Shown one piece after another: positions 1 through 64,000 of a stretch of DNA of 64,000 bases. The stretch comes from Pseudomonas leptonychotis (GTDB lineage: Bacteria > Pseudomonadota > Gammaproteobacteria > Pseudomonadales > Pseudomonadaceae). The notes under the pieces were generated by a model, which saw only the letters and a program-made list of their open reading frames with translations, was not told the DNA's origin and did not search any database. The DNA is taken from NCBI RefSeq assembly GCF_004920405.1, contig NZ_RFLV01000001.1, positions 1,178,001-1,242,000 of the forward strand, written 5' to 3'. Numbering within the stretch: the stretch's first letter is position 1; each line of letters starts with the position of its first letter. The position numbers were made by a program, and so were the translations under genes.

Positions 1-63
1 AGTGCCAATAAACTTTGCCCCACACCTGAGGTCGACTGCTGGCACCCGCCTAGAGGAATAATC

Positions 64-453
64 ATGCACAGAACCCTGTTACTCAGCGCCCTGCTGCTGA
101 CCAGCGCACTGGTCTATGCTGCCGAAAACGCAACAGCCCCACTCACGGGCTGCGCGGCAAAGCACCAGGCGATCAACGCGCAACTCGAAATTGCCAAAAG
201 CCAGGGCAACAGTAACCAGCAAGCTGGCCTGGAAAAAGCCCTCAAGCAAGTGCAGGACAACTGCACCGATAGCAACCTGCGCACAGAGCGTGAAGCCGAG
301 ATGGTAAAGGCCGAAGAGCAGGTAAGCGAGCGCGAGATAGATCTACGCGAGGCCCTGGCCAAAGGCGATCAGAACGACATCAGCAAGCGCCAAAGCAAAC
401 TTCATGAAGCCCGCGCAACGCTGCAGCAGACCCGTGAAGCACTCATGCAATAG
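64..453 (+). CDS. DUF1090 family exported protein
   Basis: A 129-residue protein of the DUF1090 (YqjC-like) family, whose function is unknown. Residues 1-19 form a cleavable signal peptide with a hydrophobic Leu-rich core and an AYA-like cleavage region, so the mature protein is probably periplasmic. It has two cysteines (C30 and C67), which could form a disulfide. The rest is a highly charged Glu/Gln/Lys-rich helix, probably coiled coil. The start is supported by an AGAGGA ribosome binding site about six bases upstream. It converges with the cytochrome c'-type gene that follows. The family call rests on the overall pattern (signal peptide, the first Cys in a GCAAK context, coiled coil). Confidence 0.8.
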   Translation: MHRTLLLSALLLTSALVYAAENATAPLTGCAAKHQAINAQLEIAKSQGNSNQQAGLEKALKQVQDNCTDSNLRTEREAEMVKAEEQVSEREIDLREALAKGDQNDISKRQSKLHEARATLQQTREALMQ

Positions 454-458
454 CCCCG

Positions 459-908
459 TCAGAACGCACGAAACTCTTCATGACAGGCCTTGCAGCTGTC
501 TTCGACACGCTGCATTGGCGCGGCCAGCGCCTCCGGCTTTAACGGTTGCGCGGCAGTGGCTGCCACCAGCGCAGCGGTGCTGGCCTCCATTTCCCGAGCC
601 AATGCCTGGAAGCGCGCCTGGCGCTGCCAGACTTCATCCTTGGCGCGGCTTTCACCCCCCTCTTCCTTAACCTGCGGGAAGTGCTGCCAAGGTCTACGCG
701 TGAGCTGATCAAGCTCTGCAGCGCCTTGCACAAAGCGCGGCGCTTTGAAGGCCAACCGGCCACGCAACATGCCGCCCAACTCTTCGCTGACCTTGAGCAT
801 CTGCTTGAAAATGCCTTGGCGCTGGCCTTGTGGCGAGTTGGGGTCAACACCGCCGCAGGCAGCAAGCAGCAGAACAGCAGTAACTACACACAGGTTTCTC
901 AGCTTCAT
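459..908 (-). CDS. cytochrome c'-type lipoprotein
   Basis: A 149-residue protein with a lipoprotein signal peptide (lipobox LAAC, Cys18) and a heme-binding CKACH motif at residues 139-143, six residues from the C-terminus. A C-terminal CXXCH on a four-helix bundle is the hallmark of the cytochrome c' family, which are monoheme, often five-coordinate hemoproteins that bind small gases or transfer electrons. The lipobox suggests anchoring to the periplasmic face of a membrane. I chose the Met at 908 because the signal peptide begins there; an upstream extension of 48 residues would bury it. The protein function beyond heme binding is not deducible. Confidence 0.8.
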   Translation of the reverse strand: MKLRNLCVVTAVLLLAACGGVDPNSPQGQRQGIFKQMLKVSEELGGMLRGRLAFKAPRFVQGAAELDQLTRRPWQHFPQVKEEGGESRAKDEVWQRQARFQALAREMEASTAALVAATAAQPLKPEALAAPMQRVEDSCKACHEEFRAF

Positions 909-1000
909 AACACCTTCAGCAACGGCAACAAGAACAACACGATGGGCAACAGTATCGCCACCCACCACCTGCCGGCCAAGCGTGGTGTTTTGCCGCAGAC

Positions 1001-1387
1001 TTAAGCCGACACGACAAACAGGCTGATGATCAGGCCCATATTGACGAACCACACCAGCGACCGCACTGGCGCCCAGTCCGCCAGGTAGCAGATGAAATAG
1101 AGCAGGCGACTGGCCACAAAAGCCATGGCCAGCTGATCGATCAGCGCCTGCTCGGCACCACCGGCCAGGTGCGCAATGATCACCGCGGCGGAAAACGCCG
1201 GCGTCACTTCAAAGCTGTTGAGCTGGGCATTGTTGGCGCGTCGGCCGACGCCACTGAGATTGTTCAGCAAAGCCCGCGGATCATGGTTGTGCTTGGGACT
1301 GAAACCACCACTGACGGCTTTAGCCGTCATGGTCGACAGGTAAGGCAAAAACAGGGCAATCAACACACACCAGTAAGCAATTGTCAT
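1001..1387 (-). CDS. MAPEG family membrane protein
   Basis: A 128-residue integral membrane protein with four hydrophobic segments, matching the MAPEG family (membrane-associated proteins in eicosanoid and glutathione metabolism). Supporting features are the N-terminal helix, the polar NAQLNSFE-type stretch before the second helix (the family's N-x-x-E-x-x signature region) and the total length. Bacterial members are usually uncharacterised and may have glutathione-dependent transferase or peroxidase activity. The start at 1387 has a GGAG ribosome binding site seven to eight bases upstream; the longer reading frame lacks one. It is divergent from ahcY. Confidence 0.8.
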   Translation of the reverse strand: MTIAYWCVLIALFLPYLSTMTAKAVSGGFSPKHNHDPRALLNNLSGVGRRANNAQLNSFEVTPAFSAAVIIAHLAGGAEQALIDQLAMAFVASRLLYFICYLADWAPVRSLVWFVNMGLIISLFVVSA

Positions 1388-1452
1388 AGCAGCTCCATAG
1401 GTAGGGACAGTCAGGCCTGCAGCCTGCCTCAGGCATTGCACAAACGCCATGA

Positions 1453-3093
<1,641 letters not shown>

Positions 3094-3108
3094 TAACGAC
3101 ACAAGACC

Positions 3109-3180
3109 GTAGGGTGGGTTAGTCGCGCAGCGGCGTAACCCACCGAACACTCTGGTGGGTTACGCGCCGCTCCGGCACCA
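3109..3180. repeat. REP-type palindromic repeat between ahcY and metF
   Basis: A segment opening with GTAGGGTGGGTTAG continues through GCGCAGCGGCGTAACCCACC, so GGTGGGTTA-type arms face each other around a GC-rich centre. A second, inverted half-copy (TGGTGGGTTACGCGCCGC) follows at once, giving a compound palindrome. Related sequences occur at 7894-7920 and 10828-10901 in this window. Such repetitive extragenic palindromes are common in Pseudomonas and are often mobilised in trans by RAYT transposases; no RAYT gene is seen here. Three copies of CTACGC follow at 3222-3239. Confidence 0.75.
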
Positions 3181-3251
3181 CAGTGAACCTTCACGCAGGT
3201 GGCATGCGCCGCTAACCCTCCCTACGCCTACGCCTACGCTTGGTAACTCCT

Positions 3252-4097
3252 ATGTCACAAGAACGCCGTTACAGCTTCGAGTTCTTCCCCACCAAAACCG
3301 AAGCCGGGCACGAAAAACTGATGAATGTGGCGCGCCAATTGGCCACCTACAACCCAGACTTCTTCTCCTGCACCTACGGTGCCGGTGGCTCCACCCGCGA
3401 CCGCACGCTGAACACCGTGCTGCAACTCGATGGCGAGATCAAAGTACCAGCCGCACCGCACCTGTCCTGCGTTGGCGACAGCAAGGCTGAACTGCGCGAC
3501 CTGCTGAACCTGTACAAAGATGCCGGAATCAAACGCATCGTTGCCCTGCGCGGCGACCTGCCGTCCGGCATGGGCATGGCCAGCGGTGAGTTGCGTTACG
3601 CCAATGAGCTGGTCAGCTTTATTCGCGAAGAAACCGGCGACCACTTCCATATCGAAGTGGCCGCCTACCCGGAGATGCACCCGCAAGCGCGCAACTTCGA
3701 AGACGACATCGCCAACTTCGCACGCAAGGCCAAGGCCGGTGCCGACAGCGCGATTACCCAGTATTTCTTCAACGCCGACTGCTATTTCTACTTCGTCGAG
3801 CGCGTGCGCAAGCTGGGTATCGAGATCCCGATCGTGCCGGGCATCATGCCCATCACTAACTACAGCAAGCTGGCGCGTTTCTCCGACGCCTGCGGTGCGG
3901 AAATTCCGCGCTGGGTACGCAAACAACTGGAAGCCTACGGTGACGATACCGACAGCATCCAGGCGTATGGTGAGCAGGTCATTACTGAAATGTGCGAGCG
4001 CCTGCTGCAAGGTGGCGCCCCAGGTTTGCACTTCTACAGCATGAACCAGGCTGAACCTAGCTTGGCGATCTGGAACAACCTCAAGCTGCCGCGCTAG
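3252..4097 (+). CDS. metF: 5,10-methylenetetrahydrofolate reductase
   Basis: MetF reduces 5,10-methylene-THF to 5-methyl-THF using FAD, supplying the methyl group for methionine synthesis. The 281-residue TIM-barrel protein begins with the family's SFEFFPTK segment (the Glu is a catalytic residue), followed by the SCTYGAGGST motif and the ALRGD segment. I chose the ATG at 3252 rather than the upstream TTG at 3240 because the family N-terminus starts right there. It lies downstream of ahcY and its SAH riboswitch, which makes functional sense: homocysteine from AhcY is remethylated using the MetF product. Confidence 0.96.
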   Translation: MSQERRYSFEFFPTKTEAGHEKLMNVARQLATYNPDFFSCTYGAGGSTRDRTLNTVLQLDGEIKVPAAPHLSCVGDSKAELRDLLNLYKDAGIKRIVALRGDLPSGMGMASGELRYANELVSFIREETGDHFHIEVAAYPEMHPQARNFEDDIANFARKAKAGADSAITQYFFNADCYFYFVERVRKLGIEIPIVPGIMPITNYSKLARFSDACGAEIPRWVRKQLEAYGDDTDSIQAYGEQVITEMCERLLQGGAPGLHFYSMNQAEPSLAIWNNLKLPR

Positions 4098-4115
4098 ATC
4101 GTTACCGCCGTAATG

Positions 4116-4142
4116 TCGGCCCACACGTCCAGTGCGGGCCGA
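4116..4142 (+). terminator. possible terminator hairpin after metF
   Basis: TCGGCCC at 4116-4122 pairs with GGGCCGA at 4136-4142, 18 bases after the metF stop codon, followed only by a weak T-containing stretch. It could be a Rho-independent terminator of the ahcY-metF transcript, but the short U-tract makes this uncertain. Confidence 0.4.
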
Positions 4143-4323
4143 TAGTTCTCTGGCCATGCGACGCCCACCCACCAGGCGTTGTCGCCTTTTCACCCCGCAT
4201 CAGGCAAACCACGGTAGCCTTTTGCAACGCACTGTCCGGTCAATCCACTCAACCACGACCATACTTTCAGCATGCGCCTAGCCATGTAAGGCTTGCGCGG
4301 TATCACAACCATGGAGCGCCGCA

Positions 4324-5697
4324 ATGGCCGCACGAAAAACGATCAATGCCTCAGTCACCCCTAAAGGCAGCCTGGAAACCCTCTCGCAGCGTGAAGTACA
4401 GCAACTGCGCGAAACCGGTTCCGGCAGCGTCTACGCGTTGTTTCGCCAGTGCGCTCTGGCAATTCTCAATACCGGTTCACACAGCGACAACGCTAAGACC
4501 ATTCTGGAAGCCTACCCAAACTTCGAAATCCGCATCCTGCAGCAGGACCGCGGTATCCGTCTGGAGCTTTTCAATGCGCCCGCGGACGCCTTCGTCGATG
4601 GTGAAATGATCGCCAGCACCCGCGAGATGCTGTTCAGCGCCCTGCGCGACATCGTTTATACGCAGAGCGAACTGGAAAATAAGCGCGTCGACTTCGACAG
4701 CTCCCAGGGCATCACCGATTACGTGTTCCACCTGCTACGCAACGCGCGCACGCTGCGCGCCGGTGCCGAACCGAAGATTGTGGTGTGCTGGGGCGGCCAC
4801 TCAATCAGCACCGAAGAATACAAGTACACCAAGAAAGTCGGCCATGAGCTGGGCCTGCGCAGCCTGGACATCTGCACCGGATGCGGCCCCGGCGTGATGA
4901 AGGGCCCCATGAAGGGCGCGACCATTTCCCACGCCAAGCAGCGCAACCTGTATGGCCGCTACCTGGGCCTGACCGAGCCCGGCATTATTGCCGCCGAAGC
5001 GCCCAATCCGATCGTCAACGAGCTGGTAATCCTGCCGGATATCGAGAAGCGCTTGGAAGCCTTCGTACGCGTCGGCCACGGCATCATCATCTTCCCCGGC
5101 GGCGCGGGCACAGCCGAGGAGTTGTTGTATTTTCTCGGCATTCTGATGCACCCAGATAACCAGAATATTCCCTTCCCGCTGATCATGACCGGGCCACGTA
5201 GCGCCGCCGCGTACCTCGAACAGCTGCATGAATTTATCGGCGCGACGCTGGGTGACGCCGCGCAGCAGCGCTACAGCATCATCATTGACGACCCTGAGCA
5301 GGTCGCACGGGAGATGGCCGATGGGATTAAGGCGGTTACGCAGTTCCGCCGTGAACATAACGACGCCTTCCACTTCAACTGGCTGCTGAAGATCGACGAA
5401 AGCTTCCAGCACCCCTTCGAGCCAACACATACCAACATGGCCAGCTTGAAGCTGACGCGTAACCAACCGGTGCATGAACTGGCCGCCAACTTGCGCCGAG
5501 CGTTTTCCGGGATTGTCGCCGGAAACGTCAAGGACAAGGGCATCCGCCTGATCGAGCAACACGGCCCATACGAAATAACCGGTGACCGCGACATCATGCT
5601 GCAGCTCGACCAATTGCTGCAGGCCTTCGTCGACCAGTACCGGATGAAACTACCGGGCAACAGCGCCTATGTGCCTTGCTACAAACTGGTGACCTGA
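4324..5697 (+). CDS. ppnN: nucleotide 5'-monophosphate nucleosidase PpnN (LOG family)
   Basis: A 457-residue PpnN (formerly YgdH), which cleaves the N-glycosidic bond of nucleoside monophosphates to base and ribose 5-phosphate and in E. coli is regulated by (p)ppGpp. The central LOG/lysine-decarboxylase-like Rossmann domain carries PGGAGTAEE near residues 257-265 and the GCGPGVMKGPM loop that binds the phosphate. The N- and C-terminal extensions distinguish PpnN from short LOG proteins. The ATG at 4324 has a GGAG site seven bases upstream. It appears to be a single gene with its own promoter. Confidence 0.92.
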   Translation: MAARKTINASVTPKGSLETLSQREVQQLRETGSGSVYALFRQCALAILNTGSHSDNAKTILEAYPNFEIRILQQDRGIRLELFNAPADAFVDGEMIASTREMLFSALRDIVYTQSELENKRVDFDSSQGITDYVFHLLRNARTLRAGAEPKIVVCWGGHSISTEEYKYTKKVGHELGLRSLDICTGCGPGVMKGPMKGATISHAKQRNLYGRYLGLTEPGIIAAEAPNPIVNELVILPDIEKRLEAFVRVGHGIIIFPGGAGTAEELLYFLGILMHPDNQNIPFPLIMTGPRSAAAYLEQLHEFIGATLGDAAQQRYSIIIDDPEQVAREMADGIKAVTQFRREHNDAFHFNWLLKIDESFQHPFEPTHTNMASLKLTRNQPVHELAANLRRAFSGIVAGNVKDKGIRLIEQHGPYEITGDRDIMLQLDQLLQAFVDQYRMKLPGNSAYVPCYKLVT

Positions 5698-5925
5698 ACC
5701 ATACACCCGCGCCGTTACGGGCCTGGCAACGGCGCACCGACCACCGAGCAGGCAGAAACTCGCACAGCCTGGCGGCTCTGTTATACTCGGGCCTTCCCGC
5801 CAGGCTTGCGCCCGGATGCTAGCCCCCAGAGGCCAGTAGTACCGGACGGGATTACGCCCCCCAAGCGTGATTCAAGCCAGGCAATACACCCCATAGGGCC
5901 ATGCCCTCACTAGACAGGATTACAC

Positions 5926-7824
5926 ATGTCCTTTGCCTCCCTCGGTCTCTCCGAGGCTTTAGTCCGTGCGGTCGAATCCGCCGGCTACACCCAACCCACT
6001 CCGGTGCAACAGCGGGCCATCCCCGCCGCGTTGCAAGGTCGCGACCTGATGGTTGCAGCCCAGACGGGTACAGGTAAGACAGGCGGTTTTGCCCTGCCGA
6101 TCCTTGAGCGACTGTTCCCCAACGGTCACCCGGATCGCGAACAGCGTCACGGCCCGAAACAACCGCGCGTACTGGTGCTGACACCGACCCGCGAACTGGC
6201 CGCCCAGGTGCACGACAGCTTCAAGCTGTATGCCCGTGATTTGAAATTCGTCAGCGCCTGCATCTTCGGCGGCGTTGGCATGAACCCACAGGTTCAGGCT
6301 CTGGCCAAGGGCGTCGACGTATTGGTGGCGTGCCCCGGCCGCCTGCTCGACCTGGCTAACCAGCGCGCCATCGACCTGTCGCACGTGGAAATCCTCGTCC
6401 TCGACGAAGCCGACCGCATGCTCGACATGGGCTTTATCCATGACGTGAAGAAGGTTCTCGCTAAGCTGCCGACCAAGCGGCAAAACCTGCTGTTCTCGGC
6501 GACCTTCTCCAAAGACATCACCGATCTGGCCGGTAAGCTGTTGCACAACCCGGAACGCATCGAAGTGACGCCGCCGAACACCACGGTGGAGCGCATTGAA
6601 CAGCGCGTATTCCGTGTCCAGGCCAGCCACAAGCGCGCCCTGCTTGCCCACCTGATCACTGCTGGCGCGTGGGAGCAGGTGTTGGTGTTCACCCGCACCA
6701 AGCACGGCGCCAACCGTCTGGCTGAATACCTGGACAAACACGGCCTACCGGCCGTGGCAATCCACGGTAACAAAAGCCAGAACGCGCGCACCAAAGCCCT
6801 GGCCGACTTCAAAGCCAACAAGATGCGCATCTTGGTTGCCACCGATATCGCCGCGCGCGGCCTGGATATCGATCAGCTGCCGCATGTGGTCAATTTCGAG
6901 CTGCCGAATATCGAAGAAGACTACGTGCACCGTATTGGCCGCACCGGCCGTGCTGGCCGCAGCGGTGAGGCGATTTCCCTGGTCGCTCCAGATGAAGAGA
7001 AGCTACTCAGGGGCATCGAGCGGATGACCAAACAGAAGATCAGCGATGGCGACTTGCTTGGCTTTGACGCCAGCACCGTCGAAGCTGAGCGCCCAGAAGT
7101 GCGTGAGCCACAAAAGCCACGCCAACCGCGCGGCGCCAAGCCAGCAGGTGCTGGTACTGGTGCTGGCGAACGCAACAGCGGCGGGCGTAAGGACAAAGGC
7201 AAGGACAGCGGCCGTGACAACAACCGCAGCAAGCCCCAGGGCGGTCGTAGCCAACAGCCGCGCGGTGCTTCCTCGGCCCGCGCCAGCACACCGGCGGTGC
7301 CCGCACTGCCTCCGGACCGTGCGCCGGACGAGTTCCGCGACGATGAAATCGATAATTTCGGCAACCGTGCCGACTATGTAAGCCCGAACCAAAACAAGCA
7401 GCAGAACCGTGGCCGTCGGCCCGGTGCGCCTGCAGCACCAAGTGGCCCAAGCGCCAGCAATGGCGTTGGTATGGGTGCTCGCCCAGCCAAGCCTGCGCGT
7501 AGCAATGGCGGTGGTGCCAATGCTGGCGCCGGCGCACAAGGTCGCCGCCAGGGCGCAGGCTCTGGTGGCCAGGGTGGTCAGGGCCGTAATGGCTCCGGCC
7601 GTGCACGTCCGCCGCGTGACACCCGCACCACATCGCTGAACCGTGATGAGCTGCCACGCCGCGAAGGTGCCGCGAAGGCACCCAGCGACAAGCAGCCGGT
7701 GATCGTGCACAAGGGCTCACGCCTTGATCGCCTGCCGACTGCGGAGCAACTCGACGAGCTGGCGAATGCACGTCCACGCGGCGAGAAGCCAGCGCTGCTG
7801 ACGCGTAACCGCGAAGAGTCATAA
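5926..7824 (+). CDS. rhlE: DEAD-box ATP-dependent RNA helicase, RhlE type
   Basis: A 632-residue DEAD-box helicase that unwinds RNA duplexes, with a role in ribosome or mRNA remodelling. All helicase motifs are present: Q motif with upstream Phe (residues 3-25), Walker A AQTGTGKT near 45, PTREL, DEAD at 160-163, SAT at 191 and HRIGRTGR near 335. After residue ~385 the chain becomes a long low-complexity, Gly/Arg/Asn/Pro-rich tail of about 250 residues, the disordered RNA-binding extension typical of RhlE, here unusually long. It is followed by a strong terminator. The roughly 140-base leader has a possible -10 box (TATACT) at 5782-5787. Confidence 0.95.
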
Positions 7825-7841
7825 CTCGCGAGCCGCACACG

Positions 7842-7869
7842 AAAACGCCGCCCAATGGGCGGCGTTTTT
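7842..7869 (+). terminator. Rho-independent terminator of rhlE
   Basis: AACGCCGCCC (7844-7853) pairs with GGGCGGCGTT (7857-7866) around a three-base loop, flanked by A4 and T5 runs, 18 bases after the rhlE stop codon. Confidence 0.9.
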
Positions 7870-7893
7870 GTTGGTGCAGCATCTAAGCAGTCA

Positions 7894-7920
7894 TGGGTTA
7901 CGCCGCTGCGCGGCTAAGCC
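7894..7920. repeat. partial REP-type repeat
   Basis: TGGGTTACGCCGCTGCGCGG and the CTAAGCC that follows match the reverse complement of the REP core at 3112-3140 with few changes. Only one arm pair is present, so this looks like a single or decayed copy. It sits between the rhlE terminator and the end of the convergent YceI-family gene. Confidence 0.65.
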
Positions 7921-7931
7921 ATGCTATGCAC

Positions 7932-8510
7932 TTACTTGCGCACACCTTCAACCGAGATGATCAGCTCAACATCTTGGGAAGCCGGGCCGAGGTCTTTTTG
8001 AATATCGAAGTCTTTCAGCTTCAATGTGGTGCTGCCTTCAAAGCCTGCCCGGTAGCCGCCCCATGGATCTTTACCTTCGCCGATAAACGTGGCTGCAATC
8101 ACCACCGGCTTAGTGACGCCATTGAGGGTCAGGTCGCCCGTAATGTCGGCTGTACCTTCACCAGTGGACTTGACTGAAGTGGACGCAAACGTCGCAGTCG
8201 GGTGCTCGCCGACGTTGAGAAAATCATCGCTACGGATGTGCTTGTCGCGCTCGGCATGGTTGGTGTCAACGCTGGTGGTGTTCAGCGTTACATTGACCTT
8301 GCTGTCCTGCGGTTTGGCCGCATCGAAGCTGAAGCTACCGTCGAAATCTTTGAACGTACCGTACAGCCAGCTGTAGCCCAGGTGGCTGATTTTGAAATTG
8401 ACGAAAGCGTGCTGGCCTTGCTTATCGATGGCGTAATCGGCTGCCATCGCCTGACCGGCACCCATCAGTGCGCCACCAAGCGCCAGGGCTACGAGGGTTT
8501 TCTTCAACAT
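7932..8510 (-). CDS. YceI family periplasmic protein
   Basis: A 192-residue YceI-like protein: signal peptide of about 23 residues ending AMA, then the lipocalin-like beta-barrel with the family's opening ([20 protein letters not shown]) and the [22 protein letters not shown] segment. Family members bind polyisoprenoids or other amphiphiles in the periplasm. The closest P. aeruginosa relative at this position is, from memory, PasP (PA0423), a secreted protein. The start at 8510 has AAGGAG seven bases upstream; the Met two codons earlier would sit almost on the ribosome binding site. The cytochrome b561 gene lies 60 bases upstream on the same strand, an arrangement also seen in E. coli (yceJ-yceI). 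Confidence 0.93.
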
Positions 8511-8570
8511 GGGCATGCTCCTTGTGAGTATGGGATGGGGCCAATCCGGCCCCGGAAACAACAAACGCAA

Positions 8571-9116
8571 CTAGCGACCGAACATGCGCACAAGCGTACG
8601 GTCGCGATCAATAAAGTGGTGTTTCAACGCAGCAAGGCCATGAAAGCCGGCGAAGACCACCAACGTCCACGCCAGGTACTCATGCACCAGCCCGGCGACA
8701 TCTTCCTGATCCGGGATACTGGTCAGGCTCGCTGGCACCTCGAACAGACCAAACACCTCAATGCCACGGCCATCTGCAGTAGAAATCAGATAACCGGAAG
8801 CCATCAGCACGAACAAGCCCACGTAAAGGAACGCGTGGCCAAACTTGCTGGCCAGACGCGTCATACGTCCATGGTTAGGCAAACTCGCTGGAGATGGATT
8901 GAGGAAGCGCCAGAGCACGCGAATGAGCATTACGGTAAACAACAGCAAGCCGATACTTTTGTGCAGGTCCGGCGCGGTCTTGTACCAGCCACTGTAGTAG
9001 TCCAGGCCAACCATCCAGTAGCCCAGACCAAACAAACCGAAAACCACTGCCGCCACCAACCAATGCAAAAGGATGCTGACCAAACCGTACCGGGAGGAGG
9101 AGTTACGCCATTGCAT
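8571..9116 (-). CDS. cytochrome b561
   Basis: A 181-residue inner-membrane di-heme cytochrome b561 (CybB/YceJ type) with four hydrophobic segments and the expected membrane-embedded histidines: in LLHWLV near residue 18, LHKSIG near residue 52, and VHEYLAW and GFHGLAALKHH in the last two helices. It probably passes electrons between quinol and periplasmic partners. It is encoded directly upstream of the YceI-family gene and probably cotranscribed with it. The 296-base gap to bioA contains a palindrome at 9222-9238. Confidence 0.93.
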   Translation of the reverse strand: MQWRNSSSRYGLVSILLHWLVAAVVFGLFGLGYWMVGLDYYSGWYKTAPDLHKSIGLLLFTVMLIRVLWRFLNPSPASLPNHGRMTRLASKFGHAFLYVGLFVLMASGYLISTADGRGIEVFGLFEVPASLTSIPDQEDVAGLVHEYLAWTLVVFAGFHGLAALKHHFIDRDRTLVRMFGR

Positions 9117-9412
9117 TGCGAGTGTTCCGTAAAAAGGGCTGAACCATCAGTGATGGCAAGACTAACAACAAACCTATCGGCGAAAAGCGAAAAAATCCGC
9201 TTTGAAATATCGAGAAATACGATGCGTTGCCTACGCATTTTGCCTAGCCCCTTTAGTCTAGCGGCCCTCGCTAACGTTCAATGACTGGGCTGCAGTTAGA
9301 TAAATAAAAACAACCACTCCTCCAGCAATCGCCCAGGGTTGTGCCGTCCATCCACGGCAGTCCTTCTGATAGGCTTGGCGCAGATGATTGAGTACCGAGG
9401 ATAAGTAAAACG
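9117..9412. other. divergent intergenic region between cytochrome b561 and bioA
   Basis: No gene is supported. It must hold the promoters of both divergent transcripts. The only structured element is a perfect palindrome, ATGCGT-TGCCT-ACGCAT, at 9222-9238, about 105 bases upstream of the cytochrome b561 start, a possible operator. Confidence 0.4.
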
Positions 9413-10819
9413 ATGAGCCTGAATGACCAGTGGATGCAGCGCGACCTGAAGGTGCTCTGGCACCCCTGCACGCAAATGAAGGATCACGAACAACTGCCGC
9501 TGGTACCCATCAAGCGCGGCGAGGGCGTGTGGCTAGAGGACTTCGATGGCAAGCGTTATATCGACGCGGTCAGCTCCTGGTGGGTCAACGTTTTCGGCCA
9601 CGCCAACCCACGGATCAATCAGCGCATCAAAGACCAGGTCGACCAGCTGGAACATGTGATCCTCGCCGGATTCAGCCATCAGCCCGTCATCGAGCTGTCC
9701 GAGCGCCTGGTAAAGCTGACACCGGCCGGCCTCGATCGGGTGTTCTATGCCGACAACGGCTCATCCTGTATCGAAGTCGCGCTCAAGATGAGCTTTCACT
9801 ACTGGCTCAACGTCGGTAAGCCGGCGAAAAAGCGCTTCGTCACCTTGAGCAACAGCTACCACGGCGAAACCATCGCAGCGATGTCGGTGGGCGATGTGGC
9901 CCTGTTCACCGATACCTACAAAGCCTTGCTGCTGGACACCATCAAGGTGCCCAGCCCAGATTGCTATTACCGCCCCGACGGCATGAGTTGGGAAGCGCAC
10001 TCACGAACCATGTTCGCCCACATGGAGCAGACCCTGGCCGAGCACGGCCATGAAGTCGCAGCGGTCATCGTCGAGCCGCTAATTCAGGGCGCGGGCGGCA
10101 TGCGCATGTATCACCCGATCTACCTGACGCTGCTGCGCGAAGCCTGCGACCGCTATGGCGTACATCTGATTCTCGATGAGATCGCCGTGGGCTTCGGCCG
10201 CACCGGAACCATGTTTGCCTGTGAGCAAGCCGGCATCCGCCCGGATTTCCTCTGCCTATCAAAAGCACTAACCGGCGGCTACCTGCCGCTGGCGGCGTGC
10301 CTGACCACCGATGAGGTGTATCAGGCGTTCTATGACGACTATTCAACCCTGCGCGCCTTCCTGCATTCGCACAGCTACACCGGCAACCCGCTGGCTTGTG
10401 CGGCAGCCCTGGCAACTTTGGACATCTTCGAGCAAGACAATGTAATCGAGGCCAACAAGGCCTTGGCGGCGCGTATGGCCAGCGCCACCGCGCACCTAGC
10501 CGATCACCCGCATGTCGCCGAAGTGCGCCAGACCGGCATGGCCCTGGCCATCGAGATGGTGCAGGACAAAGCCAGCAAAACCGCCTACCCCTGGCAGGAG
10601 CGTCGCGGCCTCAAGGTCTACCAGCACGCCCTCGAACGTGGCGCGCTACTGCGTCCACTGGGTAGCGTGGTGTATTTTTTGCCGCCCTATGTGATCACCC
10701 CGGAGCAAATCGATTTTCTCGCAGAGGTGGCCAGCGAAGGCATCGACATCGCGACCCGCACCTCGGTCAGCGTGGCGCAAGGCAATACTAATTACCCCGG
10801 TTTTCGCGATCCGGGCTAA
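9413..10819 (+). CDS. bioA: adenosylmethionine--8-amino-7-oxononanoate aminotransferase
   Basis: BioA uses SAM as amino donor to convert 8-amino-7-oxononanoate to 7,8-diaminopelargonate in biotin synthesis. The 468-residue class III PLP aminotransferase carries the family-specific WHPCTQMKDHE segment near the N-terminus, the SSWWVNVFGH substrate motif, the LDEIAVGFGRTG PLP-binding stretch and the Schiff-base lysine in LSKALTGG (K284). As in other pseudomonads it lies apart from bioBFHCD, next to rsmE. A REP-type repeat separates the two genes. Confidence 0.96.
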   Translation: MSLNDQWMQRDLKVLWHPCTQMKDHEQLPLVPIKRGEGVWLEDFDGKRYIDAVSSWWVNVFGHANPRINQRIKDQVDQLEHVILAGFSHQPVIELSERLVKLTPAGLDRVFYADNGSSCIEVALKMSFHYWLNVGKPAKKRFVTLSNSYHGETIAAMSVGDVALFTDTYKALLLDTIKVPSPDCYYRPDGMSWEAHSRTMFAHMEQTLAEHGHEVAAVIVEPLIQGAGGMRMYHPIYLTLLREACDRYGVHLILDEIAVGFGRTGTMFACEQAGIRPDFLCLSKALTGGYLPLAACLTTDEVYQAFYDDYSTLRAFLHSHSYTGNPLACAAALATLDIFEQDNVIEANKALAARMASATAHLADHPHVAEVRQTGMALAIEMVQDKASKTAYPWQERRGLKVYQHALERGALLRPLGSVVYFLPPYVITPEQIDFLAEVASEGIDIATRTSVSVAQGNTNYPGFRDPG

Positions 10820-10827
10820 ATACAAAA

Positions 10828-10901
10828 GTAGGGTGGATGGCGCTTTAGCCATCCACCGTTGCGCTAGCCTGGTGGATGAAAAGAGCGTCATCCACCCTAC
10901 G
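10828..10901. repeat. REP-type palindromic repeat between bioA and rsmE
   Basis: The element begins GTAGGGTGGATG and ends with the exact inverse CATCCACCCTAC, a 12-base perfect terminal inverted repeat. An inner pair (GGATGGCG... and ...GCCATCC) sits in the left half. It shares the GTAGGGTGG head with the element at 3109 but has a diverged arm (GGATG instead of GGTTA), so it looks like a second subfamily. Confidence 0.75.
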
Positions 10902-10965
10902 GATATCAATGCGCACGGCGCACCCTAAGGCTAGAATTCGCGCCTTTACTCTAGGTTCACGTCTT

Positions 10966-11685
10966 ATGCGCCTATCCCGCTTCTTTATCGATGCACCCCT
11001 GTCCCTCGGCCAGCATGAGCTGCCGGAAGCCCAAGCCCACTACATCGGCCGCGTGCTGCGCCACGCTGTGGGTGATGCCGTACAGCTGTTCGATGGCAGC
11101 GGCCAGGAATTTCGCGGCGAGTTAATTGAGGTGGGTAAGAAGAACGTACGCGTCGACTTGCGCGAGGCCTTCGCCGGCCAGGCCGAATCACCGCTGCATA
11201 TCCATCTGGGCCAGGGTTTGTCACGCGGCGAGCGGATGGACTGGGCGATCCAAAAGGCCACCGAACTGGGCGCCAATGAAATCAGCCTGATTGTCAGCGA
11301 GCGCTGTGAAGTGCGCCTGAAAGACGAACGCGCCGACAAGCGCATGGCGCACTGGCGGCAAGTGGCCATCAGCGCCTGCGAGCAGTGCGGTCGCTCGGTG
11401 ATCCCAACTATTCATCCGCCCATCAGCTTGGTCGAATGGCTCGCGCAAACAACGGCCGATCTAAAGCTGGTGCTGCATCCGGTCGCTGAGCCTTGGGCCA
11501 GTCATCCACAGCCAAAATCCCTAGCTTTTCTGATCGGGCCGGAAGGCGGCCTGAGCGAGAACGAAGTCACTCAGGCCAAGGATCAAGGCTTTCACGCCGC
11601 CCGCCTAGGCCCACGGGTACTGCGTACAGAAACTGCGCCGGTGGTGGCCCTGAGCGTGGCGCAGCAATTGTGGGGCGATTTCTAA
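10966..11685 (+). CDS. rsmE: 16S rRNA (uracil(1498)-N(3))-methyltransferase
   Basis: RsmE methylates U1498 of 16S rRNA. The 239-residue SPOUT protein has an N-terminal PUA-like domain (HYIGRVLRHAVGD) and the C-terminal trefoil knot with GPEGGLSENE and LGPRVLRTETAP, which form the SAM site. The start at 10966 was chosen because the family N-terminus (MRLSRFF) begins there and the upstream sequence is REP. It converges with chpC across a bidirectional terminator. Confidence 0.96.
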   Translation: MRLSRFFIDAPLSLGQHELPEAQAHYIGRVLRHAVGDAVQLFDGSGQEFRGELIEVGKKNVRVDLREAFAGQAESPLHIHLGQGLSRGERMDWAIQKATELGANEISLIVSERCEVRLKDERADKRMAHWRQVAISACEQCGRSVIPTIHPPISLVEWLAQTTADLKLVLHPVAEPWASHPQPKSLAFLIGPEGGLSENEVTQAKDQGFHAARLGPRVLRTETAPVVALSVAQQLWGDF

Positions 11686-11771
11686 GCACTTTCTTACGAT
11701 CTGCTGCGCCTCGACCCAACTGGGTAAAAGTCGGCTCGCGAGATCATGTAAAAGCTCTAAGCTCGAGCCAT

Positions 11772-11799
11772 AAAAAAGCCCGCATCAGCGGGCTTTTTT
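11772..11799. terminator. bidirectional terminator between rsmE and chpC
   Basis: AAAAAAGCCCGC, loop ATCA, GCGGGCTTTTTT: an 8+ bp GC stem flanked by A and T runs on both sides, so it can serve the convergent rsmE and pil-chp transcripts. Confidence 0.92.
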
Positions 11800-11811
11800 A
11801 TGTGCAAAGGA

Positions 11812-12282
11812 TCAGATCAGCCCGGCATCTGCCAGTTTCTGTTCCAAACCAACCAAATCCGGAATCTTCAGCACTGCCTCGCCAAATTGCACCGCATCTA
11901 ACTCCAACGGCGATAGGGCGACATCGGCGCGCACCAGTTCGGCGCCGACCTTGATCGAGCGTGGGATACCTTGCACCAGCACGGCAATAAACTTGACCGC
12001 TGGACGACCACCGAGGGCGTTGATCACCGCCACCCGAGAGCCTGGGCTGACAGTCGCTTGACCATCCGAAGCAGCCTCGAACGACAACAGCGGCAAGCGC
12101 AGGTCGCGCCAGGCAATCTGCCCGAGAAACCAATTGGGCATGCCTTCACTGACCTGCGGTGCACGGTAGGGAATTAGCTCGGCGACCGCCACGTTAGGCA
12201 GCAGCAGAGTACGGTCAGACAGCGGCATCAACAGGCCCGTAAGGTTGTTGGTACTGTTCTGCGTGGCGACGGCTTGGCTCAT
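11812..12282 (-). CDS. chpC: chemotaxis protein ChpC (CheW-like)
   Basis: A 156-residue CheW-like adaptor and the last gene of the pil-chp cluster. The CheW fold is visible in LPNVAVAELIPY, the WFLGQIAWRDLRLPLLSFE strand-loop (the W-R-L-P pattern of CheW), and VAVINALGG. In P. aeruginosa ChpC is one of two CheW-like adaptors (with PilI) linking PilJ to the ChpA kinase. It lies 13 bases after chpB. ChpD and ChpE, which follow chpC in P. aeruginosa, are absent here. Confidence 0.9.
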   Translation of the reverse strand: MSQAVATQNSTNNLTGLLMPLSDRTLLLPNVAVAELIPYRAPQVSEGMPNWFLGQIAWRDLRLPLLSFEAASDGQATVSPGSRVAVINALGGRPAVKFIAVLVQGIPRSIKVGAELVRADVALSPLELDAVQFGEAVLKIPDLVGLEQKLADAGLI

Positions 12283-12295
12283 GAAAATATCCTAA

Positions 12296-13315
12296 TTAAC
12301 GGCACTGCTCGGCCAGGTGGTTGACCAAAGCCTCAGCGAGCTCGCGCGGGTCACCGCTGAAGCTGCTGTAACCACCTTCACGTAAGCTATCCGGCATGCT
12401 TGGGCACGCGCAGCTGTCGGCGCGCTGGGTCCAGATCAAACCACCTTGGCGCCGCACATAACCCGCGGCGGCCGTACCGTCACTGCCCATGCCACTAAAG
12501 GCAATCACGCCGCTCAGCGCAGCATAATGCTGGGCCAGGTTGAGCATCATCTGGTCGATCGAGGGGCTATAGGGTTCCGGCCAGCCACGCTCCGCTATGA
12601 GCATCTGGCCCTCATCACTGAAGCCCAGCTCATAGCTGATCGGCACCACCACCACTTCACCGCAACGCACTGGGTCGCCATGTCGGGCAGGGTTAACATG
12701 CCATTGGCTGTGCCGGCCCACCGCTTGCGGCAATGCACCTTCGAAACTGGCATCAATGTGCTGAGCGTAGACAAACCCCACCGGCAAACCGCCCGGCAAC
12801 GCATCGAGAAAGGCTTTAACTGCTGCGGGGCCGCCCAAAGAGGCTGCCAACAACCAAACCTGGCGAGCGGGCTCACCGGCTTCTAAGGGCGTGTCTGCCA
12901 GCGCGGCAGGCAGGTCCAGGCGTGACGGTCGCTGCGCTTCAGCCAGTAAGGCTTCCAAACTTGGGCCAACCGCCTGCGACGGGTCACCGACCAATTTCTT
13001 CAACTTACCGAACAAGCGTCGTTCCCAGCGCGGGTAGTTTTCCGAATGCCGTTCGGGCGCATGCCCTTCACCAAACAGCACCGGCGCCGAAGCGTTTTCC
13101 ATCAGGCTATCGACCAGCGGCGAATCTTCCGACTGCGCCAGATCGACCAGCCATAAGTCGGTCTCACACGCGTTCAGCGTTTCCTGATCGAGACGTGCGG
13201 GATCACTGTTCATCACCACCTGATAGCCACTGCTAGTCAGAGCCTGCTGCAGCACGTGACGCTGCAGCGAGGTGTCGGCAATCACCGCAATACGGGCTGC
13301 AGTTTTCTCAGTCAT
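12296..13315 (-). CDS. chpB: chemotaxis-type protein-glutamate methylesterase ChpB
   Basis: A 339-residue CheB-like methylesterase expected to remove methyl groups from the PilJ receptor. The N-terminal ~120 residues are receiver-like (IAVIADTSLQRHVLQQAL) but lack the usual acidic pair, so phosphorylation is doubtful. The C-terminal CheB domain has the triad contexts AASLGG (Ser), AQHIDASF (His) and SGMGSDG (Asp). The start overlaps the chpA stop by 4 bases, indicating translational coupling. Confidence 0.92.
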   Translation of the reverse strand: MTEKTAARIAVIADTSLQRHVLQQALTSSGYQVVMNSDPARLDQETLNACETDLWLVDLAQSEDSPLVDSLMENASAPVLFGEGHAPERHSENYPRWERRLFGKLKKLVGDPSQAVGPSLEALLAEAQRPSRLDLPAALADTPLEAGEPARQVWLLAASLGGPAAVKAFLDALPGGLPVGFVYAQHIDASFEGALPQAVGRHSQWHVNPARHGDPVRCGEVVVVPISYELGFSDEGQMLIAERGWPEPYSPSIDQMMLNLAQHYAALSGVIAFSGMGSDGTAAAGYVRRQGGLIWTQRADSCACPSMPDSLREGGYSSFSGDPRELAEALVNHLAEQCR

Positions 13316-16300
13316 GTGCGGCTTACCGGGCGACGGCCCACCAGTTGCTGAATCGTTTCGAGCAACAAAGACTCCTGGTAGGGCTTACCAAGGTACTCGT
13401 TGACACCAATGCTCATGGCTCGCTCCCGGTGTTTCTCACCGGTACGCGAGGTGATCATGATGATCGGTAGGTCTTTAAGACCTTCGTCATGGCGGACCAA
13501 GGTTGCGACTTCGAAGCCATCCATGCGCGGCATTTCGATGTCCAGCAACATGATGTCGGGCTTGCGTTCCTGCAGTTGCGAGATGGCATCCACACCGTCC
13601 TTGGCCGTCAATACGTTCATACCGTTACGTTCCAATAGACGGCTGGTGACCTTACGCACGGTGACCGAATCATCGACCACCATGACCAGGGTCGGCCGAT
13701 CCGCTTCAATCTCTGCCGCTGTCGCCGACTGTTTGAGGAGGCGCGGTTGCAGTTGGTTGAGTAAATGCGCATGCAACACGCGAATGGTTGCCAGCAGATC
13801 GAGGATCACCACCACGCGACCATCACCGAGGATGGTTGCACCGGAAATTCCGTGAACCCCGGCGAACTGCGGGCCGAGGCTCTTCACCACGATTTCGCGC
13901 GAACCCGCCAGGGAGTCGACTTGCACGGCTACGGCGTGCTCTTTGGAGCGCACCAGAATCACCGGCAGCGGCAGGCTTTGGCCGACCAGCTTGGGTTGTT
14001 GACCGTTGTTCAACAGGTCGCCCAAGTAACGCAATTCATAGCTCTGCCCGGCGTACTCGAAGCGCGGCGCATCCGGTGCGTAATAGGCTTCCAGCTCGTA
14101 CGGGGAAACTCGCACGATACCTTCGATGGTGTTCAAAGGAATGGCGTAGAGGTCTTCACCCGACAGCACCATCAGTGCGCGGTTGACCGATACGGTGAAC
14201 GGCAGGCGAATGGTAAAGGTGGTGCCAGTGCCCGGATTCGACTCGATGCTCATCGAGCCACCGAGCTGCTTGACCTCGGAGTGGACCACATCCATGCCCA
14301 CGCCACGCCCGGAAATCTGCGTAACCTTCTCAGCGGTGGAGAACCCTGCTTCAAGAATAAATTGCAGCACTTCGTAGTCGGTCAGGTCGGAGTCGGCATC
14401 CATCAAGCCACGCTCGATGGCTTTGCGCTTCACCGCGTCCAAACGAATACCACCGCCGTCGTCGGCAAGGGTCAGGACGATATCGCCGCCCTCACGGCCC
14501 AATGCCAAGCGGATGGTGCCCTGCTCTGGCTTGCCGGCGGCACGACGCACATCAGCAGCTTCAATGCCGTGATCGACCGCGTTGCGCAGCATGTGCTCCA
14601 GCGGCGCGACGATACGTTCGAGTACGGTACGGTCCATTTCACCGTCGGCGTTGCCGACGATGAACTCAACCTGCTTGCCCAGCTCGCCGGAAATTTGCCG
14701 CACGATACGACGCAAACGCGGCACCAAGCGGTCAAAAGGCACCATGCGCGTACGCATCAGGCCTTCCTGCAACTCTGAGTTGACCCGCGCCTGTTGCAGC
14801 AACAGGGTTTCCGCATCGCGGTTACGCGCGGCCAAGGTTTCCTTCAGGTCAAGCAAGTCGGACGCCGACTCAAACAGTGCGCGCGAGAGCTGCTGCAACT
14901 GCGAGTGACGGTCCATCTCCAGCGGGTCGAAATCCTCATAACCCATACGCTCGGCTTCGGCCTCGATACGGCTGAGGATTTGCGCTTGGGTTTCGGTATC
15001 CAGGCGGCGCAGCTGATCGCGCACACGGTCAATGGTGGCTTCCATCTCACTCAGGGTGAAACCGAAGTCACTGACCTGCTGTTCGACCCGACCACGGAAA
15101 ATCGAGGTCTCACCGGCCAGGTTAACCAGGCCTTCAAGCAATTCGGCCGGCACCTTGACCAGCTCCTGTGGCGCGCGACGGGATGCTGCTTCCAAGGCAG
15201 CTTCTTGAGCGCGACGCACAAACGGCAAGACCTTGGCCACCAGCTCCTGCTTGGGCATGGCGCTGGCCGCGACAATAGGTGAGCTCAGTTCCGGCAGACG
15301 TGCCGTCGGCTCTGGCGCACTGGCGTGACTGGCCGGTGCTTCATCCGCGACCATGCTGTCGTTCAGGCGTTGACGCAGGCCATCGAGCTCCTGCTGCAAA
15401 CCTTCGAAACCCGACTGCACATCGACAAACAGGCTTTGTGGCCAAGGCGCACCTTGGGTCTGCGCTTCAGTCAGGAGTTGTTCGAGGCTGTGAGTCAGAT
15501 CACCCAGGTTTTTCTGTCCAGCCAGCCGGGCTCCGCCCTTGAGGGTGTGCAGGATGCGCAGCATGTCATCAATGGCATTAGGGTCTTCGCGATCAGCTTC
15601 CAAGCGGCCGATGGCGACTTCCATTGCCTCCAGCAGGTCGTCACCCTCTTCGAGGAAGATATCGAGAATCTCGGACTCGGCATCGTCATCCTGGTTCTCG
15701 ACAGCAGCCTTGAGCGCCACGGCGGAGGGCATGCTCAACTGCTCATCGGGGTTGGCGCGAAAGCGTTTGATTGTTTCGATCAACGCATCGCCACTGGGGA
15801 CGTCGCGTTTGTCGCGCACCGCCTCAAGCATCTCGGCGAGGTTGTCGTGGCAGGCCTGAAGCAAGGTGAACAGATCCTGGCTAGCCCGCAAACGCCCTTG
15901 CCCAAGTCCTTCGTAGAGGAATTCTAACTCGTGAGCCAAGTCGCCAATTTCGCGGATTTCGGCCATGCGCGCACCACCCTTGAGGGTGTGCAGATCACGC
16001 TGTAACGATTCCAGCTCAAGGCTGTTATGGACGTCGCCCATCCAGCGCTGCAAGGCTGCACCGGCGCTGTCGATGATATCGAAGCCTTCCTCAAGGAAGA
16101 TTTCCACCAATTCAGGATCGCGGTCGTCATCAAGTACGGCGGGAGCGTTAACCGCCATCGGCTCAGGCTCAATGGCCGGAACCGCAGCTGGCTCGATCTC
16201 GTGTTCAGTAGCCGAGTCGCTCAGCGGTTGCTCGTCGAGCTCGCCAGCAGGCAACTCGACCGCCTCCATTTCTAACGGCTCCGTCGCCAACGGAGCTTGA

Positions 16301-19300
16301 TCCAGTGGCTCCTGCGGCACATCCGCCAGAATGCCAAAATCGATCTCTTCTTCAATCTCTTCCAGTGCTTCTGACTCAGGCTCTACCAGATCAAGCGACT
16401 CGATCATCGGCAGGGCTTCGGCTTCGGCTTCGGCTTCGGCTTCGGCTTCGGCTTCGGCTTCGGCTTCGGCTTCGGCTTCGGCTTCGGCTTCGGCTTCGGC
16501 TTCGGCTTCGGCTTCGGCAACAGGCTCTGCGTTCGCAGTACTTACTGGCAAGCTCTGCCCACCACTTTGGCGGAAGCTACGAATGGCCTCGATCAGCGCC
16601 ACCGGCGAGGGCATGGCCACGCGCGCCTGCAACTGCTCTAAAAGCTGGGCCAAACTGTCATGGCTTTGCTGCAGCAAACTCGCCAGCGGCTGCGAGAAGC
16701 TGTAACGGCGATCAACCAGACCTTCATACAACGATTCGAGCTCATGAGCGAGATCACCAATCGGGCGAATCTCGGCCATGCGTGCACCACCTTTGAGGGT
16801 GTGCAAGTCGCGCTGTAACGAGGACAGCGCGGCCTTGTTGTCCGGATCGCCCAACCAGCGTTCCAGCGCCTGACCTGCACTCTCAAGAATATCGACCGCT
16901 TCTTCGAGGAAGATCGATACCATTTCTTCGTCGAGCGATTCGTACAGCGAAGCAGCTGGCGGCTCAATCAGCGCCTCGCTGACGGGCTCAATAGACTCAG
17001 GCAGCTGGTCGACTGGCGGCGCGTCGAACGGCAACGGCTCGATCACTTCATCCGGCTCAGCCAGACTAAGTTCTTCCAGCGCAGCAGTGGCGTCAGTCAG
17101 CTCAACAACCTCGATACCGGCAGCACCGTTGTTAGACAACAGCGCCAGAGTATTAGGGTCCAGCGCCTCCATCATCAAGTTACGCAGGGCTGTCACACGC
17201 TCAGGAGCAGCGCTCACCTGCAAGCCAGCAGCGACCTGATCCATCATGCCGATGAGGGCTTCGTGAGCTTGTTCGGCTTCGCTGAAAAAGCGCTCACTGA
17301 CAGCTAAACGGCCTTCTTCAACCGCACCATAGAGGTCAAGCAAGGCTTCGCAAAGCTCATCAATTTGCGGCAGATCTGCCATCTCGGCGCCACGGCCAAG
17401 CGTGGTCAGCTCATCCAGCAGCGAAGTGAGTTCCTGACGTTCCGACGGGTGCTCACGCCACTTACGCAGCAGATCTTCGGCATCCAGCAGGATATCCATG
17501 CCTTCAGCCAAGAAGATGCTGATCATCTGCGGATCGCGCTTCTCACCCTGCCCGTCTTGGCGGCTGTTCTCGGCATGCTCAAGACGATCGCTGTGCAGCT
17601 TGTGCACGCGCTCAAGAAACTCAGCAGCACCCGGAAGCACGCCCAATGGCTGACTTTCCAACTGCTCCAGACCTAAACGGAAGAGTTTTTCGGCGCTGCT
17701 CAGCAGCTCAGCTTCGGCAAGGTCCATCGGAATCAGGTTGGCTTTGAATTCCTTGACCAGTTTTTCCAGCGGCGACGCGATCTCTGCCACAGGCAGAATA
17801 CCGGCCATCGAGGCACTGCCTTTGAGCGTGTGCAAGGCGCGCTGGAGGTCATCGGTAACCGGCTGCGGCAACTCCTGGGCACAGTCCGCGAGGAAGCTGA
17901 CCAAGGTATCGAGGTGCATTTCCGCTTCATTACGGAAAATTTCCAGCAATTGCGGGTCCAGACCTTCGTCGTCCTCATCGCTCTGGGCGGTAGCAGCTGG
18001 CAAGCCCTCGGGCTCTGCTACCAGCTCAACCGGGGCTTCAGGTTTTGGGAGGGTTCGACCTTTAGCGAGGGCGTGGGCTGTCGCCGCCAGATGATCAACA
18101 TCGTCGCGTTGACGCTGCGCTTTATTAGCAAATTCATCGACCAGGGAGGGCATCAGCGCTACGACATCAGCGATAACCTGTTGCACCTCTGCACCGGGCT
18201 GAATGCTACGGTCGAGCACGCGGTTGAGTAGGTTCTCGATTGACCAGCCCAGCTCACCAATAACCAGAGCGCGAACCATGCGCCCACTGCCCTTAAGGGT
18301 GTGGAAAGCACGGCGGATTTCGCTTAGAGCGTCCTTATTCTCAGTGTCGGCGCACCACTGCGGGAAATACTCGCCAATGGTTTCGAGTACTTCGCCAACT
18401 TCTTCGGTAAAGACTTCCAACAGCTCTTCATCAATCGGCTCTTCATCAGCCGGTGGTGGCAGCAGGCTAGGCGGTACATCATGAGCCGGCGGGTTGATGG
18501 CCTGCACCGGCGCAGCCATTACGTCGGCCATCGACAGGGGCTTTTCCGCAACCGGCTGCACGGACTCTTCAGTCAGCGGGGCACTGGGTAACTCCACCTC
18601 AGGCAACTCGAGCGCAGCCATCTCGGCTTCATTCCAGTTGGCTGGGCTGTCGTTTTCATCCAGCTCAAAGCTACCGAGTTGCAGCTCTTCACCAGCAAAG
18701 GGTTGCGCGTGCGGGTTCTCAGCTTGTGGCAACGCGTCGACGTCGGCCAGGTCGATATTAAAATCGGCTTGATCAAGATCGGCAGAGGGCACTTCATTCG
18801 ACCACTCAGCGTCGCTGGGCGCCGCTTCAATTACGGTCGAATCCAGGTCGGTAAACTCAGCGCTGAAATCTTCTGCTAGGTCTACGCTCATCGACTCGTC
18901 GTCAAGCGGCTCCGAGCTCGGCTCAATCTCGGCCTCCGGTTCCGGTTCCGGTTCCGGTTCCGGTTCCGCGCTTAGCACTTCCATGTCGTCGAGCGGATCA
19001 GCCAATGGCGCGAAAGACTCCACAGGGGGCGCGACCCAGTCCAGAATCGACGGCTTCTCTTTCAGCGGGTAGCCCAGGTTCTCCAGGCTTTCTTCGGCCA
19101 CATCGAGAATCAGGTCGCCCTGAGTGGCATGGTCTTCGGCCAGTCGTTCGAGGTAGTACTCGACGCTGGTAATGGCATCCGCCAACGTGTCGAGGTTCTG
19201 CCAGTTGGGCACGGCCTTGCGGGCCAGCAGTTGTTCTTGGATATAGCGGTTGCAGGCATTCAACAGATCGGCAGCGCGCTGCAGCGGAATCATCGCCAAG

Positions 19301-20757
19301 CCGCCACGCACCTGAGTCAGCAACTCAGGCACGCGGGCCAGGTGCTCGTGGTTCCACTGCGAAGCAATAAATTCGATGATCGCGTCTTTGGCCTGTTCCA
19401 GGCCATTGCGTGCTTCTTTGATTACCAACTGGTGAATTTGCGCCACATCAGTGGTGGGCAGATGACTTTCTTCGCGGCCGCCGTCCTGCGCGGGACCGAC
19501 CATGCCAGCCAAGGTGGCTTCGACGTACAGCAGAGCGCCGGCCACATCCATCAGCACCGCATCACTCGGCTCACCCTGGCCCTTGGCCAGAGCATTGATA
19601 ACATCGAGCTGGTCGACAATGACTTTGCGCGGCTGACTAAAACCAAGCACGGCCAGAGTGTCGGCAATCTGCTTAAGCGGCCCAGCGAGCGCGTCCAGAT
19701 CAGCGACCTGGGTACGATCACTACGCACGAACAGGTCGAGACTGTCCTTGACCCGCACAAGCTCTTCACACAGTGCGGCGACCACAGAGCGCATGGCATC
19801 GCGATCAGGACCGGCCAAACGGGCACGCTCTTCATCGACAACATCGTTGTCCGGCAGTGCATCATCAAGGCGGTATTGGTCACGCAGGCTGCGTACCCGC
19901 GGCGACTGCGCCGAGGACTTGGCAACGTAGAACAACAGATTCTTGCTCAGCTCGTCCGGAGCAGCTTGGTTGAGACCATCCGCGCCCTGCTCAAGTAGAC
20001 GCTTAAGCTCTTTATCCACCTGACGTAACAAGGTACGGACTGAGGAGCCATTGGCCACGCTACCGTTCGCTAGCCCTTCAACGACACCCGAAGCGATCTG
20101 CCACAGCGGACCTAGAGGGGAGTCTTTACACAGGTTTTCCAGGCGCGCAAATACGCGTGCCATATAGCCAAGATTCGTTGGCAGATCTTGATTACGGATC
20201 ACCCCAACCAGCGCCACTTGCAGCATTTGCCGCAACTTGCGCAGCAAGCCGGGTAATTCAGCTGTACGCAGCTGATCAAGTGACTCACTCGGCAACACGG
20301 GGGTGCGCCCGGACATATCCGGAGCAAACAGACTGGTTTCAGAGAGCAGCTTTTCCCCGCGAGCAGCACGCAGGTCGTTGAGCAGTGGCAGCACGACCAT
20401 TGGCAGGTCGCGGCGGGCAGTTTGGATGCGATCGAGGTACACCGGCAGCTGCAGAATCGACTGCATCAGCACTTCCAGGGCTTCACCCTGGTTAGTCACC
20501 CGGCCGTCGATCAAGGCGCCAGCCAGCTGCTCCATTTCCTCAGCTAGCAATGCCGCACCGAAAAACTCGACCATCTGCAGGGTGCCGAGCACCTGATGCA
20601 CATAGGTCTGGCAGAAACGCATGCGCGTAGCATCCTGGGGGTTCTCAACGAACGCCTCCAACGCTTGACGCGCCTGTTTCAGGGTTTCCGCGATCTCGCC
20701 TTTAACCCATTCCAGGGCGACATAATCGTGCCGATCACCCATAGCCACTCCACTCAT
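13312..20757 (-). CDS. chpA: ChpA, multi-phosphotransfer hybrid histidine kinase of the Pil-Chp system
   Basis: A 2481-residue hybrid kinase controlling twitching motility and surface sensing. Order: an N-terminal FimL-like region with an early Hpt-like site (HQVLGTLQ, ~residue 50) and a degenerate one (LTQVRGGLAM, ~480); five LHTLKG-type Hpt sites near 819, 976, 1319, 1589 and 1735; a degenerate site with Thr in place of His (LTTLGRGAEM, ~1120); CheA dimerisation and ATPase domains (HMLRNAVDHG ~2052, then DDGGGI and GRGVGMD); a CheW-like domain; and a C-terminal receiver (LLDIEMPRMDG ~2404). Long acidic linkers include an (AE)n tract at ~1414-1449 and a (PE)n tract at ~598-608, both encoded by hexanucleotide repeats. 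It is among the largest open frames expected in a pseudomonad. Confidence 0.96.
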   Translation of the reverse strand: MSGVAMGDRHDYVALEWVKGEIAETLKQARQALEAFVENPQDATRMRFCQTYVHQVLGTLQMVEFFGAALLAEEMEQLAGALIDGRVTNQGEALEVLMQSILQLPVYLDRIQTARRDLPMVVLPLLNDLRAARGEKLLSETSLFAPDMSGRTPVLPSESLDQLRTAELPGLLRKLRQMLQVALVGVIRNQDLPTNLGYMARVFARLENLCKDSPLGPLWQIASGVVEGLANGSVANGSSVRTLLRQVDKELKRLLEQGADGLNQAAPDELSKNLLFYVAKSSAQSPRVRSLRDQYRLDDALPDNDVVDEERARLAGPDRDAMRSVVAALCEELVRVKDSLDLFVRSDRTQVADLDALAGPLKQIADTLAVLGFSQPRKVIVDQLDVINALAKGQGEPSDAVLMDVAGALLYVEATLAGMVGPAQDGGREESHLPTTDVAQIHQLVIKEARNGLEQAKDAIIEFIASQWNHEHLARVPELLTQVRGGLAMIPLQRAADLLNACNRYIQEQLLARKAVPNWQNLDTLADAITSVEYYLERLAEDHATQGDLILDVAEESLENLGYPLKEKPSILDWVAPPVESFAPLADPLDDMEVLSAEPEPEPEPEPEAEIEPSSEPLDDESMSVDLAEDFSAEFTDLDSTVIEAAPSDAEWSNEVPSADLDQADFNIDLADVDALPQAENPHAQPFAGEELQLGSFELDENDSPANWNEAEMAALELPEVELPSAPLTEESVQPVAEKPLSMADVMAAPVQAINPPAHDVPPSLLPPPADEEPIDEELLEVFTEEVGEVLETIGEYFPQWCADTENKDALSEIRRAFHTLKGSGRMVRALVIGELGWSIENLLNRVLDRSIQPGAEVQQVIADVVALMPSLVDEFANKAQRQRDDVDHLAATAHALAKGRTLPKPEAPVELVAEPEGLPAATAQSDEDDEGLDPQLLEIFRNEAEMHLDTLVSFLADCAQELPQPVTDDLQRALHTLKGSASMAGILPVAEIASPLEKLVKEFKANLIPMDLAEAELLSSAEKLFRLGLEQLESQPLGVLPGAAEFLERVHKLHSDRLEHAENSRQDGQGEKRDPQMISIFLAEGMDILLDAEDLLRKWREHPSERQELTSLLDELTTLGRGAEMADLPQIDELCEALLDLYGAVEEGRLAVSERFFSEAEQAHEALIGMMDQVAAGLQVSAAPERVTALRNLMMEALDPNTLALLSNNGAAGIEVVELTDATAALEELSLAEPDEVIEPLPFDAPPVDQLPESIEPVSEALIEPPAASLYESLDEEMVSIFLEEAVDILESAGQALERWLGDPDNKAALSSLQRDLHTLKGGARMAEIRPIGDLAHELESLYEGLVDRRYSFSQPLASLLQQSHDSLAQLLEQLQARVAMPSPVALIEAIRSFRQSGGQSLPVSTANAEPVAEAEAEAEAEAEAEAEAEAEAEAEAEAEAEAEAEALPMIESLDLVEPESEALEEIEEEIDFGILADVPQEPLDQAPLATEPLEMEAVELPAGELDEQPLSDSATEHEIEPAAVPAIEPEPMAVNAPAVLDDDRDPELVEIFLEEGFDIIDSAGAALQRWMGDVHNSLELESLQRDLHTLKGGARMAEIREIGDLAHELEFLYEGLGQGRLRASQDLFTLLQACHDNLAEMLEAVRDKRDVPSGDALIETIKRFRANPDEQLSMPSAVALKAAVENQDDDAESEILDIFLEEGDDLLEAMEVAIGRLEADREDPNAIDDMLRILHTLKGGARLAGQKNLGDLTHSLEQLLTEAQTQGAPWPQSLFVDVQSGFEGLQQELDGLRQRLNDSMVADEAPASHASAPEPTARLPELSSPIVAASAMPKQELVAKVLPFVRRAQEAALEAASRRAPQELVKVPAELLEGLVNLAGETSIFRGRVEQQVSDFGFTLSEMEATIDRVRDQLRRLDTETQAQILSRIEAEAERMGYEDFDPLEMDRHSQLQQLSRALFESASDLLDLKETLAARNRDAETLLLQQARVNSELQEGLMRTRMVPFDRLVPRLRRIVRQISGELGKQVEFIVGNADGEMDRTVLERIVAPLEHMLRNAVDHGIEAADVRRAAGKPEQGTIRLALGREGGDIVLTLADDGGGIRLDAVKRKAIERGLMDADSDLTDYEVLQFILEAGFSTAEKVTQISGRGVGMDVVHSEVKQLGGSMSIESNPGTGTTFTIRLPFTVSVNRALMVLSGEDLYAIPLNTIEGIVRVSPYELEAYYAPDAPRFEYAGQSYELRYLGDLLNNGQQPKLVGQSLPLPVILVRSKEHAVAVQVDSLAGSREIVVKSLGPQFAGVHGISGATILGDGRVVVILDLLATIRVLHAHLLNQLQPRLLKQSATAAEIEADRPTLVMVVDDSVTVRKVTSRLLERNGMNVLTAKDGVDAISQLQERKPDIMLLDIEMPRMDGFEVATLVRHDEGLKDLPIIMITSRTGEKHRERAMSIGVNEYLGKPYQESLLLETIQQLVGRRPVSRT
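16414..16518. repeat. 17.5-copy hexanucleotide tandem repeat in chpA
   Basis: GGCTTC on the plus strand is repeated without a mismatch for 105 bases. Read on the coding strand it encodes alternating Ala-Glu, about 17 dipeptides, in the linker between the third and fourth canonical Hpt domains. The unit is a multiple of three, so copy-number change alters linker length without a frameshift. Confidence 0.97.
18938..18967. repeat. 5-copy hexanucleotide tandem repeat in chpA
   Basis: GGTTCC is repeated five times and encodes alternating Pro-Glu on the minus strand, in the acidic linker before the first canonical Hpt domain. It is a different unit from the repeat at 16414, so the two arose independently. 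Confidence 0.9.
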
Positions 20758-20782
20758 ATACTTGGCTCTTCTGCCTTATCAA

Positions 20783-20917
20783 GCTGCTGAAAAACTACCT
20801 GCGTTGCCATTGCTGCGTTAAAAGCAGACTCGAACTGCTCATTTACAGCTCGTAAACTCCACGTTCTCGCCTGCTTTTGCCTTGCACTGGCCGCCTCGCT
20901 TACGTTTATCAACAGCC
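20783..20917. repeat. palindromic MITE-like intergenic element between pilK and chpA
   Basis: The ends are imperfect inverted repeats: GCTGCTGAAAAAC at 20783-20795 and, inverted, GCTGTTGATAAAC at 20904-20916. Internal inverted pairs continue inward (AAAAGCAG at ~20820 with CTGCTTTT at ~20871; TTTAC and GTAAA near the centre), so the whole 135 bases can fold into one long, imperfect hairpin. There is no open frame. It ends two bases from the pilK stop codon and 26 bases before the chpA start, so it lies inside the pil-chp transcript. From memory, similar sequences are scattered in Pseudomonas genomes, but I cannot verify copy number here. Confidence 0.7.
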
Positions 20918-20919
20918 TG

Positions 20920-21801
20920 TTATCCCTTGCGGGTAAACGCCAGTACTCGCTCGTCGGCCACCGGGATTAACTCCGGATGCTGCCAACCTGCTACTTCGCC
21001 CACTCCCACCACCAGCAGTCCTCCGGGCACCAAGCGCTCGGCCAGGCGGTTGAGGATCTCGCGGCGACGCCAGCGACGAAAATAGATCAACAAGTTCTGA
21101 CAAAAAATAACGTCCATTCCGGACATAGGTGCCTTGGCCAGCTCCAGCACATTAAGTCGGGCGCAACACACCCGCGCAGCCAAATTCGGCACCACTTTGA
21201 AGCGTCCATCGTCCTGAGCCAGGAAATAACGCTGGCACAAATCGGCTTCCAACTGCTCAAGGCGACGCGCACCATATTGGCCATCACGCGCCTTACTCAG
21301 GGCGTTCAGGCTGATATCCGTGCCTGTTACCCCGAAGTGATCCGGATGCTCGCTTTCACGTAAAACCTCGGCAGCGCTGATCGCCAGTGAATATGGCTCT
21401 TCACCACTGGCGCACCCCACGCTCCATAGCTCCCATGGCTGCGTCACCCCTTGCTGCAATCGCCCACGCAAATAGCTCTCGAGCACATCAAAGGATGGGC
21501 GGTGACGAAAAAAACGGGTTTCCTGCACAGTCAGCCGGTCCAACAGGGTCGACCATTCCACCGCGCCGCGGGGACCATCGGTGACCTGCCGGTAATACGC
21601 GGCGTAATCCATAACGCCTAGCTCGCGCATCCGTGCACTTAGATTGGTTTGCAAAAACGCTCGCCGCCGCTCATTGAGAACGACCCCGGTACGCTCCTCT
21701 AGCAGCACCTGCCAGTCACGGAATTCCGTGGCTGTCATATCTGCTAGAGGCTGCAAGGCCCAGACGCCTGACTGCATGTCGTGCCCCTCGCTCACGGCCA
21801 T
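20920..21801 (-). CDS. pilK: chemotaxis-type methyltransferase PilK (CheR family)
   Basis: A 293-residue CheR-like SAM-dependent methyltransferase predicted to methylate glutamates on PilJ. The N-terminal helical CheR domain (residues ~25-95) is followed by the Rossmann domain with QETRFFRHRPSFD, the SAM-binding VGCASGEEPYSLAI, TGTDIS and the CQNLLIYF motif. An AAAGGA site precedes the start at 21801. It opposes the ChpB methylesterase in adaptation. The stop codon abuts the palindromic element at 20783-20917. Confidence 0.93.
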   Translation of the reverse strand: MAVSEGHDMQSGVWALQPLADMTATEFRDWQVLLEERTGVVLNERRRAFLQTNLSARMRELGVMDYAAYYRQVTDGPRGAVEWSTLLDRLTVQETRFFRHRPSFDVLESYLRGRLQQGVTQPWELWSVGCASGEEPYSLAISAAEVLRESEHPDHFGVTGTDISLNALSKARDGQYGARRLEQLEADLCQRYFLAQDDGRFKVVPNLAARVCCARLNVLELAKAPMSGMDVIFCQNLLIYFRRWRRREILNRLAERLVPGGLLVVGVGEVAGWQHPELIPVADERVLAFTRKG

Positions 21802-21845
21802 AGTCCTTTTGCGGCAAACTTTTCAGCCTGCCGCATAGCACCTGA

Positions 21846-23891
21846 TTAAGCCTGTTCCCCACCCGGCAAGGTAAAGCCGGATACCGACTTGCGCATCTCA
21901 CTGGCCATCTTGGCCAAGTTACCAATGCTCTTGGCGGTTGCGGTGGTACCGGACGAGGTCTGCGAGGTAATTTCCTGGATGACGTTCATCGTGTTGGAAA
22001 TGTGGCCCGCCGACGATGCCTGTTGGCGAGCCGCGTTGGAGATGTTCTGAATCAAGGCCGCGAGGGTCTTGGATACCTTCTCGATCTCTTCCAGTGCCAC
22101 CCCGGCGTCCTGCGCCAGACGAGCACCGCGCACCACTTCGGACGTCGTTTGTTCCATCGAGATAACGGCTTCGTTGGTGTCGGTCTGAATCGTCTTAACC
22201 AGCGCCTCGATCTGCTTGGTTGCAGCAGAAGAACGTTCTGCGAGGCGTTGTACTTCGTCCGCTACCACGGCGAAGCCTCGGCCTGCGTCACCCGCCATGG
22301 AGGCCTGGATCGCGGCGTTCAGTGCGAGGATGTTGGTCTGGTCAGCAATGTCATTAATCAGGCTAACGATGTCACCAATCTCCTGGGACGACTCACCGAG
22401 GCGCTTAATTCGCTTCGAGGTGTCCTGGATCTGCTCACGGATGTTATCCATGCCGGTGATTGTGTTGTGTACGACTTCGTTACCCTTGTTGGCGATGGCT
22501 ACGGAACGTTCTGCTACCGCGGACGACTCCGAGGCGTTCGCCGATACCTGGTCAATCGACACAGCCATTTCGTTGATGGCCGCGGAAGCACCGGCAATCT
22601 CCTGAGCCTGGTGCTCGGAAGCTTCAGCCAAGTGCATCGCCGTGGCCTGGGTTTCCTGGGCCGCACCCGCTACCTGAACAGCGGTCAGGTTGATGGTGGC
22701 TACCAGATCACGCAACTGGTCGATGGAGTAGTTGATGGAGTCAGCGATGGCACCGGTAAAGTCTTCGGTTACCGTCGCCGCCACCGTCAAGTCACCGTCG
22801 GCGAGGTCAGCGATTTCGTCGAGCAGTCGCAAAATCGCCGCCTGGTTACGTTCGTTTTTCTCAGCGGTGGACGCCAGACGACGGTTGGTTTCCCGCACCA
22901 TCACCAGGCCGATGAGAATGATCGAACCAAGCGCCAAAGCACCCAGCACATAACCAATCAGGGTGTTAATCGCACGCCCAGTGGCCAGATCGTCAAACCC
23001 GACAGCCAGATTAGAAGCTTTATCCAGCAGGGTCTGGGAAACGGTAAAAATAACGTTAGCCGACTCACGCACCTGGAACAATTCAGGTGAGGTTTCGAGA
23101 ATCTCGTCCACCGAACCGGATACGAACTCGAACAGTTCGGAAATTTCCGCCAAACGCTCAAGCGCTTCCTCATCGCTCACCTGAGCGATTTCCATGGCGG
23201 CATTGCCTTCGAGCATCGCGCTCAATACACGACCGAACAGACTGGCATCACGACCGAACATGTCGGCGGCTTGCACCGAATCCTGGTCACCGGCCAGTAC
23301 CTTGTTTACCGAGCCCAAGATACGTTCTGCCAGCAAGGATTGACGCTGAGCAACCGATACTTGAGCTGCCGGCGCGCCGCTTTCCAGCAGAATATCGACC
23401 ACTTCCTCGTACTCGACCTGCAGCTGCGGAATAGTTTCCGCAAGCGTGGCCGCTACCTGGTGCAACGACAGTACAGTCTGTTCGTTGGCCAAGATGGCGT
23501 CGGTGTTCTGCCGCAACGTATCCCAATCTTGCTGCACAACAGCAATCTGAGGCTGCAAGGATTCCGGTGCTGCGGGCAGCCCGGTTTCCTCGTTACCGTC
23601 GGTCAGATAACCCCAACGCGCCTGGAAATCGTTACGTGCATCACGCAACAAACCGAACGCTTCAGCCGTACCGGCCGCCGCTTCGGTGGAGTTTTTCGCG
23701 ATACGCTGGGACAGTACGCGCAGCTCACCGGCGTGGCCGATGTACTCCGTGTCGTAGTTGGACTGGGTGTTGATGTAGGCGAAGTTGGCGAACAACAGCA
23801 CGATCGAAACAATCAGGACGATAAACAGCCCAGCGATCAATGTGCTACTGCGCGCACCTGCTAACAAATTACCTGCATTTAGTTTTTTCAT
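21846..23891 (-). CDS. pilJ: type IV pili methyl-accepting chemoreceptor PilJ
   Basis: A 681-residue transmembrane chemoreceptor. A first membrane helix at ~16-40 is followed by a periplasmic region with two PilJ-type helical modules (~40-305), a second membrane helix at ~308-332, a HAMP region and the cytoplasmic signalling domain. Its hairpin tip is [20 protein letters not shown], the PilJ variant (Gln-Ala-Ser-Met) of the usual AIEAARAG tip. It signals through PilI/ChpC to ChpA in response to pilus retraction or surface contact. It is the receptor of the operon. Confidence 0.96.
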
Positions 23892-23975
23892 TTACTGGCC
23901 CCCGCCTGGACCGACCGCACTACGGTTCCCATGTAACGCCAAAAGGCCGGCAATGCCGACCCCACCGATAAACTG

Positions 23976-24512
23976 TTAATACGCCACGTCGAGAAAACCC
24001 GGATTCTGGGCCAGCGCGTGTGGGCTGAACACCAACCAGGGCTGTTCACGTTGAAATACTCCGTGGATAAAAGGTGTTATGGACGCCTCGAGCGGCGGTA
24101 GCTGCTCGGAAAAGGTGTCCACAGGAAAATGTTGCATACCGAATACTTCATCGACCGTGAGGCCGGCAAAGACCTCCTGATGGTCAACCACCAGCACTCG
24201 GCGTTTTTTGCGTAGCGGCGACAGCTCATTGCCGAAGAAACCACACAGATCCATCACCGGCAACAAACGGCCACGCACGTTGGCCACGCCTTTGACCCAG
24301 CTTTTAACACCGGGCAACAGCGTATGGCGCGGCTCATGTAACACCTCGCCAACCTCGCCCATGGGCGCAACAAAAAAACGTTCGCCCATGCGAAAACCGA
24401 TACCACTCCAGGTCTGCACGACCGCTTGCTGCGAAGGCAAGCCTGCCGCAAGCGAACGACAAAGCCTGTCGATATCCTGAAGGGTTTGAAAAGGTGTTTG
24501 CGCGTCCGACAT
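23976..24512 (-). CDS. pilI: twitching motility protein PilI (CheW-like)
   Basis: A 178-residue CheW-like adaptor coupling PilJ to the ChpA kinase. CheW features are GIGFRMGERFFVAPMGEVGEV, VKGVANVRGRLLPVMDLCGFFG (the core GVxNxRGxxLPVxDL motif) and VLVVDHQEVFAGLTVDEVFGM. It sits between pilH and pilJ in the standard order, with short spacing on both sides. Confidence 0.95.
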   Translation of the reverse strand: MSDAQTPFQTLQDIDRLCRSLAAGLPSQQAVVQTWSGIGFRMGERFFVAPMGEVGEVLHEPRHTLLPGVKSWVKGVANVRGRLLPVMDLCGFFGNELSPLRKKRRVLVVDHQEVFAGLTVDEVFGMQHFPVDTFSEQLPPLEASITPFIHGVFQREQPWLVFSPHALAQNPGFLDVAY

Positions 24513-24557
24513 GCCAGCTGCGGCCTTATTCTTTTTTAATTGCGGACAAACCCGGCG

Positions 24558-24923
24558 TTAACCGGCAAGTACCGCATTCAAGGTTTTAACCAGGGTTGCT
24601 TCATCAACCGGCTTGGTCAGGTAATCCTTCGCGCCCTGGCGTTTACCCCAGACCTTGTCGGTTTCCTGATCTTTGGTGGTGACAATGATCACCGGGATGT
24701 GACTGGTATCAGCATCCTTGGTCAGCTGACGCGTCGCCTGAAAACCATTAAGGCCAGGCATGACGATATCCATCAGCACAGCATCCGGCTTTTCCTGACG
24801 CGCCAGCGCAACGCCATCGGCACCATTTTCCGCCTTTAGCACCTGATGGCCATGCTTTTCCAGCATAGCGGTCAGCTTGTACATTTCAGTCGGCGAGTCA
24901 TCAACAATCAGAATTCGAGCCAT
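24558..24923 (-). CDS. pilH: response regulator PilH
   Basis: A 121-residue single-domain CheY-like receiver: acidic pocket DD in ILIVDDSPTE, phosphoacceptor Asp in AVLMDIVMPGLNG, Thr in IIVTTKDQ and Lys in YLTKP. In P. aeruginosa PilH opposes PilG and is associated with PilT-dependent retraction and reversal control. The start at 24923 (MARILIVDD) gives the family's usual length; a TTG four codons upstream is less likely. Confidence 0.95.
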   Translation of the reverse strand: MARILIVDDSPTEMYKLTAMLEKHGHQVLKAENGADGVALARQEKPDAVLMDIVMPGLNGFQATRQLTKDADTSHIPVIIVTTKDQETDKVWGKRQGAKDYLTKPVDEATLVKTLNAVLAG

Positions 24924-24970
24924 GGTGTTTCCCAATACTTTAAAAAGGCGCCCAGCTGGTCAGCGGGGCG

Positions 24971-25381
24971 TCAGGACGCTTGTTGTTCCACCGGCGTAAA
25001 ATTAGGCACATGGGCTTTGATCGCACCGAGCAACTCTTCTTTACTGAAGGGTTTGGTCAGGTACTGATCCGAGCCAACGATGCGCCCCTTGGCTTTATCG
25101 AACAGACCGTCCTTAGAGGACAGCATGATCACCGGGGTGGATTTGAAAGCGCTGTTGTTCTTGATCAAGGCACAGGTCTGATAGCCATCGAGCCGCGGCA
25201 TCATGATGTCGACAAAAATGATGTTTGGATGGGTATCGGCGATCTTTGCCAAAGCATCGAAACCGTCAACTGCGGTAATTACCTCGCAGCCCACCTTTTT
25301 CAGCAGGGTTTCCGCGGTACGACGAATCGTTTTCGAATCGTCGATCACCATCACCCTCAAACCCTCGGAATGCTGTTCCAT
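24971..25381 (-). CDS. pilG: response regulator PilG
   Basis: A 136-residue CheY-like receiver and first gene of the pil-chp operon. The phosphorylation site sits in IIFVDIMMPRLDGY, with the acidic pair in VMVIDDSKT, Ser in IMLSSKDG and Lys in YLTKPF. In P. aeruginosa PilG promotes pilus extension with PilB and FimW/FimV and raises cAMP through CyaB. It is divergent from gshB across a 239-base region that must hold the operon promoter. Confidence 0.95.
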   Translation of the reverse strand: MEQHSEGLRVMVIDDSKTIRRTAETLLKKVGCEVITAVDGFDALAKIADTHPNIIFVDIMMPRLDGYQTCALIKNNSAFKSTPVIMLSSKDGLFDKAKGRIVGSDQYLTKPFSKEELLGAIKAHVPNFTPVEQQAS

Positions 25382-25448
25382 GTTTGCCCTACCATCGCCT
25401 CGGTGAGTCGTTATTTTGCGTTTTATCAGTGCGCCTGAGGCCCTGTCA

Positions 25449-25482
25449 CCGACGGGCTACAACCCAATCGTCGGGCCTTTTT
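25449..25482 (+). terminator. hairpin plus T-run upstream of gshB (possible attenuator)
   Basis: CCGACG (25449-25454) and CGTCGG (25469-25474) form a short stem followed by GCC and TTTTT (25478-25482). It lies in the pilG-gshB divergent region about 140 bases before the gshB start, with no gene ending upstream on this strand. It could be an attenuator in a gshB leader, or chance. Confidence 0.3.
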
Positions 25483-25620
25483 AGCACACTCTCCAGATGC
25501 AATCTATAAGCCGCGCGGGACCACGGTTTTTCCTTGACCCCCCGACTTGTCAGCGCCACCCTGACGCCACATCACGTCTTAGCACACTTTAATCGTTGCC
25601 AATTTACGGAGAACACCGCC

Positions 25621-26583
25621 ATGAGCGTCCGCCTCGGCATTGTTATGGACCCCATCGCCCAGATCGCCTTCAAGAAGGACAGCTCACTGGCCATGCTGCT
25701 GGCCGCTCAAGCGCGGGGCTGGACCCTCTTCTATATGGAGCAGAAAGACCTTTACCAAGCCAAGGGTGAAGCACGCGCTCGGCTTTCAGAGCTTAGCGTA
25801 TACAACGACCCAGAGCGCTGGTTTGAACTGGGTAATGAGCAGGACATCGCGCTAAGCGAGCTGGATGTGATCCTGATGCGCAAGGATCCTCCGTTCGATA
25901 ACGAATTTGTCTACTCCACTTACCTGTTGGAACAAGCCGAGCAGGCGGGCGTTCTAGTAGTTAACCGCCCGCAAAGCCTGCGCGACTGTAATGAAAAGTA
26001 CTTTGCCACTCAATTCAGCCAATACACCCCGCCGACATTAGTGAGCCGCAGGGCCGACATTCTGCGCGAATTTGCCAAAGAGCACCGTGACATCATTCTC
26101 AAACCCCTCGATGGCATGGGCGGCTCGATGATATTTCGTCATCGCGAGGGTGACCCCAACCTTTCCGTGATTCTCGAAACCCTGACCAACCATGGCCAGC
26201 AGCAAATCATGGCCCAGGGTTATCTGCCCGCCATCAAGGACGGCGACAAGCGCATCCTGTTAATCGACGGCGAGCCCGTGCCCTACTGCCTGGCGCGCAT
26301 TCCGGCTGCCGGCGAAACGCGTGGCAACCTGGCCGCAGGAGGCCGTGGCGAAGCCCGCCCACTGACCGAGCGCGACCGCGAAATTGCCGCTGCAATTGGG
26401 CCAACACTGCGCGAGAAAGGCCTGCTGTTTGTCGGCCTAGACGTAATTGGCGAGCACATTACCGAAATCAACGTCACCAGCCCGACCTGTATTCGCGAAA
26501 TTGATGCCGCCTTCGGCACACGCATCGCAGAACAGTTAATGGACAAGATTGCCGAGAAGCTCAATGCGCGCAGTGCTTCATAG
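25621..26583 (+). CDS. gshB: glutathione synthase
   Basis: GshB ligates glycine to gamma-glutamylcysteine using ATP. The 320-residue ATP-grasp protein shows the N-terminal LGIVMDPI start, MRKDPPFD, the ATP-grasp KPLDGMGGSMIFR loop and the C-terminal metal-binding EINVTSPTCIREID. The start at 25621 has a GGAG site at 25609-25612. It heads a plus-strand run: gshB, the TonB-like gene, yqgE, ruvX, pyrR, pyrB, pyrC'. Confidence 0.97.
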   Translation: MSVRLGIVMDPIAQIAFKKDSSLAMLLAAQARGWTLFYMEQKDLYQAKGEARARLSELSVYNDPERWFELGNEQDIALSELDVILMRKDPPFDNEFVYSTYLLEQAEQAGVLVVNRPQSLRDCNEKYFATQFSQYTPPTLVSRRADILREFAKEHRDIILKPLDGMGGSMIFRHREGDPNLSVILETLTNHGQQQIMAQGYLPAIKDGDKRILLIDGEPVPYCLARIPAAGETRGNLAAGGRGEARPLTERDREIAAAIGPTLREKGLLFVGLDVIGEHITEINVTSPTCIREIDAAFGTRIAEQLMDKIAEKLNARSAS

Positions 26584-26639
26584 ACTTTTCCATGCGCGCT
26601 CGGCAGACTGCGCGGCAACTTGAGCAGACCCGACATGCG

Positions 26640-27536
26640 ATGAACGCAGCAGCCCAACTACCCGAACTTTCCAGCGCCGGCGTGCAGCCGGCGGATCGAC
26701 TGGGCTTTACCATTTTCCTCGCAGCCGTACTGCATGCCGCGCTGATTCTCGGCCTGGGCTTCACGTTGGCCGAGCCCAGCCAGATCAGCAAAACGCTGGA
26801 AATCACCCTGTCCACCTTCAAAAGTGAGGAAAAGCCCAAAGAGGCTGACTTTCTCGCCCAGGACAACCAGCAAGGCAGCGGCACCTTGGAACACAAGGCG
26901 GCTCCGAAAACCACTGAGCAAGCCTTATTCCAAGACAGCGAAGTCAAACGCGTCACACCACCCGCAGCCGCGCAACAACCCGCTGTGCACCAGCAAGCAC
27001 CCAAGGCTGCCGTCGCCACTCGCACCCCGCAACCACAGAAAACCCCGGTCAAACGCGAAGAAGCCAAGCCCACCCCGCAAACCCGTGCCACCCCAGTATT
27101 TGATAGCGCCCAACTGTCCTCGGAAATCGCCAGCCTAGAAGCAGAGCTGGCCATGGAAGTGCAGCAATACGCCAAGCGCCCAAAAATCCATCGTCTTAAC
27201 GCTGCCTCAACCATGCGTGACAAGGGGGCTTGGTACAAGGATGAGTGGCGCAAAAAGGTCGAGCGCGTCGGCAACCTTAACTACCCAGACGAAGCCCGCC
27301 GAGCCGGCATTTATGGCAGCTTGCGCCTGCTGGTATCGATCAATCGCGACGGCACTTTGTATGAAGTGCAGGTGCTGGAGTCCTCCGGTCAGCGCACGCT
27401 CGATCAGGCGGCACTGCGCATCGTGCGCCTGGCCGCGCCATTTGCGCCGTTTACGGGCGACCTCGCCGATGTCGACCGCCTGGAAATTATCCGCACCTGG
27501 CGCTTTGAGCGCGGCGACCGCCTGTCGAGCAATTAA
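26640..27536 (+). CDS. TonB-like energy transducer (TonB3 type)
   Basis: A 298-residue TonB family protein: one membrane helix (~residues 22-43, ending in a LGFTL stretch), a Pro/Ala/Lys-rich periplasmic spacer (~65-160), and a C-terminal TonB domain with the YPDEARRAGIYGSLRLLVSI start and the EVQVLESSGQRTLDQAAL core. There is no ExbB/ExbD nearby. In P. aeruginosa the TonB3 gene at this position, beside gshB and pilG, has been linked to twitching motility. The start at 26640 is preferred over an upstream in-frame ATG at 26592 that lacks a ribosome binding site, though support here is also weak. Confidence 0.88.
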   Translation: MNAAAQLPELSSAGVQPADRLGFTIFLAAVLHAALILGLGFTLAEPSQISKTLEITLSTFKSEEKPKEADFLAQDNQQGSGTLEHKAAPKTTEQALFQDSEVKRVTPPAAAQQPAVHQQAPKAAVATRTPQPQKTPVKREEAKPTPQTRATPVFDSAQLSSEIASLEAELAMEVQQYAKRPKIHRLNAASTMRDKGAWYKDEWRKKVERVGNLNYPDEARRAGIYGSLRLLVSINRDGTLYEVQVLESSGQRTLDQAALRIVRLAAPFAPFTGDLADVDRLEIIRTWRFERGDRLSSN

Positions 27537-27608
27537 TCACACAGGCTTTTACAGACCGATGCCGCGTCGTGCTTGAAGCCGATGGCCTGAAGCCTGAAAC
27601 TAACGCCC

Positions 27609-28178
27609 ATGACAGACGCCAGCCCCAGCTATCTCAAGCATCACTTTCTGATTGCCATGCCGCACATGGCCGATCCGCGCTTTGCGCAGACCGTCACCTA
27701 CCTGATCGACCACAACGAGTTCGGCGCCATGGGCCTGGTGATCAACAAACCCAACGGCCTCAACCTGGCTGACGTACTCGAACAGCTGCGTCCGGACGAA
27801 GAGCCGCCGGTGCTGTGCCAAAGTCTGCCGATCTTTACCGGCGGCCCGGTACAAACCGATCGCGGCTTTGTCCTGCACCCCAGCGGCCCGCAATTTCAGG
27901 CCACTCTTGAGCTGGGTGAGCTGGGTCTGTCGACCTCGCAGGACGTACTGTTTGCGATTGCCGATGGCAGTGGCCCTGATAAATACCTGATTACCCTTGG
28001 CTATGCGGGCTGGGAAGCCGGGCAACTGGAAGCCGAACTGGTGGGCAACGCCTGGCTGACCTGCCCAGCCGACAACACCATCCTTTTCGACCTGCCCTTC
28101 GACCAGCGCCTGAATGCCGCTGCCGCACGCCTGGGCGTCAACCTCAGCCTGCTCACCTCACAAGCGGGACACGGCTGA
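27609..28178 (+). CDS. YqgE/AlgH family protein
   Basis: A 189-residue UPF0301 protein (YqgE, called AlgH in Pseudomonas). Family features are LKHHFLIAMPHMADPRFAQTVTYL, the HNEFGAMGLVINKP segment, and GGPVQTDRGFVLH. The molecular role is unknown; in Pseudomonas it has been associated with alginate regulation. It overlaps ruvX by one base (stop TGA, start ATG), a conserved yqgE-ruvX pairing. Confidence 0.95.
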   Translation: MTDASPSYLKHHFLIAMPHMADPRFAQTVTYLIDHNEFGAMGLVINKPNGLNLADVLEQLRPDEEPPVLCQSLPIFTGGPVQTDRGFVLHPSGPQFQATLELGELGLSTSQDVLFAIADGSGPDKYLITLGYAGWEAGQLEAELVGNAWLTCPADNTILFDLPFDQRLNAAAARLGVNLSLLTSQAGHG

Positions 28179-28621
28179 TGTCTGAAACCAAGGCAAAGCC
28201 GCTGCGCCTGCTACTGGGCTTCGATTACGGCAGCAAACAGATCGGCGTGGCCGTCGGCCAGATCATCACCGGCCAGGCCCGCGAGCTGTGCATTCTCAAA
28301 GCGCAGAACGGCGTGCCGGACTGGCAGAAAGTCGAAGCCCTGATCAAGGAATGGCAACCGGACGCCATCGTTGTCGGCCTGCCGCTGAATATGGACGGCA
28401 CGAAAAGCGAGATGAGCGACCGCGCGGAGAAATTCGCCCGCCGGCTCAACGGTCGCTTCAACCTCCCCGTGCACACCCACGACGAACGCTTAACCACATA
28501 CGAAGCCAAGGGCCAGCGCCTGCAACAAGGGCAGAACAGCGGCTACCGCGAGCGCCCGGTCGACGCCCTTGCTGCGGCGCTGCTGCTGCAAGGCTGGTTA
28601 GAAGAAAACTGCTCGGGCTAA
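28178..28621 (+). CDS. ruvX: pre-16S rRNA nuclease / putative Holliday junction resolvase YqgF
   Basis: A 147-residue RNase H-fold protein (YqgF/RuvX), which in E. coli trims the 5' end of 16S rRNA. It carries [14 protein letters not shown] (catalytic Asp in beta-1), [11 protein letters not shown] and the THDERLTT segment. It overlaps yqgE by one base, so the two are translationally coupled. Confidence 0.95.
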
Positions 28622-28653
28622 CGACCCGTCGAATCTGTATCTGGAGTGTTGTC

Positions 28654-29160
28654 ATGAGCTTACCCAACCCGGCCGAATTGTTGCCGCAAATGGCCGCCGC
28701 GCTAACCAGCCACCTGAATAAACGACGGATCAATGAACCGCGCTTTATCGGCATCCGCACAGGCGGTGTTTGGGTGGCCCAGGCACTCCTTGAAACCCTC
28801 GGCCGCCAGGATCCACTGGGCGTTCTCGATGTGTCCTTCTACCGCGACGACTTCACTCAGAACGGCCTGCACCCACAGGTACAACCGTCCGAGCTACCCT
28901 TCGAGATCGAAGGCCAACACCTGGTGCTGATCGACGATGTGCTGATGAGTGGGCGCACTATCCGCGCGGCGCTCAACGAGCTGTTCGACTACGGTCGCCC
29001 GGCCAGTGTGACCCTGGTCAGCCTGCTCGACCTGGATGCCCGCGAGCTGCCGATCCGTCCGGATGTGGTCGGGGCTACGCTGTCGCTAACGGAAGACCAG
29101 CGGGTAAAATTATCCGGCCCTACCCCGCTGACCCTCGAACTTCAGACGCTTGCCAACTGA
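28654..29160 (+). CDS. pyrR: bifunctional pyrimidine regulator PyrR / uracil phosphoribosyltransferase
   Basis: A 168-residue PyrR with the type I phosphoribosyltransferase PRPP loop [17 protein letters not shown] and the [10 protein letters not shown] segment. In Firmicutes PyrR attenuates pyr transcription by binding RNA; in pseudomonads it is thought to regulate pyrBC', but no attenuator is obvious upstream here. It may also retain UPRTase activity. The start at 28654 has a CTGGAG site. It lies 10 bases before pyrB. Confidence 0.94.
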
Positions 29161-29170
29161 GACTCGCCCA

Positions 29171-30181
29171 ATGACGACCCTAGCCACCAAGCGCCCATTG
29201 CAGCTCAATGACCAAGGCCAACTGCGTCACTTTTTGTCCATCGACGGCCTGCCGCGCGAACTGCTGACAGAAATCCTCGACACCGCTGACTCCTTCCTTG
29301 AAGTCGGCGAACGCGCCGTCAAGAAAGTACCGCTGCTGCGCGGCAAGACCGTGTGCAACGTGTTTTTCGAGAATTCCACGCGCACCCGCACCACCTTCGA
29401 ACTGGCGGCGCAGCGCCTGTCCGCCGACGTCATCACACTCAATGTCTCGACCAGCTCAACCAGCAAAGGCGAGACGCTGTTCGACACCCTGCGCAACCTC
29501 GAAGCCATGGCCGCCGATATTTTCGTCGTACGTCACGGTGACTCCGGCGCCGCGCACTTTATCGCCGAACATGTGTGCCCGAACCTGGCAATCATCAACG
29601 GTGGCGACGGCCGGCACGCCCACCCGACCCAGGGCATGCTCGACATGCTCACCATTCGCCGACATAAAGGCAGCTTCGAAAACCTCTCAGTGGCCATCGT
29701 CGGCGACATCCTGCACTCGCGGGTGGCGCGCTCGAATATGCTCGCGCTGAAGACCCTCGGCTGCCCGGACATCCGCGTGATCGCACCGAAAACGCTGCTG
29801 CCAGTCGGCATCGAGCAATACGGCGTGACGGTTTACAGCGACATGACCGCAGGCCTCAAGGATGTCGATGTGGTGATCATGCTGCGCCTGCAGCGTGAAC
29901 GCATGACCGGCGGCCTGCTGCCCAGCGAGGGCGAGTTCTACCGCCTGTTCGGCCTCACAGAAGAACGCCTCAAGCTGGCCAAGCCGGACGCACTGGTCAT
30001 GCACCCAGGGCCAATCAACCGCGGCGTGGAGATCGAATCAGCCGTCGCTGACGGCCCGCAGTCGGTGATTCTCAACCAAGTAACCTACGGCATCGCCATC
30101 CGCATGGCGGTACTGTCTATGGCCATGAGCGGCCAAGCCGCGCAGCGCCAACTCAATCAAGATGCCGAGGAGCAAAACTGA
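29171..30181 (+). CDS. pyrB: aspartate carbamoyltransferase catalytic subunit
   Basis: PyrB condenses carbamoyl phosphate with aspartate in pyrimidine synthesis. The 336-residue protein has the carbamoyl-phosphate motif [12 protein letters not shown], the HPTQGMLDM segment, and [12 protein letters not shown] near the C-terminus. The ~12-residue N-terminal extension is typical of Pseudomonas ATCase, where it carries the nucleotide regulatory site. It overlaps the dihydroorotase homologue by one base, as expected for the 6+6 PyrB-PyrC' dodecamer. Confidence 0.97.
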
Positions 30182-31452
30182 TGCGCATCCGTATCCTCGG
30201 TGCCCGCGTGATCGACCCCAGCAGCGGCGTTGATCAGATCACCGACCTTTATCTCGAGAACGGCAAGATTGCGGCTATCGGCCAGCCCCCCGCCGGCTTC
30301 ACCACCGATAAAACTCTCGACGCTCAAGGCTTGGTTGCCAGTCCAGGCTTGGTCGACCTCAACGTCGCCCTGCGCGAGCCGGGTTTTAGCCGCAAGGGCA
30401 GCATCGCCACGGAGACACTCGCAGCCGCAGCAGGCGGCGTCACCAGTTTGTGCTGCCCGCCGTTTACTAAACCAATAGTGGACACCCCCGCTGTCGCCGA
30501 GTTGATCCTCGACCGCGCTCGCGAAGCCGGGCATACCAAGGTGTTCCCGATTGGCGCCCTGAGCAAAGGCCTGGAAGGCGAGCAGCTGGCCGAACTGGTT
30601 GCACTGCGCGACGCGGGTTGCGTGGCGTTCAGCAACGGCCTGGACAGTTTCCGCAATAACCGCACTCTGCGTCGCGCGCTGGAGTACGCCGCCACCTTCG
30701 ACCTGACAGTAATCTTCCACTCCCAGGATCATGATCTGGCCGAAGGCGGCCTGGCGCATGAAGGCGCCATGGCCAGCTTCCTTGGCTTACCGGGCATCCC
30801 AGAGACCGCTGAAACCGTGGCCCTGGCCCGTGATCTACTGCTGGTCGAGCAGACCGGCGTGCGTGCGCACTTCAGCCAACTGACCAGCGCCCGTGGCGCA
30901 CAGCTGATCGCCGACGCTCAGGCCCGTGGTCTGCCGGTAACTGCCGATGTGGCACTGTATCAGCTGATTCTCACAGATGAGGCACTGGAAGGTTTCTCGA
31001 GCCTGTATCACGTGCAACCACCGTTGCGCACCGCCGCTGACCGTGACGGCCTACGTGCCGCCGTGAAAAGTGGCGTGATTGGTGCCATTTCCAGCCACCA
31101 CCAACCCCATGAGCGCGACGCCAAGCTGGCGCCCTTCGGTGCCACCGAACCCGGCATCAGCAGCGTGCAACTGTTGCTGCCGCTGGCCATGAGCCTGGTA
31201 CAAGACGGCCTGCTTGACCTGCCCACCCTGCTCGCCCGCCTGAGCAGTGGCCCGGCGCACGCACTGCGCCTACCGGCTGGCCGCCTGAACGTGGGCGCGC
31301 CCGCCGATCTGCTGCTGTTCGACCCACAGGCCTCGACCCTGGCCGGTGAAAGCTGGTACTCAAAAGGTGCCAACTGCCCGTTTATCGGTCATTGCTTGCC
31401 GGGTGCAGTGCGTTACACCTTGGTTGATGGGCATATCAGCTACCAGGCCTGA
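30181..31452 (+). CDS. pyrX: inactive dihydroorotase homologue PyrC'
   Basis: A 423-residue amidohydrolase-fold protein required structurally for aspartate carbamoyltransferase in pseudomonads. Active dihydroorotases carry a metal-binding His-X-His after beta-1; here the corresponding segment reads DLNVALREPG, so both histidines are replaced. That is the direct evidence for loss of catalysis. The Arg-Glu-Pro-Gly part of the motif is kept. A functional pyrC must lie elsewhere. It is coupled to pyrB by a one-base overlap and ends at a strong terminator. Confidence 0.95.
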   Translation: MRIRILGARVIDPSSGVDQITDLYLENGKIAAIGQPPAGFTTDKTLDAQGLVASPGLVDLNVALREPGFSRKGSIATETLAAAAGGVTSLCCPPFTKPIVDTPAVAELILDRAREAGHTKVFPIGALSKGLEGEQLAELVALRDAGCVAFSNGLDSFRNNRTLRRALEYAATFDLTVIFHSQDHDLAEGGLAHEGAMASFLGLPGIPETAETVALARDLLLVEQTGVRAHFSQLTSARGAQLIADAQARGLPVTADVALYQLILTDEALEGFSSLYHVQPPLRTAADRDGLRAAVKSGVIGAISSHHQPHERDAKLAPFGATEPGISSVQLLLPLAMSLVQDGLLDLPTLLARLSSGPAHALRLPAGRLNVGAPADLLLFDPQASTLAGESWYSKGANCPFIGHCLPGAVRYTLVDGHISYQA

Positions 31453-31462
31453 ACCCGCGCCC

Positions 31463-31498
31463 CATGAAAAAGCCCGCCGATTGGCGGGCTTTTTCATG
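31463..31498. terminator. bidirectional terminator after pyrC'
   Basis: A perfect 16-base inverted repeat, CATGAAAAAGCCCGCC, loop GATT, then its complement, ending in TTTTTC. It serves both the pyr transcript and the convergent TM2-domain gene. Confidence 0.93.
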
Positions 31499-31506
31499 CC
31501 TAAACC

Positions 31507-31905
31507 TCAGGCGCGCTCAGCGTTTTTGATCGACACCTGACTGTTCAGTGTCCAGAAGTCATACAGCACGCCCACCAAGAACAACCCACCGGTACACAGG
31601 TAAATGATTCCGGTAATCCACTTGCCTTGGTACATACGGTGCACGCCAAAAAGCCCCAGAAAGGTCAGTAGGATCCACGCTACGTTGTAATCAGTATCAC
31701 CCGCGGTAAAACGCAGGTCCGCCTCACGATCCATCGCCGGAATCAGGAACAGGTCGATGATCCAGCCAATAAAGAACAGGCCGAAGGTGAAGAACCAAAT
31801 GGTGCCCGTGACCGGCTTGCCATAGTAAAAACGGTGCGCCCCGAGAAAGCCAAAGATCCAGAGTAGGTAACCGATAAGCTTGCTGTGCGTATCCTGTCGC
31901 TGCAT
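31507..31905 (-). CDS. TM2 domain-containing membrane protein
   Basis: A 132-residue membrane protein with two TM2-type units: LLWIFGFLGAHRFYYGKPV plus FFIGWIIDLFLIP, and LLTFLGLFGVHRMYQGKWI plus FLVGVLYDFWTLN. Each has the G-x-H-R-x-Y-x-G turn followed by a D in the second helix. The function is unknown; TM2 proteins are small helical-hairpin membrane proteins. GGAGG seven bases upstream fixes the start at 31905. Confidence 0.85.
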   Translation of the reverse strand: MQRQDTHSKLIGYLLWIFGFLGAHRFYYGKPVTGTIWFFTFGLFFIGWIIDLFLIPAMDREADLRFTAGDTDYNVAWILLTFLGLFGVHRMYQGKWITGIIYLCTGGLFLVGVLYDFWTLNSQVSIKNAERA

Positions 31906-32030
31906 ATGCGTGCCTCCTGATGGCTTGAACTCTATCTGACGCCACACTCTATCCAAGGTTCGCTACGCAGGGAAATCTACTGCGCAGAACGCCCGATCAG
32001 CACTTGAAGCCGACTTAAGATTACTAAATA

Positions 32031-32046
32031 CTGTACATATAAACAG
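32031..32046 (+). promoter_or_regulatory. LexA (SOS) box
   Basis: CTGTACATATAAACAG matches the gamma-proteobacterial LexA consensus CTG-N10-CAG with an AT-rich centre; the palindrome extends to TACTGT...ACAGTA. It lies 17 bases before the start codon of the radical SAM gene and overlaps the likely -10 region (a TTGAAG -35 candidate is at 32004-32009). LexA binding here would block transcription until DNA damage. Confidence 0.85.
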
Positions 32047-32063
32047 TATATTTGAGCGTCATC

Positions 32064-33275
32064 ATGCAGCTGATCGAAAAACTCACCGTGCTCGCCGACG
32101 CCGCTAAATACGACGCGTCCTGCGCCAGTAGCGGCGCCCCTACGCGTAGCTCCAAAAGTAAAACCGGTATCGGCTCAACCAACGGCATGGGCATCTGCCA
32201 CAGCTTTACGCCCGACGGTCGCTGCGTGGCGCTGCTAAAAATTCTGCTGACCAACTTTTGTCTGTATGACTGCCAGTATTGCGTCAACCGTCGCTCCAGC
32301 GATGTGCCGCGCGCGCGTTTTACCCCGGAAGAAGTGGTGACCCTGACCCTCGACTTCTACACGCGCAATTGCATCAGCGGGTTGTTTCTCAGCTCCGGCA
32401 TCATTCGTTCCGCCGACTACACCATGGAGCAGCTGATCCGCGTGGCCAAATTGCTGCGCGAAGAGCATGAATTTCGCGGCTATATCCACCTAAAAACCAT
32501 TCCCGACGCAGACCCGCTGCTAATAGCCGAAGCAGGGCGCTACGCCGACCGCCTCAGTGTGAATATTGAGCTGCCGACTGAAGCCAGCCTGATCCGTTTA
32601 GCCCCGGAAAAACAGGTGCGCACCATCAAGCAGGCCATGCACTCGATACACCAAGGCGAGAGCGAGGCCCGCGCCGAAAAGCGCGCACCGCGCTTCGCCC
32701 CCGCCGGCCAGAGCACGCAGATGATCATTGGTGCCGACGCCACCGATGACAGCACCATCCTGCACACCGCCGCCTCACTCTACAGCGACTACCGCCTGCG
32801 CCGGGTCTACTACTCAGCGTTCAGCCCCATTCCGCAAAGCCCGAATACCGTACCCTTTGAAGCGCCGCCGCTGCTGCGCGAGCACCGCCTGTATCAGGCC
32901 GACTTCTTGATGCGCGGTTACGGTTTCGATGCCAGCGAGCTGCTCAGCGGCCCCGGCAACCTGGCCCTGGATATCGACCCGAAGCTGGCCTGGGCATTGA
33001 ACAACCGCGAGCACTTCCCCGTTGACCTCAACCGCGCCGAACCCTCGATGATCGCCCGCGTACCCGGTATTGGTGTGCTCAGCGCCAAACGTTTGGTTGC
33101 CCTGCGCCGGCAAAAACGCATTCGCTTCGCTGACCTGACGCGCCTGCGTTGCGCCCTGGAAAAAGCCAAGCCGTTTATCATCACCCAGGATTATCGGCCC
33201 TTGCAGGCTACCCGCGAATCCCTACTGCTGCGCCAGCAGCTCAGCGAAACGCCCGCACAGATGGCGCTGTGGTGA
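32064..33275 (+). CDS. DNA modification/repair-associated radical SAM protein (TIGR03916-like)
   Basis: A 403-residue radical SAM enzyme. The cluster-binding motif is C-x3-C-x2-C in TNFCLYDCQYCVN. The N-terminal KLTVLADAAKYDASCASSG stretch and the middle VNIELPTE strand fit the family whose genes are linked to uracil-DNA glycosylase-like proteins. A helix-hairpin-helix (ARVPGIGVLSAKRLVALRR, ~residues 330-350) near the C-terminus suggests DNA binding. The biochemical reaction is not established. It is directly behind a LexA box and overlaps the next gene by a base. ATG 32064 is chosen over TTG 32052. Confidence 0.88.
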   Translation: MQLIEKLTVLADAAKYDASCASSGAPTRSSKSKTGIGSTNGMGICHSFTPDGRCVALLKILLTNFCLYDCQYCVNRRSSDVPRARFTPEEVVTLTLDFYTRNCISGLFLSSGIIRSADYTMEQLIRVAKLLREEHEFRGYIHLKTIPDADPLLIAEAGRYADRLSVNIELPTEASLIRLAPEKQVRTIKQAMHSIHQGESEARAEKRAPRFAPAGQSTQMIIGADATDDSTILHTAASLYSDYRLRRVYYSAFSPIPQSPNTVPFEAPPLLREHRLYQADFLMRGYGFDASELLSGPGNLALDIDPKLAWALNNREHFPVDLNRAEPSMIARVPGIGVLSAKRLVALRRQKRIRFADLTRLRCALEKAKPFIITQDYRPLQATRESLLLRQQLSETPAQMALW

Positions 33276-34153
33276 TGCACAGCGCGCACTTCGATGGCAG
33301 CTTTGCTGGCTGGCGTGAAGTTTCCAGAAACCTATTGCAGCAAGGCGTGCCGCCGCACCAGGTCACTTGGCTGGGTGCCGGCGACAGCGGCGGGCTGTTC
33401 GACCAGACACCTACGCCCAGCAGCACCCAAGTGGCTACGCCGGCACCGCGTATCCCCAAACAGCTGCTTGAACTGCTGCAGAGCGCCGCACGCTTTCGCG
33501 TCGAGGAGCGCTGGAGCCTGCTCTATCGGATTCTGTGGCGGGTCGCCCAGGGTGATCGCGCGGCCATGTTGTCGGGTGATATAGACGGCAGCCAGCTGCA
33601 TAAACGGCTCAAGGCGGTACGCCGCGAGGCCCATCACCTGCATGCCTTTCTACGCTTTCATCCACGTCCGAAAAACGCCGAAGGGCCACAACTGGTGGCT
33701 TGGCATGAACCCGCCCACGACATTCTGGCCAGCGCCAGCGGGCACTTTGCCGAACGCCTGGGGCGCACTACTTGGTTGATTGCCACACCCGATGACGGCG
33801 TGTACTGGGATGGCCAGCGCCTGCACTACCAGCAGCCCTGCCCGAGCGAGTGGCAACGCCTGGCACAAACACCTGAGGATAACGGCGAGGCGCTGTGGCT
33901 GGCGTATTACGCCAGCACCTTCAACCCAGCACGGCTAAACCGCAGCGCTCTGGAAACCAGCCTGCCGGTACGCTTCTGGAAAAATCTCCCTGAAGGCCCG
34001 CTGATTCCACAACTCATGAGCCAGGCCCGCGCCGGCGCCCAGCGCGATGGCCAAGCCGAGGCCGTCGCACGCCAGGGCGGTAAACGTATTCACTACAGCG
34101 CCGTGCAAGAATCGCCTGTCAGCGGAAGCGCCGACCCGGATCTTCCTCACTGA
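33275..34153 (+). CDS. DUF4130 / TIGR03915-like DNA metabolism protein lacking a UDG domain
   Basis: A 292-residue protein of the family that partners the radical SAM enzyme above. Visible features are the HFDGSFAGWREVSRNLL start, the RRVxQGDR-like and LHKRLKAVRREAHHLHAFLRF segments, and the C-terminal DNPARLNRSALETSLPVRFWKNLPE-like region. In many genomes this domain is fused to a C-terminal uracil-DNA glycosylase-like domain; here the chain ends soon after, and no UDG motif is visible downstream. Its last 35 bases overlap the 3' end of convergent pilU. It overlaps the radical SAM gene by one base, so the two are coupled and share the LexA box. Confidence 0.8.
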   Translation: MHSAHFDGSFAGWREVSRNLLQQGVPPHQVTWLGAGDSGGLFDQTPTPSSTQVATPAPRIPKQLLELLQSAARFRVEERWSLLYRILWRVAQGDRAAMLSGDIDGSQLHKRLKAVRREAHHLHAFLRFHPRPKNAEGPQLVAWHEPAHDILASASGHFAERLGRTTWLIATPDDGVYWDGQRLHYQQPCPSEWQRLAQTPEDNGEALWLAYYASTFNPARLNRSALETSLPVRFWKNLPEGPLIPQLMSQARAGAQRDGQAEAVARQGGKRIHYSAVQESPVSGSADPDLPH

Positions 34154-35264
34154 CTTCCAGCGACAGCCCCTGAGCCATGCTGCTCAAGTGATCACCGTCA
34201 CTTTCAGAACCCAGCTTGATCATCAGACGCAGGTCGTTGGCTGAGTCAGCGTAAAGCAACGCGTCTTCGTAGGTAATCTCGCCTTGGCTGTATAGGTTGT
34301 ACAGCGCCTGATCGAAGGTCTGCATGCCCTGCTCGGTGGAGCGTTTCATCAACGCCTTGAGCTCATGCACCTCACCCTTACGGATCAGATCGGAAGCCAG
34401 TGGCGTATTGATCAACACCTCGATCACCGCACGGCGGCCCTTACCATCCGGCGTTGGGATCAGTTGCTGAGCAACGATGGCTTTGAGGTTGAGCGACAGA
34501 TCCATCCACACCTGGTTCTGTCGGTCCGCCGGGAAGAAGTTGATAATGCGGTCCAGCGCCTGGTTGGCGTTGTTGGCGTGCAGCGTGGCCAGGCATAAGT
34601 GGCCGGTTTCAGCGAACGCCACGGCGTGGTCCATGGTCTCGCGGGTGCGCACCTCACCAATCAGAATCACGTCCGGCGCCTGGCGCAGGGTGTTCTTCAG
34701 CGCTACTTCGAACGACTCGGTGTCGATGCCCACCTCACGCTGAGTGACGATGCAGCTCTGGTGCTGGTGGATGTATTCGATCGGGTCTTCGATGGAAATG
34801 ATATGACCGCTGCTGTTCTTGTTGCGGTAGCCAATCATTGCTGCCAGCGAGGTCGACTTACCCGTGCCGGTGGCTCCCACGAATAACACCAGACCGCGCT
34901 TGGTCAGCGCCAGTTTCTTGAGAATTTCCGGCAGTTTCAGCTCGTCCAACGTCGGGATATTGGTCTCGATGCGGCGCAGCACCATACCGGCCAAGTTGCG
35001 CTGGTAAAAGGCACTGACGCGGAAACGACCCACACCGCGGGCGCTGATCGCGAAATTGCACTCATGGTTCTCCGTGAAATCGCGGCGCTGCTGCTCATTC
35101 ATCACCGAGTGCACAGTTTCACGCGTCTGCTCAGGCGACATGGGCGTCTTGGTGATTGGCATGATCTTGCCATTGACCTTCATCGACGGCGGTACACCGG
35201 CAGTGATAAACAGGTCAGAGCCGCCCTTTTCCACCATCAGGCGCAGCAGTTTTTCGAATTCCAT
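34119..35264 (-). CDS. pilU: type IV pilus retraction ATPase PilU
   Basis: A 381-residue hexameric secretion ATPase, paralogue of PilT, assisting pilus retraction in a PilT-dependent way. Features: N-terminal PAS-like domain, Walker A GATGTGKSTSLAAM, the Asp box (IISIEDPIEYIH), Walker B LIGEVR, and the His box TGHLCLATLHANNA. Longer than PilT by a C-terminal acidic tail (ESDGDHLSSMAQ..EEDPG), as usual for PilU. It lies downstream of pilT in the same orientation with a 106-base gap. Confidence 0.97.
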   Translation of the reverse strand: MEFEKLLRLMVEKGGSDLFITAGVPPSMKVNGKIMPITKTPMSPEQTRETVHSVMNEQQRRDFTENHECNFAISARGVGRFRVSAFYQRNLAGMVLRRIETNIPTLDELKLPEILKKLALTKRGLVLFVGATGTGKSTSLAAMIGYRNKNSSGHIISIEDPIEYIHQHQSCIVTQREVGIDTESFEVALKNTLRQAPDVILIGEVRTRETMDHAVAFAETGHLCLATLHANNANQALDRIINFFPADRQNQVWMDLSLNLKAIVAQQLIPTPDGKGRRAVIEVLINTPLASDLIRKGEVHELKALMKRSTEQGMQTFDQALYNLYSQGEITYEDALLYADSANDLRLMIKLGSESDGDHLSSMAQGLSLEVSEEDPGRRFR

Positions 35265-35370
35265 CGTTGTTCGCCCATGTGCATCACGCGGTTATGCAAA
35301 GCCAGCGACACGCGCGTGTACTGCCGCTGGGCTGAGCCCGACCGACCATGGCCAGTCGAGCACTGTCGGT

Positions 35371-36405
35371 TTAGAAATTTTCCGGAATTTTGGCTTTTTC
35401 CCGCGCGGCTTCGCGGCTGACGATGCCCTTGGACAACAGAGTCTTCAGGCAGGAATCGAGGGTTTGCATGCCCAGCGAGCCACCGGTCTGAATGGCCGAA
35501 TACATCTGCGCCACCTTGTCCTCACGGATCAGGTTACGGATAGCCGGCGTACCAATCATGATCTCGTGTGCCGCCACACGGCCGCCGCCAACCTTTTTCA
35601 ACAGGGTTTGCGAGATCACCGACTGCAGGGACTCCGAGAGCATGGAGCGCACCATGGATTTCTCTTCGGCGGGGAATACGTCGACCACCCGGTCGATGGT
35701 TTTAGCCGCTGAGGTGGTGTGCAGAGTGCCAAATACCAAGTGACCCGTTTCCGCGGCAGTCAGCGCCAGGCGAATGGTTTCCAGGTCGCGCATTTCGCCC
35801 ACCAGGATGATATCCGGGTCTTCACGCAGCGCCGAGCGCAAGGCTTCGGAGAAGCCGAGGGTGTCGCGGTGCACTTCGCGCTGGTTAATCAGGCATTTTT
35901 TCGATTCGTGAACGAATTCGATCGGGTCTTCCACCGTGAGGATGTGGTGGTACTTATTGCTATTTATATAGTCGAGCATCGCCGCCAAGGTGGTCGACTT
36001 ACCCGAACCGGTGGGCCCGGTGACCAGCACCAAGCCACGCGGCACATCAGAAATCTTCTTGAAGATCTCACCCATACCGAGATCTTCCATGCTCAGCACT
36101 TTCGACGGAATGGTACGGAATACGGCGCCAGCGCCACGGTTCTGGTTGAAGGCGTTAACCCGGAAACGCGCTACACCCGGCACTTCGAAGGAGAAGTCGG
36201 TCTCGAGGAACTCCTCGAAATCCTTACGCTGCTTGTCGTTCATGATGTCGTAGATCAGCGCGTGCACTTGTTTATGGTCGAGTGCAGGCAAATTGATCCG
36301 GCGAACATCACCGTCGACCCGAATCATCGGAGGCAGGCCAGCGGAGAGGTGCAGGTCCGATGCACCTTGCTTGGCGCTGAAGGCCAGCAATTCAGTGATA
36401 TCCAT
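35371..36405 (-). CDS. pilT: type IV pilus twitching motility ATPase PilT
   Basis: A 344-residue retraction ATPase. It has the MDITELLAFSAKQGASDLHLSAG start, Walker A GPTGSGKSTTLAAM, the Asp box ILTVEDPIEFVH, Walker B LVGEMRD, the His box TGHLVFGTLHTTSA and the C-terminal AIRNLIREDKVAQ motif essential for retraction. The start at 36405 is the standard one; an open extension upstream of it runs through yggS on the other strand and is not credible. It is the effector end of the Pil-Chp pathway encoded at 11800-25400. Confidence 0.98.
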   Translation of the reverse strand: MDITELLAFSAKQGASDLHLSAGLPPMIRVDGDVRRINLPALDHKQVHALIYDIMNDKQRKDFEEFLETDFSFEVPGVARFRVNAFNQNRGAGAVFRTIPSKVLSMEDLGMGEIFKKISDVPRGLVLVTGPTGSGKSTTLAAMLDYINSNKYHHILTVEDPIEFVHESKKCLINQREVHRDTLGFSEALRSALREDPDIILVGEMRDLETIRLALTAAETGHLVFGTLHTTSAAKTIDRVVDVFPAEEKSMVRSMLSESLQSVISQTLLKKVGGGRVAAHEIMIGTPAIRNLIREDKVAQMYSAIQTGGSLGMQTLDSCLKTLLSKGIVSREAAREKAKIPENF

Positions 36406-36468
36406 GGGACTCCCTAATGACAGACAAGCAGGTAGAATGCCGCGAAACCCAGGCGGCGGGCGCAAGTA

Positions 36469-37155
36469 ATGTCCACGATAGCAGAGAATATTGCAAAGGT
36501 CGGAGTGCGCATCCGTGAGGCGGCGCAAGCCTCGCAGCGAGATTGTGCGTCTATCGGCCTGCTCGCAGTGAGCAAAACTAAACCGGCGGCAGCCGTTCGC
36601 GAGGCGTTTGCCGCTGGCGCGCGCGATTTTGCCGAAAATTACCTGCAGGAAGCCCTGGAAAAGCAGATCGAGTTGGTCGCACTGCCTTTGACCTGGCATT
36701 TCATCGGTCCCATTCAATCGAACAAGACCAAACCGATCGCCGAACACTTCGCGTGGGTTCACTCGGTGGATCGCCTGAAGATCGCCGAACGGCTGTCTGC
36801 TCAGCGCCCAGCACATTTGCCGCCGCTGAATATTTGCCTGCAAGTGAATATCAGCGCAGAAGCCAGCAAAGCGGGTTGTACCCCCGAAGAACTGCCGGCG
36901 CTGGCACACGCCGTTACACAACTGCCCAACATCACCCTGCGCGGATTAATGACAATCCCCGAGCCGACTGACGACCCGCAGCAACAACGCGCCGCCTTTG
37001 CTCGCCTGCGCGAGCTGCAAGTCAGCCTGAACCTGGATCTCGACACACTGTCCATGGGCATGAGCGACGATCTCGAAGCCGCTATTGCCGAAGGCGCGAC
37101 CTGGGTCCGCATCGGCACCGCCCTGTTTGGCGCGCGTAACTACAGCGCGACCTGA
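36469..37155 (+). CDS. yggS: YggS family pyridoxal phosphate homeostasis protein
   Basis: A 228-residue PLP-binding alanine-racemase-fold protein that maintains vitamin B6 and amino acid homeostasis without known catalysis. Motifs: LLAVSKTKPAAAVREAF (PLP lysine in SKTK), FAENYLQEALEK, WHFIGPIQSNKTK, and the phosphate-binding MGMSDDLEAAI..GATWVRIG. Divergent from pilT; followed 28 bases later by proC, a widely conserved yggS-proC-yggT arrangement. Confidence 0.96.
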   Translation: MSTIAENIAKVGVRIREAAQASQRDCASIGLLAVSKTKPAAAVREAFAAGARDFAENYLQEALEKQIELVALPLTWHFIGPIQSNKTKPIAEHFAWVHSVDRLKIAERLSAQRPAHLPPLNICLQVNISAEASKAGCTPEELPALAHAVTQLPNITLRGLMTIPEPTDDPQQQRAAFARLRELQVSLNLDLDTLSMGMSDDLEAAIAEGATWVRIGTALFGARNYSAT

Positions 37156-37183
37156 ATCTTCAGCCTTATTAAGGAAGCCCGTT

Positions 37184-38002
37184 ATGAGCACTCCCCGCAT
37201 TGCCTTTATTGGCGCAGGCAATATGGCCGCCAGTCTGATCGGCGGCCTGCGCGCCCAGGGCATCGACGCCAGCGCCATTCGCGCCAGTGACCGCGGAGCC
37301 GAACAACGTAGCAAGATCAGCGCCGAGCATGGCATCGAAACCTTCGCGAGCAACGCCGATGCCATCCAGGATGCCGACGTGATTGTGCTGTCGGTTAAAC
37401 CGCAGGTCATGAAGGACGTCTGCCTGGACCTCGCTACGCATATCAGCGCGCAACAGTTAGTGGTATCGATTGCCGCCGGCATCAGCTGCGCCAGCTTGGA
37501 GCAGTGGCTAGGCCCACGGGCCATCGTGCGCTGCATGCCCAACACCCCGGCACTGCTGCGCCAGGGCGTCAGTGGCTTGTATGGCAATGCGCACGTGTCC
37601 TCGATTCAGCGCCAGCAGGCCGAACAACTGCTCAGCGCCGTTGGCCTGGCGCTTTGGCTCGATACTGAAGCACAGATCGATGCCGTGACCGCCGTATCTG
37701 GCAGCGGCCCCGCGTATTTCTTCCTACTGATCGAGGCGATGACCGCCGCCGGCGAGAAGCTTGGTCTGCCGCGTGAGACTGCCGCCCAGCTCACCCTGCA
37801 CACCGCGCTTGGTGCCGCACGCATGGCCGTGGCCAGTGATGTTGACGCCAGTGAGCTGCGCCGTCGCGTGACCTCGCCGGCGGGCACCACCGAAGCCGCC
37901 ATCAACACCTTCCAAGCTAACGGCTTTGAAGCCTTGGTCGAAAAAGCCCTTAACGCCGCCGCCCACCGCTCAGCCGAGCTGGCTGAACAACTGGGCCAAT
38001 AA
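37184..38002 (+). CDS. proC: pyrroline-5-carboxylate reductase
   Basis: ProC reduces pyrroline-5-carboxylate to proline with NAD(P)H. The 272-residue protein has the N-terminal Rossmann IAFIGAGNMAASLIGG, the VRCMPNTPAL motif, and the C-terminal signature AVSGSGPAYFFLLIEAM and VTSPAGTTEAAI. An AAGGAAG ribosome binding site precedes ATG 37184. The next gene, yggT, starts nine bases after its stop. Confidence 0.97.
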   Translation: MSTPRIAFIGAGNMAASLIGGLRAQGIDASAIRASDRGAEQRSKISAEHGIETFASNADAIQDADVIVLSVKPQVMKDVCLDLATHISAQQLVVSIAAGISCASLEQWLGPRAIVRCMPNTPALLRQGVSGLYGNAHVSSIQRQQAEQLLSAVGLALWLDTEAQIDAVTAVSGSGPAYFFLLIEAMTAAGEKLGLPRETAAQLTLHTALGAARMAVASDVDASELRRRVTSPAGTTEAAINTFQANGFEALVEKALNAAAHRSAELAEQLGQ

Positions 38003-38011
38003 GGAACAACC

Positions 38012-38602
38012 ATGATAGGACTCAACACCGCCGCTGTTTATATCCTGCAAACCATTGGCAGCCTGTACCTGCTGATCGTGTTGTTGCGCTTTATCCTGCA
38101 ACTGGTGCGGGCGGACTTCTACAACCCGCTCAGCCAGTTCATCGTGCGCGCCACCCACCCGCTGCTTAAACCCCTGCGCAAGATCATCCCCAGCCTGGCC
38201 GGTCTCGATTTGGCCTCGCTGGTACTGGCGATTCTGGTGCAGTTGGTGCTGATGGCGCTGACCCTGATGCTGCTCGGCTATGGCCTGGACAACCCGGTAC
38301 AACTGCTGATCTGGTCGATCATTGGTGTCACTGCTCTGTTTCTCAAGGTGTTCTTCTTTGCGTTGATTATCAGCGTCATTCTTTCCTGGGTCGCGCAAGG
38401 CAGCCAAAATCCGACTGTGGCACTGGTTAATCAGATCTGTGAACCGTTGCTGGCGCCGATTCGCCGCATTCTGCCAGGCATGGGCGGGCTGGACTTGTCA
38501 CCGATCGTGGCCTTCCTGATTCTCAACCTGATCGACATGCTGGTGATCCGCAACCTGGCGGTCATGACCGGTATGTACAAAGGCCTCAGCCTGGCGATCT
38601 GA
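38012..38602 (+). CDS. yggT: YggT family membrane protein
   Basis: A 196-residue integral membrane protein with two YGGT repeats, each a pair of helices containing an F-Y-N-P or Q-N-P turn and a C-terminal P-L-L-x-P-x-R-x-I-x-P motif (THPLLKPLRKIIP and CEPLLAPIRRILP). Function uncertain; members have been linked to cell division or osmotic stress. Probably cotranscribed with yggS and proC. Confidence 0.95.
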   Translation: MIGLNTAAVYILQTIGSLYLLIVLLRFILQLVRADFYNPLSQFIVRATHPLLKPLRKIIPSLAGLDLASLVLAILVQLVLMALTLMLLGYGLDNPVQLLIWSIIGVTALFLKVFFFALIISVILSWVAQGSQNPTVALVNQICEPLLAPIRRILPGMGGLDLSPIVAFLILNLIDMLVIRNLAVMTGMYKGLSLAI

Positions 38603-38947
38603 TCGCCAACACCTGTGAACCTGGAAAGGGGCGAGCCGAGTCGACAAAAGCCTGTGCCCAGCAAAAGCCCGCAGCAGCTCCCGAGCGAATTGAAGCTGAC
38701 CGCTGGGTCACCCTGACCGACCATAAGGCGGGCGTGCGACGACATGCAATTGACGCCATAGCTGCTACCCGCATAATGCCAAGCAGCTTGATCTGCGGAT
38801 GTCGTGGGTCTGGCGTAATTACACAGGCTTTAAAGCGTTATGTGCCGCGTTGATCTACTGGGCGGCATTGTTGTGTGCCCGACTTCACCAGGGTGCCGTA
38901 TAACCCCAGTCGTCCACAATGGATGCGCCACCAGAGGAAACCCCAGG
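38603..38947. other. intergenic region upstream of the dynamin-like GTPase gene
   Basis: I see no supportable gene in these 345 bases: the short open frames lack ribosome binding sites and resemble nothing. It holds a good sigma-70 promoter at 38750-38777, implying an untranslated leader of roughly 160 bases before the GTPase start codon. Confidence 0.5.
38750..38777 (+). promoter_or_regulatory. sigma-70-type promoter for the dynamin-like GTPase gene
   Basis: TTGACG (38750-38755), a 16-base spacer and CATAAT (38772-38777). This is one of the best promoter matches in the window, and points at the downstream GTPase. Confidence 0.6.
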
Positions 38948-40930
38948 ATGAGCATGGAACGTCTCAGTCAGCAGGTCGATGCTTACGTCACCTGGAAGCG
39001 CGAGCTGATGCGCGAGATCACCCGCTATCGCAGCTGGCTGGTGAACAACCGGCTGAACTCCGAGGCGGTGGAAGCCAAGCTTGAGCGCGCCCTGAAACTG
39101 CTACGTACCGACCACATCACCCTGGCGTTTGTCGGCGAGTTCTCGCGCGGCAAAACAGAGCTGATTAACAGCCTGTTCTTCTCCTCTTATGGCCAGCGCA
39201 TGCTGCCATCCCAGGCTGGGCGCACCACCATGTGCCCCACCGAGCTGTTCTTCGACCCACGCTCGGAACGCTCCTATATCCGCCTGCTGCCGATCGAGAC
39301 CCGTGTGTCCGAAGCCAGCGTCGCGCAGTTCAAGCGTATTCCGCGGCACTGGGTGAACATCCCGCTGGACCTCAGCGACCCAGACAACATGGTTCAAGCT
39401 TTTAATCAGGTCGCGCGCACCAAACCCATGCCGGTCGAACAGGCGATTGCCCTGGGCTTTCACCCGGACATGCTGGAAAGCACCAGCAAGCCCGGCGAAG
39501 TGCTGGTGCCGGCCTGGCGTCACGCCATGGTCAACTTTGACCACCCGCTGTTGCGCCAAGGCCTGCGCATCCTCGACACCCCAGGCCTGAATGCCCTGGG
39601 CAGCGAGCCTGAGCTGACGCTTTCGATGCTGCCCAGCGCTCAGGCCATCATCTTCTTACTGTCTGCCGACACCGGCGTCACGGCCAGCGACATGGCCGTG
39701 TGGCAGCAACATATTCGCCAGCTTGATGAAGACACCCAGACCAGCCTGTTTGCCGTGCTGAACAAGATCGACGTGCTCTGGGATGACCTGGCCGGCGAAG
39801 CCTTTGTGCAGAATGCCATCCGCCAGATCCAAACCAGCACCGCACGCCAGCTCGGCATCCGTGTCGAGGACGTGCTGCCGCTGTCGGCCAAACAAGCGAT
39901 GCTGGCCAAGGTTCGCAAGGACCCAGAATTGCTGGCCCGCAGCCTGATGAGCAACCTGGAAAATCTGTTGTGCGAGCGCATCATCGCGCAGAAAGAACGC
40001 CTGCTTGAAGACCGTGTGGTCAATCAGGTACTGGCGCTTCTGCAAAATAGCCAGCACGTGCTCAACCTACGCTTGGAAAAGGTCAACGAACAACAGGCGC
40101 TGTTGAGCAACCACCAGCACGACAATGGCCAGATGCTCTTCGAGCTGACCGCCAAGACCAAGGAAGACCACAGCCTGCACCACAAGCGCTTATTGGGCCT
40201 GAAAACCAACCAACGGCTGCTTAAACGCCAGGGTGACCTGCTACGTCAGGCCTCGCGCAGTGAGCGCCTGGACGAACACTTGAATAAAGTGCGCAAGAAC
40301 CTCACCGGCAGCTGGACCACGCTGGGCATCAACCAAGCCATCCTGCATTTCTTCCGTAGCGTGGAGCAGGATCTGCACAACCTGGCGCAAGAAGCGGAGA
40401 TGGCCAACAAAATGGTCGCCGCCGTCTACCGCCGGCATAACGAAGAGAACCCGCTGCATGGCGTCGACGCTCCGCAGTTCAACGTCAACCGCTACCTGCG
40501 TGAACTCAAACAGCAGCAGACCAAGGCCGACCAGTTCCGCCTGCAGCTGAAAACCCTGCTGACTGAGCAACGCAGCCTGACCAAACGCTTCTTCGCCACC
40601 TTGGTGCAGGAAGTGATCGGCCTGCACCAGCGTATGCGTCACGAAGCCGAGCAATGGGCCAGTGATGCACTGATGCCGTTGATGCAGCACACCCTGGAGC
40701 ACAAGCAGCTGCTGGAAACGCACATGCTGCGCCTCAAAGCCCTGGCCCAAGAAACCCAACAGTCGCGCCAGCGCGGCCAGCAGCTGGCACGCTACAGTGC
40801 CGAGTTGGAGCTGCAACTGAGCCAGGCCAACGAGATGCTACGCACCCTACGCCGCCCGGCACCGGTGCAACGCCAAGGCAAGGTGGTGAACCTGCCCGGC
40901 ATGGCGCGCCCGCACAGCATCGGCGAGTAA
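38948..40930 (+). CDS. dynamin-like GTPase
   Basis: A 660-residue dynamin-family GTPase. G1/Walker A is GEFSRGKTELINSLF at ~62-76; the G2 Thr lies in GRTTMCPTE; G3 is DTPGLN; G4 is NKID. After the GTPase domain come ~350 residues of predicted long helices and coiled coil, as in bacterial dynamin-like proteins that remodel membranes. A hydrophobic paddle is not obvious. It is a single gene, unlike the paired DLPs of many bacteria. The ATG at 38948 has a GAGG site; the upstream open extension crosses the leader. Function here is unknown: membrane repair, division or phage defence are all possible. Confidence 0.85.
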   Translation: MSMERLSQQVDAYVTWKRELMREITRYRSWLVNNRLNSEAVEAKLERALKLLRTDHITLAFVGEFSRGKTELINSLFFSSYGQRMLPSQAGRTTMCPTELFFDPRSERSYIRLLPIETRVSEASVAQFKRIPRHWVNIPLDLSDPDNMVQAFNQVARTKPMPVEQAIALGFHPDMLESTSKPGEVLVPAWRHAMVNFDHPLLRQGLRILDTPGLNALGSEPELTLSMLPSAQAIIFLLSADTGVTASDMAVWQQHIRQLDEDTQTSLFAVLNKIDVLWDDLAGEAFVQNAIRQIQTSTARQLGIRVEDVLPLSAKQAMLAKVRKDPELLARSLMSNLENLLCERIIAQKERLLEDRVVNQVLALLQNSQHVLNLRLEKVNEQQALLSNHQHDNGQMLFELTAKTKEDHSLHHKRLLGLKTNQRLLKRQGDLLRQASRSERLDEHLNKVRKNLTGSWTTLGINQAILHFFRSVEQDLHNLAQEAEMANKMVAAVYRRHNEENPLHGVDAPQFNVNRYLRELKQQQTKADQFRLQLKTLLTEQRSLTKRFFATLVQEVIGLHQRMRHEAEQWASDALMPLMQHTLEHKQLLETHMLRLKALAQETQQSRQRGQQLARYSAELELQLSQANEMLRTLRRPAPVQRQGKVVNLPGMARPHSIGE

Positions 40931-40953
40931 GCGCAAACCCTCACGGCGTAGCT

Positions 40954-40993
40954 CCCCGCCCCATGCGCTTGCCGCCTGGGGCGGGGCTCTTTA
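40954..40993 (+). terminator. terminator hairpin after the dynamin-like gene
   Basis: CCCCGCCCCA (40954-40963) pairs perfectly with TGGGGCGGGG (40977-40986), followed by CTCTTT. Very stable stem with a short U-tract, 23 bases after the stop codon. Confidence 0.7.
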
Positions 40994-41027
40994 GACTGCG
41001 GCTCTTCTTTTATTACGAGCAGGGTCG

Positions 41028-42167
41028 ATGCCAACTGCCTTCCCCCAAGACTCTGTTGGCCTGGTCACTCCGCAGCTTATGCAATTTGCAGAGCCGCTGG
41101 CGTTGGCCTGCGGGCGCAGCCTGGCTGACTATCAACTGATATTCGAGACCTATGGCGAGCTCAACGCCACGGCCAGCAACGCGGTACTGATCTGTCATGC
41201 GTTGTCCGGTCACCACCATGCCGCCGGTTACCACAGCGCGGAAGACCGTAAACCGGGTTGGTGGGACAGCTGCATCGGCCCCGGTAAGCCGATCGACACC
41301 CGCAAGTTCTTCGTCGTCAGCCTCAACAACCTTGGCGGCTGCAACGGCTCAACCGGCCCCAGCAGCCTTAACCCGGCCACCGGCAAGCCGTTTGGTGCGG
41401 ACTTCCCGGTGATGACCGTAGAAGACTGGGTGCACAGCCAAGCACGCCTGGCCGACAGCCTGGGCATCCGCCAGTGGGCCGCCGTCGTCGGCGGTAGCCT
41501 CGGCGGCATGCAGGCCATGCAATGGACCATCAGCTACCCCGAGCGGGTGCGCCATTGCCTGGCGATTGCCTCGGCACCCAAGTTGTCGGCGCAGAACATC
41601 GCCTTCAACGAAGTGGCGCGCCAGGCAATCCTCACCGATCCACAATTTCACGGCGGGCACTTCCAGGAACAAGGTGTGATCCCCAAGCGCGGGCTGATGT
41701 TGGCGCGCATGGTTGGGCACATCACCTACCTGTCGGATGACGCCATGGGCGAGAAATTCGGCCGCGGGTTGAAAAGCGAGAAGCTCAACTACGACTTCCA
41801 CAGCGTCGAGTTCCAGGTGGAAAGCTACCTGCGTTATCAGGGCGAAGAGTTCTCTACCCGCTTCGATGCCAACACCTACCTGCTGATGACCAAGGCGCTC
41901 GACTACTTCGACCCGGCGGCAAATCACGATGGCGACCTGGCCAAGACCCTGGCTGGGGTGACCGCCGATTTCTGCGTGATGTCCTTCACCACGGACTGGC
42001 GCTTCTCGCCGCTGCGTTCACGGGAAATTGTCGATGCCCTGACCGCCGCGCGGAAAAACGTCTGCTACCTGGAGATCGACGCGCCCCAAGGCCACGACGC
42101 CTTCCTGATCCCTATTCCGCGCTACCTGCAGGCTTTCGACAGCTATATGAAACGGATTAAGGTGTAG
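41028..42167 (+). CDS. metX: homoserine O-acyltransferase MetX
   Basis: A 379-residue alpha/beta-hydrolase-fold acyltransferase activating homoserine for methionine synthesis. The catalytic Ser157 sits in VGGSLGGMQ and His356 in [21 protein letters not shown] lines the substrate tunnel. Pseudomonas MetX proteins have been reported to use succinyl-CoA despite belonging to the acetyltransferase family; I cannot decide the donor from sequence alone. It is followed two bases later by metW, the conserved partner. Confidence 0.95.
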
Positions 42168-42169
42168 CC

Positions 42170-42775
42170 ATGCGCGCGGACCTAGAAATCATTCAAGAGT
42201 GGATTCCCGCCGGCAGTCGGGTACTCGACCTCGGCTGCGGCAATGGCGAATTGCTCGCCTGGCTGACAGAGCACAAACAGGTCAGCGGCTACGGCCTGGA
42301 GATTGATGCGGACAATATCGCCCAGTGCGTGAGCAAGGGCGTTAACGTGATTGAGCAGAACCTCGATAAAGGCCTGAGCAACTTCGCCAGCAGCAGCTTC
42401 GATGTGGTGGTGATGACCCAGTCTTTGCAGGCCCTGCACTACCCCGACAAGGTGTTGGCGGAAATGCTGCGCGTCGGCAAGACCTGCATCATCACCTTCC
42501 CCAACTTCGCTCATTGGCGCTGCCGCTGGTACCTCACCAGTAAAGGCCGCATGCCCGTGTCGGATTTTCTGCCCTACACCTGGTTCAACACGCCGAACAT
42601 CCACTTCTGCACCTTCGAGGATTTCGAAAACCTGTGCCACGACCAGGGCGCCACAATCAAAGATCGCCTGGCAGTAGACCGCGACCATCGGCACGGCTGG
42701 GCCAGCCGCATTTGGCCTAATCTGTTAGGTGAGATCGGTATTTACCGGATCAGCGGCCGATCGCTCAACCTGTAA
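42170..42775 (+). CDS. metW: methionine biosynthesis protein MetW
   Basis: A 201-residue class I SAM-dependent methyltransferase-like protein with the VLDLGCGNGELLAWL SAM motif and the VVMTQSLQALHYPDKVLAEMLRVG segment. MetW is encoded with metX in many proteobacteria and is needed for full MetX activity in some, but its methyl acceptor is unknown. Translation is probably coupled to metX. Confidence 0.95.
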   Translation: MRADLEIIQEWIPAGSRVLDLGCGNGELLAWLTEHKQVSGYGLEIDADNIAQCVSKGVNVIEQNLDKGLSNFASSSFDVVVMTQSLQALHYPDKVLAEMLRVGKTCIITFPNFAHWRCRWYLTSKGRMPVSDFLPYTWFNTPNIHFCTFEDFENLCHDQGATIKDRLAVDRDHRHGWASRIWPNLLGEIGIYRISGRSLNL

Positions 42776-42829
42776 AAACCGCCACTGGCGCGGCCCTATC
42801 AGGGCTCGCTATCTACCCGGAGAATCATC

Positions 42830-43249
42830 ATGCGCCGTCTAGCATTACTGTTTATCGCCCTGTGCCTGAGCGTGCCAGCACTCGCTGAACGCAAGCAAAG
42901 CTTTGGCGATCTCGACGTGCACTACATCGCGTTCAACTCCAGCTTTCTGCAGCCCGATATCGCGGCCGCTAACGGCCTGGTGCGCAGCAAAACCCAGGGC
43001 GTGGTGAATATATCCCTACTCAAGGGCGGTAAAGCCAGCAACGCCAACGTGAGCGGTGAAGTTAAAGACCTGGTCGGCCGCAGCCATCCGCTCAGTTTCA
43101 AACGCGTGACCGAAGGGGCGGCTATTTATTACCTTGCCCAGTTCCCCTTTACCCAGCAGGAAATGTTGCGCTTCAACATCACCGTAACCACAGCCGATGG
43201 CGCAGCGCACAGCATCGACTTCAACCAGGAATTCTTCCCAGACCGATGA
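42830..43249 (+). CDS. DUF4426 family exported protein
   Basis: A 139-residue protein with a signal peptide (residues 1-19, ALA cleavage site) and a single beta-rich domain of the DUF4426 family ([18 protein letters not shown], followed by a small Ig-like pattern). Function unknown. It overlaps rdgB by four bases and lies between metW and rdgB, as in other pseudomonads. Confidence 0.88.
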
Positions 43250-43842
43250 TCCACTTCAACGAACTGGTGCTGGCCAGCCACAACGCCGGCAAACTCAAAG
43301 AACTGCAAGCCATGCTCGGCAGCACTGTGCGCGTGCGTTCGGTGGGCGAGTTCTCCACGGTCGAACCGGAGGAAAGCGGTTTGTCGTTTATCGAAAATGC
43401 CATTCTCAAGGCGCGCAATGCCGCGCGGCTATCCGGCTTACCCGCACTGGCGGACGACTCGGGCCTGGCGGTGGACTTTCTCGGCGGCGCACCGGGCATC
43501 TATTCGGCGCGCTATGCCGATGGCCAGGGTGATGCGGCCAATAACGCCAAACTACTTGAGGTAATGAAGGCCGTGCCGGACGCCGAACGTGGCGCACAGT
43601 TCGTTTGCTGCCTGGCGCTGGTGCGACATGCCGATGATCCCTTACCGATCATCTGCGAAGGCCTCTGGCACGGGCGCATTCTGCACACGGCGCAAGGCGT
43701 GGAAGGCTTTGGCTACGACCCCCTATTCTGGGTACCCGAGCGCGAGTGCTCCAGCGCCGAACTGCCAGCAGCGGAGAAGAACCAGATCAGCCACCGCGCT
43801 CGCGCCATGGCCCTACTGAAACAGCGGCTGGGCCTGGCATGA
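43246..43842 (+). CDS. rdgB: XTP/dITP diphosphatase
   Basis: RdgB (Ham1 family) hydrolyses dITP and XTP, keeping deaminated purines out of DNA. The 198-residue protein shows [15 protein letters not shown], the metal site [38 protein letters not shown] and HRARAM. It overlaps both neighbours by four bases (DUF4426 gene and hemW), so the three are translationally coupled. Confidence 0.97.
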
Positions 43843-44999
43843 ACAACGCGTCCGGCGGCGGCTTCGAGCTGCCGCCGCTTGCACTCTATGTGCACATCCC
43901 CTGGTGCGTGAAGAAGTGCCCGTACTGCGACTTCAACTCCCACGCCGCCGGACCGGACTTGCCAGAAGAGGCCTATGTCGACGCCCTGCTCGCCGACCTG
44001 GACGCCGACTTGGCTCAGGTTCACGGCCGACCACTGACCTCGATATTCTTCGGCGGCGGTACGCCCAGCCTGTTTTCAGCCAAGGCCCTTGGCCGCCTGC
44101 TTGAAGGCGTGGAGCGGCGTGTACGGTTTGCCGCCGATATCGAAATCACCCTGGAAGCCAACCCTGGCACCTTCGAGCAGGCCAAGTTCCGCGACTACCG
44201 CAGCCTCGGCATCAATCGCCTGTCGATCGGCGTGCAGAGCTTCCAGCCGCCCAAGCTGATCGCACTCGGCCGCATCCACGACGGTGATGAAGCCGTGCGG
44301 GCGGCGGACATGGCCCGCGCCGCCGGTTTCGACAATTTCAACCTGGACCTGATGCACGGCCTGCCGGATCAGTCCATCGAGGATGCCCTCAGCGATCTGC
44401 GCATCGCCATTGCCCAGGGTCCGACGCATCTTTCCTGGTACCAGCTGACGGTGGAGCCCAATACGGTGTTCTGGAACCAGCCTCCAGTGATGCCCGAGGA
44501 CGATATTCTCTGGGACATTCAGGAAGCCGGCCAGGCCCTGCTGGCCGCCGAAGGCTATGCGCAGTACGAAGTCTCTGCCTACGCCCAGACCGGCAAGGCG
44601 GCGCGGCACAACCTCAACTACTGGACCTTTGGCGACTTCCTGGGCATCGGTGCCGGCGCCCACGCCAAGTTGAGCAGGCCCGACGGCAGCATCAGCCGCA
44701 GCTGGAAGACCCGTCTGCCCAAGGACTATCTCGACAGCAGCAAGCGCTTCAACGCCGGCGAGCGCGTACTGAGTGCCGATGAGCTGCCCTTCGAATTTCT
44801 GATGAACGTGCTGCGTCTCACAGACGGCGTCGCCAGCGAGCTATTCACTCAGCGCACCGGCCTGCCGTTGAGCCAGCTCGCAGCGGCACGCACAGAGGCC
44901 CAACAACGCGGCCTGCTGCACAGTGATCCAACGCGCCTGAGCGCCACCCGCGAAGGTCAGTTGTTTCTCAATGACCTGCTGCAACACTTTCTTCCCTGA
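43839..44999 (+). CDS. hemW: radical SAM heme chaperone HemW
   Basis: A 386-residue radical SAM protein with C-x3-C-x2-C in VKKCPYCDF preceded by the conserved Tyr-x-His-Ile-Pro, then FFGGGTPSL and [11 protein letters not shown]. HemW lacks the coproporphyrinogen dehydrogenase activity of HemN and instead binds heme for delivery to respiratory enzymes. The start at 43839 overlaps the rdgB stop. Confidence 0.96.
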
Positions 45000-45031
45000 A
45001 CCCTTTTTACCCTGAAGACGAAGGAAACCGG

Positions 45032-45355
45032 ATGGATCTGTTACTCGACCTGATCGTCACCCTGTCACGCTGGAGCCGCAGCCACCTCTACGATATTTCC
45101 CTCGCGATCATGGCCACCCTGTTGGTGCTGTTCGGCCCGGGCATCAACGCCTGGGTGCAGCGCAATACCAGCAGCATGAACTTTATCTTCCGCACGCTGA
45201 TCTTCGTCCTGCTCTGCGCCGTGGGCTATGGGCTGTTGATTGTCTTTGCGACACCATATCTGGCCAAAGGCCTGGGCTTTTTCAACAACTTCACCCTGGC
45301 GCCAGTGCTGATATTGGTGTTCCTCATCATCGGCATTCTCGCCGACCGCAGCTAG
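45032..45355 (+). CDS. DUF3392 family membrane protein
   Basis: A 107-residue integral membrane protein with three hydrophobic helices (~22-40, 50-70, 80-103), matching DUF3392. Function unknown. It follows hemW by 32 bases and is probably the end of that operon; a GGGAGCC/GGCTCCC hairpin without a U-tract lies at 45374-45395. Confidence 0.85.
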   Translation: MDLLLDLIVTLSRWSRSHLYDISLAIMATLLVLFGPGINAWVQRNTSSMNFIFRTLIFVLLCAVGYGLLIVFATPYLAKGLGFFNNFTLAPVLILVFLIIGILADRS

Positions 45356-45651
45356 GCTGCTGGCGAACGGATCGGGAGCCTGGCCACGGGCTCCCGGCTA
45401 CAGGTGCAACCGCCAACTGACACCCATCACGCCCTGGCAACAAATTGCCGAGCGACTGTGACGATCATCGCAGATCGCCATCACGCCTCAACAAACGCCG
45501 ATTTTTTTCATTAGCCTTGCGCGCCCAACACTGCTCGCAGTGCTGGTTGCAGCCGTTTCCTCCCATCCAAACAGCGCCTCCAGCCTTTCCTTGTCCGACC
45601 TTGCGTCGGCTGCGGCAGTGCATTACGGCCACACATACTGATGCCTTCGTC
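45356..45651. other. intergenic region upstream of the gspD-like gene
   Basis: No gene is supported. It contains the hairpin at 45374-45395 after the DUF3392 gene and marks the left edge of the secretion cassette. The open frame of gspD extends leftward to 45445 but that part (Arg/Cys/Pro-rich, no signal peptide) is not credible coding. Confidence 0.4.
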
Positions 45652-47901
45652 ATGACCACGCCTGCCCTGCGCCCACTTCTCCGCCTGCTACTGCTGCACA
45701 CCGCGCTGCTGCTCGGTGTCGCTAACCAAGCCAATGCCTCGACCGAAGCGCCTGCACAGAGCGAGGACAGCTGGACCATCAATATGCAGAGCGCGGAAAT
45801 TCGCGACTTTATCGAGCAGATATCCAGCATCAGCGGGCAGACCTTTATTATTGACCCGCGGGTAAAAGGCCAGGTCACCGTAATTGCCCCGCAGCCGATG
45901 AACATCGCCGAGGTCTACAAGCTGTTTCTCTCGGTGATGAGCACCCATGGTTTCGCCGTGATGCCGCAGGGCAATCAGCTGAGCATCATCCCCAGCAGCG
46001 AGGCCAAGACCACCGCCGGCAGCAACGGCAACCTGGAAACTCGTGTACTGCAGGTGCAACACGGCGCCGCCAACGACCTGCTGCCGCTGATCCGTCCGCT
46101 GGTGGCCAACCATGGTCACCTGGCCGCCGTGCCTTCATCCAATAGCCTGATCATCAGCGACACGCCGGCCAATATCGCCCGCATCGACGAAATCATCCGC
46201 CAGCTGGACAGCCAGAATCAGGACGATTTCAGCGTCTATGACCTGCGCCATGCCTGGGTTCATGAATTGGCGGCGGTGATCAACAGCTCACTGAAAAACG
46301 CCCAGGCCAGCGGCGCCCAAGTGATTGCCGATACCCGCGCCAATCGTCTGCTGCTACTCGGCCCCAGCGACGCCCGCGCGCGCCTGTTAAAACTAGCGCA
46401 GAGCCTCGACACGCCTAGCTCGCGCTCGACCAATACCCGCGTTATCCGTCTACGCCATGGCGATGCCAAGGAAATGGCAAAGACCCTCGGCGACTTCGGC
46501 GACAACCTGAGCCAGAGTCAAGGCAACGAAAACGCCGCGCCGCTCAAGCTGATGATTCGCGCTGACGAAAGCCTCAACGCCATCGTCATCATGGCTGAAG
46601 CCGACGCCGTCAATATGTTTGAAGACTTGGTGCGCCAGCTGGATATCCCCCGCGCCCAAGTGCTGGTGGAGGCCGCTATTGTCGAGATGTCCGGTGACAT
46701 CAGTGACGCTCTCGGCGTGCAGTGGGCCATTGATGGCCGCGGTGGCAGTGGCCTAGGAGGGGTCAACTTCAGCAATACCGGGCTATCCGTCGGCACCCTA
46801 CTCGGCGCCATTGCCAGCAAAGAGACAGGCGATCTGGCTAAGACACTGCCCAACGGGGCGATCTTCGGGGTTGGTAACGATAACTTTGGCGCACTGATTA
46901 CGGCACTGTCGTCGACCGGCAAAAGTAACCTGCTGTCCACCCCAACTCTGCTAACGCTGGACAACCAGTCTGCCGAGATTTTGGTCGGGCAAAACGTACC
47001 GTTCCAAACAGGTTCTTACACCACCGACGCCGCCGGTTCGAGCAACCCTTTTACCACCATCGAACGCAAGGATATCGGCGTTACTCTCAAGGTCACCCCG
47101 CATATCAACGAAGGCTCGACCCTGCGCCTAGAGATCGAGCAAGAGATCTCGTCCATCGCCCCGAGCACTGGGCTGAATGCCCAAGCCGTGGACCTGGTCA
47201 CCAACAAACGCTCGATCAAGAGCACCGTGCTGGCCGATGATGGCCAGGTGATCGTGCTCGGCGGTCTGATTCAGGACGACATCACCAGCAGCGAGAGTAA
47301 GGTGCCGCTGCTCGGCGATATCCCAGGGATCGGCAAGCTGTTCCGCTCAACCCGCGAAGCGCGGCAAAAACGCAACCTGATGGTGTTCCTGCGCCCGACC
47401 GTGGCACGCGACGGCGTCGGCCTGGCCAACCTGAGCCTGGGCAAATACCGTGACCTGCGCCTGCTCGGCCAGGCCAACGGTTACGACCATCTACCGCAGC
47501 AGGCCCATGCCTTGTTCGACCAGGGCATTGAGGCAGCCGCAACCGACTTGCGCCAGCCGGCAAAAGCCATCCCGGCAAAACCGAGCAAGACCCTGATCGA
47601 AACGCCAAAACCTGTCGACCCGGCCACCCTGGGCGATGGCCGTGGCGGCGAAAGCAAACCCAAGGTTGCAGCGCGCCGCCACACCATCCAGCTGGTCGAA
47701 GGCAGCAGCCGCGAATTTATGCAGGCCCTGCTTGAACGCCACCCCAAGCAGCCCCTGCGTCTGGCCGAGAGCACGCAGGCCGGGGAAACCCGCTACGCCG
47801 TGCTCTATGGCAGCTACCCGAACCGCGAGACAGCGCTCAAAGCCCTGGCCGTTTTGCCTGAACAGCTGCCCAGACGCGGCGCCAGCGCCCTGCCCGAGTA
47901 A
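45652..47901 (+). CDS. gspD: GspD-type secretin with C-terminal SPOR-like domain
   Basis: A 749-residue outer-membrane secretin. Signal peptide ~1-33; N0 domain (INMQSAEIRDFIEQISSISG), then three repeat N-domains to ~335; secretin core ~340-585 with LLSTPTLLTLDNQSAEILVGQ, the ITSSESKVPLLGDIPGIGKLF signature (VPLLGDIP at ~550) and RQKRNLMVFLRPT. Instead of a pilotin-binding S-domain, the chain continues for ~165 residues and ends in a SPOR-like domain (~676-745: HTIQLVEGSSREFMQALL... RYAVLYGSYPNRETALKAL), which would bind peptidoglycan. No other T2SS pump genes are nearby, so it must use machinery encoded elsewhere. The ribosome binding site is poor. Confidence 0.9.
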   Translation: MTTPALRPLLRLLLLHTALLLGVANQANASTEAPAQSEDSWTINMQSAEIRDFIEQISSISGQTFIIDPRVKGQVTVIAPQPMNIAEVYKLFLSVMSTHGFAVMPQGNQLSIIPSSEAKTTAGSNGNLETRVLQVQHGAANDLLPLIRPLVANHGHLAAVPSSNSLIISDTPANIARIDEIIRQLDSQNQDDFSVYDLRHAWVHELAAVINSSLKNAQASGAQVIADTRANRLLLLGPSDARARLLKLAQSLDTPSSRSTNTRVIRLRHGDAKEMAKTLGDFGDNLSQSQGNENAAPLKLMIRADESLNAIVIMAEADAVNMFEDLVRQLDIPRAQVLVEAAIVEMSGDISDALGVQWAIDGRGGSGLGGVNFSNTGLSVGTLLGAIASKETGDLAKTLPNGAIFGVGNDNFGALITALSSTGKSNLLSTPTLLTLDNQSAEILVGQNVPFQTGSYTTDAAGSSNPFTTIERKDIGVTLKVTPHINEGSTLRLEIEQEISSIAPSTGLNAQAVDLVTNKRSIKSTVLADDGQVIVLGGLIQDDITSSESKVPLLGDIPGIGKLFRSTREARQKRNLMVFLRPTVARDGVGLANLSLGKYRDLRLLGQANGYDHLPQQAHALFDQGIEAAATDLRQPAKAIPAKPSKTLIETPKPVDPATLGDGRGGESKPKVAARRHTIQLVEGSSREFMQALLERHPKQPLRLAESTQAGETRYAVLYGSYPNRETALKALAVLPEQLPRRGASALPE

Positions 47902-47908
47902 GCCAAGA

Positions 47909-47935
47909 GGCGTTGCGGCACCGCGCAGCAACGCC
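47909..47935 (+). terminator. hairpin after the gspD-like gene
   Basis: GGCGTTGC (47909-47916) pairs with GCAACGCC (47928-47935) eight bases after the stop codon. There is no T-run, so it may be an mRNA-stabilising 3' hairpin rather than a true terminator. Confidence 0.4.
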
Positions 47936-48124
47936 ATAGCCGAGCTGATTGGAACTGTGCCCCATTTCCAGCGAGACGTGGCACACCCTCCATATGAGAC
48001 CAGCGTCCAAATTAGATAAGCTGGCCCTGCCCATACCCTCTGCCTGTGAACTGCATAGCGAATAACCGCAAAGGCTCTACCTAGACTGCGCTGCTTCAAC
48101 TTTCCAGACTAATGGAGCAGTCGC

Positions 48125-48805
48125 ATGTCAAAACGCTGGATTACAGCCGCAGTCGCCACCGCCATTGTCGGCGGCGTCTTAGGGGTCGTGCTCTCGGCTG
48201 ACCTTGAGCAGCCAAAGCCAACCCAGGCAGCATCGAACAACAGCGAGGGCGGCAAATCGCCCGCGCCCAGCCAGAGCACAGCCGCGCCCGCGAGCCAGGC
48301 AGCCAGCCAAGGCGCCAGCGGCGTCTCCACCCTGCAGGCCAAACCGCCCGTGACCACCAGCAGCGCCGCACAGGCCACGCTCTGGGACGCAGACTCGCTG
48401 CAGGAAACCGAAAGCAATGGCATCACTCAGCACCTGACCCTGGTCGACCCACAGCAACTCAGCAACCTTGCAGTCGGTCAGGTGGTCTCCCTGGCACTCC
48501 CGGGACGTAGCAGCCCAACCCGCGCCACCCTCGGCGAAACTCGCAACACCGCCGGCAGCGCCGTATGGCAAGGCAGCCTGATCGATGGCGACGAGGTGGA
48601 AAGCATGACCCTGGTGAAGGGCGCGCTGGAGACCCATATCACCGTCGCCACGCTCGACGGCAGCCTGTCGATCATCATCGATAACGCCACCGGCAAGACG
48701 GTGATCACCGATGAAAACCAGCTGGTAATGCGGGCCGATCCCAACGACAGCCTGCACTACGACCATAAAGAACTGGCTCCGCTGCCACCGCCCACCCAGG
48801 GCTGA
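48125..48805 (+). CDS. membrane-anchored protein resembling a metalloprotease propeptide
   Basis: A 226-residue protein I do not recognise by name. Residues ~5-25 are an uncleaved hydrophobic anchor; ~28-75 are an Ala/Ser/Gln/Pro-rich linker; ~80-215 form a beta-rich domain (LTLVDPQQLSNLAVGQVVSLAL, AVWQGSLIDGDEVESMTLV, LETHITVATLDGSLSIII). That WQG-x-DG-(E/S)-TLV-x-G pattern resembles the propeptide that normally precedes reprolysin-like metalloproteases in the same chain. The next gene, 35 bases on, is such a protease without a propeptide. The anchor-linker-domain layout is like lipase foldase Lif. Inferred role: periplasmic in-trans foldase or inhibitor of the protease. Confidence 0.6.
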   Translation: MSKRWITAAVATAIVGGVLGVVLSADLEQPKPTQAASNNSEGGKSPAPSQSTAAPASQAASQGASGVSTLQAKPPVTTSSAAQATLWDADSLQETESNGITQHLTLVDPQQLSNLAVGQVVSLALPGRSSPTRATLGETRNTAGSAVWQGSLIDGDEVESMTLVKGALETHITVATLDGSLSIIIDNATGKTVITDENQLVMRADPNDSLHYDHKELAPLPPPTQG

Positions 48806-48840
48806 TCACCGCTTACCCACATCGCACAAGGAATGCTGAT

Positions 48841-50637
48841 ATGAAAAAAGTGCAATGGCTCTCCGCCCTCGCACTGGCCCTGACCGCCCATAGCGCTCAG
48901 GCCAACCCGGAAACCGTCGACATCATGGTGCTCTACACCAAAGACGCGCAGAGCCTGCCCAACGGCCGCGATATCGACGCACGCATCGCCAGCTATATCG
49001 AATACACCAACACGGCCTACGCCAAAAGCGGGGTGAACATCCGCCTGCGCCTGGTGCACAAGCAGCTGCTCGACTGGGCCAATTACTACGACGTGTCCAG
49101 CGCCACCCTGAACAAGTTCACCGACGACGCCCAGGTAAAGCGCTTGCGCGAGCAATACGGCGCCGACGTGGTACAGCTGATCAACCGCACCACCCAGGGC
49201 CAGGGTTATGGCGTCTGCGGTATCGCCTGGATGGGCACTGGGGCGAAGAACAGCGACCGCTTCAACAGCGGTGCCAAGGAAATGGCCTATGGCCTAACCG
49301 GTGTCGACTGCAGCCTCAGCACCTTCGCCCATGAAGCCGGCCACAATATGGGCCTGCGCCATTCCTACGAGCAGGACCAGCAGGAAGGCTACTACAGCGC
49401 CAACGGCCACAACGGCACCCACGAATGGAGCCGTGGCTATGGCGTCCAGGGGCAGTTCAGCACCATCATGGCGTACCCGCAGGTCTTCGGCGCGCGCCGT
49501 CAGGCGCCGGTATTCTCCAACCCGCAGCTGAATGACGCCGACTGCGCAAACCAGCCTTGCGGCATGCCCGATCGCTCCGATGCCGTGCGCTCGCTTAACA
49601 CCATGGCCGGGCAGATCGCTACCTTCCGCGCCACCCAGGTACCGATCACCACTAACCCCGGCACAGGCAACCCGACCACGCCACCGGCCGAACTACCCTG
49701 GTGCAGCAAACCTGCGCTCAAGGGTCTGGTCAGCAACGGCGAGTTCAATAGCAACGAAGGCTGGCGTGCGCTGTTCGGCCAGGCTCAGCTGAGCCTGGTC
49801 AATGTGGCCTTGAACTGCCGCGACAATGCGCTGCAAATGGACGCGCAGTCCTTCGACGTACTGGCCACACCGGTCACCGGCCTGACTGCCGGCGCGCAAT
49901 ATCGCCTGAAAGCCAAGGCCATGCTCAAGGTCCGCGACAACCGTGAAAACGTGCGCGTGGCGATCCTGCAGGAAAGCACCGATGGCCGCTTTACCTACAG
50001 CGCCGAACAGACTGTCAGCCTGTCCGTGACTGGCAACGAGTTCAGCCGCCTGGAAAAATCCTTCACTTACACAACGCCAAGCAACGTGCGCAATCTGTAT
50101 GTGGCGATCTGGAGCGACAGCGGCAGCAGCCTGCTGGTTGATGAAGTCGAACTGCAAGAAGTCCAGGCCGCTGCGCCTCCTACACCACCGGCACCAACCC
50201 AGTTCGGCTGGAACTTCGAGAATGGCATTGGTGGCTGGTCTGGCTTCCATGGCAGCGCTCGCGCCAGCACCTTCGCCAGCGGCAGCCGGCAGGCCCTGGA
50301 AGCCTACCAGCGCCAGTACGAAGGCGCCGGAGCCAGCGTCAGCCTGCTCGGCAATGTCCAGGCCGGTAATCGCTATCGCGTTTCGGCCGATCTGAGCATT
50401 GGCCGTAGCAGTGCGGTTAGCGCCATCGCCTACGCCTACCTGTATGTCGAGGATGGCAACGGCCGCGGCCAGTATCTGTCACTTGGCCAGCGTCCCACCC
50501 GTGGTGGCAGCTGGAGCAAGCTGCAGCAGGAGGTACAACTGCCAGCCGGCACCCTGCGCCGCGTTGACCTGCTGATCCTGGGCACCCAACGTCGCGAGTC
50601 GCTGTTTATCGACAACGTCAGCATCGGCAAGCTGTAA
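48841..50637 (+). CDS. secreted reprolysin-like metzincin protease with two CBM-like domains
   Basis: A 598-residue secreted zinc protease. Signal peptide ~1-21 (SAQA cleavage); the catalytic domain begins at once (VDIMVLYTKDA) with no propeptide. The zinc site is HEAGHNMGLRH at 164-174 and the Met-turn Met is ~210 (TIMAYP), as in metzincins; CGIAWMG and FSNPQL match reprolysin-like/peptidyl-Asp metallopeptidase relatives. After a Pro/Thr linker (~272-290) come two jelly-roll modules like CBM4/9 (~293-440, LVSNGEFNSNEGW...; ~457-598, WNFENGIGGWSGF...). The modules suggest a carbohydrate-bearing substrate or surface. Neighbours suggest type II secretion. A terminator follows. Confidence 0.88.
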   Translation: MKKVQWLSALALALTAHSAQANPETVDIMVLYTKDAQSLPNGRDIDARIASYIEYTNTAYAKSGVNIRLRLVHKQLLDWANYYDVSSATLNKFTDDAQVKRLREQYGADVVQLINRTTQGQGYGVCGIAWMGTGAKNSDRFNSGAKEMAYGLTGVDCSLSTFAHEAGHNMGLRHSYEQDQQEGYYSANGHNGTHEWSRGYGVQGQFSTIMAYPQVFGARRQAPVFSNPQLNDADCANQPCGMPDRSDAVRSLNTMAGQIATFRATQVPITTNPGTGNPTTPPAELPWCSKPALKGLVSNGEFNSNEGWRALFGQAQLSLVNVALNCRDNALQMDAQSFDVLATPVTGLTAGAQYRLKAKAMLKVRDNRENVRVAILQESTDGRFTYSAEQTVSLSVTGNEFSRLEKSFTYTTPSNVRNLYVAIWSDSGSSLLVDEVELQEVQAAAPPTPPAPTQFGWNFENGIGGWSGFHGSARASTFASGSRQALEAYQRQYEGAGASVSLLGNVQAGNRYRVSADLSIGRSSAVSAIAYAYLYVEDGNGRGQYLSLGQRPTRGGSWSKLQQEVQLPAGTLRRVDLLILGTQRRESLFIDNVSIGKL

Positions 50638-50654
50638 ACACCCAGTAGCACCCG

Positions 50655-50688
50655 AGCCCATGGCTGCCTCAGCAGTCATGGGCTTTTT
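50655..50688 (+). terminator. terminator after the metzincin protease gene
   Basis: AGCCCATG (50655-50662) pairs with CATGGGCT (50677-50684), followed by T5. It separates the protease gene from the gspC-like gene, so the latter depends on read-through or its own promoter. Confidence 0.8.
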
Positions 50689-50703
50689 CATTAAGGAGTT
50701 TCT

Positions 50704-51234
50704 ATGTTGCCGCCCAGCAAAACAGCCCTGCCTATCGCCTCGGAGCATCTGATCGCAGGCCTGTGCCTGCTGCTACTGCTGGCCGGCAGCCTCAGCCTGG
50801 CCTATCAGGGCGCGGCCTTCTGGCGACTACTGCATAGCCCGATCAACTTAGCGCCCGTGGCGCACGCCCCGGTGCAACCGGTTATCGATCAGCAGCAGTT
50901 GGCAGCGCTGTTCGGCGCCCCTCTTCTCGACACGAGTGGCCCGGCTCCAGCCACCTCCCTGCAACTGACCTTGGTGGCCGCCTTCAATCACCCGCAAAGC
51001 AGCCGCTCCAGCGCCATCATCGGCCAAGCCGGCCAGACCGCTGAGCGTTTTATGGTGGGCGCAACCATCGCTCGAGGTGTGACCCTCGACAGCGTCCAAC
51101 GCCAGCACGTGACCCTGCGCCGCCATGGCCGCCGCGAGAGCCTGCACTTCCCAGACAAATCCACCCAGCAGCTGACAGCCACCCTCACACCTGTCACGAC
51201 AGCGCTGATCAGCCAAGCCATCAGTCGCGACTAA
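50704..51234 (+). CDS. short GspC-like type II secretion protein
   Basis: A 176-residue inner-membrane protein: cytoplasmic N-terminus, one membrane helix (~17-38), a linker, then an HR-type domain (~60-150: DQQQLAALFGAPLLD ... LQLTLVAAFNHP ... SAIIGQAGQTAERFMVGATIARGVTLDSVQRQHVTLRRHGRRESL) typical of GspC/XcpP. It ends without the PDZ or coiled-coil module of full-length C proteins. In T2SS the HR domain contacts the N0 domain of GspD, and a GspD homologue lies 2.8 kb upstream. AAGGAG precedes the start. The pairing recalls the orphan XphA/XqhA pair of P. aeruginosa. Confidence 0.8.
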   Translation: MLPPSKTALPIASEHLIAGLCLLLLLAGSLSLAYQGAAFWRLLHSPINLAPVAHAPVQPVIDQQQLAALFGAPLLDTSGPAPATSLQLTLVAAFNHPQSSRSSAIIGQAGQTAERFMVGATIARGVTLDSVQRQHVTLRRHGRRESLHFPDKSTQQLTATLTPVTTALISQAISRD

Positions 51235-51565
51235 ACAGCCGCCGTGAAAATTTCAACCGGCACAACCTCGACCGGCCTGATGAAAAGCCAGCCGAACCGC
51301 GTGCGATCCGGCGACGACAAACGCACCGGCTGACCGCGCTGATAGCCCCGGCCATAAATACTCTTGCCCCAGTTGTGGCAAACCACTTCACAGCATCGCA
51401 ACCAGCAATAGACACTGGCTCAGCACACCCCTGACATGCCCTGCATAACCAAGAGATTGATAGCCGGCACAAAGCAAAATAGTCCGACCAACATGAACTA
51501 CTGCAGTTACCCACAAATAAAAAAACCGCCTGCGAAGAGGCGGTTTTTTTCAGTGCTACCGAGGT
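51235..51565. other. intergenic region at the right edge of the secretion cassette
   Basis: No annotated gene is supported in these 331 bases apart from the terminator at 51519-51550. On the minus strand a stop-free stretch from about 51425 to a TAG at 51231 reads plausibly (for example GRGYQRGQPVRLSS and FGWLFIRPVEVVPVEIF) but has no good start codon or ribosome binding site; it may be the decayed end of a former gene. Confidence 0.35.
51519..51550. terminator. terminator of the DUF1329 gene
   Basis: AAAAAACCGCCT, loop GCGAAG, AGGCGGTTTTTTT: strong stem with A and T runs on both sides, 16 bases past the DUF1329 stop on the minus strand. Confidence 0.92.
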
Positions 51566-52906
51566 TCAGTTGCCTAGGCGCAACGCTTGCGGGGTGAAGT
51601 CGCGCGGCGATAGCTTGGCGTTGAAGTCGTACATCGGCTCATTGTTATCCAGGCCATCAACGAAGTAGCGCCCCCCCTTGAAGTCGTAGATGGTCTCCAG
51701 GGTGCTGCCGAACATTGGCACGTCGTAGTAGCTGATCGGGTGGCTTTCCTGCAGGCCGCTCAGCTCACCGTTCTTGTCGTACAGATCAACAGCGAGAATC
51801 TGCCAGCTGTCTTCGTCGATATAAAAACGGCGCTTGGCATACGGATGACTGAAGCCTTTGCGCAAATCGGCCTCGACCACCCACACCCGGTGCAGCTCGT
51901 AGCGCAGCAACTCGGGATTAAGCGCATCACTGCGCACGATGTTGTCGTAAGGAATGCCCTTCTGGTGCACGGCATAGCTGTTGTACGGCACCAGCATTTC
52001 TTGCTTGCCTACCAGGTTCCACTCATACCGATCGGGGGCACCGTTGTAGGAGTCGACAACGTCAGCGGTGGCCATGCCATTGGTATCGGGCTGCATGGAG
52101 TCATAGGCCAACATTGGCAAGCGGCGAACGCGGCGCTCACCGCGGCTGAAGCGCCAAGCCTTGCGGATCGCCAGTACCTGATCGAGCGTTTCCTGCACCA
52201 CCAATGCCGAGCCGGCGAGCTTGGAAGGCGCGACTACTTTGTACTTGTAGTAAAACAGGGTGTTGTCCAAGTCCTGCGGGCTGACGCCTTCACGGCCATA
52301 GAGGAAGTAAACATCACGCTCCAGTTTGAGCAGGTTGAAAGCACCGCTGGACAGCACAGCCGCCTGATTGGTGACAAAGCTGATCTGGTCCCCGCGGTAA
52401 CGCATGATGTGGTTCCAGATGGCTTCCTGGCCGGTTTTAGGCAGAGGGAAAGGAATACCCGCTGCCGCACCGTCGACACCGTTGCCACCCGAGATCAACT
52501 CAGCGTTCTGCGCATTGAAGCGCGTAGCATCATAGATACGTTGCGGTGCAGCCGCACTACGACGGGTGGGGAAAACTCGCAGGAAATAATCCGGATTTTT
52601 CGTCAGCAGGGTTTGCAAGCCCGCAGGCAGCTGCGCCTGGTACTGCGCCATATTTTGGCTGTTGATCTGGTACAGCATGGCATCGGCAGCGTAAGGGTCC
52701 GGATGGTGCATACCCGGCTGGTAGTTGGCCGGCGGTTGTGCCAGGCCTCCATCCCAAGCGGGAATGGTGCCAGCGGTATTACCCGCGCGCTCTCCGCCCA
52801 GCGGAGTCAGGTCCTGACCCAGACGCGCGGCCTGGGTACTGTCGACTTTGGCCTGTGCCTGTAGCGCACACGTAGCCAGTAGCAGAATTGCAAGCGTTCT
52901 CAACAC
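51566..52906 (-). CDS. DUF1329 family periplasmic protein
   Basis: A 446-residue exported protein of the DUF1329 family, a LolA/LolB-like beta fold thought to bind lipids or hydrophobic compounds. Signal peptide ~1-19. Family signatures: RLGQDLTPLGGERAGNTAGTIPAWDGGL, FPLPKTGQEAIWNH and RRVRRLPMLAYDSMQPDTNG. In pseudomonads such genes often neighbour RND-type or fatty-acid/ester-related genes, but here it stands alone. The start is GTG at 52906 with GAGGAG six bases upstream. Confidence 0.93.
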   Translation of the reverse strand: MLRTLAILLLATCALQAQAKVDSTQAARLGQDLTPLGGERAGNTAGTIPAWDGGLAQPPANYQPGMHHPDPYAADAMLYQINSQNMAQYQAQLPAGLQTLLTKNPDYFLRVFPTRRSAAAPQRIYDATRFNAQNAELISGGNGVDGAAAGIPFPLPKTGQEAIWNHIMRYRGDQISFVTNQAAVLSSGAFNLLKLERDVYFLYGREGVSPQDLDNTLFYYKYKVVAPSKLAGSALVVQETLDQVLAIRKAWRFSRGERRVRRLPMLAYDSMQPDTNGMATADVVDSYNGAPDRYEWNLVGKQEMLVPYNSYAVHQKGIPYDNIVRSDALNPELLRYELHRVWVVEADLRKGFSHPYAKRRFYIDEDSWQILAVDLYDKNGELSGLQESHPISYYDVPMFGSTLETIYDFKGGRYFVDGLDNNEPMYDFNAKLSPRDFTPQALRLGN

Positions 52907-53090
52907 AGCGATCTCCTCGCAGCCTGGCCAGAGGCAGGGCTGCTGTTTTTATGACCCAGGCTATCAGGGCCTGGGTTTGTGTGCCGTCTTGGTGAGGAGC
53001 CATCCTGGCGGACGTCGGATTATTCCGATCTTGTGCAATCATCCTTGTGCTTAGGGTCTTACTGCGCCAGAAACTCAGCGCGCGAATCAA

Positions 53091-53810
53091 TCAACTGATG
53101 CGCTGGAACTTCAAATCCCACACGCCGTGCCCGAGGCGCTCGCCGCGACGCTCGAACTTGGTAGTCGGGCGCTCCGCTGGGCGCGGTACATACTGGCCAT
53201 CTTCAGCCAGGTTCTGGTAACCGGGGGCTACGTTCATCACCTCCAGCATGTACTCGGCATAAGGTTGCCAATCGGTGGCCATGTGCAGCACACCACCGAT
53301 CTTGAGCTTCTGCCTCACCAGTTCGGCAAAGGCCGGTTGTACGATACGGCGCTTGTTATGCTTGGCCTTGTGCCACGGGTCCGGGAAGAATAGCAGCACC
53401 CGCTCAAGGCTGGCGTCAGCCACACAATTTCGCAGCACCTCCAGCGCATCACAGCTGTAGACGCGCATATTGCTGAGGTTTTGCGTCATCAGACCATTGA
53501 GCAGTGCGCCGACACCCGGACGGTGCACCTCAACCCCGATAAAGTCCTGCTCAGGCGCTGCGGCGGCCATTTCCAGGGTCGAGTGGCCCATGCCAAAACC
53601 GATTTCGAAGGTACGCGGCGCGCTGCGGCCGAATACCTGGTCGAAATCGCGCAAGCCATCCTCCAGTTGCAGGCCGAACTTCGGCCAGCCCTGATCGAGG
53701 CCACGTTGCTGGCCTTCGGTCATGCGCCCGGCACGCATCACGAAACTCTTGATCGCGCGGTGCTTGGAAGTGTCTTCAGCCGGCTCGGGCTGTTGTGGCA
53801 AATCAGTCAT
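53091..53810 (-). CDS. trmB: tRNA (guanine-N(7)-)-methyltransferase
   Basis: TrmB forms m7G46 in tRNA. The 239-residue protein shows [19 protein letters not shown] at the N-terminus, the SAM motif [15 protein letters not shown], the [19 protein letters not shown] active-site stretch and [17 protein letters not shown] at the C-terminus. It lies 20 bases downstream of thiG on the same strand, completing a thiS-thiG-trmB unit. Confidence 0.97.
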
Positions 53811-53830
53811 GCTGTGCTCTTAGAATGCGT

Positions 53831-54625
53831 TTACTTGATCAGGCCATCCAGCGGCGACGAGGCGCTGGCATAGAGTTTTTTCGGCATGCGCCCGGCCAGG
53901 TAGGCCATACGCCCAGCGATAATGGCGTGCTTCATGGCCTCGCCCATCAGAATCGGGTTTTGCGCGTGGGCAATGGCGCTGTTCATTAGCACGGCCTCGC
54001 AGCCCAGCTCCATGGCGATAGTCGCATCAGAAGCGGTACCTACGCCGGCATCGACCAGCACTGGGACTGTGGCTTCTTCGAGAATAATGCGCAGGTTGTA
54101 AGGGTTGCAGATACCCAGCCCAGTGCCGATTAGACCGGCCAGCGGCATCACCGCGATACAGCCCATCGCCGCCAGTTCACGGGCGATGATGGGATCGTCG
54201 CTGGTGTAAACCATCACATCAAAACCGTCCTTGACCAGCACTTCGGCGGCCTTGAGGGTTTCGATCACATTGGGGAACAGGGTTTTCTGATCGGCCAACA
54301 CTTCCAGCTTGACCAGCTTGTGGCCGTCGAGCAGCTCACGAGCCAGCCGGCAGGTGCGCACGGCTTCCACGGCGTCATAGCAGCCTGCGGTATTCGGCAG
54401 GATGGTGTATTTATCGGGACTGATGACATCGAGCAGATTCGGTTCATCCGGGTTTTGCCCGATATTGGTCCGGCGTACCGCTACGGTGACGATCTCAGCA
54501 CCCGAGGCCTCGATGGCCAAACGGGTTTCTTCGAGGTCCTTGTACTTACCGGTACCCACCAGCAAACGCGACTTGTAGGTGCGGCCGGCCAAGGTAAAGG
54601 GTTTGTCGTTGCGAACATGGCTCAT
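53831..54625 (-). CDS. thiG: thiazole synthase
   Basis: ThiG condenses deoxyxylulose phosphate, dehydroglycine and ThiS thiocarboxylate into the thiazole of thiamine. The 264-residue TIM-barrel protein has [29 protein letters not shown], the Schiff-base Lys region [13 protein letters not shown], and phosphate-binding [18 protein letters not shown]. The start at 54625 follows a GAGGAT site. thiS lies 47 bases upstream. Confidence 0.97.
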
Positions 54626-54672
54626 GGGAAATCCTCTTGAAGTGGGCGGGCAGTCAGCGCGTGCAGCTGACT

Positions 54673-54873
54673 TCAACCGCCACCGATGGCATGCACCACT
54701 TCAACCTGGTCACCTTCGCGCAGGGCGGTGGTGGCGTGCTGGCTGCGCGGCACGATATCCAGATTGAGTTCAACCGCCACGCGGCGTCCAACCAGATCCA
54801 GACGATCGATCAACCCGGCGACGGTGACACCGTCGGCCAATTCAAATGGTTCACCGTTTAACTGAATATGCAT
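54673..54873 (-). CDS. thiS: sulfur carrier protein ThiS
   Basis: A 66-residue ubiquitin-fold carrier with the C-terminal Gly-Gly (here Ala-Ile-Gly-Gly-Gly) that is adenylated and thiocarboxylated before sulfur donation to ThiG. It opens [15 protein letters not shown] and has [15 protein letters not shown] in the middle. It is first in the thiS-thiG-trmB unit. Confidence 0.95.
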
Positions 54874-54989
54874 GACGGCTCGGTCACAACTGGGAAAAGG
54901 GCCGGCATTCTAGCCTGATCGTGAGCGTTGACCAAGGTTGAAGACGGCCACTCGTCCTGCTTTCTGACTTATGGGTCAGGCGTACCACG

Positions 54990-55361
54990 CTACTTCAGCC
55001 GCCAGACCGCTAACCCGAGACACAGCCAGCCGGCAAGAAAGGCAAGGCCACCGAAAGGCGTGATCACTCCCAACCCAGCAATACCGCTCAGGGTTAACGC
55101 ATACAGGCTGCCAGAAAACAGCACGATACCCAGGGTAAATAGCGCACCGGCGCAATTGACCAATCGCGCCGGCCGCAGCAAAGCCAATAACCCGACACCC
55201 AACAGAGCCAACGCGTGAATCAGCTGGTAGTGCGTGCCGGTTTGAAAGACCGCCAAATAGGCTGGCGTCAGCTGACTCTTCAAACCATGCGCGGCAAAAG
55301 CACCTAGGGCGACACCGGTAAAACCGGCACAGGTGGACAGCAATAACCATAGACGCGCCAT
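54990..55361 (-). CDS. DUF423 family membrane protein
   Basis: A 123-residue membrane protein of the DUF423 (YgdD) family with four hydrophobic helices and the conserved GAFAAHGLK and FQTGTHYQLIHALALL segments. The function is unknown. It diverges from mtgA; the two starts are 67 bases apart. Confidence 0.92.
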   Translation of the reverse strand: MARLWLLLSTCAGFTGVALGAFAAHGLKSQLTPAYLAVFQTGTHYQLIHALALLGVGLLALLRPARLVNCAGALFTLGIVLFSGSLYALTLSGIAGLGVITPFGGLAFLAGWLCLGLAVWRLK

Positions 55362-55392
55362 GCATCACTCCAGCTATCAGCACAGGGCTGGC

Positions 55393-55398
55393 TATAAT
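55393..55398 (+). promoter_or_regulatory. -10 box upstream of mtgA
   Basis: Perfect TATAAT 31 bases before the mtgA start. No matching -35 box is evident at the usual distance, so the promoter call is tentative. Confidence 0.35.
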
Positions 55399-55428
55399 GG
55401 CCGGCAATGTCTTCTCGGCCAAGTACGC

Positions 55429-56166
55429 ATGCTCCGATTCATCGCCCGCCGCTTGCTTAAATTCGTGCTCTATCTAGTGATCGGCTCGGCGCTGCTGGTG
55501 CTGGCGCTGCGCTGGATACCGCCACCGGGTGCTGCGCTGATGGTTGAGCGCAAGATCGAATCCTGGGTCGATGATCAGCCGATCGACCTGCAGCGCAGCT
55601 GGCGCCCCTGGAAGGAGTTGCCCGACGACCTGAAAATGGCCGTCATCGCCGGCGAAGACCAGAAGTTCGCCGAGCACTGGGGCTTCGATGTCGCGGCAAT
55701 ACAAGCAGCCCTGGAGCACAACCAGCAAGGCGGCTCGCTACGCGGGGCCAGCACACTTAGCCAGCAAGTCGCCAAAAACTTATTTCTGTGGTCCGGCCGT
55801 AGCTGGCTGCGCAAAGGTCTTGAGGTGTGGTTTACCGGTTTGATTGAGCTGCTATGGCCCAAACAGCGGATTCTTGAGGTGTACCTCAATAGCGTTGAAT
55901 GGAGCGACGGCGTGTTCGGCGCCGAGGCGGCGGCACGCCACCACTTCAACGTCGGCGCGCCTTACCTGTCCCGTCAACAGGCCAGCTTACTGGCCGCCGT
56001 GCTACCCAACCCACGCAAGTGGAGCGCCAGCCGCCCAAGCGCCCGCATCAGCCGCCGCGCTAACTGGATTCGCCAGCAGATGCTGCAACTGGGCGGCAGC
56101 CATTACCTCAACCGCCTGCAATCCAGCCGCCCCGAGTGGTGGCCGGATGAGTTGAAGAACTTCTAG
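55429..56166 (+). CDS. mtgA: monofunctional biosynthetic peptidoglycan transglycosylase
   Basis: MtgA polymerises lipid II glycan strands. The 245-residue protein has one N-terminal membrane anchor (~10-28) and a GT51 domain with the catalytic Glu in IAGEDQKFAEHWGFD, RGASTLSQQVAKNLFL, RKGLEVWFTGLIELLWPKQRI and EVYLNSVEWSDGVFGAEAAA. It lacks a transpeptidase domain. Start 55429 (MLRFIARRLLK) precedes the membrane helix directly; upstream extension lies in the divergent promoter region. Confidence 0.96.
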   Translation: MLRFIARRLLKFVLYLVIGSALLVLALRWIPPPGAALMVERKIESWVDDQPIDLQRSWRPWKELPDDLKMAVIAGEDQKFAEHWGFDVAAIQAALEHNQQGGSLRGASTLSQQVAKNLFLWSGRSWLRKGLEVWFTGLIELLWPKQRILEVYLNSVEWSDGVFGAEAAARHHFNVGAPYLSRQQASLLAAVLPNPRKWSASRPSARISRRANWIRQQMLQLGGSHYLNRLQSSRPEWWPDELKNF

Positions 56167-56167
56167 C

Positions 56168-56779
56168 TCATCGCTGTTTAAGCAAATGCCGCGGCACCGC
56201 ATACAGAAAGTACAACTCGTCACCCTGTAAATGCGCGGTCACGCCCAGCTCCGGGTACACCCAGGCCTGACCTTCCGCCAGCTCCAGCGTGAGGCGCGGC
56301 TGGCCGATGCTCGCGGCCAATCGCGCCACGTCTAGCGGCGCTGTCGGCAATAGCGTCATGGCGACAATCGCGTGGTTGGCCAGTGGCTGCAGCAGCTGAT
56401 TACCGAGCGGTTGTTCCTTGTCCGCCGGCTTTAGCCCGGCCGCTGCCAGCAAACTTTCGCGCTCGGCGTTGTCCAGCCCCACTTCGGCCTCTACAGACCA
56501 GTTGCCGTCGGCGTCCTGCAGCTCACCGCGGTAAAGCAAACGGGCACCGTCCAGGTTGGGCTGCAGCCATAACTCGCCCTCTACCGCGTCACGCAGACGC
56601 ACCAAACTCAAGCGATCATCCGCCAGCGGCGTGAGCACATCGGCCTGCCACTGGGCCAGCCAAGGCAGGGGTTGTGCCGGCGGCTGCGGGCGCATCAGCC
56701 ATGCCCCCCAAGCAAAGAACAAAGCGGCAATCACGGCAAAAACAAGCCCGTGCTGCAGGCGTATGGGCGGCAATTTCAT
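56168..56779 (-). CDS. conserved hypothetical membrane-anchored protein
   Basis: A 203-residue protein I do not recognise. Residues ~10-29 form an N-terminal membrane anchor (LVFAVIAALFFAWGAWLM), followed by a soluble, probably periplasmic domain with alternating hydrophobic strands (LSLVRLRDAVEGELWLQPN; RLTLELAEGQAWVYPELGVTAHLQGDELYFLYAVP). It lies downstream of rpoH, from which a terminator separates it, and converges with mtgA with one base between stops. From memory a hypothetical gene also sits here in P. aeruginosa. Confidence 0.75.
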   Translation of the reverse strand: MKLPPIRLQHGLVFAVIAALFFAWGAWLMRPQPPAQPLPWLAQWQADVLTPLADDRLSLVRLRDAVEGELWLQPNLDGARLLYRGELQDADGNWSVEAEVGLDNAERESLLAAAGLKPADKEQPLGNQLLQPLANHAIVAMTLLPTAPLDVARLAASIGQPRLTLELAEGQAWVYPELGVTAHLQGDELYFLYAVPRHLLKQR

Positions 56780-56798
56780 CAGGGTTTTCCTTGGACAG

Positions 56799-56826
56799 AA
56801 AAAAGCCGCACCTGGGTGCGGCTTTT
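56799..56826 (-). terminator. terminator after rpoH
   Basis: AAAAGCCGCACC (56801-56812) pairs with GGTGCGGCTTTT (56815-56826); on the minus strand the stem is followed by a run of U. It lies 15 bases after the rpoH stop codon. Confidence 0.9.
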
Positions 56827-56840
56827 GACAGTAGCGCGAT

Positions 56841-57695
<855 letters not shown>

Positions 57696-57807
57696 TTGAA
57701 TCCTCCGACTAACAAATCGTGACGCAGTTTAGCACTGCCCCATGGGACTTTGTGCATAGGCACAAGTTCCCTTACACATAGTCAACATCAATCAAAACAA
57801 TAACTTA

Positions 57808-58824
57808 CTACCTAGGGGCCAGCTCACTCAAGTGTCTAGCGACCGCCAGCCAGGCGCCAATATAGCCCAACAGCACCGCGCCGAGCAGCAGAGATAGACC
57901 ATCGGCTAATGGCACACCACCCAAGGCAAAGTCACTGCCATACAAACCGGCTAGGCGCACCACTGCATCGTTCAGCCAACCCAACCCATAAGCCAACAAC
58001 AGCCAGGCCAGCAGGCCAGCACCCAGGCCATACAGCGTACCCATATAGAGGAACGGGCGACGCACATAGCTGTCGGTGCCGCCGACCAGCTTGATCACCT
58101 CGATCTCGGTGCGGCGATTCTCGATATGCAGGCGAATGGTATTGCCAATAACCAGTAACAGCGCCATCACCAGCAACAGGGTCAAGCCAAAAACAAAGCG
58201 CTCACCTAGCTTGAGCATGGCACTTAGGCGCTCGACCCACAGCAGATCCAGCTGCGCCTGTTGCACCTGGGGCAGCTCAGCCAGGCGCAAGCGCAAGGCT
58301 TCCAGGGCGGCCTTGTCGACTTCATGCGGGGTGACCACGATCACGCCGGGCAGCGGGTTATCCGGCAGTTCTTTCAGCGCCTCACCAAGACCCGACTGCT
58401 GCTGGAATTCGGCCAAAGCCTGCTCACGACTGATCCACTCGGCATCGCTGACATCATCCATGGCACCAATCTGCTCACGCAACGCTTGGCCCTGAGCCTC
58501 ACTGGCGTCGATCTGCAGGAACAGCGAAATCTGCGCCGCGCGCTGCCAAGAGCCGCCGAGTCGCTCGACGTTATCCAGCAGAAGGGCCAGGCCCATAGGC
58601 AGGCTCAGGGCGACGGCCATCACCAGGCAGGTAAAAAAGCTGCCGATCGGCTGCTTACCCAACCGGCGCAGGCTATCGACGAGGCTGGCACGATGGTTTT
58701 CCAACCACGCATGCACCTGATTGGAAAAACTTGGGCCGTCGTCCGGCGTCGGCGATTCGGATTTTTTCGCGGCCGCACCGACGCGTTGCGCCGGTTGCGG
58801 CGGCGGCATGCGCGTAGCACTCAT
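57808..58824 (-). CDS. ftsX: cell division protein FtsX
   Basis: A 338-residue permease-like partner of FtsE. Four membrane helices: ~65-85, then after a periplasmic domain, helices near 213-235, 260-285 and 305-330. The ~45-residue cytoplasmic N-terminus is longer than in Gram-positives. The periplasmic domain (~90-200) activates EnvC/amidase-type peptidoglycan hydrolases in E. coli. Its start overlaps the ftsE stop by four bases. Confidence 0.95.
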   Translation of the reverse strand: MSATRMPPPQPAQRVGAAAKKSESPTPDDGPSFSNQVHAWLENHRASLVDSLRRLGKQPIGSFFTCLVMAVALSLPMGLALLLDNVERLGGSWQRAAQISLFLQIDASEAQGQALREQIGAMDDVSDAEWISREQALAEFQQQSGLGEALKELPDNPLPGVIVVTPHEVDKAALEALRLRLAELPQVQQAQLDLLWVERLSAMLKLGERFVFGLTLLLVMALLLVIGNTIRLHIENRRTEIEVIKLVGGTDSYVRRPFLYMGTLYGLGAGLLAWLLLAYGLGWLNDAVVRLAGLYGSDFALGGVPLADGLSLLLGAVLLGYIGAWLAVARHLSELAPR

Positions 58825-59492
58825 ACGAAAGCCTCCCCATCACCAATCAAACGGCCGCGCTGCAAGGTCAGCATGCGGTGGCGCATACGGGCAATCAGCG
58901 CCAGGTCGTGGCTGGCAATCAGCACGGTGGTGCCCAAGCGGTTGATGTCTTCAAACACGCCCATGATCTCGGCGGCCAGCCGCGGGTCAAGGTTGCCCGT
59001 GGGCTCATCCGCCAACAGCAAAGCCGGACGATGAACCACGGCGCGGGCGATACCGACACGCTGTTGCTGACCGGTGGACAGGTCACCAGGAGACTGATCA
59101 GCCTTGTCGGCCAGCGATACACGCTCCAGCGCCGTGCGCACACGGGTGCCGATTTCCTCCTTGGACAAGCCAAGAATCTGCATCGGCAGGGCCACGTTGT
59201 CGAACACGCTACGGTCGAACAACAGTTGATGATTCTGGAACACCACGCCAATCTGCCGCCGCAGAAAGGGGATCTGCGCATTGGTGATATGCGACAGATC
59301 CTGCCCGGCCAGCAGCAATTTACCACTGCTCGGCCGCTCCATCGCCAGCAGGAGGCGCAGTAGCGTGCTCTTGCCCGCCCCGGAATGCCCGGTAACGAAG
59401 AGAAACTCGCCACGGCGCACATGGAAGCTCAGCTCGTGCAGCCCGACATGACCGTTGGCATAACGCTTACCGACCTGCTCGAATTTGATCAT
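58821..59492 (-). CDS. ftsE: cell division ATP-binding protein FtsE
   Basis: A 223-residue ABC ATPase. Walker A GHSGAGKSTLLRLL, Q-loop VVFQNHQLL, signature LSTGQQQRVGIARA, Walker B LLLADEPTGNLDP and the H-loop SHD are all intact. It powers FtsX in controlling septal peptidoglycan hydrolysis. The start at 59492 (MIKFEQV) is standard. Only one base separates it from ftsY. Confidence 0.97.
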   Translation of the reverse strand: MIKFEQVGKRYANGHVGLHELSFHVRRGEFLFVTGHSGAGKSTLLRLLLAMERPSSGKLLLAGQDLSHITNAQIPFLRRQIGVVFQNHQLLFDRSVFDNVALPMQILGLSKEEIGTRVRTALERVSLADKADQSPGDLSTGQQQRVGIARAVVHRPALLLADEPTGNLDPRLAAEIMGVFEDINRLGTTVLIASHDLALIARMRHRMLTLQRGRLIGDGEAFV

Positions 59493-59493
59493 C

Positions 59494-60921
59494 CTATTTC
59501 TCCGCGAACAGGGCCTGAACGAAGGCTTCGGCCTCGAAAGTCCGCAAGTCATCGATGCCCTCGCCGACGCCGATGTAACGAATCGGCAAGGCAAACTGCT
59601 TAGCCAGGGCGAAGATCACCCCGCCCTTGGCGGTGCCGTCCAGCTTGGTTAGCGCCAGGCCGGTGAGGTTGACGGTCTGGTGGAACTGCTTGGCCTGGCT
59701 GATCGCGTTTTGCCCGGTGCCAGCGTCCAGCACCAGCAGCACTTCGTGCGGCGCGGTATCGTCGAGCTTGCCAATCACCCGGCGAACCTTCTTCAACTCT
59801 TCCATCAAGTTGTCTTTGGTGTGCAGGCGTCCGGCCGTATCAGCAATCAGCACATCCATGCCGCGCGACTTGGCGGCCTGCACGGCATCGAAGATCACCG
59901 AGGCGGAATCAGCGCCGGTGTGCTGGGCAATTACCGCAATCTGGTTACGCTCACCCCACACTTGCAGCTGCTCAACGGCGGCGGCGCGGAAGGTGTCGCC
60001 GGCGGCCAACATGACCTTCTTGCCATCTTGCTGCAGCTTTTTCGCCAACTTGCCGATGGTGGTGGTTTTGCCGGCGCCGTTCACGCCAACAACAAGAATC
60101 ACGTAGGGCTGCTTGCTGCTGTCGATCTTTAGCGGTTGCTCGACCGGTTTGAGCAGCGCGGTCAGTTCGCCTTGCAGTGCCTTGTACAGCGCACCACTGT
60201 CGGCTAGCTCCTTGCGCGCCACACGCTTGGTCAGGTTGCCAATAATGGCGGTGGTGGCTTCTACACCGACGTCGGCGGTCAGCAGGCGCGTTTCCAGGTC
60301 TTCCAGCAGATCGTCATCGATCGCCTTTTTCCCGAGAAACAGGCTGGCCATGCCTTCACCGAGGCTCGCGCTGGTTTTCGACAGGCCTTGCTTGAGGCGA
60401 TCGAGAAAGCCTGCACGGGTTTCTTCGGCGCTTTTAACTGGCTCAACCACTGGCGCAGCCACCACGGGCGGCTCGACAACCGGCTCAACCACCACCGGCA
60501 CCTCGACATGCGCATGCAACACCTCACTGCCGGCATTGATGCGGAATCGCGACGGACGCGGCGGCGTTGCTTCACTGGCTTGCGGCCCTGTGGGCACAGC
60601 AGGCGCGGACGGCTCAAGCGGAGCCGTTGCCACGACCGGCGCAGACGGTTCAGCGGCTGGCGCACTCACAGGCAGGACGTCGGGCGCAGCGGGTTCGCTC
60701 ACAGGCACAACAGCAACTACCGCAGCAGGCGCCTCGACTTCAGGTGCCGGTGCCGGTGCCGCGGTTTGCTCATTTATAGGTGCGCGTTGCGGCTCAGGAT
60801 CGGCCGGCGTTTGCGGCTTCTTGCGCAGCCAGCCGAACAGGTCTTTTTTCTCGGCAGATTTCTCGGCAGAGGTCGGCGCTAGAGGCGCGGGGGTCTTCTT
60901 GTCGTCGTTGGAACCAAACAT
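59494..60921 (-). CDS. ftsY: signal recognition particle receptor FtsY
   Basis: A 475-residue SRP receptor GTPase that docks ribosome-SRP complexes at the inner membrane. The N-terminal ~170 residues are an acidic Pro/Ala/Val-rich A domain. The NG domain follows, with G1 VGVNGAGKTTTIGKLAKKL, G2 DTFRAAAVEQL, G3 DTAGRLHT, G4 TKLDGTAKGG and the final FVQALFAE. First gene of the ftsY-ftsE-ftsX run. Confidence 0.97.
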   Translation of the reverse strand: MFGSNDDKKTPAPLAPTSAEKSAEKKDLFGWLRKKPQTPADPEPQRAPINEQTAAPAPAPEVEAPAAVVAVVPVSEPAAPDVLPVSAPAAEPSAPVVATAPLEPSAPAVPTGPQASEATPPRPSRFRINAGSEVLHAHVEVPVVVEPVVEPPVVAAPVVEPVKSAEETRAGFLDRLKQGLSKTSASLGEGMASLFLGKKAIDDDLLEDLETRLLTADVGVEATTAIIGNLTKRVARKELADSGALYKALQGELTALLKPVEQPLKIDSSKQPYVILVVGVNGAGKTTTIGKLAKKLQQDGKKVMLAAGDTFRAAAVEQLQVWGERNQIAVIAQHTGADSASVIFDAVQAAKSRGMDVLIADTAGRLHTKDNLMEELKKVRRVIGKLDDTAPHEVLLVLDAGTGQNAISQAKQFHQTVNLTGLALTKLDGTAKGGVIFALAKQFALPIRYIGVGEGIDDLRTFEAEAFVQALFAEK

Positions 60922-61125
60922 GGAGGCCGGCTATCTCAAAGGTGCGACACGCAGCGAACGGCTCTGGGGGCGTGACTCACGCAGCGCTAAAAAGCTGAAG
61001 AGTGTGCGTTGTAATATCCAGATGCCATAGCAGGCGTGGTCGCCAGTAAAACGGATGCGTATCCTAGCACCTCCGCGCCCGCCGACGCTAAGACCAAGCG
61101 GGCCCGTCCGACAGGTCAAAATTCT

Positions 61126-62481
61126 ATGCCTATGATTGCCCAACGCACCGCCGCTTTATTGCTCGGCGTGCTCTGTACACCGTTGCTGGCCTTTGCCGCA
61201 GCGCCGCAACCGACCCACGAATTCAGCCTGGACAACGGCCTCAAGGTCATCGTGCGCGAAGACCACCGCGCCCCCGTGGTGGTCAGCCAGCTCTGGTACA
61301 AGGTCGGCTCCAGCTACGAGACGCCGGGCCAAACCGGCCTGTCCCACGCCCTTGAACACATGATGTTCAAAGGCAGCCGCAAACTCGGCCCCGGCGACGC
61401 GTCACGCATCCTGCGCGAGCTTGGCGCGGAAGAAAACGCTTTCACCAGCGACGACTACACCGCCTACTACCAGGTATTAGCCCGTGACCGCCTGGCCATC
61501 GCCCTGGAGCTGGAAGCCGACCGCCTGGCCAGCCTCAAACTGCCGGCCGATGAGTTCGCCAAGGAAATCGAGGTCATCAAGGAAGAGCGCCGCCTGCGCA
61601 CCGACGACAAACCGTCGAACTTGGCCTATGAGCGTTTCAAGGCCATGGCCTACCCCGCCAGCGGCTACCACACCCCGACTATTGGCTGGATGGCCGACCT
61701 CGACCGCATGACAGTCGAAGAGCTGCGCGCCTGGTACCAAGCCTGGTACGCCCCGAACAACGCCACCCTGGTGGTAGTGGGCGATGTGACCAAGGATGAA
61801 GTACAGACCCTGGCCCAGCGTTATTTCGGCGCCATTCCCAAACGCGCCGTACCGCCGGCAAAGATCCCGCGTGAACTGGCGGCCCCCGGCGAGCGACGCA
61901 TTACCTTGCACCTGAAAACCCAGTTACCGAGCCTGATGATGGGCTTCAACGTTCCCGGCCTGGCTACCGCCGAGCAGCCGCGTCAGGTGCATGCCCTGCG
62001 CCTGGCTGCCGCCTTGCTCGACGGTGGCTACAGCGCGCGCTTGCCCACACGCCTGGAGCGTGGCGAAGAATTGGTGTCCGGCGCATCCGCCTGGTATGAC
62101 GGTTTTTCCCGTGGCGACAGCCTGTTCATTCTTTCCGCCACCCCCAACGTGCAAACCGGCAAGACCCTGGAGCAGGTCGAAGCGGGCCTGTGGCGCGAAC
62201 TTAAAGACTTGCAAACCACCCCACCAAGCGCCGAGGAGCTGGCGCGTGTGCGTGCGCAAGTGATCGCCGGCCTGGTCTATGAGCGTGACTCGATTACCAG
62301 CCAGGCCACCGCCATCGGCCAACTGGAAACCGTCGGCCTGTCATGGAAACTGATCGATCAAGAGCTGGCCGAACTGGAAGCCGTCACCCCGGCGGATATT
62401 CAACAAGCCGCCAGCACCTTCTTTACCCGCGACCGCTTAAGCGTCGCCCACGTTTTACCTGAGGAGAAGGGCAATGAGTGA
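61126..62481 (+). CDS. M16 (insulinase-type) zinc protease, catalytic subunit
   Basis: A 451-residue periplasmic M16 peptidase. Signal peptide ~1-25; inverted zinc motif HALEH at residues 74-78, with the downstream acidic residues in the ELEADRLASLKLP region completing the site; C-terminal M16C domain with the GGYSARLPTRLERG stretch. It is paired with a second M16 protein without the motif, encoded from 62474, so the two probably form one active heterodimer. The start is ATG 61126 or 61132. The substrate is not deducible. Confidence 0.93.
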   Translation: MPMIAQRTAALLLGVLCTPLLAFAAAPQPTHEFSLDNGLKVIVREDHRAPVVVSQLWYKVGSSYETPGQTGLSHALEHMMFKGSRKLGPGDASRILRELGAEENAFTSDDYTAYYQVLARDRLAIALELEADRLASLKLPADEFAKEIEVIKEERRLRTDDKPSNLAYERFKAMAYPASGYHTPTIGWMADLDRMTVEELRAWYQAWYAPNNATLVVVGDVTKDEVQTLAQRYFGAIPKRAVPPAKIPRELAAPGERRITLHLKTQLPSLMMGFNVPGLATAEQPRQVHALRLAAALLDGGYSARLPTRLERGEELVSGASAWYDGFSRGDSLFILSATPNVQTGKTLEQVEAGLWRELKDLQTTPPSAEELARVRAQVIAGLVYERDSITSQATAIGQLETVGLSWKLIDQELAELEAVTPADIQQAASTFFTRDRLSVAHVLPEEKGNE

Positions 62482-63961
62482 GCGCAATGGCCTACGTTAT
62501 GGCCTGCTCGGCTTAGGGCTACTAATACTGCTGGCGTTGCTGGCCCTGGTGATCAACCGTCCGACCAACAGCCAAGCAGCTACCCCAGCGCCCGCTGCGG
62601 AATCCACTCGCATTGAATCCCTCGCCGCCCTGGGTGATCAAGCGCCCAGCCGGCGCGACCTGAATATCCAGACCTGGCAAACCGCCGAAGGCGCCAAGGT
62701 ACTGTTCGTCGAAGCCCGCGAGCTGCCGATGTTCGACCTGCAACTGACCTTCGCCGCCGGCAGCAGCCATGATGACGGCGTACAGGGGCTGGCCATGCTG
62801 ACCAACGCCATGCTCAACGAAGGCGTACCGGGCAAGGATGTCGGCGCAATCGCCGCCGGCTTCGAGAACCTCGGCGCTAACTTCGGCAACGGTGCATTTC
62901 GCGACATGGCCATTGCCAGCTTGCGCAGCCTGAGTGCCGCCGAGCAGCGCGAACCGGCCCTGCAGCTGTTCAATCAGGTACTCGGTCAACCGACCTTCCC
63001 GGAAGACTCACTGGCGCGCATCAAGAACCAGCTGCTGGCCGGCTTCGAATACCAAAAGCAGAACCCCGCGAAACTGGCCGGCCTGGCCCTGTTCGAGCGC
63101 CTCTACGGCAACCACCCTTACGCGCACTCCAGCGATGGCAATTCCGAGTCGATCCCGGCCATTAGCCGTGAGCAGCTGCAGGCCTTCCACGCCAAGGCCT
63201 ATAGCGCCAACAACGCGATTATCGCCCTGGTCGGCGACCTCTCGCGCAGCGATGCCGAGGCCCTGGCCAACCAGGTTTCCGCGGCCCTGCCAAAAGGTCC
63301 GGCGCTGCCACGTATCGCTCAGCCTGAAGAGCCAAAAGCCGGTTTGCAGCATATCGAGTTTCCATCGAACCAGACCCATCTGATGGTTGCCCAGCTCGGC
63401 ATCGACCGCCGTGACCCGGACTACGCCGCGCTCTACCTGGGCAATCAGGTGTTCGGTGGCGGCGGTTTCGGTACTCGCCTGATGACCGAGGTGCGTGAAA
63501 AACGCGGCCTGACCTACGGCGTCTACTCCGGTTTCACCGCCATGCAGGCGCGCGGGCCGTTTATGATCAACCTGCAAACCCGCGCCGAACTCAGCGACGG
63601 TACCCTGCAGCTGGTCAAGAGCATGCTCGCCGACTTCATCAAGAACGGCCCGACCGAGCAGGAGCTGGACAATGCCAAGCGCGAGCTGGCCGGCAGCTTC
63701 CCGCTGTCCACCGCGAGCAACGCCGCCATCGTCGGCCAGCTCGGCTCCATGGGCTTCTACAATCTGCCATTAAGCTACCTGGAAGACTTTATGCGTGACG
63801 TGCAAGCGCTCAGCGTCGAGCAGGTCAAGGCCGCCATGGCCAAACACCTCGACCCGCAAGCCCTGGTGATCGTCACCGCCGGCCCGACCGTGGCACAGAA
63901 AGAACTGCCGCCGCCGACCGACAACCCCGCCGAGCAACCTTCTGCCATCCCGGAGCACTGA
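62474..63961 (+). CDS. M16 family protein, non-catalytic subunit
   Basis: A 495-residue M16 homologue with an N-terminal membrane anchor or signal (~9-27). The position of HXXEH is occupied by a non-metal-binding sequence (QGLAMLTNAML), so it is not itself a zinc protease. The substrate-binding R/Y pair segment GFGTRLMTEVREKRGLTYGVYSGF is kept, as in non-catalytic M16B partners. It overlaps the catalytic gene by eight bases and rsmD by one. Confidence 0.92.
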   Translation: MSERNGLRYGLLGLGLLILLALLALVINRPTNSQAATPAPAAESTRIESLAALGDQAPSRRDLNIQTWQTAEGAKVLFVEARELPMFDLQLTFAAGSSHDDGVQGLAMLTNAMLNEGVPGKDVGAIAAGFENLGANFGNGAFRDMAIASLRSLSAAEQREPALQLFNQVLGQPTFPEDSLARIKNQLLAGFEYQKQNPAKLAGLALFERLYGNHPYAHSSDGNSESIPAISREQLQAFHAKAYSANNAIIALVGDLSRSDAEALANQVSAALPKGPALPRIAQPEEPKAGLQHIEFPSNQTHLMVAQLGIDRRDPDYAALYLGNQVFGGGGFGTRLMTEVREKRGLTYGVYSGFTAMQARGPFMINLQTRAELSDGTLQLVKSMLADFIKNGPTEQELDNAKRELAGSFPLSTASNAAIVGQLGSMGFYNLPLSYLEDFMRDVQALSVEQVKAAMAKHLDPQALVIVTAGPTVAQKELPPPTDNPAEQPSAIPEH

Positions 63962-64000
63962 TGAGCAAGCGACCCAAGGCGCCAAAAGCCAACCCCGCCC
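63961..64000 (+). CDS. rsmD: start of 16S rRNA (guanine(966)-N(2))-methyltransferase (partial)
   Basis: The window ends 40 bases into an open frame that starts with ATG overlapping the M16 stop codon (MSKRPKAPKA, a basic N-terminus). The identity as rsmD is inferred from the conserved Pseudomonas order (M16 pair, then rsmD); the visible 13 codons alone do not prove it. Confidence 0.6.
   Translation, partial: MSKRPKAPKANPA

Follow-up and report, generated by a model that had tools for sequence, protein, structure and literature searches.

BamI, the membrane-anchored partner of the metzincin Mep72, as a probable pro-domain encoded by its own gene

Some secreted metzincins pass from the signal peptide directly into the catalytic domain. 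Where is the pro-domain of such an enzyme, and does the small membrane protein encoded next to it take its place? The question is raised by two adjacent genes, bamI and mep72, in a 64,000-nucleotide stretch of the genome of Pseudomonas leptonychotis (contig NZ_RFLV01000001.1, positions 1,178,001 to 1,242,000), here called the window. The main features are the following.

45652..47901, plus strand: extra GspD-type secretin with a C-terminal SPOR domain, upstream of bamI (TIGR02517, 523.7 bits; SPOR, 9.2e-07; longest open reading frame from 45445)
48125..48805, plus strand: bamI, 226 aa (NCBIfam NF052435, positions 1-226, 258.7 bits, cut-off 180; AlphaFold model; Foldseek matches to CpaB and pro-metzincins)
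48131..48196, plus strand: BamI residues 3-24, N-terminal membrane helix (DSSP helix in the model, hydrophobic stretch in the sequence)
48197..48364, plus strand: BamI residues 25-80, flexible linker rich in A, S, P and Q (composition; block pLDDT 44-67 over residues 31-80)
48365..48733, plus strand: BamI residues 81-203, predicted beta pro-domain with a W-x-G ... T-L-V-x-G core (pLDDT 93-98 over 81-200; profile matches to fused domains)
48734..48802, plus strand: BamI residues 204-226, tail ending LAPLPPPTQG, candidate zinc plug (D-x-hydrophobic motif, Asp208 at 48746-48748)
48841..50637, plus strand: mep72, 598 aa, secreted metzincin with two CBM_4_9 matches and no cis pro-domain (NCBIfam NF052434, positions 1-573, 774 bits, cut-off 645; Pfam Reprolysin_3/5 and CBM_4_9)
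48841..48903, plus strand: predicted Mep72 signal peptide, residues 1-21, ending AQA (read from the sequence, with a putative cleavage site)
49330..49362, plus strand: Mep72 zinc motif HEAGHNMGLRH, residues 164-174 (sequence)
50654..50685, plus strand: terminator-like hairpin of 14 pairs with a T tail, between mep72 and gspC (5 such hits in the region, 4.1 expected from shuffled sequence)
50704..51234, plus strand: short GspC-like protein, 176 aa, downstream of mep72 (Pfam T2SSC, 5.7e-17; relatives at the same place)

The two genes are separate open reading frames, read in different frames, and bamI lies directly upstream of mep72 at a distance of 35 bases. A chance reading frame is ruled out for bamI by the NCBIfam family models of BamI and Mep72; nothing rose above the family cut-off in a Pfam scan of BamI. 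The initial annotation had described a membrane anchor, an Ala/Pro/Gln linker and a beta domain. The anchor and the beta domain were recovered in the AlphaFold model (27-row alignment A2; mean pLDDT 79.5), which is of low confidence over residues ~30-75 and intermediate in the tail (64-90). The linker is indeed rich in Ala, Pro and Gln, but serine equals alanine in frequency (11 A, 11 S, 7 P and 6 Q among 56 residues). The WQG...DG..TLV.G pattern pointed out there is found in BamI, as VWQGSLIDGDEVESMTLVKG. In Mep72 the zinc motif and the Met-turn (IMAY, residue 209) are both intact. The Pfam Reprolysin_5 match begins at residue 23, leaving no room for a pro-domain after the signal peptide, as had been read from the sequence at first.

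BamI and Mep72 are a known pair; added here are evidence for a relation of BamI to CpaB and to fused metzincin pro-domains, and the list of forms given below. The opinion that no system of this kind had been described for metzincins is not tenable. In P. aeruginosa, Mep72 and BamI (PA2783/PA2782) are reported to form an operon, Mep72 is a type II substrate, BamI binds Mep72 in vitro after refolding, and its co-expression relieves the toxicity of Mep72 in E. coli DH5alpha (PMC4334185). Passmore et al. name and discuss BamI as an inhibitor, compared with AprI; regions of BamI are predicted there to be unfolded, and the binding assay used refolded proteins (PMC4334185). Balyimez et al. describe the control of Mep72 by Vfr and report that a PA2783 plasmid gave proteolytic activity in E. 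coli (PMC4222646), so BamI is perhaps dispensable for folding. Table 1 of a 2016 paper lists the neighbour of Mep72, under the printed tag PA2872, as a putative membrane-bound type II secretion chaperone beside CpaB (PMC4713064). The structure of the metzincin CpaA with its membrane-anchored trans partner CpaB has been solved, and the tail of CpaB blocks the CpaA active site in a zymogen-like manner (PMC7542363). A literature search over titles, abstract starts and term counts, with the primary CpaA-CpaB papers outside its scope, found none joining BamI with the word prodomain; within the same scope CpaA, CpaB and propeptide occurred together in one paper only, whose title is on another subject. 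The pair of the window belongs to the same NCBIfam equivalog families as that of P. aeruginosa and has the same gene order and the same metzincin with two carbohydrate-binding domains (PMC4334185, PMC4222646). It differs in the intergenic gap, 78 bases in P. aeruginosa (PMC4222646), and in its location in a hemW-trmB stretch, with a secretin gene on one side and gspC on the other; its function in P. leptonychotis is predicted.

Pairing of the two genes was analyzed in 298 genomes of the family of the window, its own genome included, at the NCBIfam cut-offs. BamI exceeds the cut-off in 17 genomes, and Mep72 in the same 17. The copies number 23 for each protein, and by coordinates bamI is directly upstream of mep72 in 23/23. 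Weaker Mep72-like matches occur in 17 further genomes. In five of these (two of genus g4, three of g5) the gene directly upstream is separate, BamI-like and longer than bamI (265-302 aa by open reading frame), and is related to BamI in a profile comparison (E 2.5e-6, 89%). In the one genome scanned of each genus, the metzincin features ricin-type lectin matches. The other 12 genomes hold more distant metzincins, among them the fused proteins L079 and L082. Whether homologues of the protease occur without bamI had been raised at the outset: close ones do not among the 23 copies over the cut-off, distant ones often have a fused domain instead (45 of 79 loci, among the matches listed).

Fused and separate forms were sought in a contig scan with a profile of eight Mep72-like catalytic domains, which gave at least 588 stretches and at least 93 relatives, with at least 79 distinct loci kept. 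A profile of 22 BamI and the five g4/g5 genes was compared with 1526 open reading frames of the 79 listed loci, of which only L104 (Pseudomonas otitidis) shares a genome with the profile. Matched were free-standing genes next to metzincins on contigs of Microbulbifer, Cellvibrio, planctomycetes and deltaproteobacteria (L123, 5.9e-11; L108, 1.4e-10), and the N-termini of fused proteins (L121, 1e-5; L113, 3.4e-5; L107, 3.5e-5); the best reversed decoy among the 1526 frames scored 1.6. Four rounds of iteration brought 70 frames past 1e-3, with the best reversed decoy at 0.0057. Iterated searches can drift, and homology was therefore rested on the first profile round. In an hhalign comparison the 22 BamI alone matched 24 fused domains (95%, P 3.3e-8; reversed control 0.5%; 95-97% over the hhalign comparisons with fused domains); the 24 rows were picked from the iterated search started from BamI, a selection which the reversed control leaves in place. 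Other comparisons gave less. A BamI-only HMM matched fused proteins weakly (best 0.23, L173; in another run 0.059, L082, with a reversed frame at 0.15), and a first hhalign run of BamI against three fused sequences was not significant. The fused L079 was recovered only in the last iteration (E 0.0029), and a search across the class, started from a fused Pseudomonadaceae protein, had matches in 2 of 321 genomes. Comparison of alignments A2 and A4 is not independent, as they have rows in common.

Sorted by rule, the 79 loci among the matches listed comprise 45 with a fused domain, 10 with the domain in a neighbouring gene (upstream in 6, downstream in 4) and 24 with neither; in many of the latter the long N-terminal region contains nothing recognisable. 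Inspection by eye revealed an anchored upstream gene inside an overlong frame at L119, one in pieces at L109, a weak candidate at L110 (E 0.0019) and none at L111. A separate gene is found at 10 of the 12 listed loci in which the signal peptide, as read, lies too close to the catalytic domain for a pro-domain to fit between them (L104, L108, L110, L111, L112, L118, L119, L122, L123, L126, L135, L163; L116 and L109 were excluded on account of their 5' ends).

Some loci have a peculiar organization. L109, from a Candidatus Endonucleobacter MAG, has its BamI-like gene and its metzincin in fragments, through decay or assembly error. The fused proteins of L105, L106, L107, L113 and L117, near to Mep72, carry ~180-200 extra residues between pro-domain and catalytic domain, which may be CARDB-like. 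In a Maricaulis MAG (L145:1310-8714) four consecutive frames match the pro-domain profile, and metzincin-like sequence then follows, by eye, in at least three; the last of the four is cut by the locus end.

The predicted fold leads to CpaB first and to zymogens second. In a Foldseek search of the PDB with the BamI model, ranks 1-6 are chains of 6o38 (E 6.2e-7 to 1.6e-5, TM by target 0.66-0.74); chain G is CpaB by profile match, and the remaining 6o38 chains were taken as CpaB by length. Ranks 7-25 are all Bacteroides pro-metzincins, chiefly profragilysin (profragilysin-3, BFT-1, BFT-2, metalloproteinase II; E 5.6e-3 to 3.7e-2), and ADAM17 zymogens stand at ranks 26 and 42. E < 0.001 is reached by the six 6o38 rows only, and FBPase and fatty-acid-binding entries appear from E 0.048, so that the weaker rows count for little by themselves. 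The output gives no target ranges for the profragilysin match, which presumably falls on the pro-domain of that protein. A fold unrelated to metalloprotease propeptides is thus not what structure prediction returned. The model of the fused protein L121 (pTM 0.73) features a pro-domain with a strand order similar to that of BamI, in addition to the catalytic domain. The PDB entries it matches best are CpaA (372 columns) and ADAM17, with profragilysin next over >400 columns.

Sequence comparisons point the same way. Profile A2 has 6o38_G (CpaB) as top PDB match (E 0.0035). The NCBIfam models of CpaB and BamI share intermediates, L135 (9.9e-20 and 5.9e-9) and L043 (4.8e-14 and 2.8e-8), and weaker shared matches, weak in one or both, are L123, L108, L112, L126, L127 and L045. 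The CpaB model NF033512 scores 71.4, 52.8 and 49.8 bits on L135, L043 and L116, all below its 90-bit cut-off, and does not match BamI of the window at E 1. BamI and CpaB were taken as one superfamily because both family models match the same intermediates, together with the fold and profile matches, although the window protein misses the CpaB model. A PDB sequence search with BamI alone gave 0 matches, and a profile of fused domains only missed both CpaB and fragilysin in the PDB up to E 10, the best of its unrelated matches being at 0.19. The SRPBCC/Aha1 assignment given for the CpaB class (PMC4713064) was rejected: the Pfam families matched each occur in at most 2 of the 27 A2 members, with 0.0046 as the lowest E and no SRPBCC among their names, and the fold matches are different. 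That BamI resembles the N-terminal propeptide of reprolysin-like proteases, as initially annotated, is a point on which profile search, predicted fold and intermediates agree.

CpaA/CpaB of Acinetobacter (PDB 6o38) is a second described pair. CpaA has other accessory domains. The partner has the same predicted fold as BamI and is linked to it by the shared intermediates. As for Mep72, a metzincin secreted by type II has a membrane-anchored partner encoded next door, but cpaB is downstream of cpaA (PMC4713064), while bamI is upstream of mep72. In profragilysin and ADAM17 the pro-domain, which the BamI domain matches less well than it does CpaB, is part of the enzyme chain, whereas BamI is a membrane protein in its own right. 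Most of the length of the fused L121 aligns with these zymogens. The lipase foldase Lif, with which the gene had been compared in the initial annotation, is all-helical. No Lif family was matched in Pfam or NCBIfam, and no Lif entry is among the best 50 of 1093 fold matches. What holds of the comparison is the architecture: an N-terminal membrane anchor, a periplasmic domain, an adjacent gene and a type II client, as in Lif/LipB (PMC4713064).

A quick tree was made from 78 catalytic domains (71 of the 79 listed loci plus seven Pseudomonadaceae rows; eight loci, too short or partial, were dropped). One group of 28 rows (SH-aLRT 94) holds all 17 with a separate pro-domain; the rest of it is made up of eight fused rows and three unassigned. 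Four changes between fused and separate forms are needed on this tree, against at least 11 in 200 label shuffles. A single origin, with the separate rows held together, is not rejected (p 0.176).

Past the beta domain by few residues, the motif D-x-[VILM] is found in 22/22 BamI tails (shuffled mean 8.9, maximum 16), and 19/22 fit a stricter pattern that also requires P or D after it. The motif was first spotted by eye, and the shuffled control came afterwards. The 68 post-domain segments of the iterated hits, L104 included, divide into 33 with the loose Asp pattern, 2 with the Cys form only (L119, L122) and 33 with none. The loose pattern exceeds shuffled segments by a modest margin (mean 20.4, maximum 32), the tighter D-x-[VILM]-x-P by a clear one, with 19 of the 68 segments (shuffled mean 4.7, maximum 11). 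Zymogen metzincins are described in which an aspartate or a cysteine sits on the zinc (PMC9629494). Together with the BamI tail motif and the position of the CpaB tail, this leads us to predict Asp208 as a candidate zinc ligand or plug.

BamI is probably a metzincin pro-domain encoded by a gene of its own and tethered to the inner membrane. Mep72, which lacks a pro-domain, would be exported by Sec. Once in the periplasm, its catalytic domain would be bound by the beta domain of BamI, as by the fused pro-domain in related zymogens, and may be helped to fold or to stay stable; the C-terminal tail would block the active-site cleft, possibly with Asp208 on the zinc, and Mep72 may eventually be handed over for secretion. 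The split propeptide acting in trans, proposed in the initial annotation, is well supported by profile, fold and intermediates, and by the lack of a cis pro-domain in Mep72.

Three other readings were weighed. CpaB is required for the secretion of CpaA and is termed a chaperone, and the same table sets the Mep72 neighbour beside it (PMC4713064); as bamI and mep72 lie between secretin and GspC genes in the window, BamI might be mainly a secretion chaperone of the CpaB kind, stabilising Mep72 and delivering it to the type II system, the block of the active site being incidental. This is unlikely, as BamI relieves the toxicity of Mep72 in E. coli (PMC4334185), the tail of CpaB itself blocks the active site (PMC7542363), and the fold matches include pro-metzincins.

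A still less probable reading makes BamI a periplasmic inhibitor with no role in folding, like AprI for AprA. AprI is not known to have a membrane anchor. BamI has a membrane helix, the proteins related to it by profile and by fold are CpaB and pro-domains, and no AprI entry is found among the best 50 of 1093 fold matches. AprA uses a type I system (PMC4334185). The inhibitor reading draws on the name and discussion given by Passmore et al., on the fact that AprI too is coexpressed with a metzincin (PMC4334185), and on the activity obtained in E. coli with PA2783 (PMC4222646). Convergence, by which a small beta domain would have been selected independently as a protease-binding module, is hardly credible given the profile E-values with reversed controls, the common core and tail motifs, and the single group which separate and fused forms make in the catalytic-domain tree, though 24 of the 26 other A2 rows are only 11-21% identical to the first sequence and the first hhalign run, against three fused sequences, fell short of significance.

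Taking BamI as a pro-domain in trans, a broader picture is probable, if somewhat less so. BamI and CpaB would belong to a single widespread class of trans pro-domains that are anchored in the membrane and exchangeable with fused ones over evolutionary time; a tail Asp or Cys would serve as zinc switch in trans, and some Pseudomonas pairs would be matched with a secretin and a GspC of their own. This would give the inhibitor BamI and the chaperone CpaB a common origin and a common mechanism, that of a pro-domain on a separate protein, and would explain why such metzincins have no pro-domain themselves. A trans pro-domain held at the membrane would uncouple folding and latency from the proteolytic removal of a propeptide. 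It points to a residue, Asp208, that may block the zinc, and the listed fused and separate relatives make the switch between forms directly testable.

The genes flanking the pair belong to type II secretion. The secretin start was set at the ATG at 45652 because a signal-like sequence follows. The main type II cluster of the genome is elsewhere (gspE C1:118962, gspC C1:120730, gspD C1:121475), and the window secretin is one further secretin over the cut-off. Both hemW and trmB, the names that delimit the stretch, were confirmed by family search. The order secretin, bamI, mep72, gspC is found in 5 of the 17 BamI genomes (G000, G153, G176, G338, G388), with hemW beside it in 4/4 genomes for which the neighbourhood was listed. 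As the P. aeruginosa strain examined lacked the whole xcpP-Z set (PMC4334185), the secretin used by Mep72 is not decidable from these published data. Cotranscription of bamI-mep72 with gspC was considered and is unlikely given the hairpin at 50654-50685, though such hits are at chance level; the hairpin, which separates mep72 from gspC, suggests a transcript of bamI-mep72 alone. No sigma-70-type promoter was found in 47850-51700. For P. aeruginosa, Passmore et al. had nothing to indicate that the pair is cotranscribed with PA2781 or PA2784 (PMC4334185).

Secretins that align with that of the window through the SPOR domain are found in 13 of the 19 genomes with BamI over the cut-off or a g4 BamI-like gene, and in at least 3 of the other 279 genomes (G414, G417, G385), kinship among genomes being ignored in both counts. 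Second copies of the pair occur in some strains. G153 and G388 (L058, L025) have a diverged bamI-mep72 copy elsewhere in the genome, which in G153 shows 48% and 53% identity to the window proteins and has no secretin match beside it. In G236, G247, G299 and G313 (L064, L065, L076) two bamI-mep72 operons lie, by coordinates, back to back in divergent orientation.
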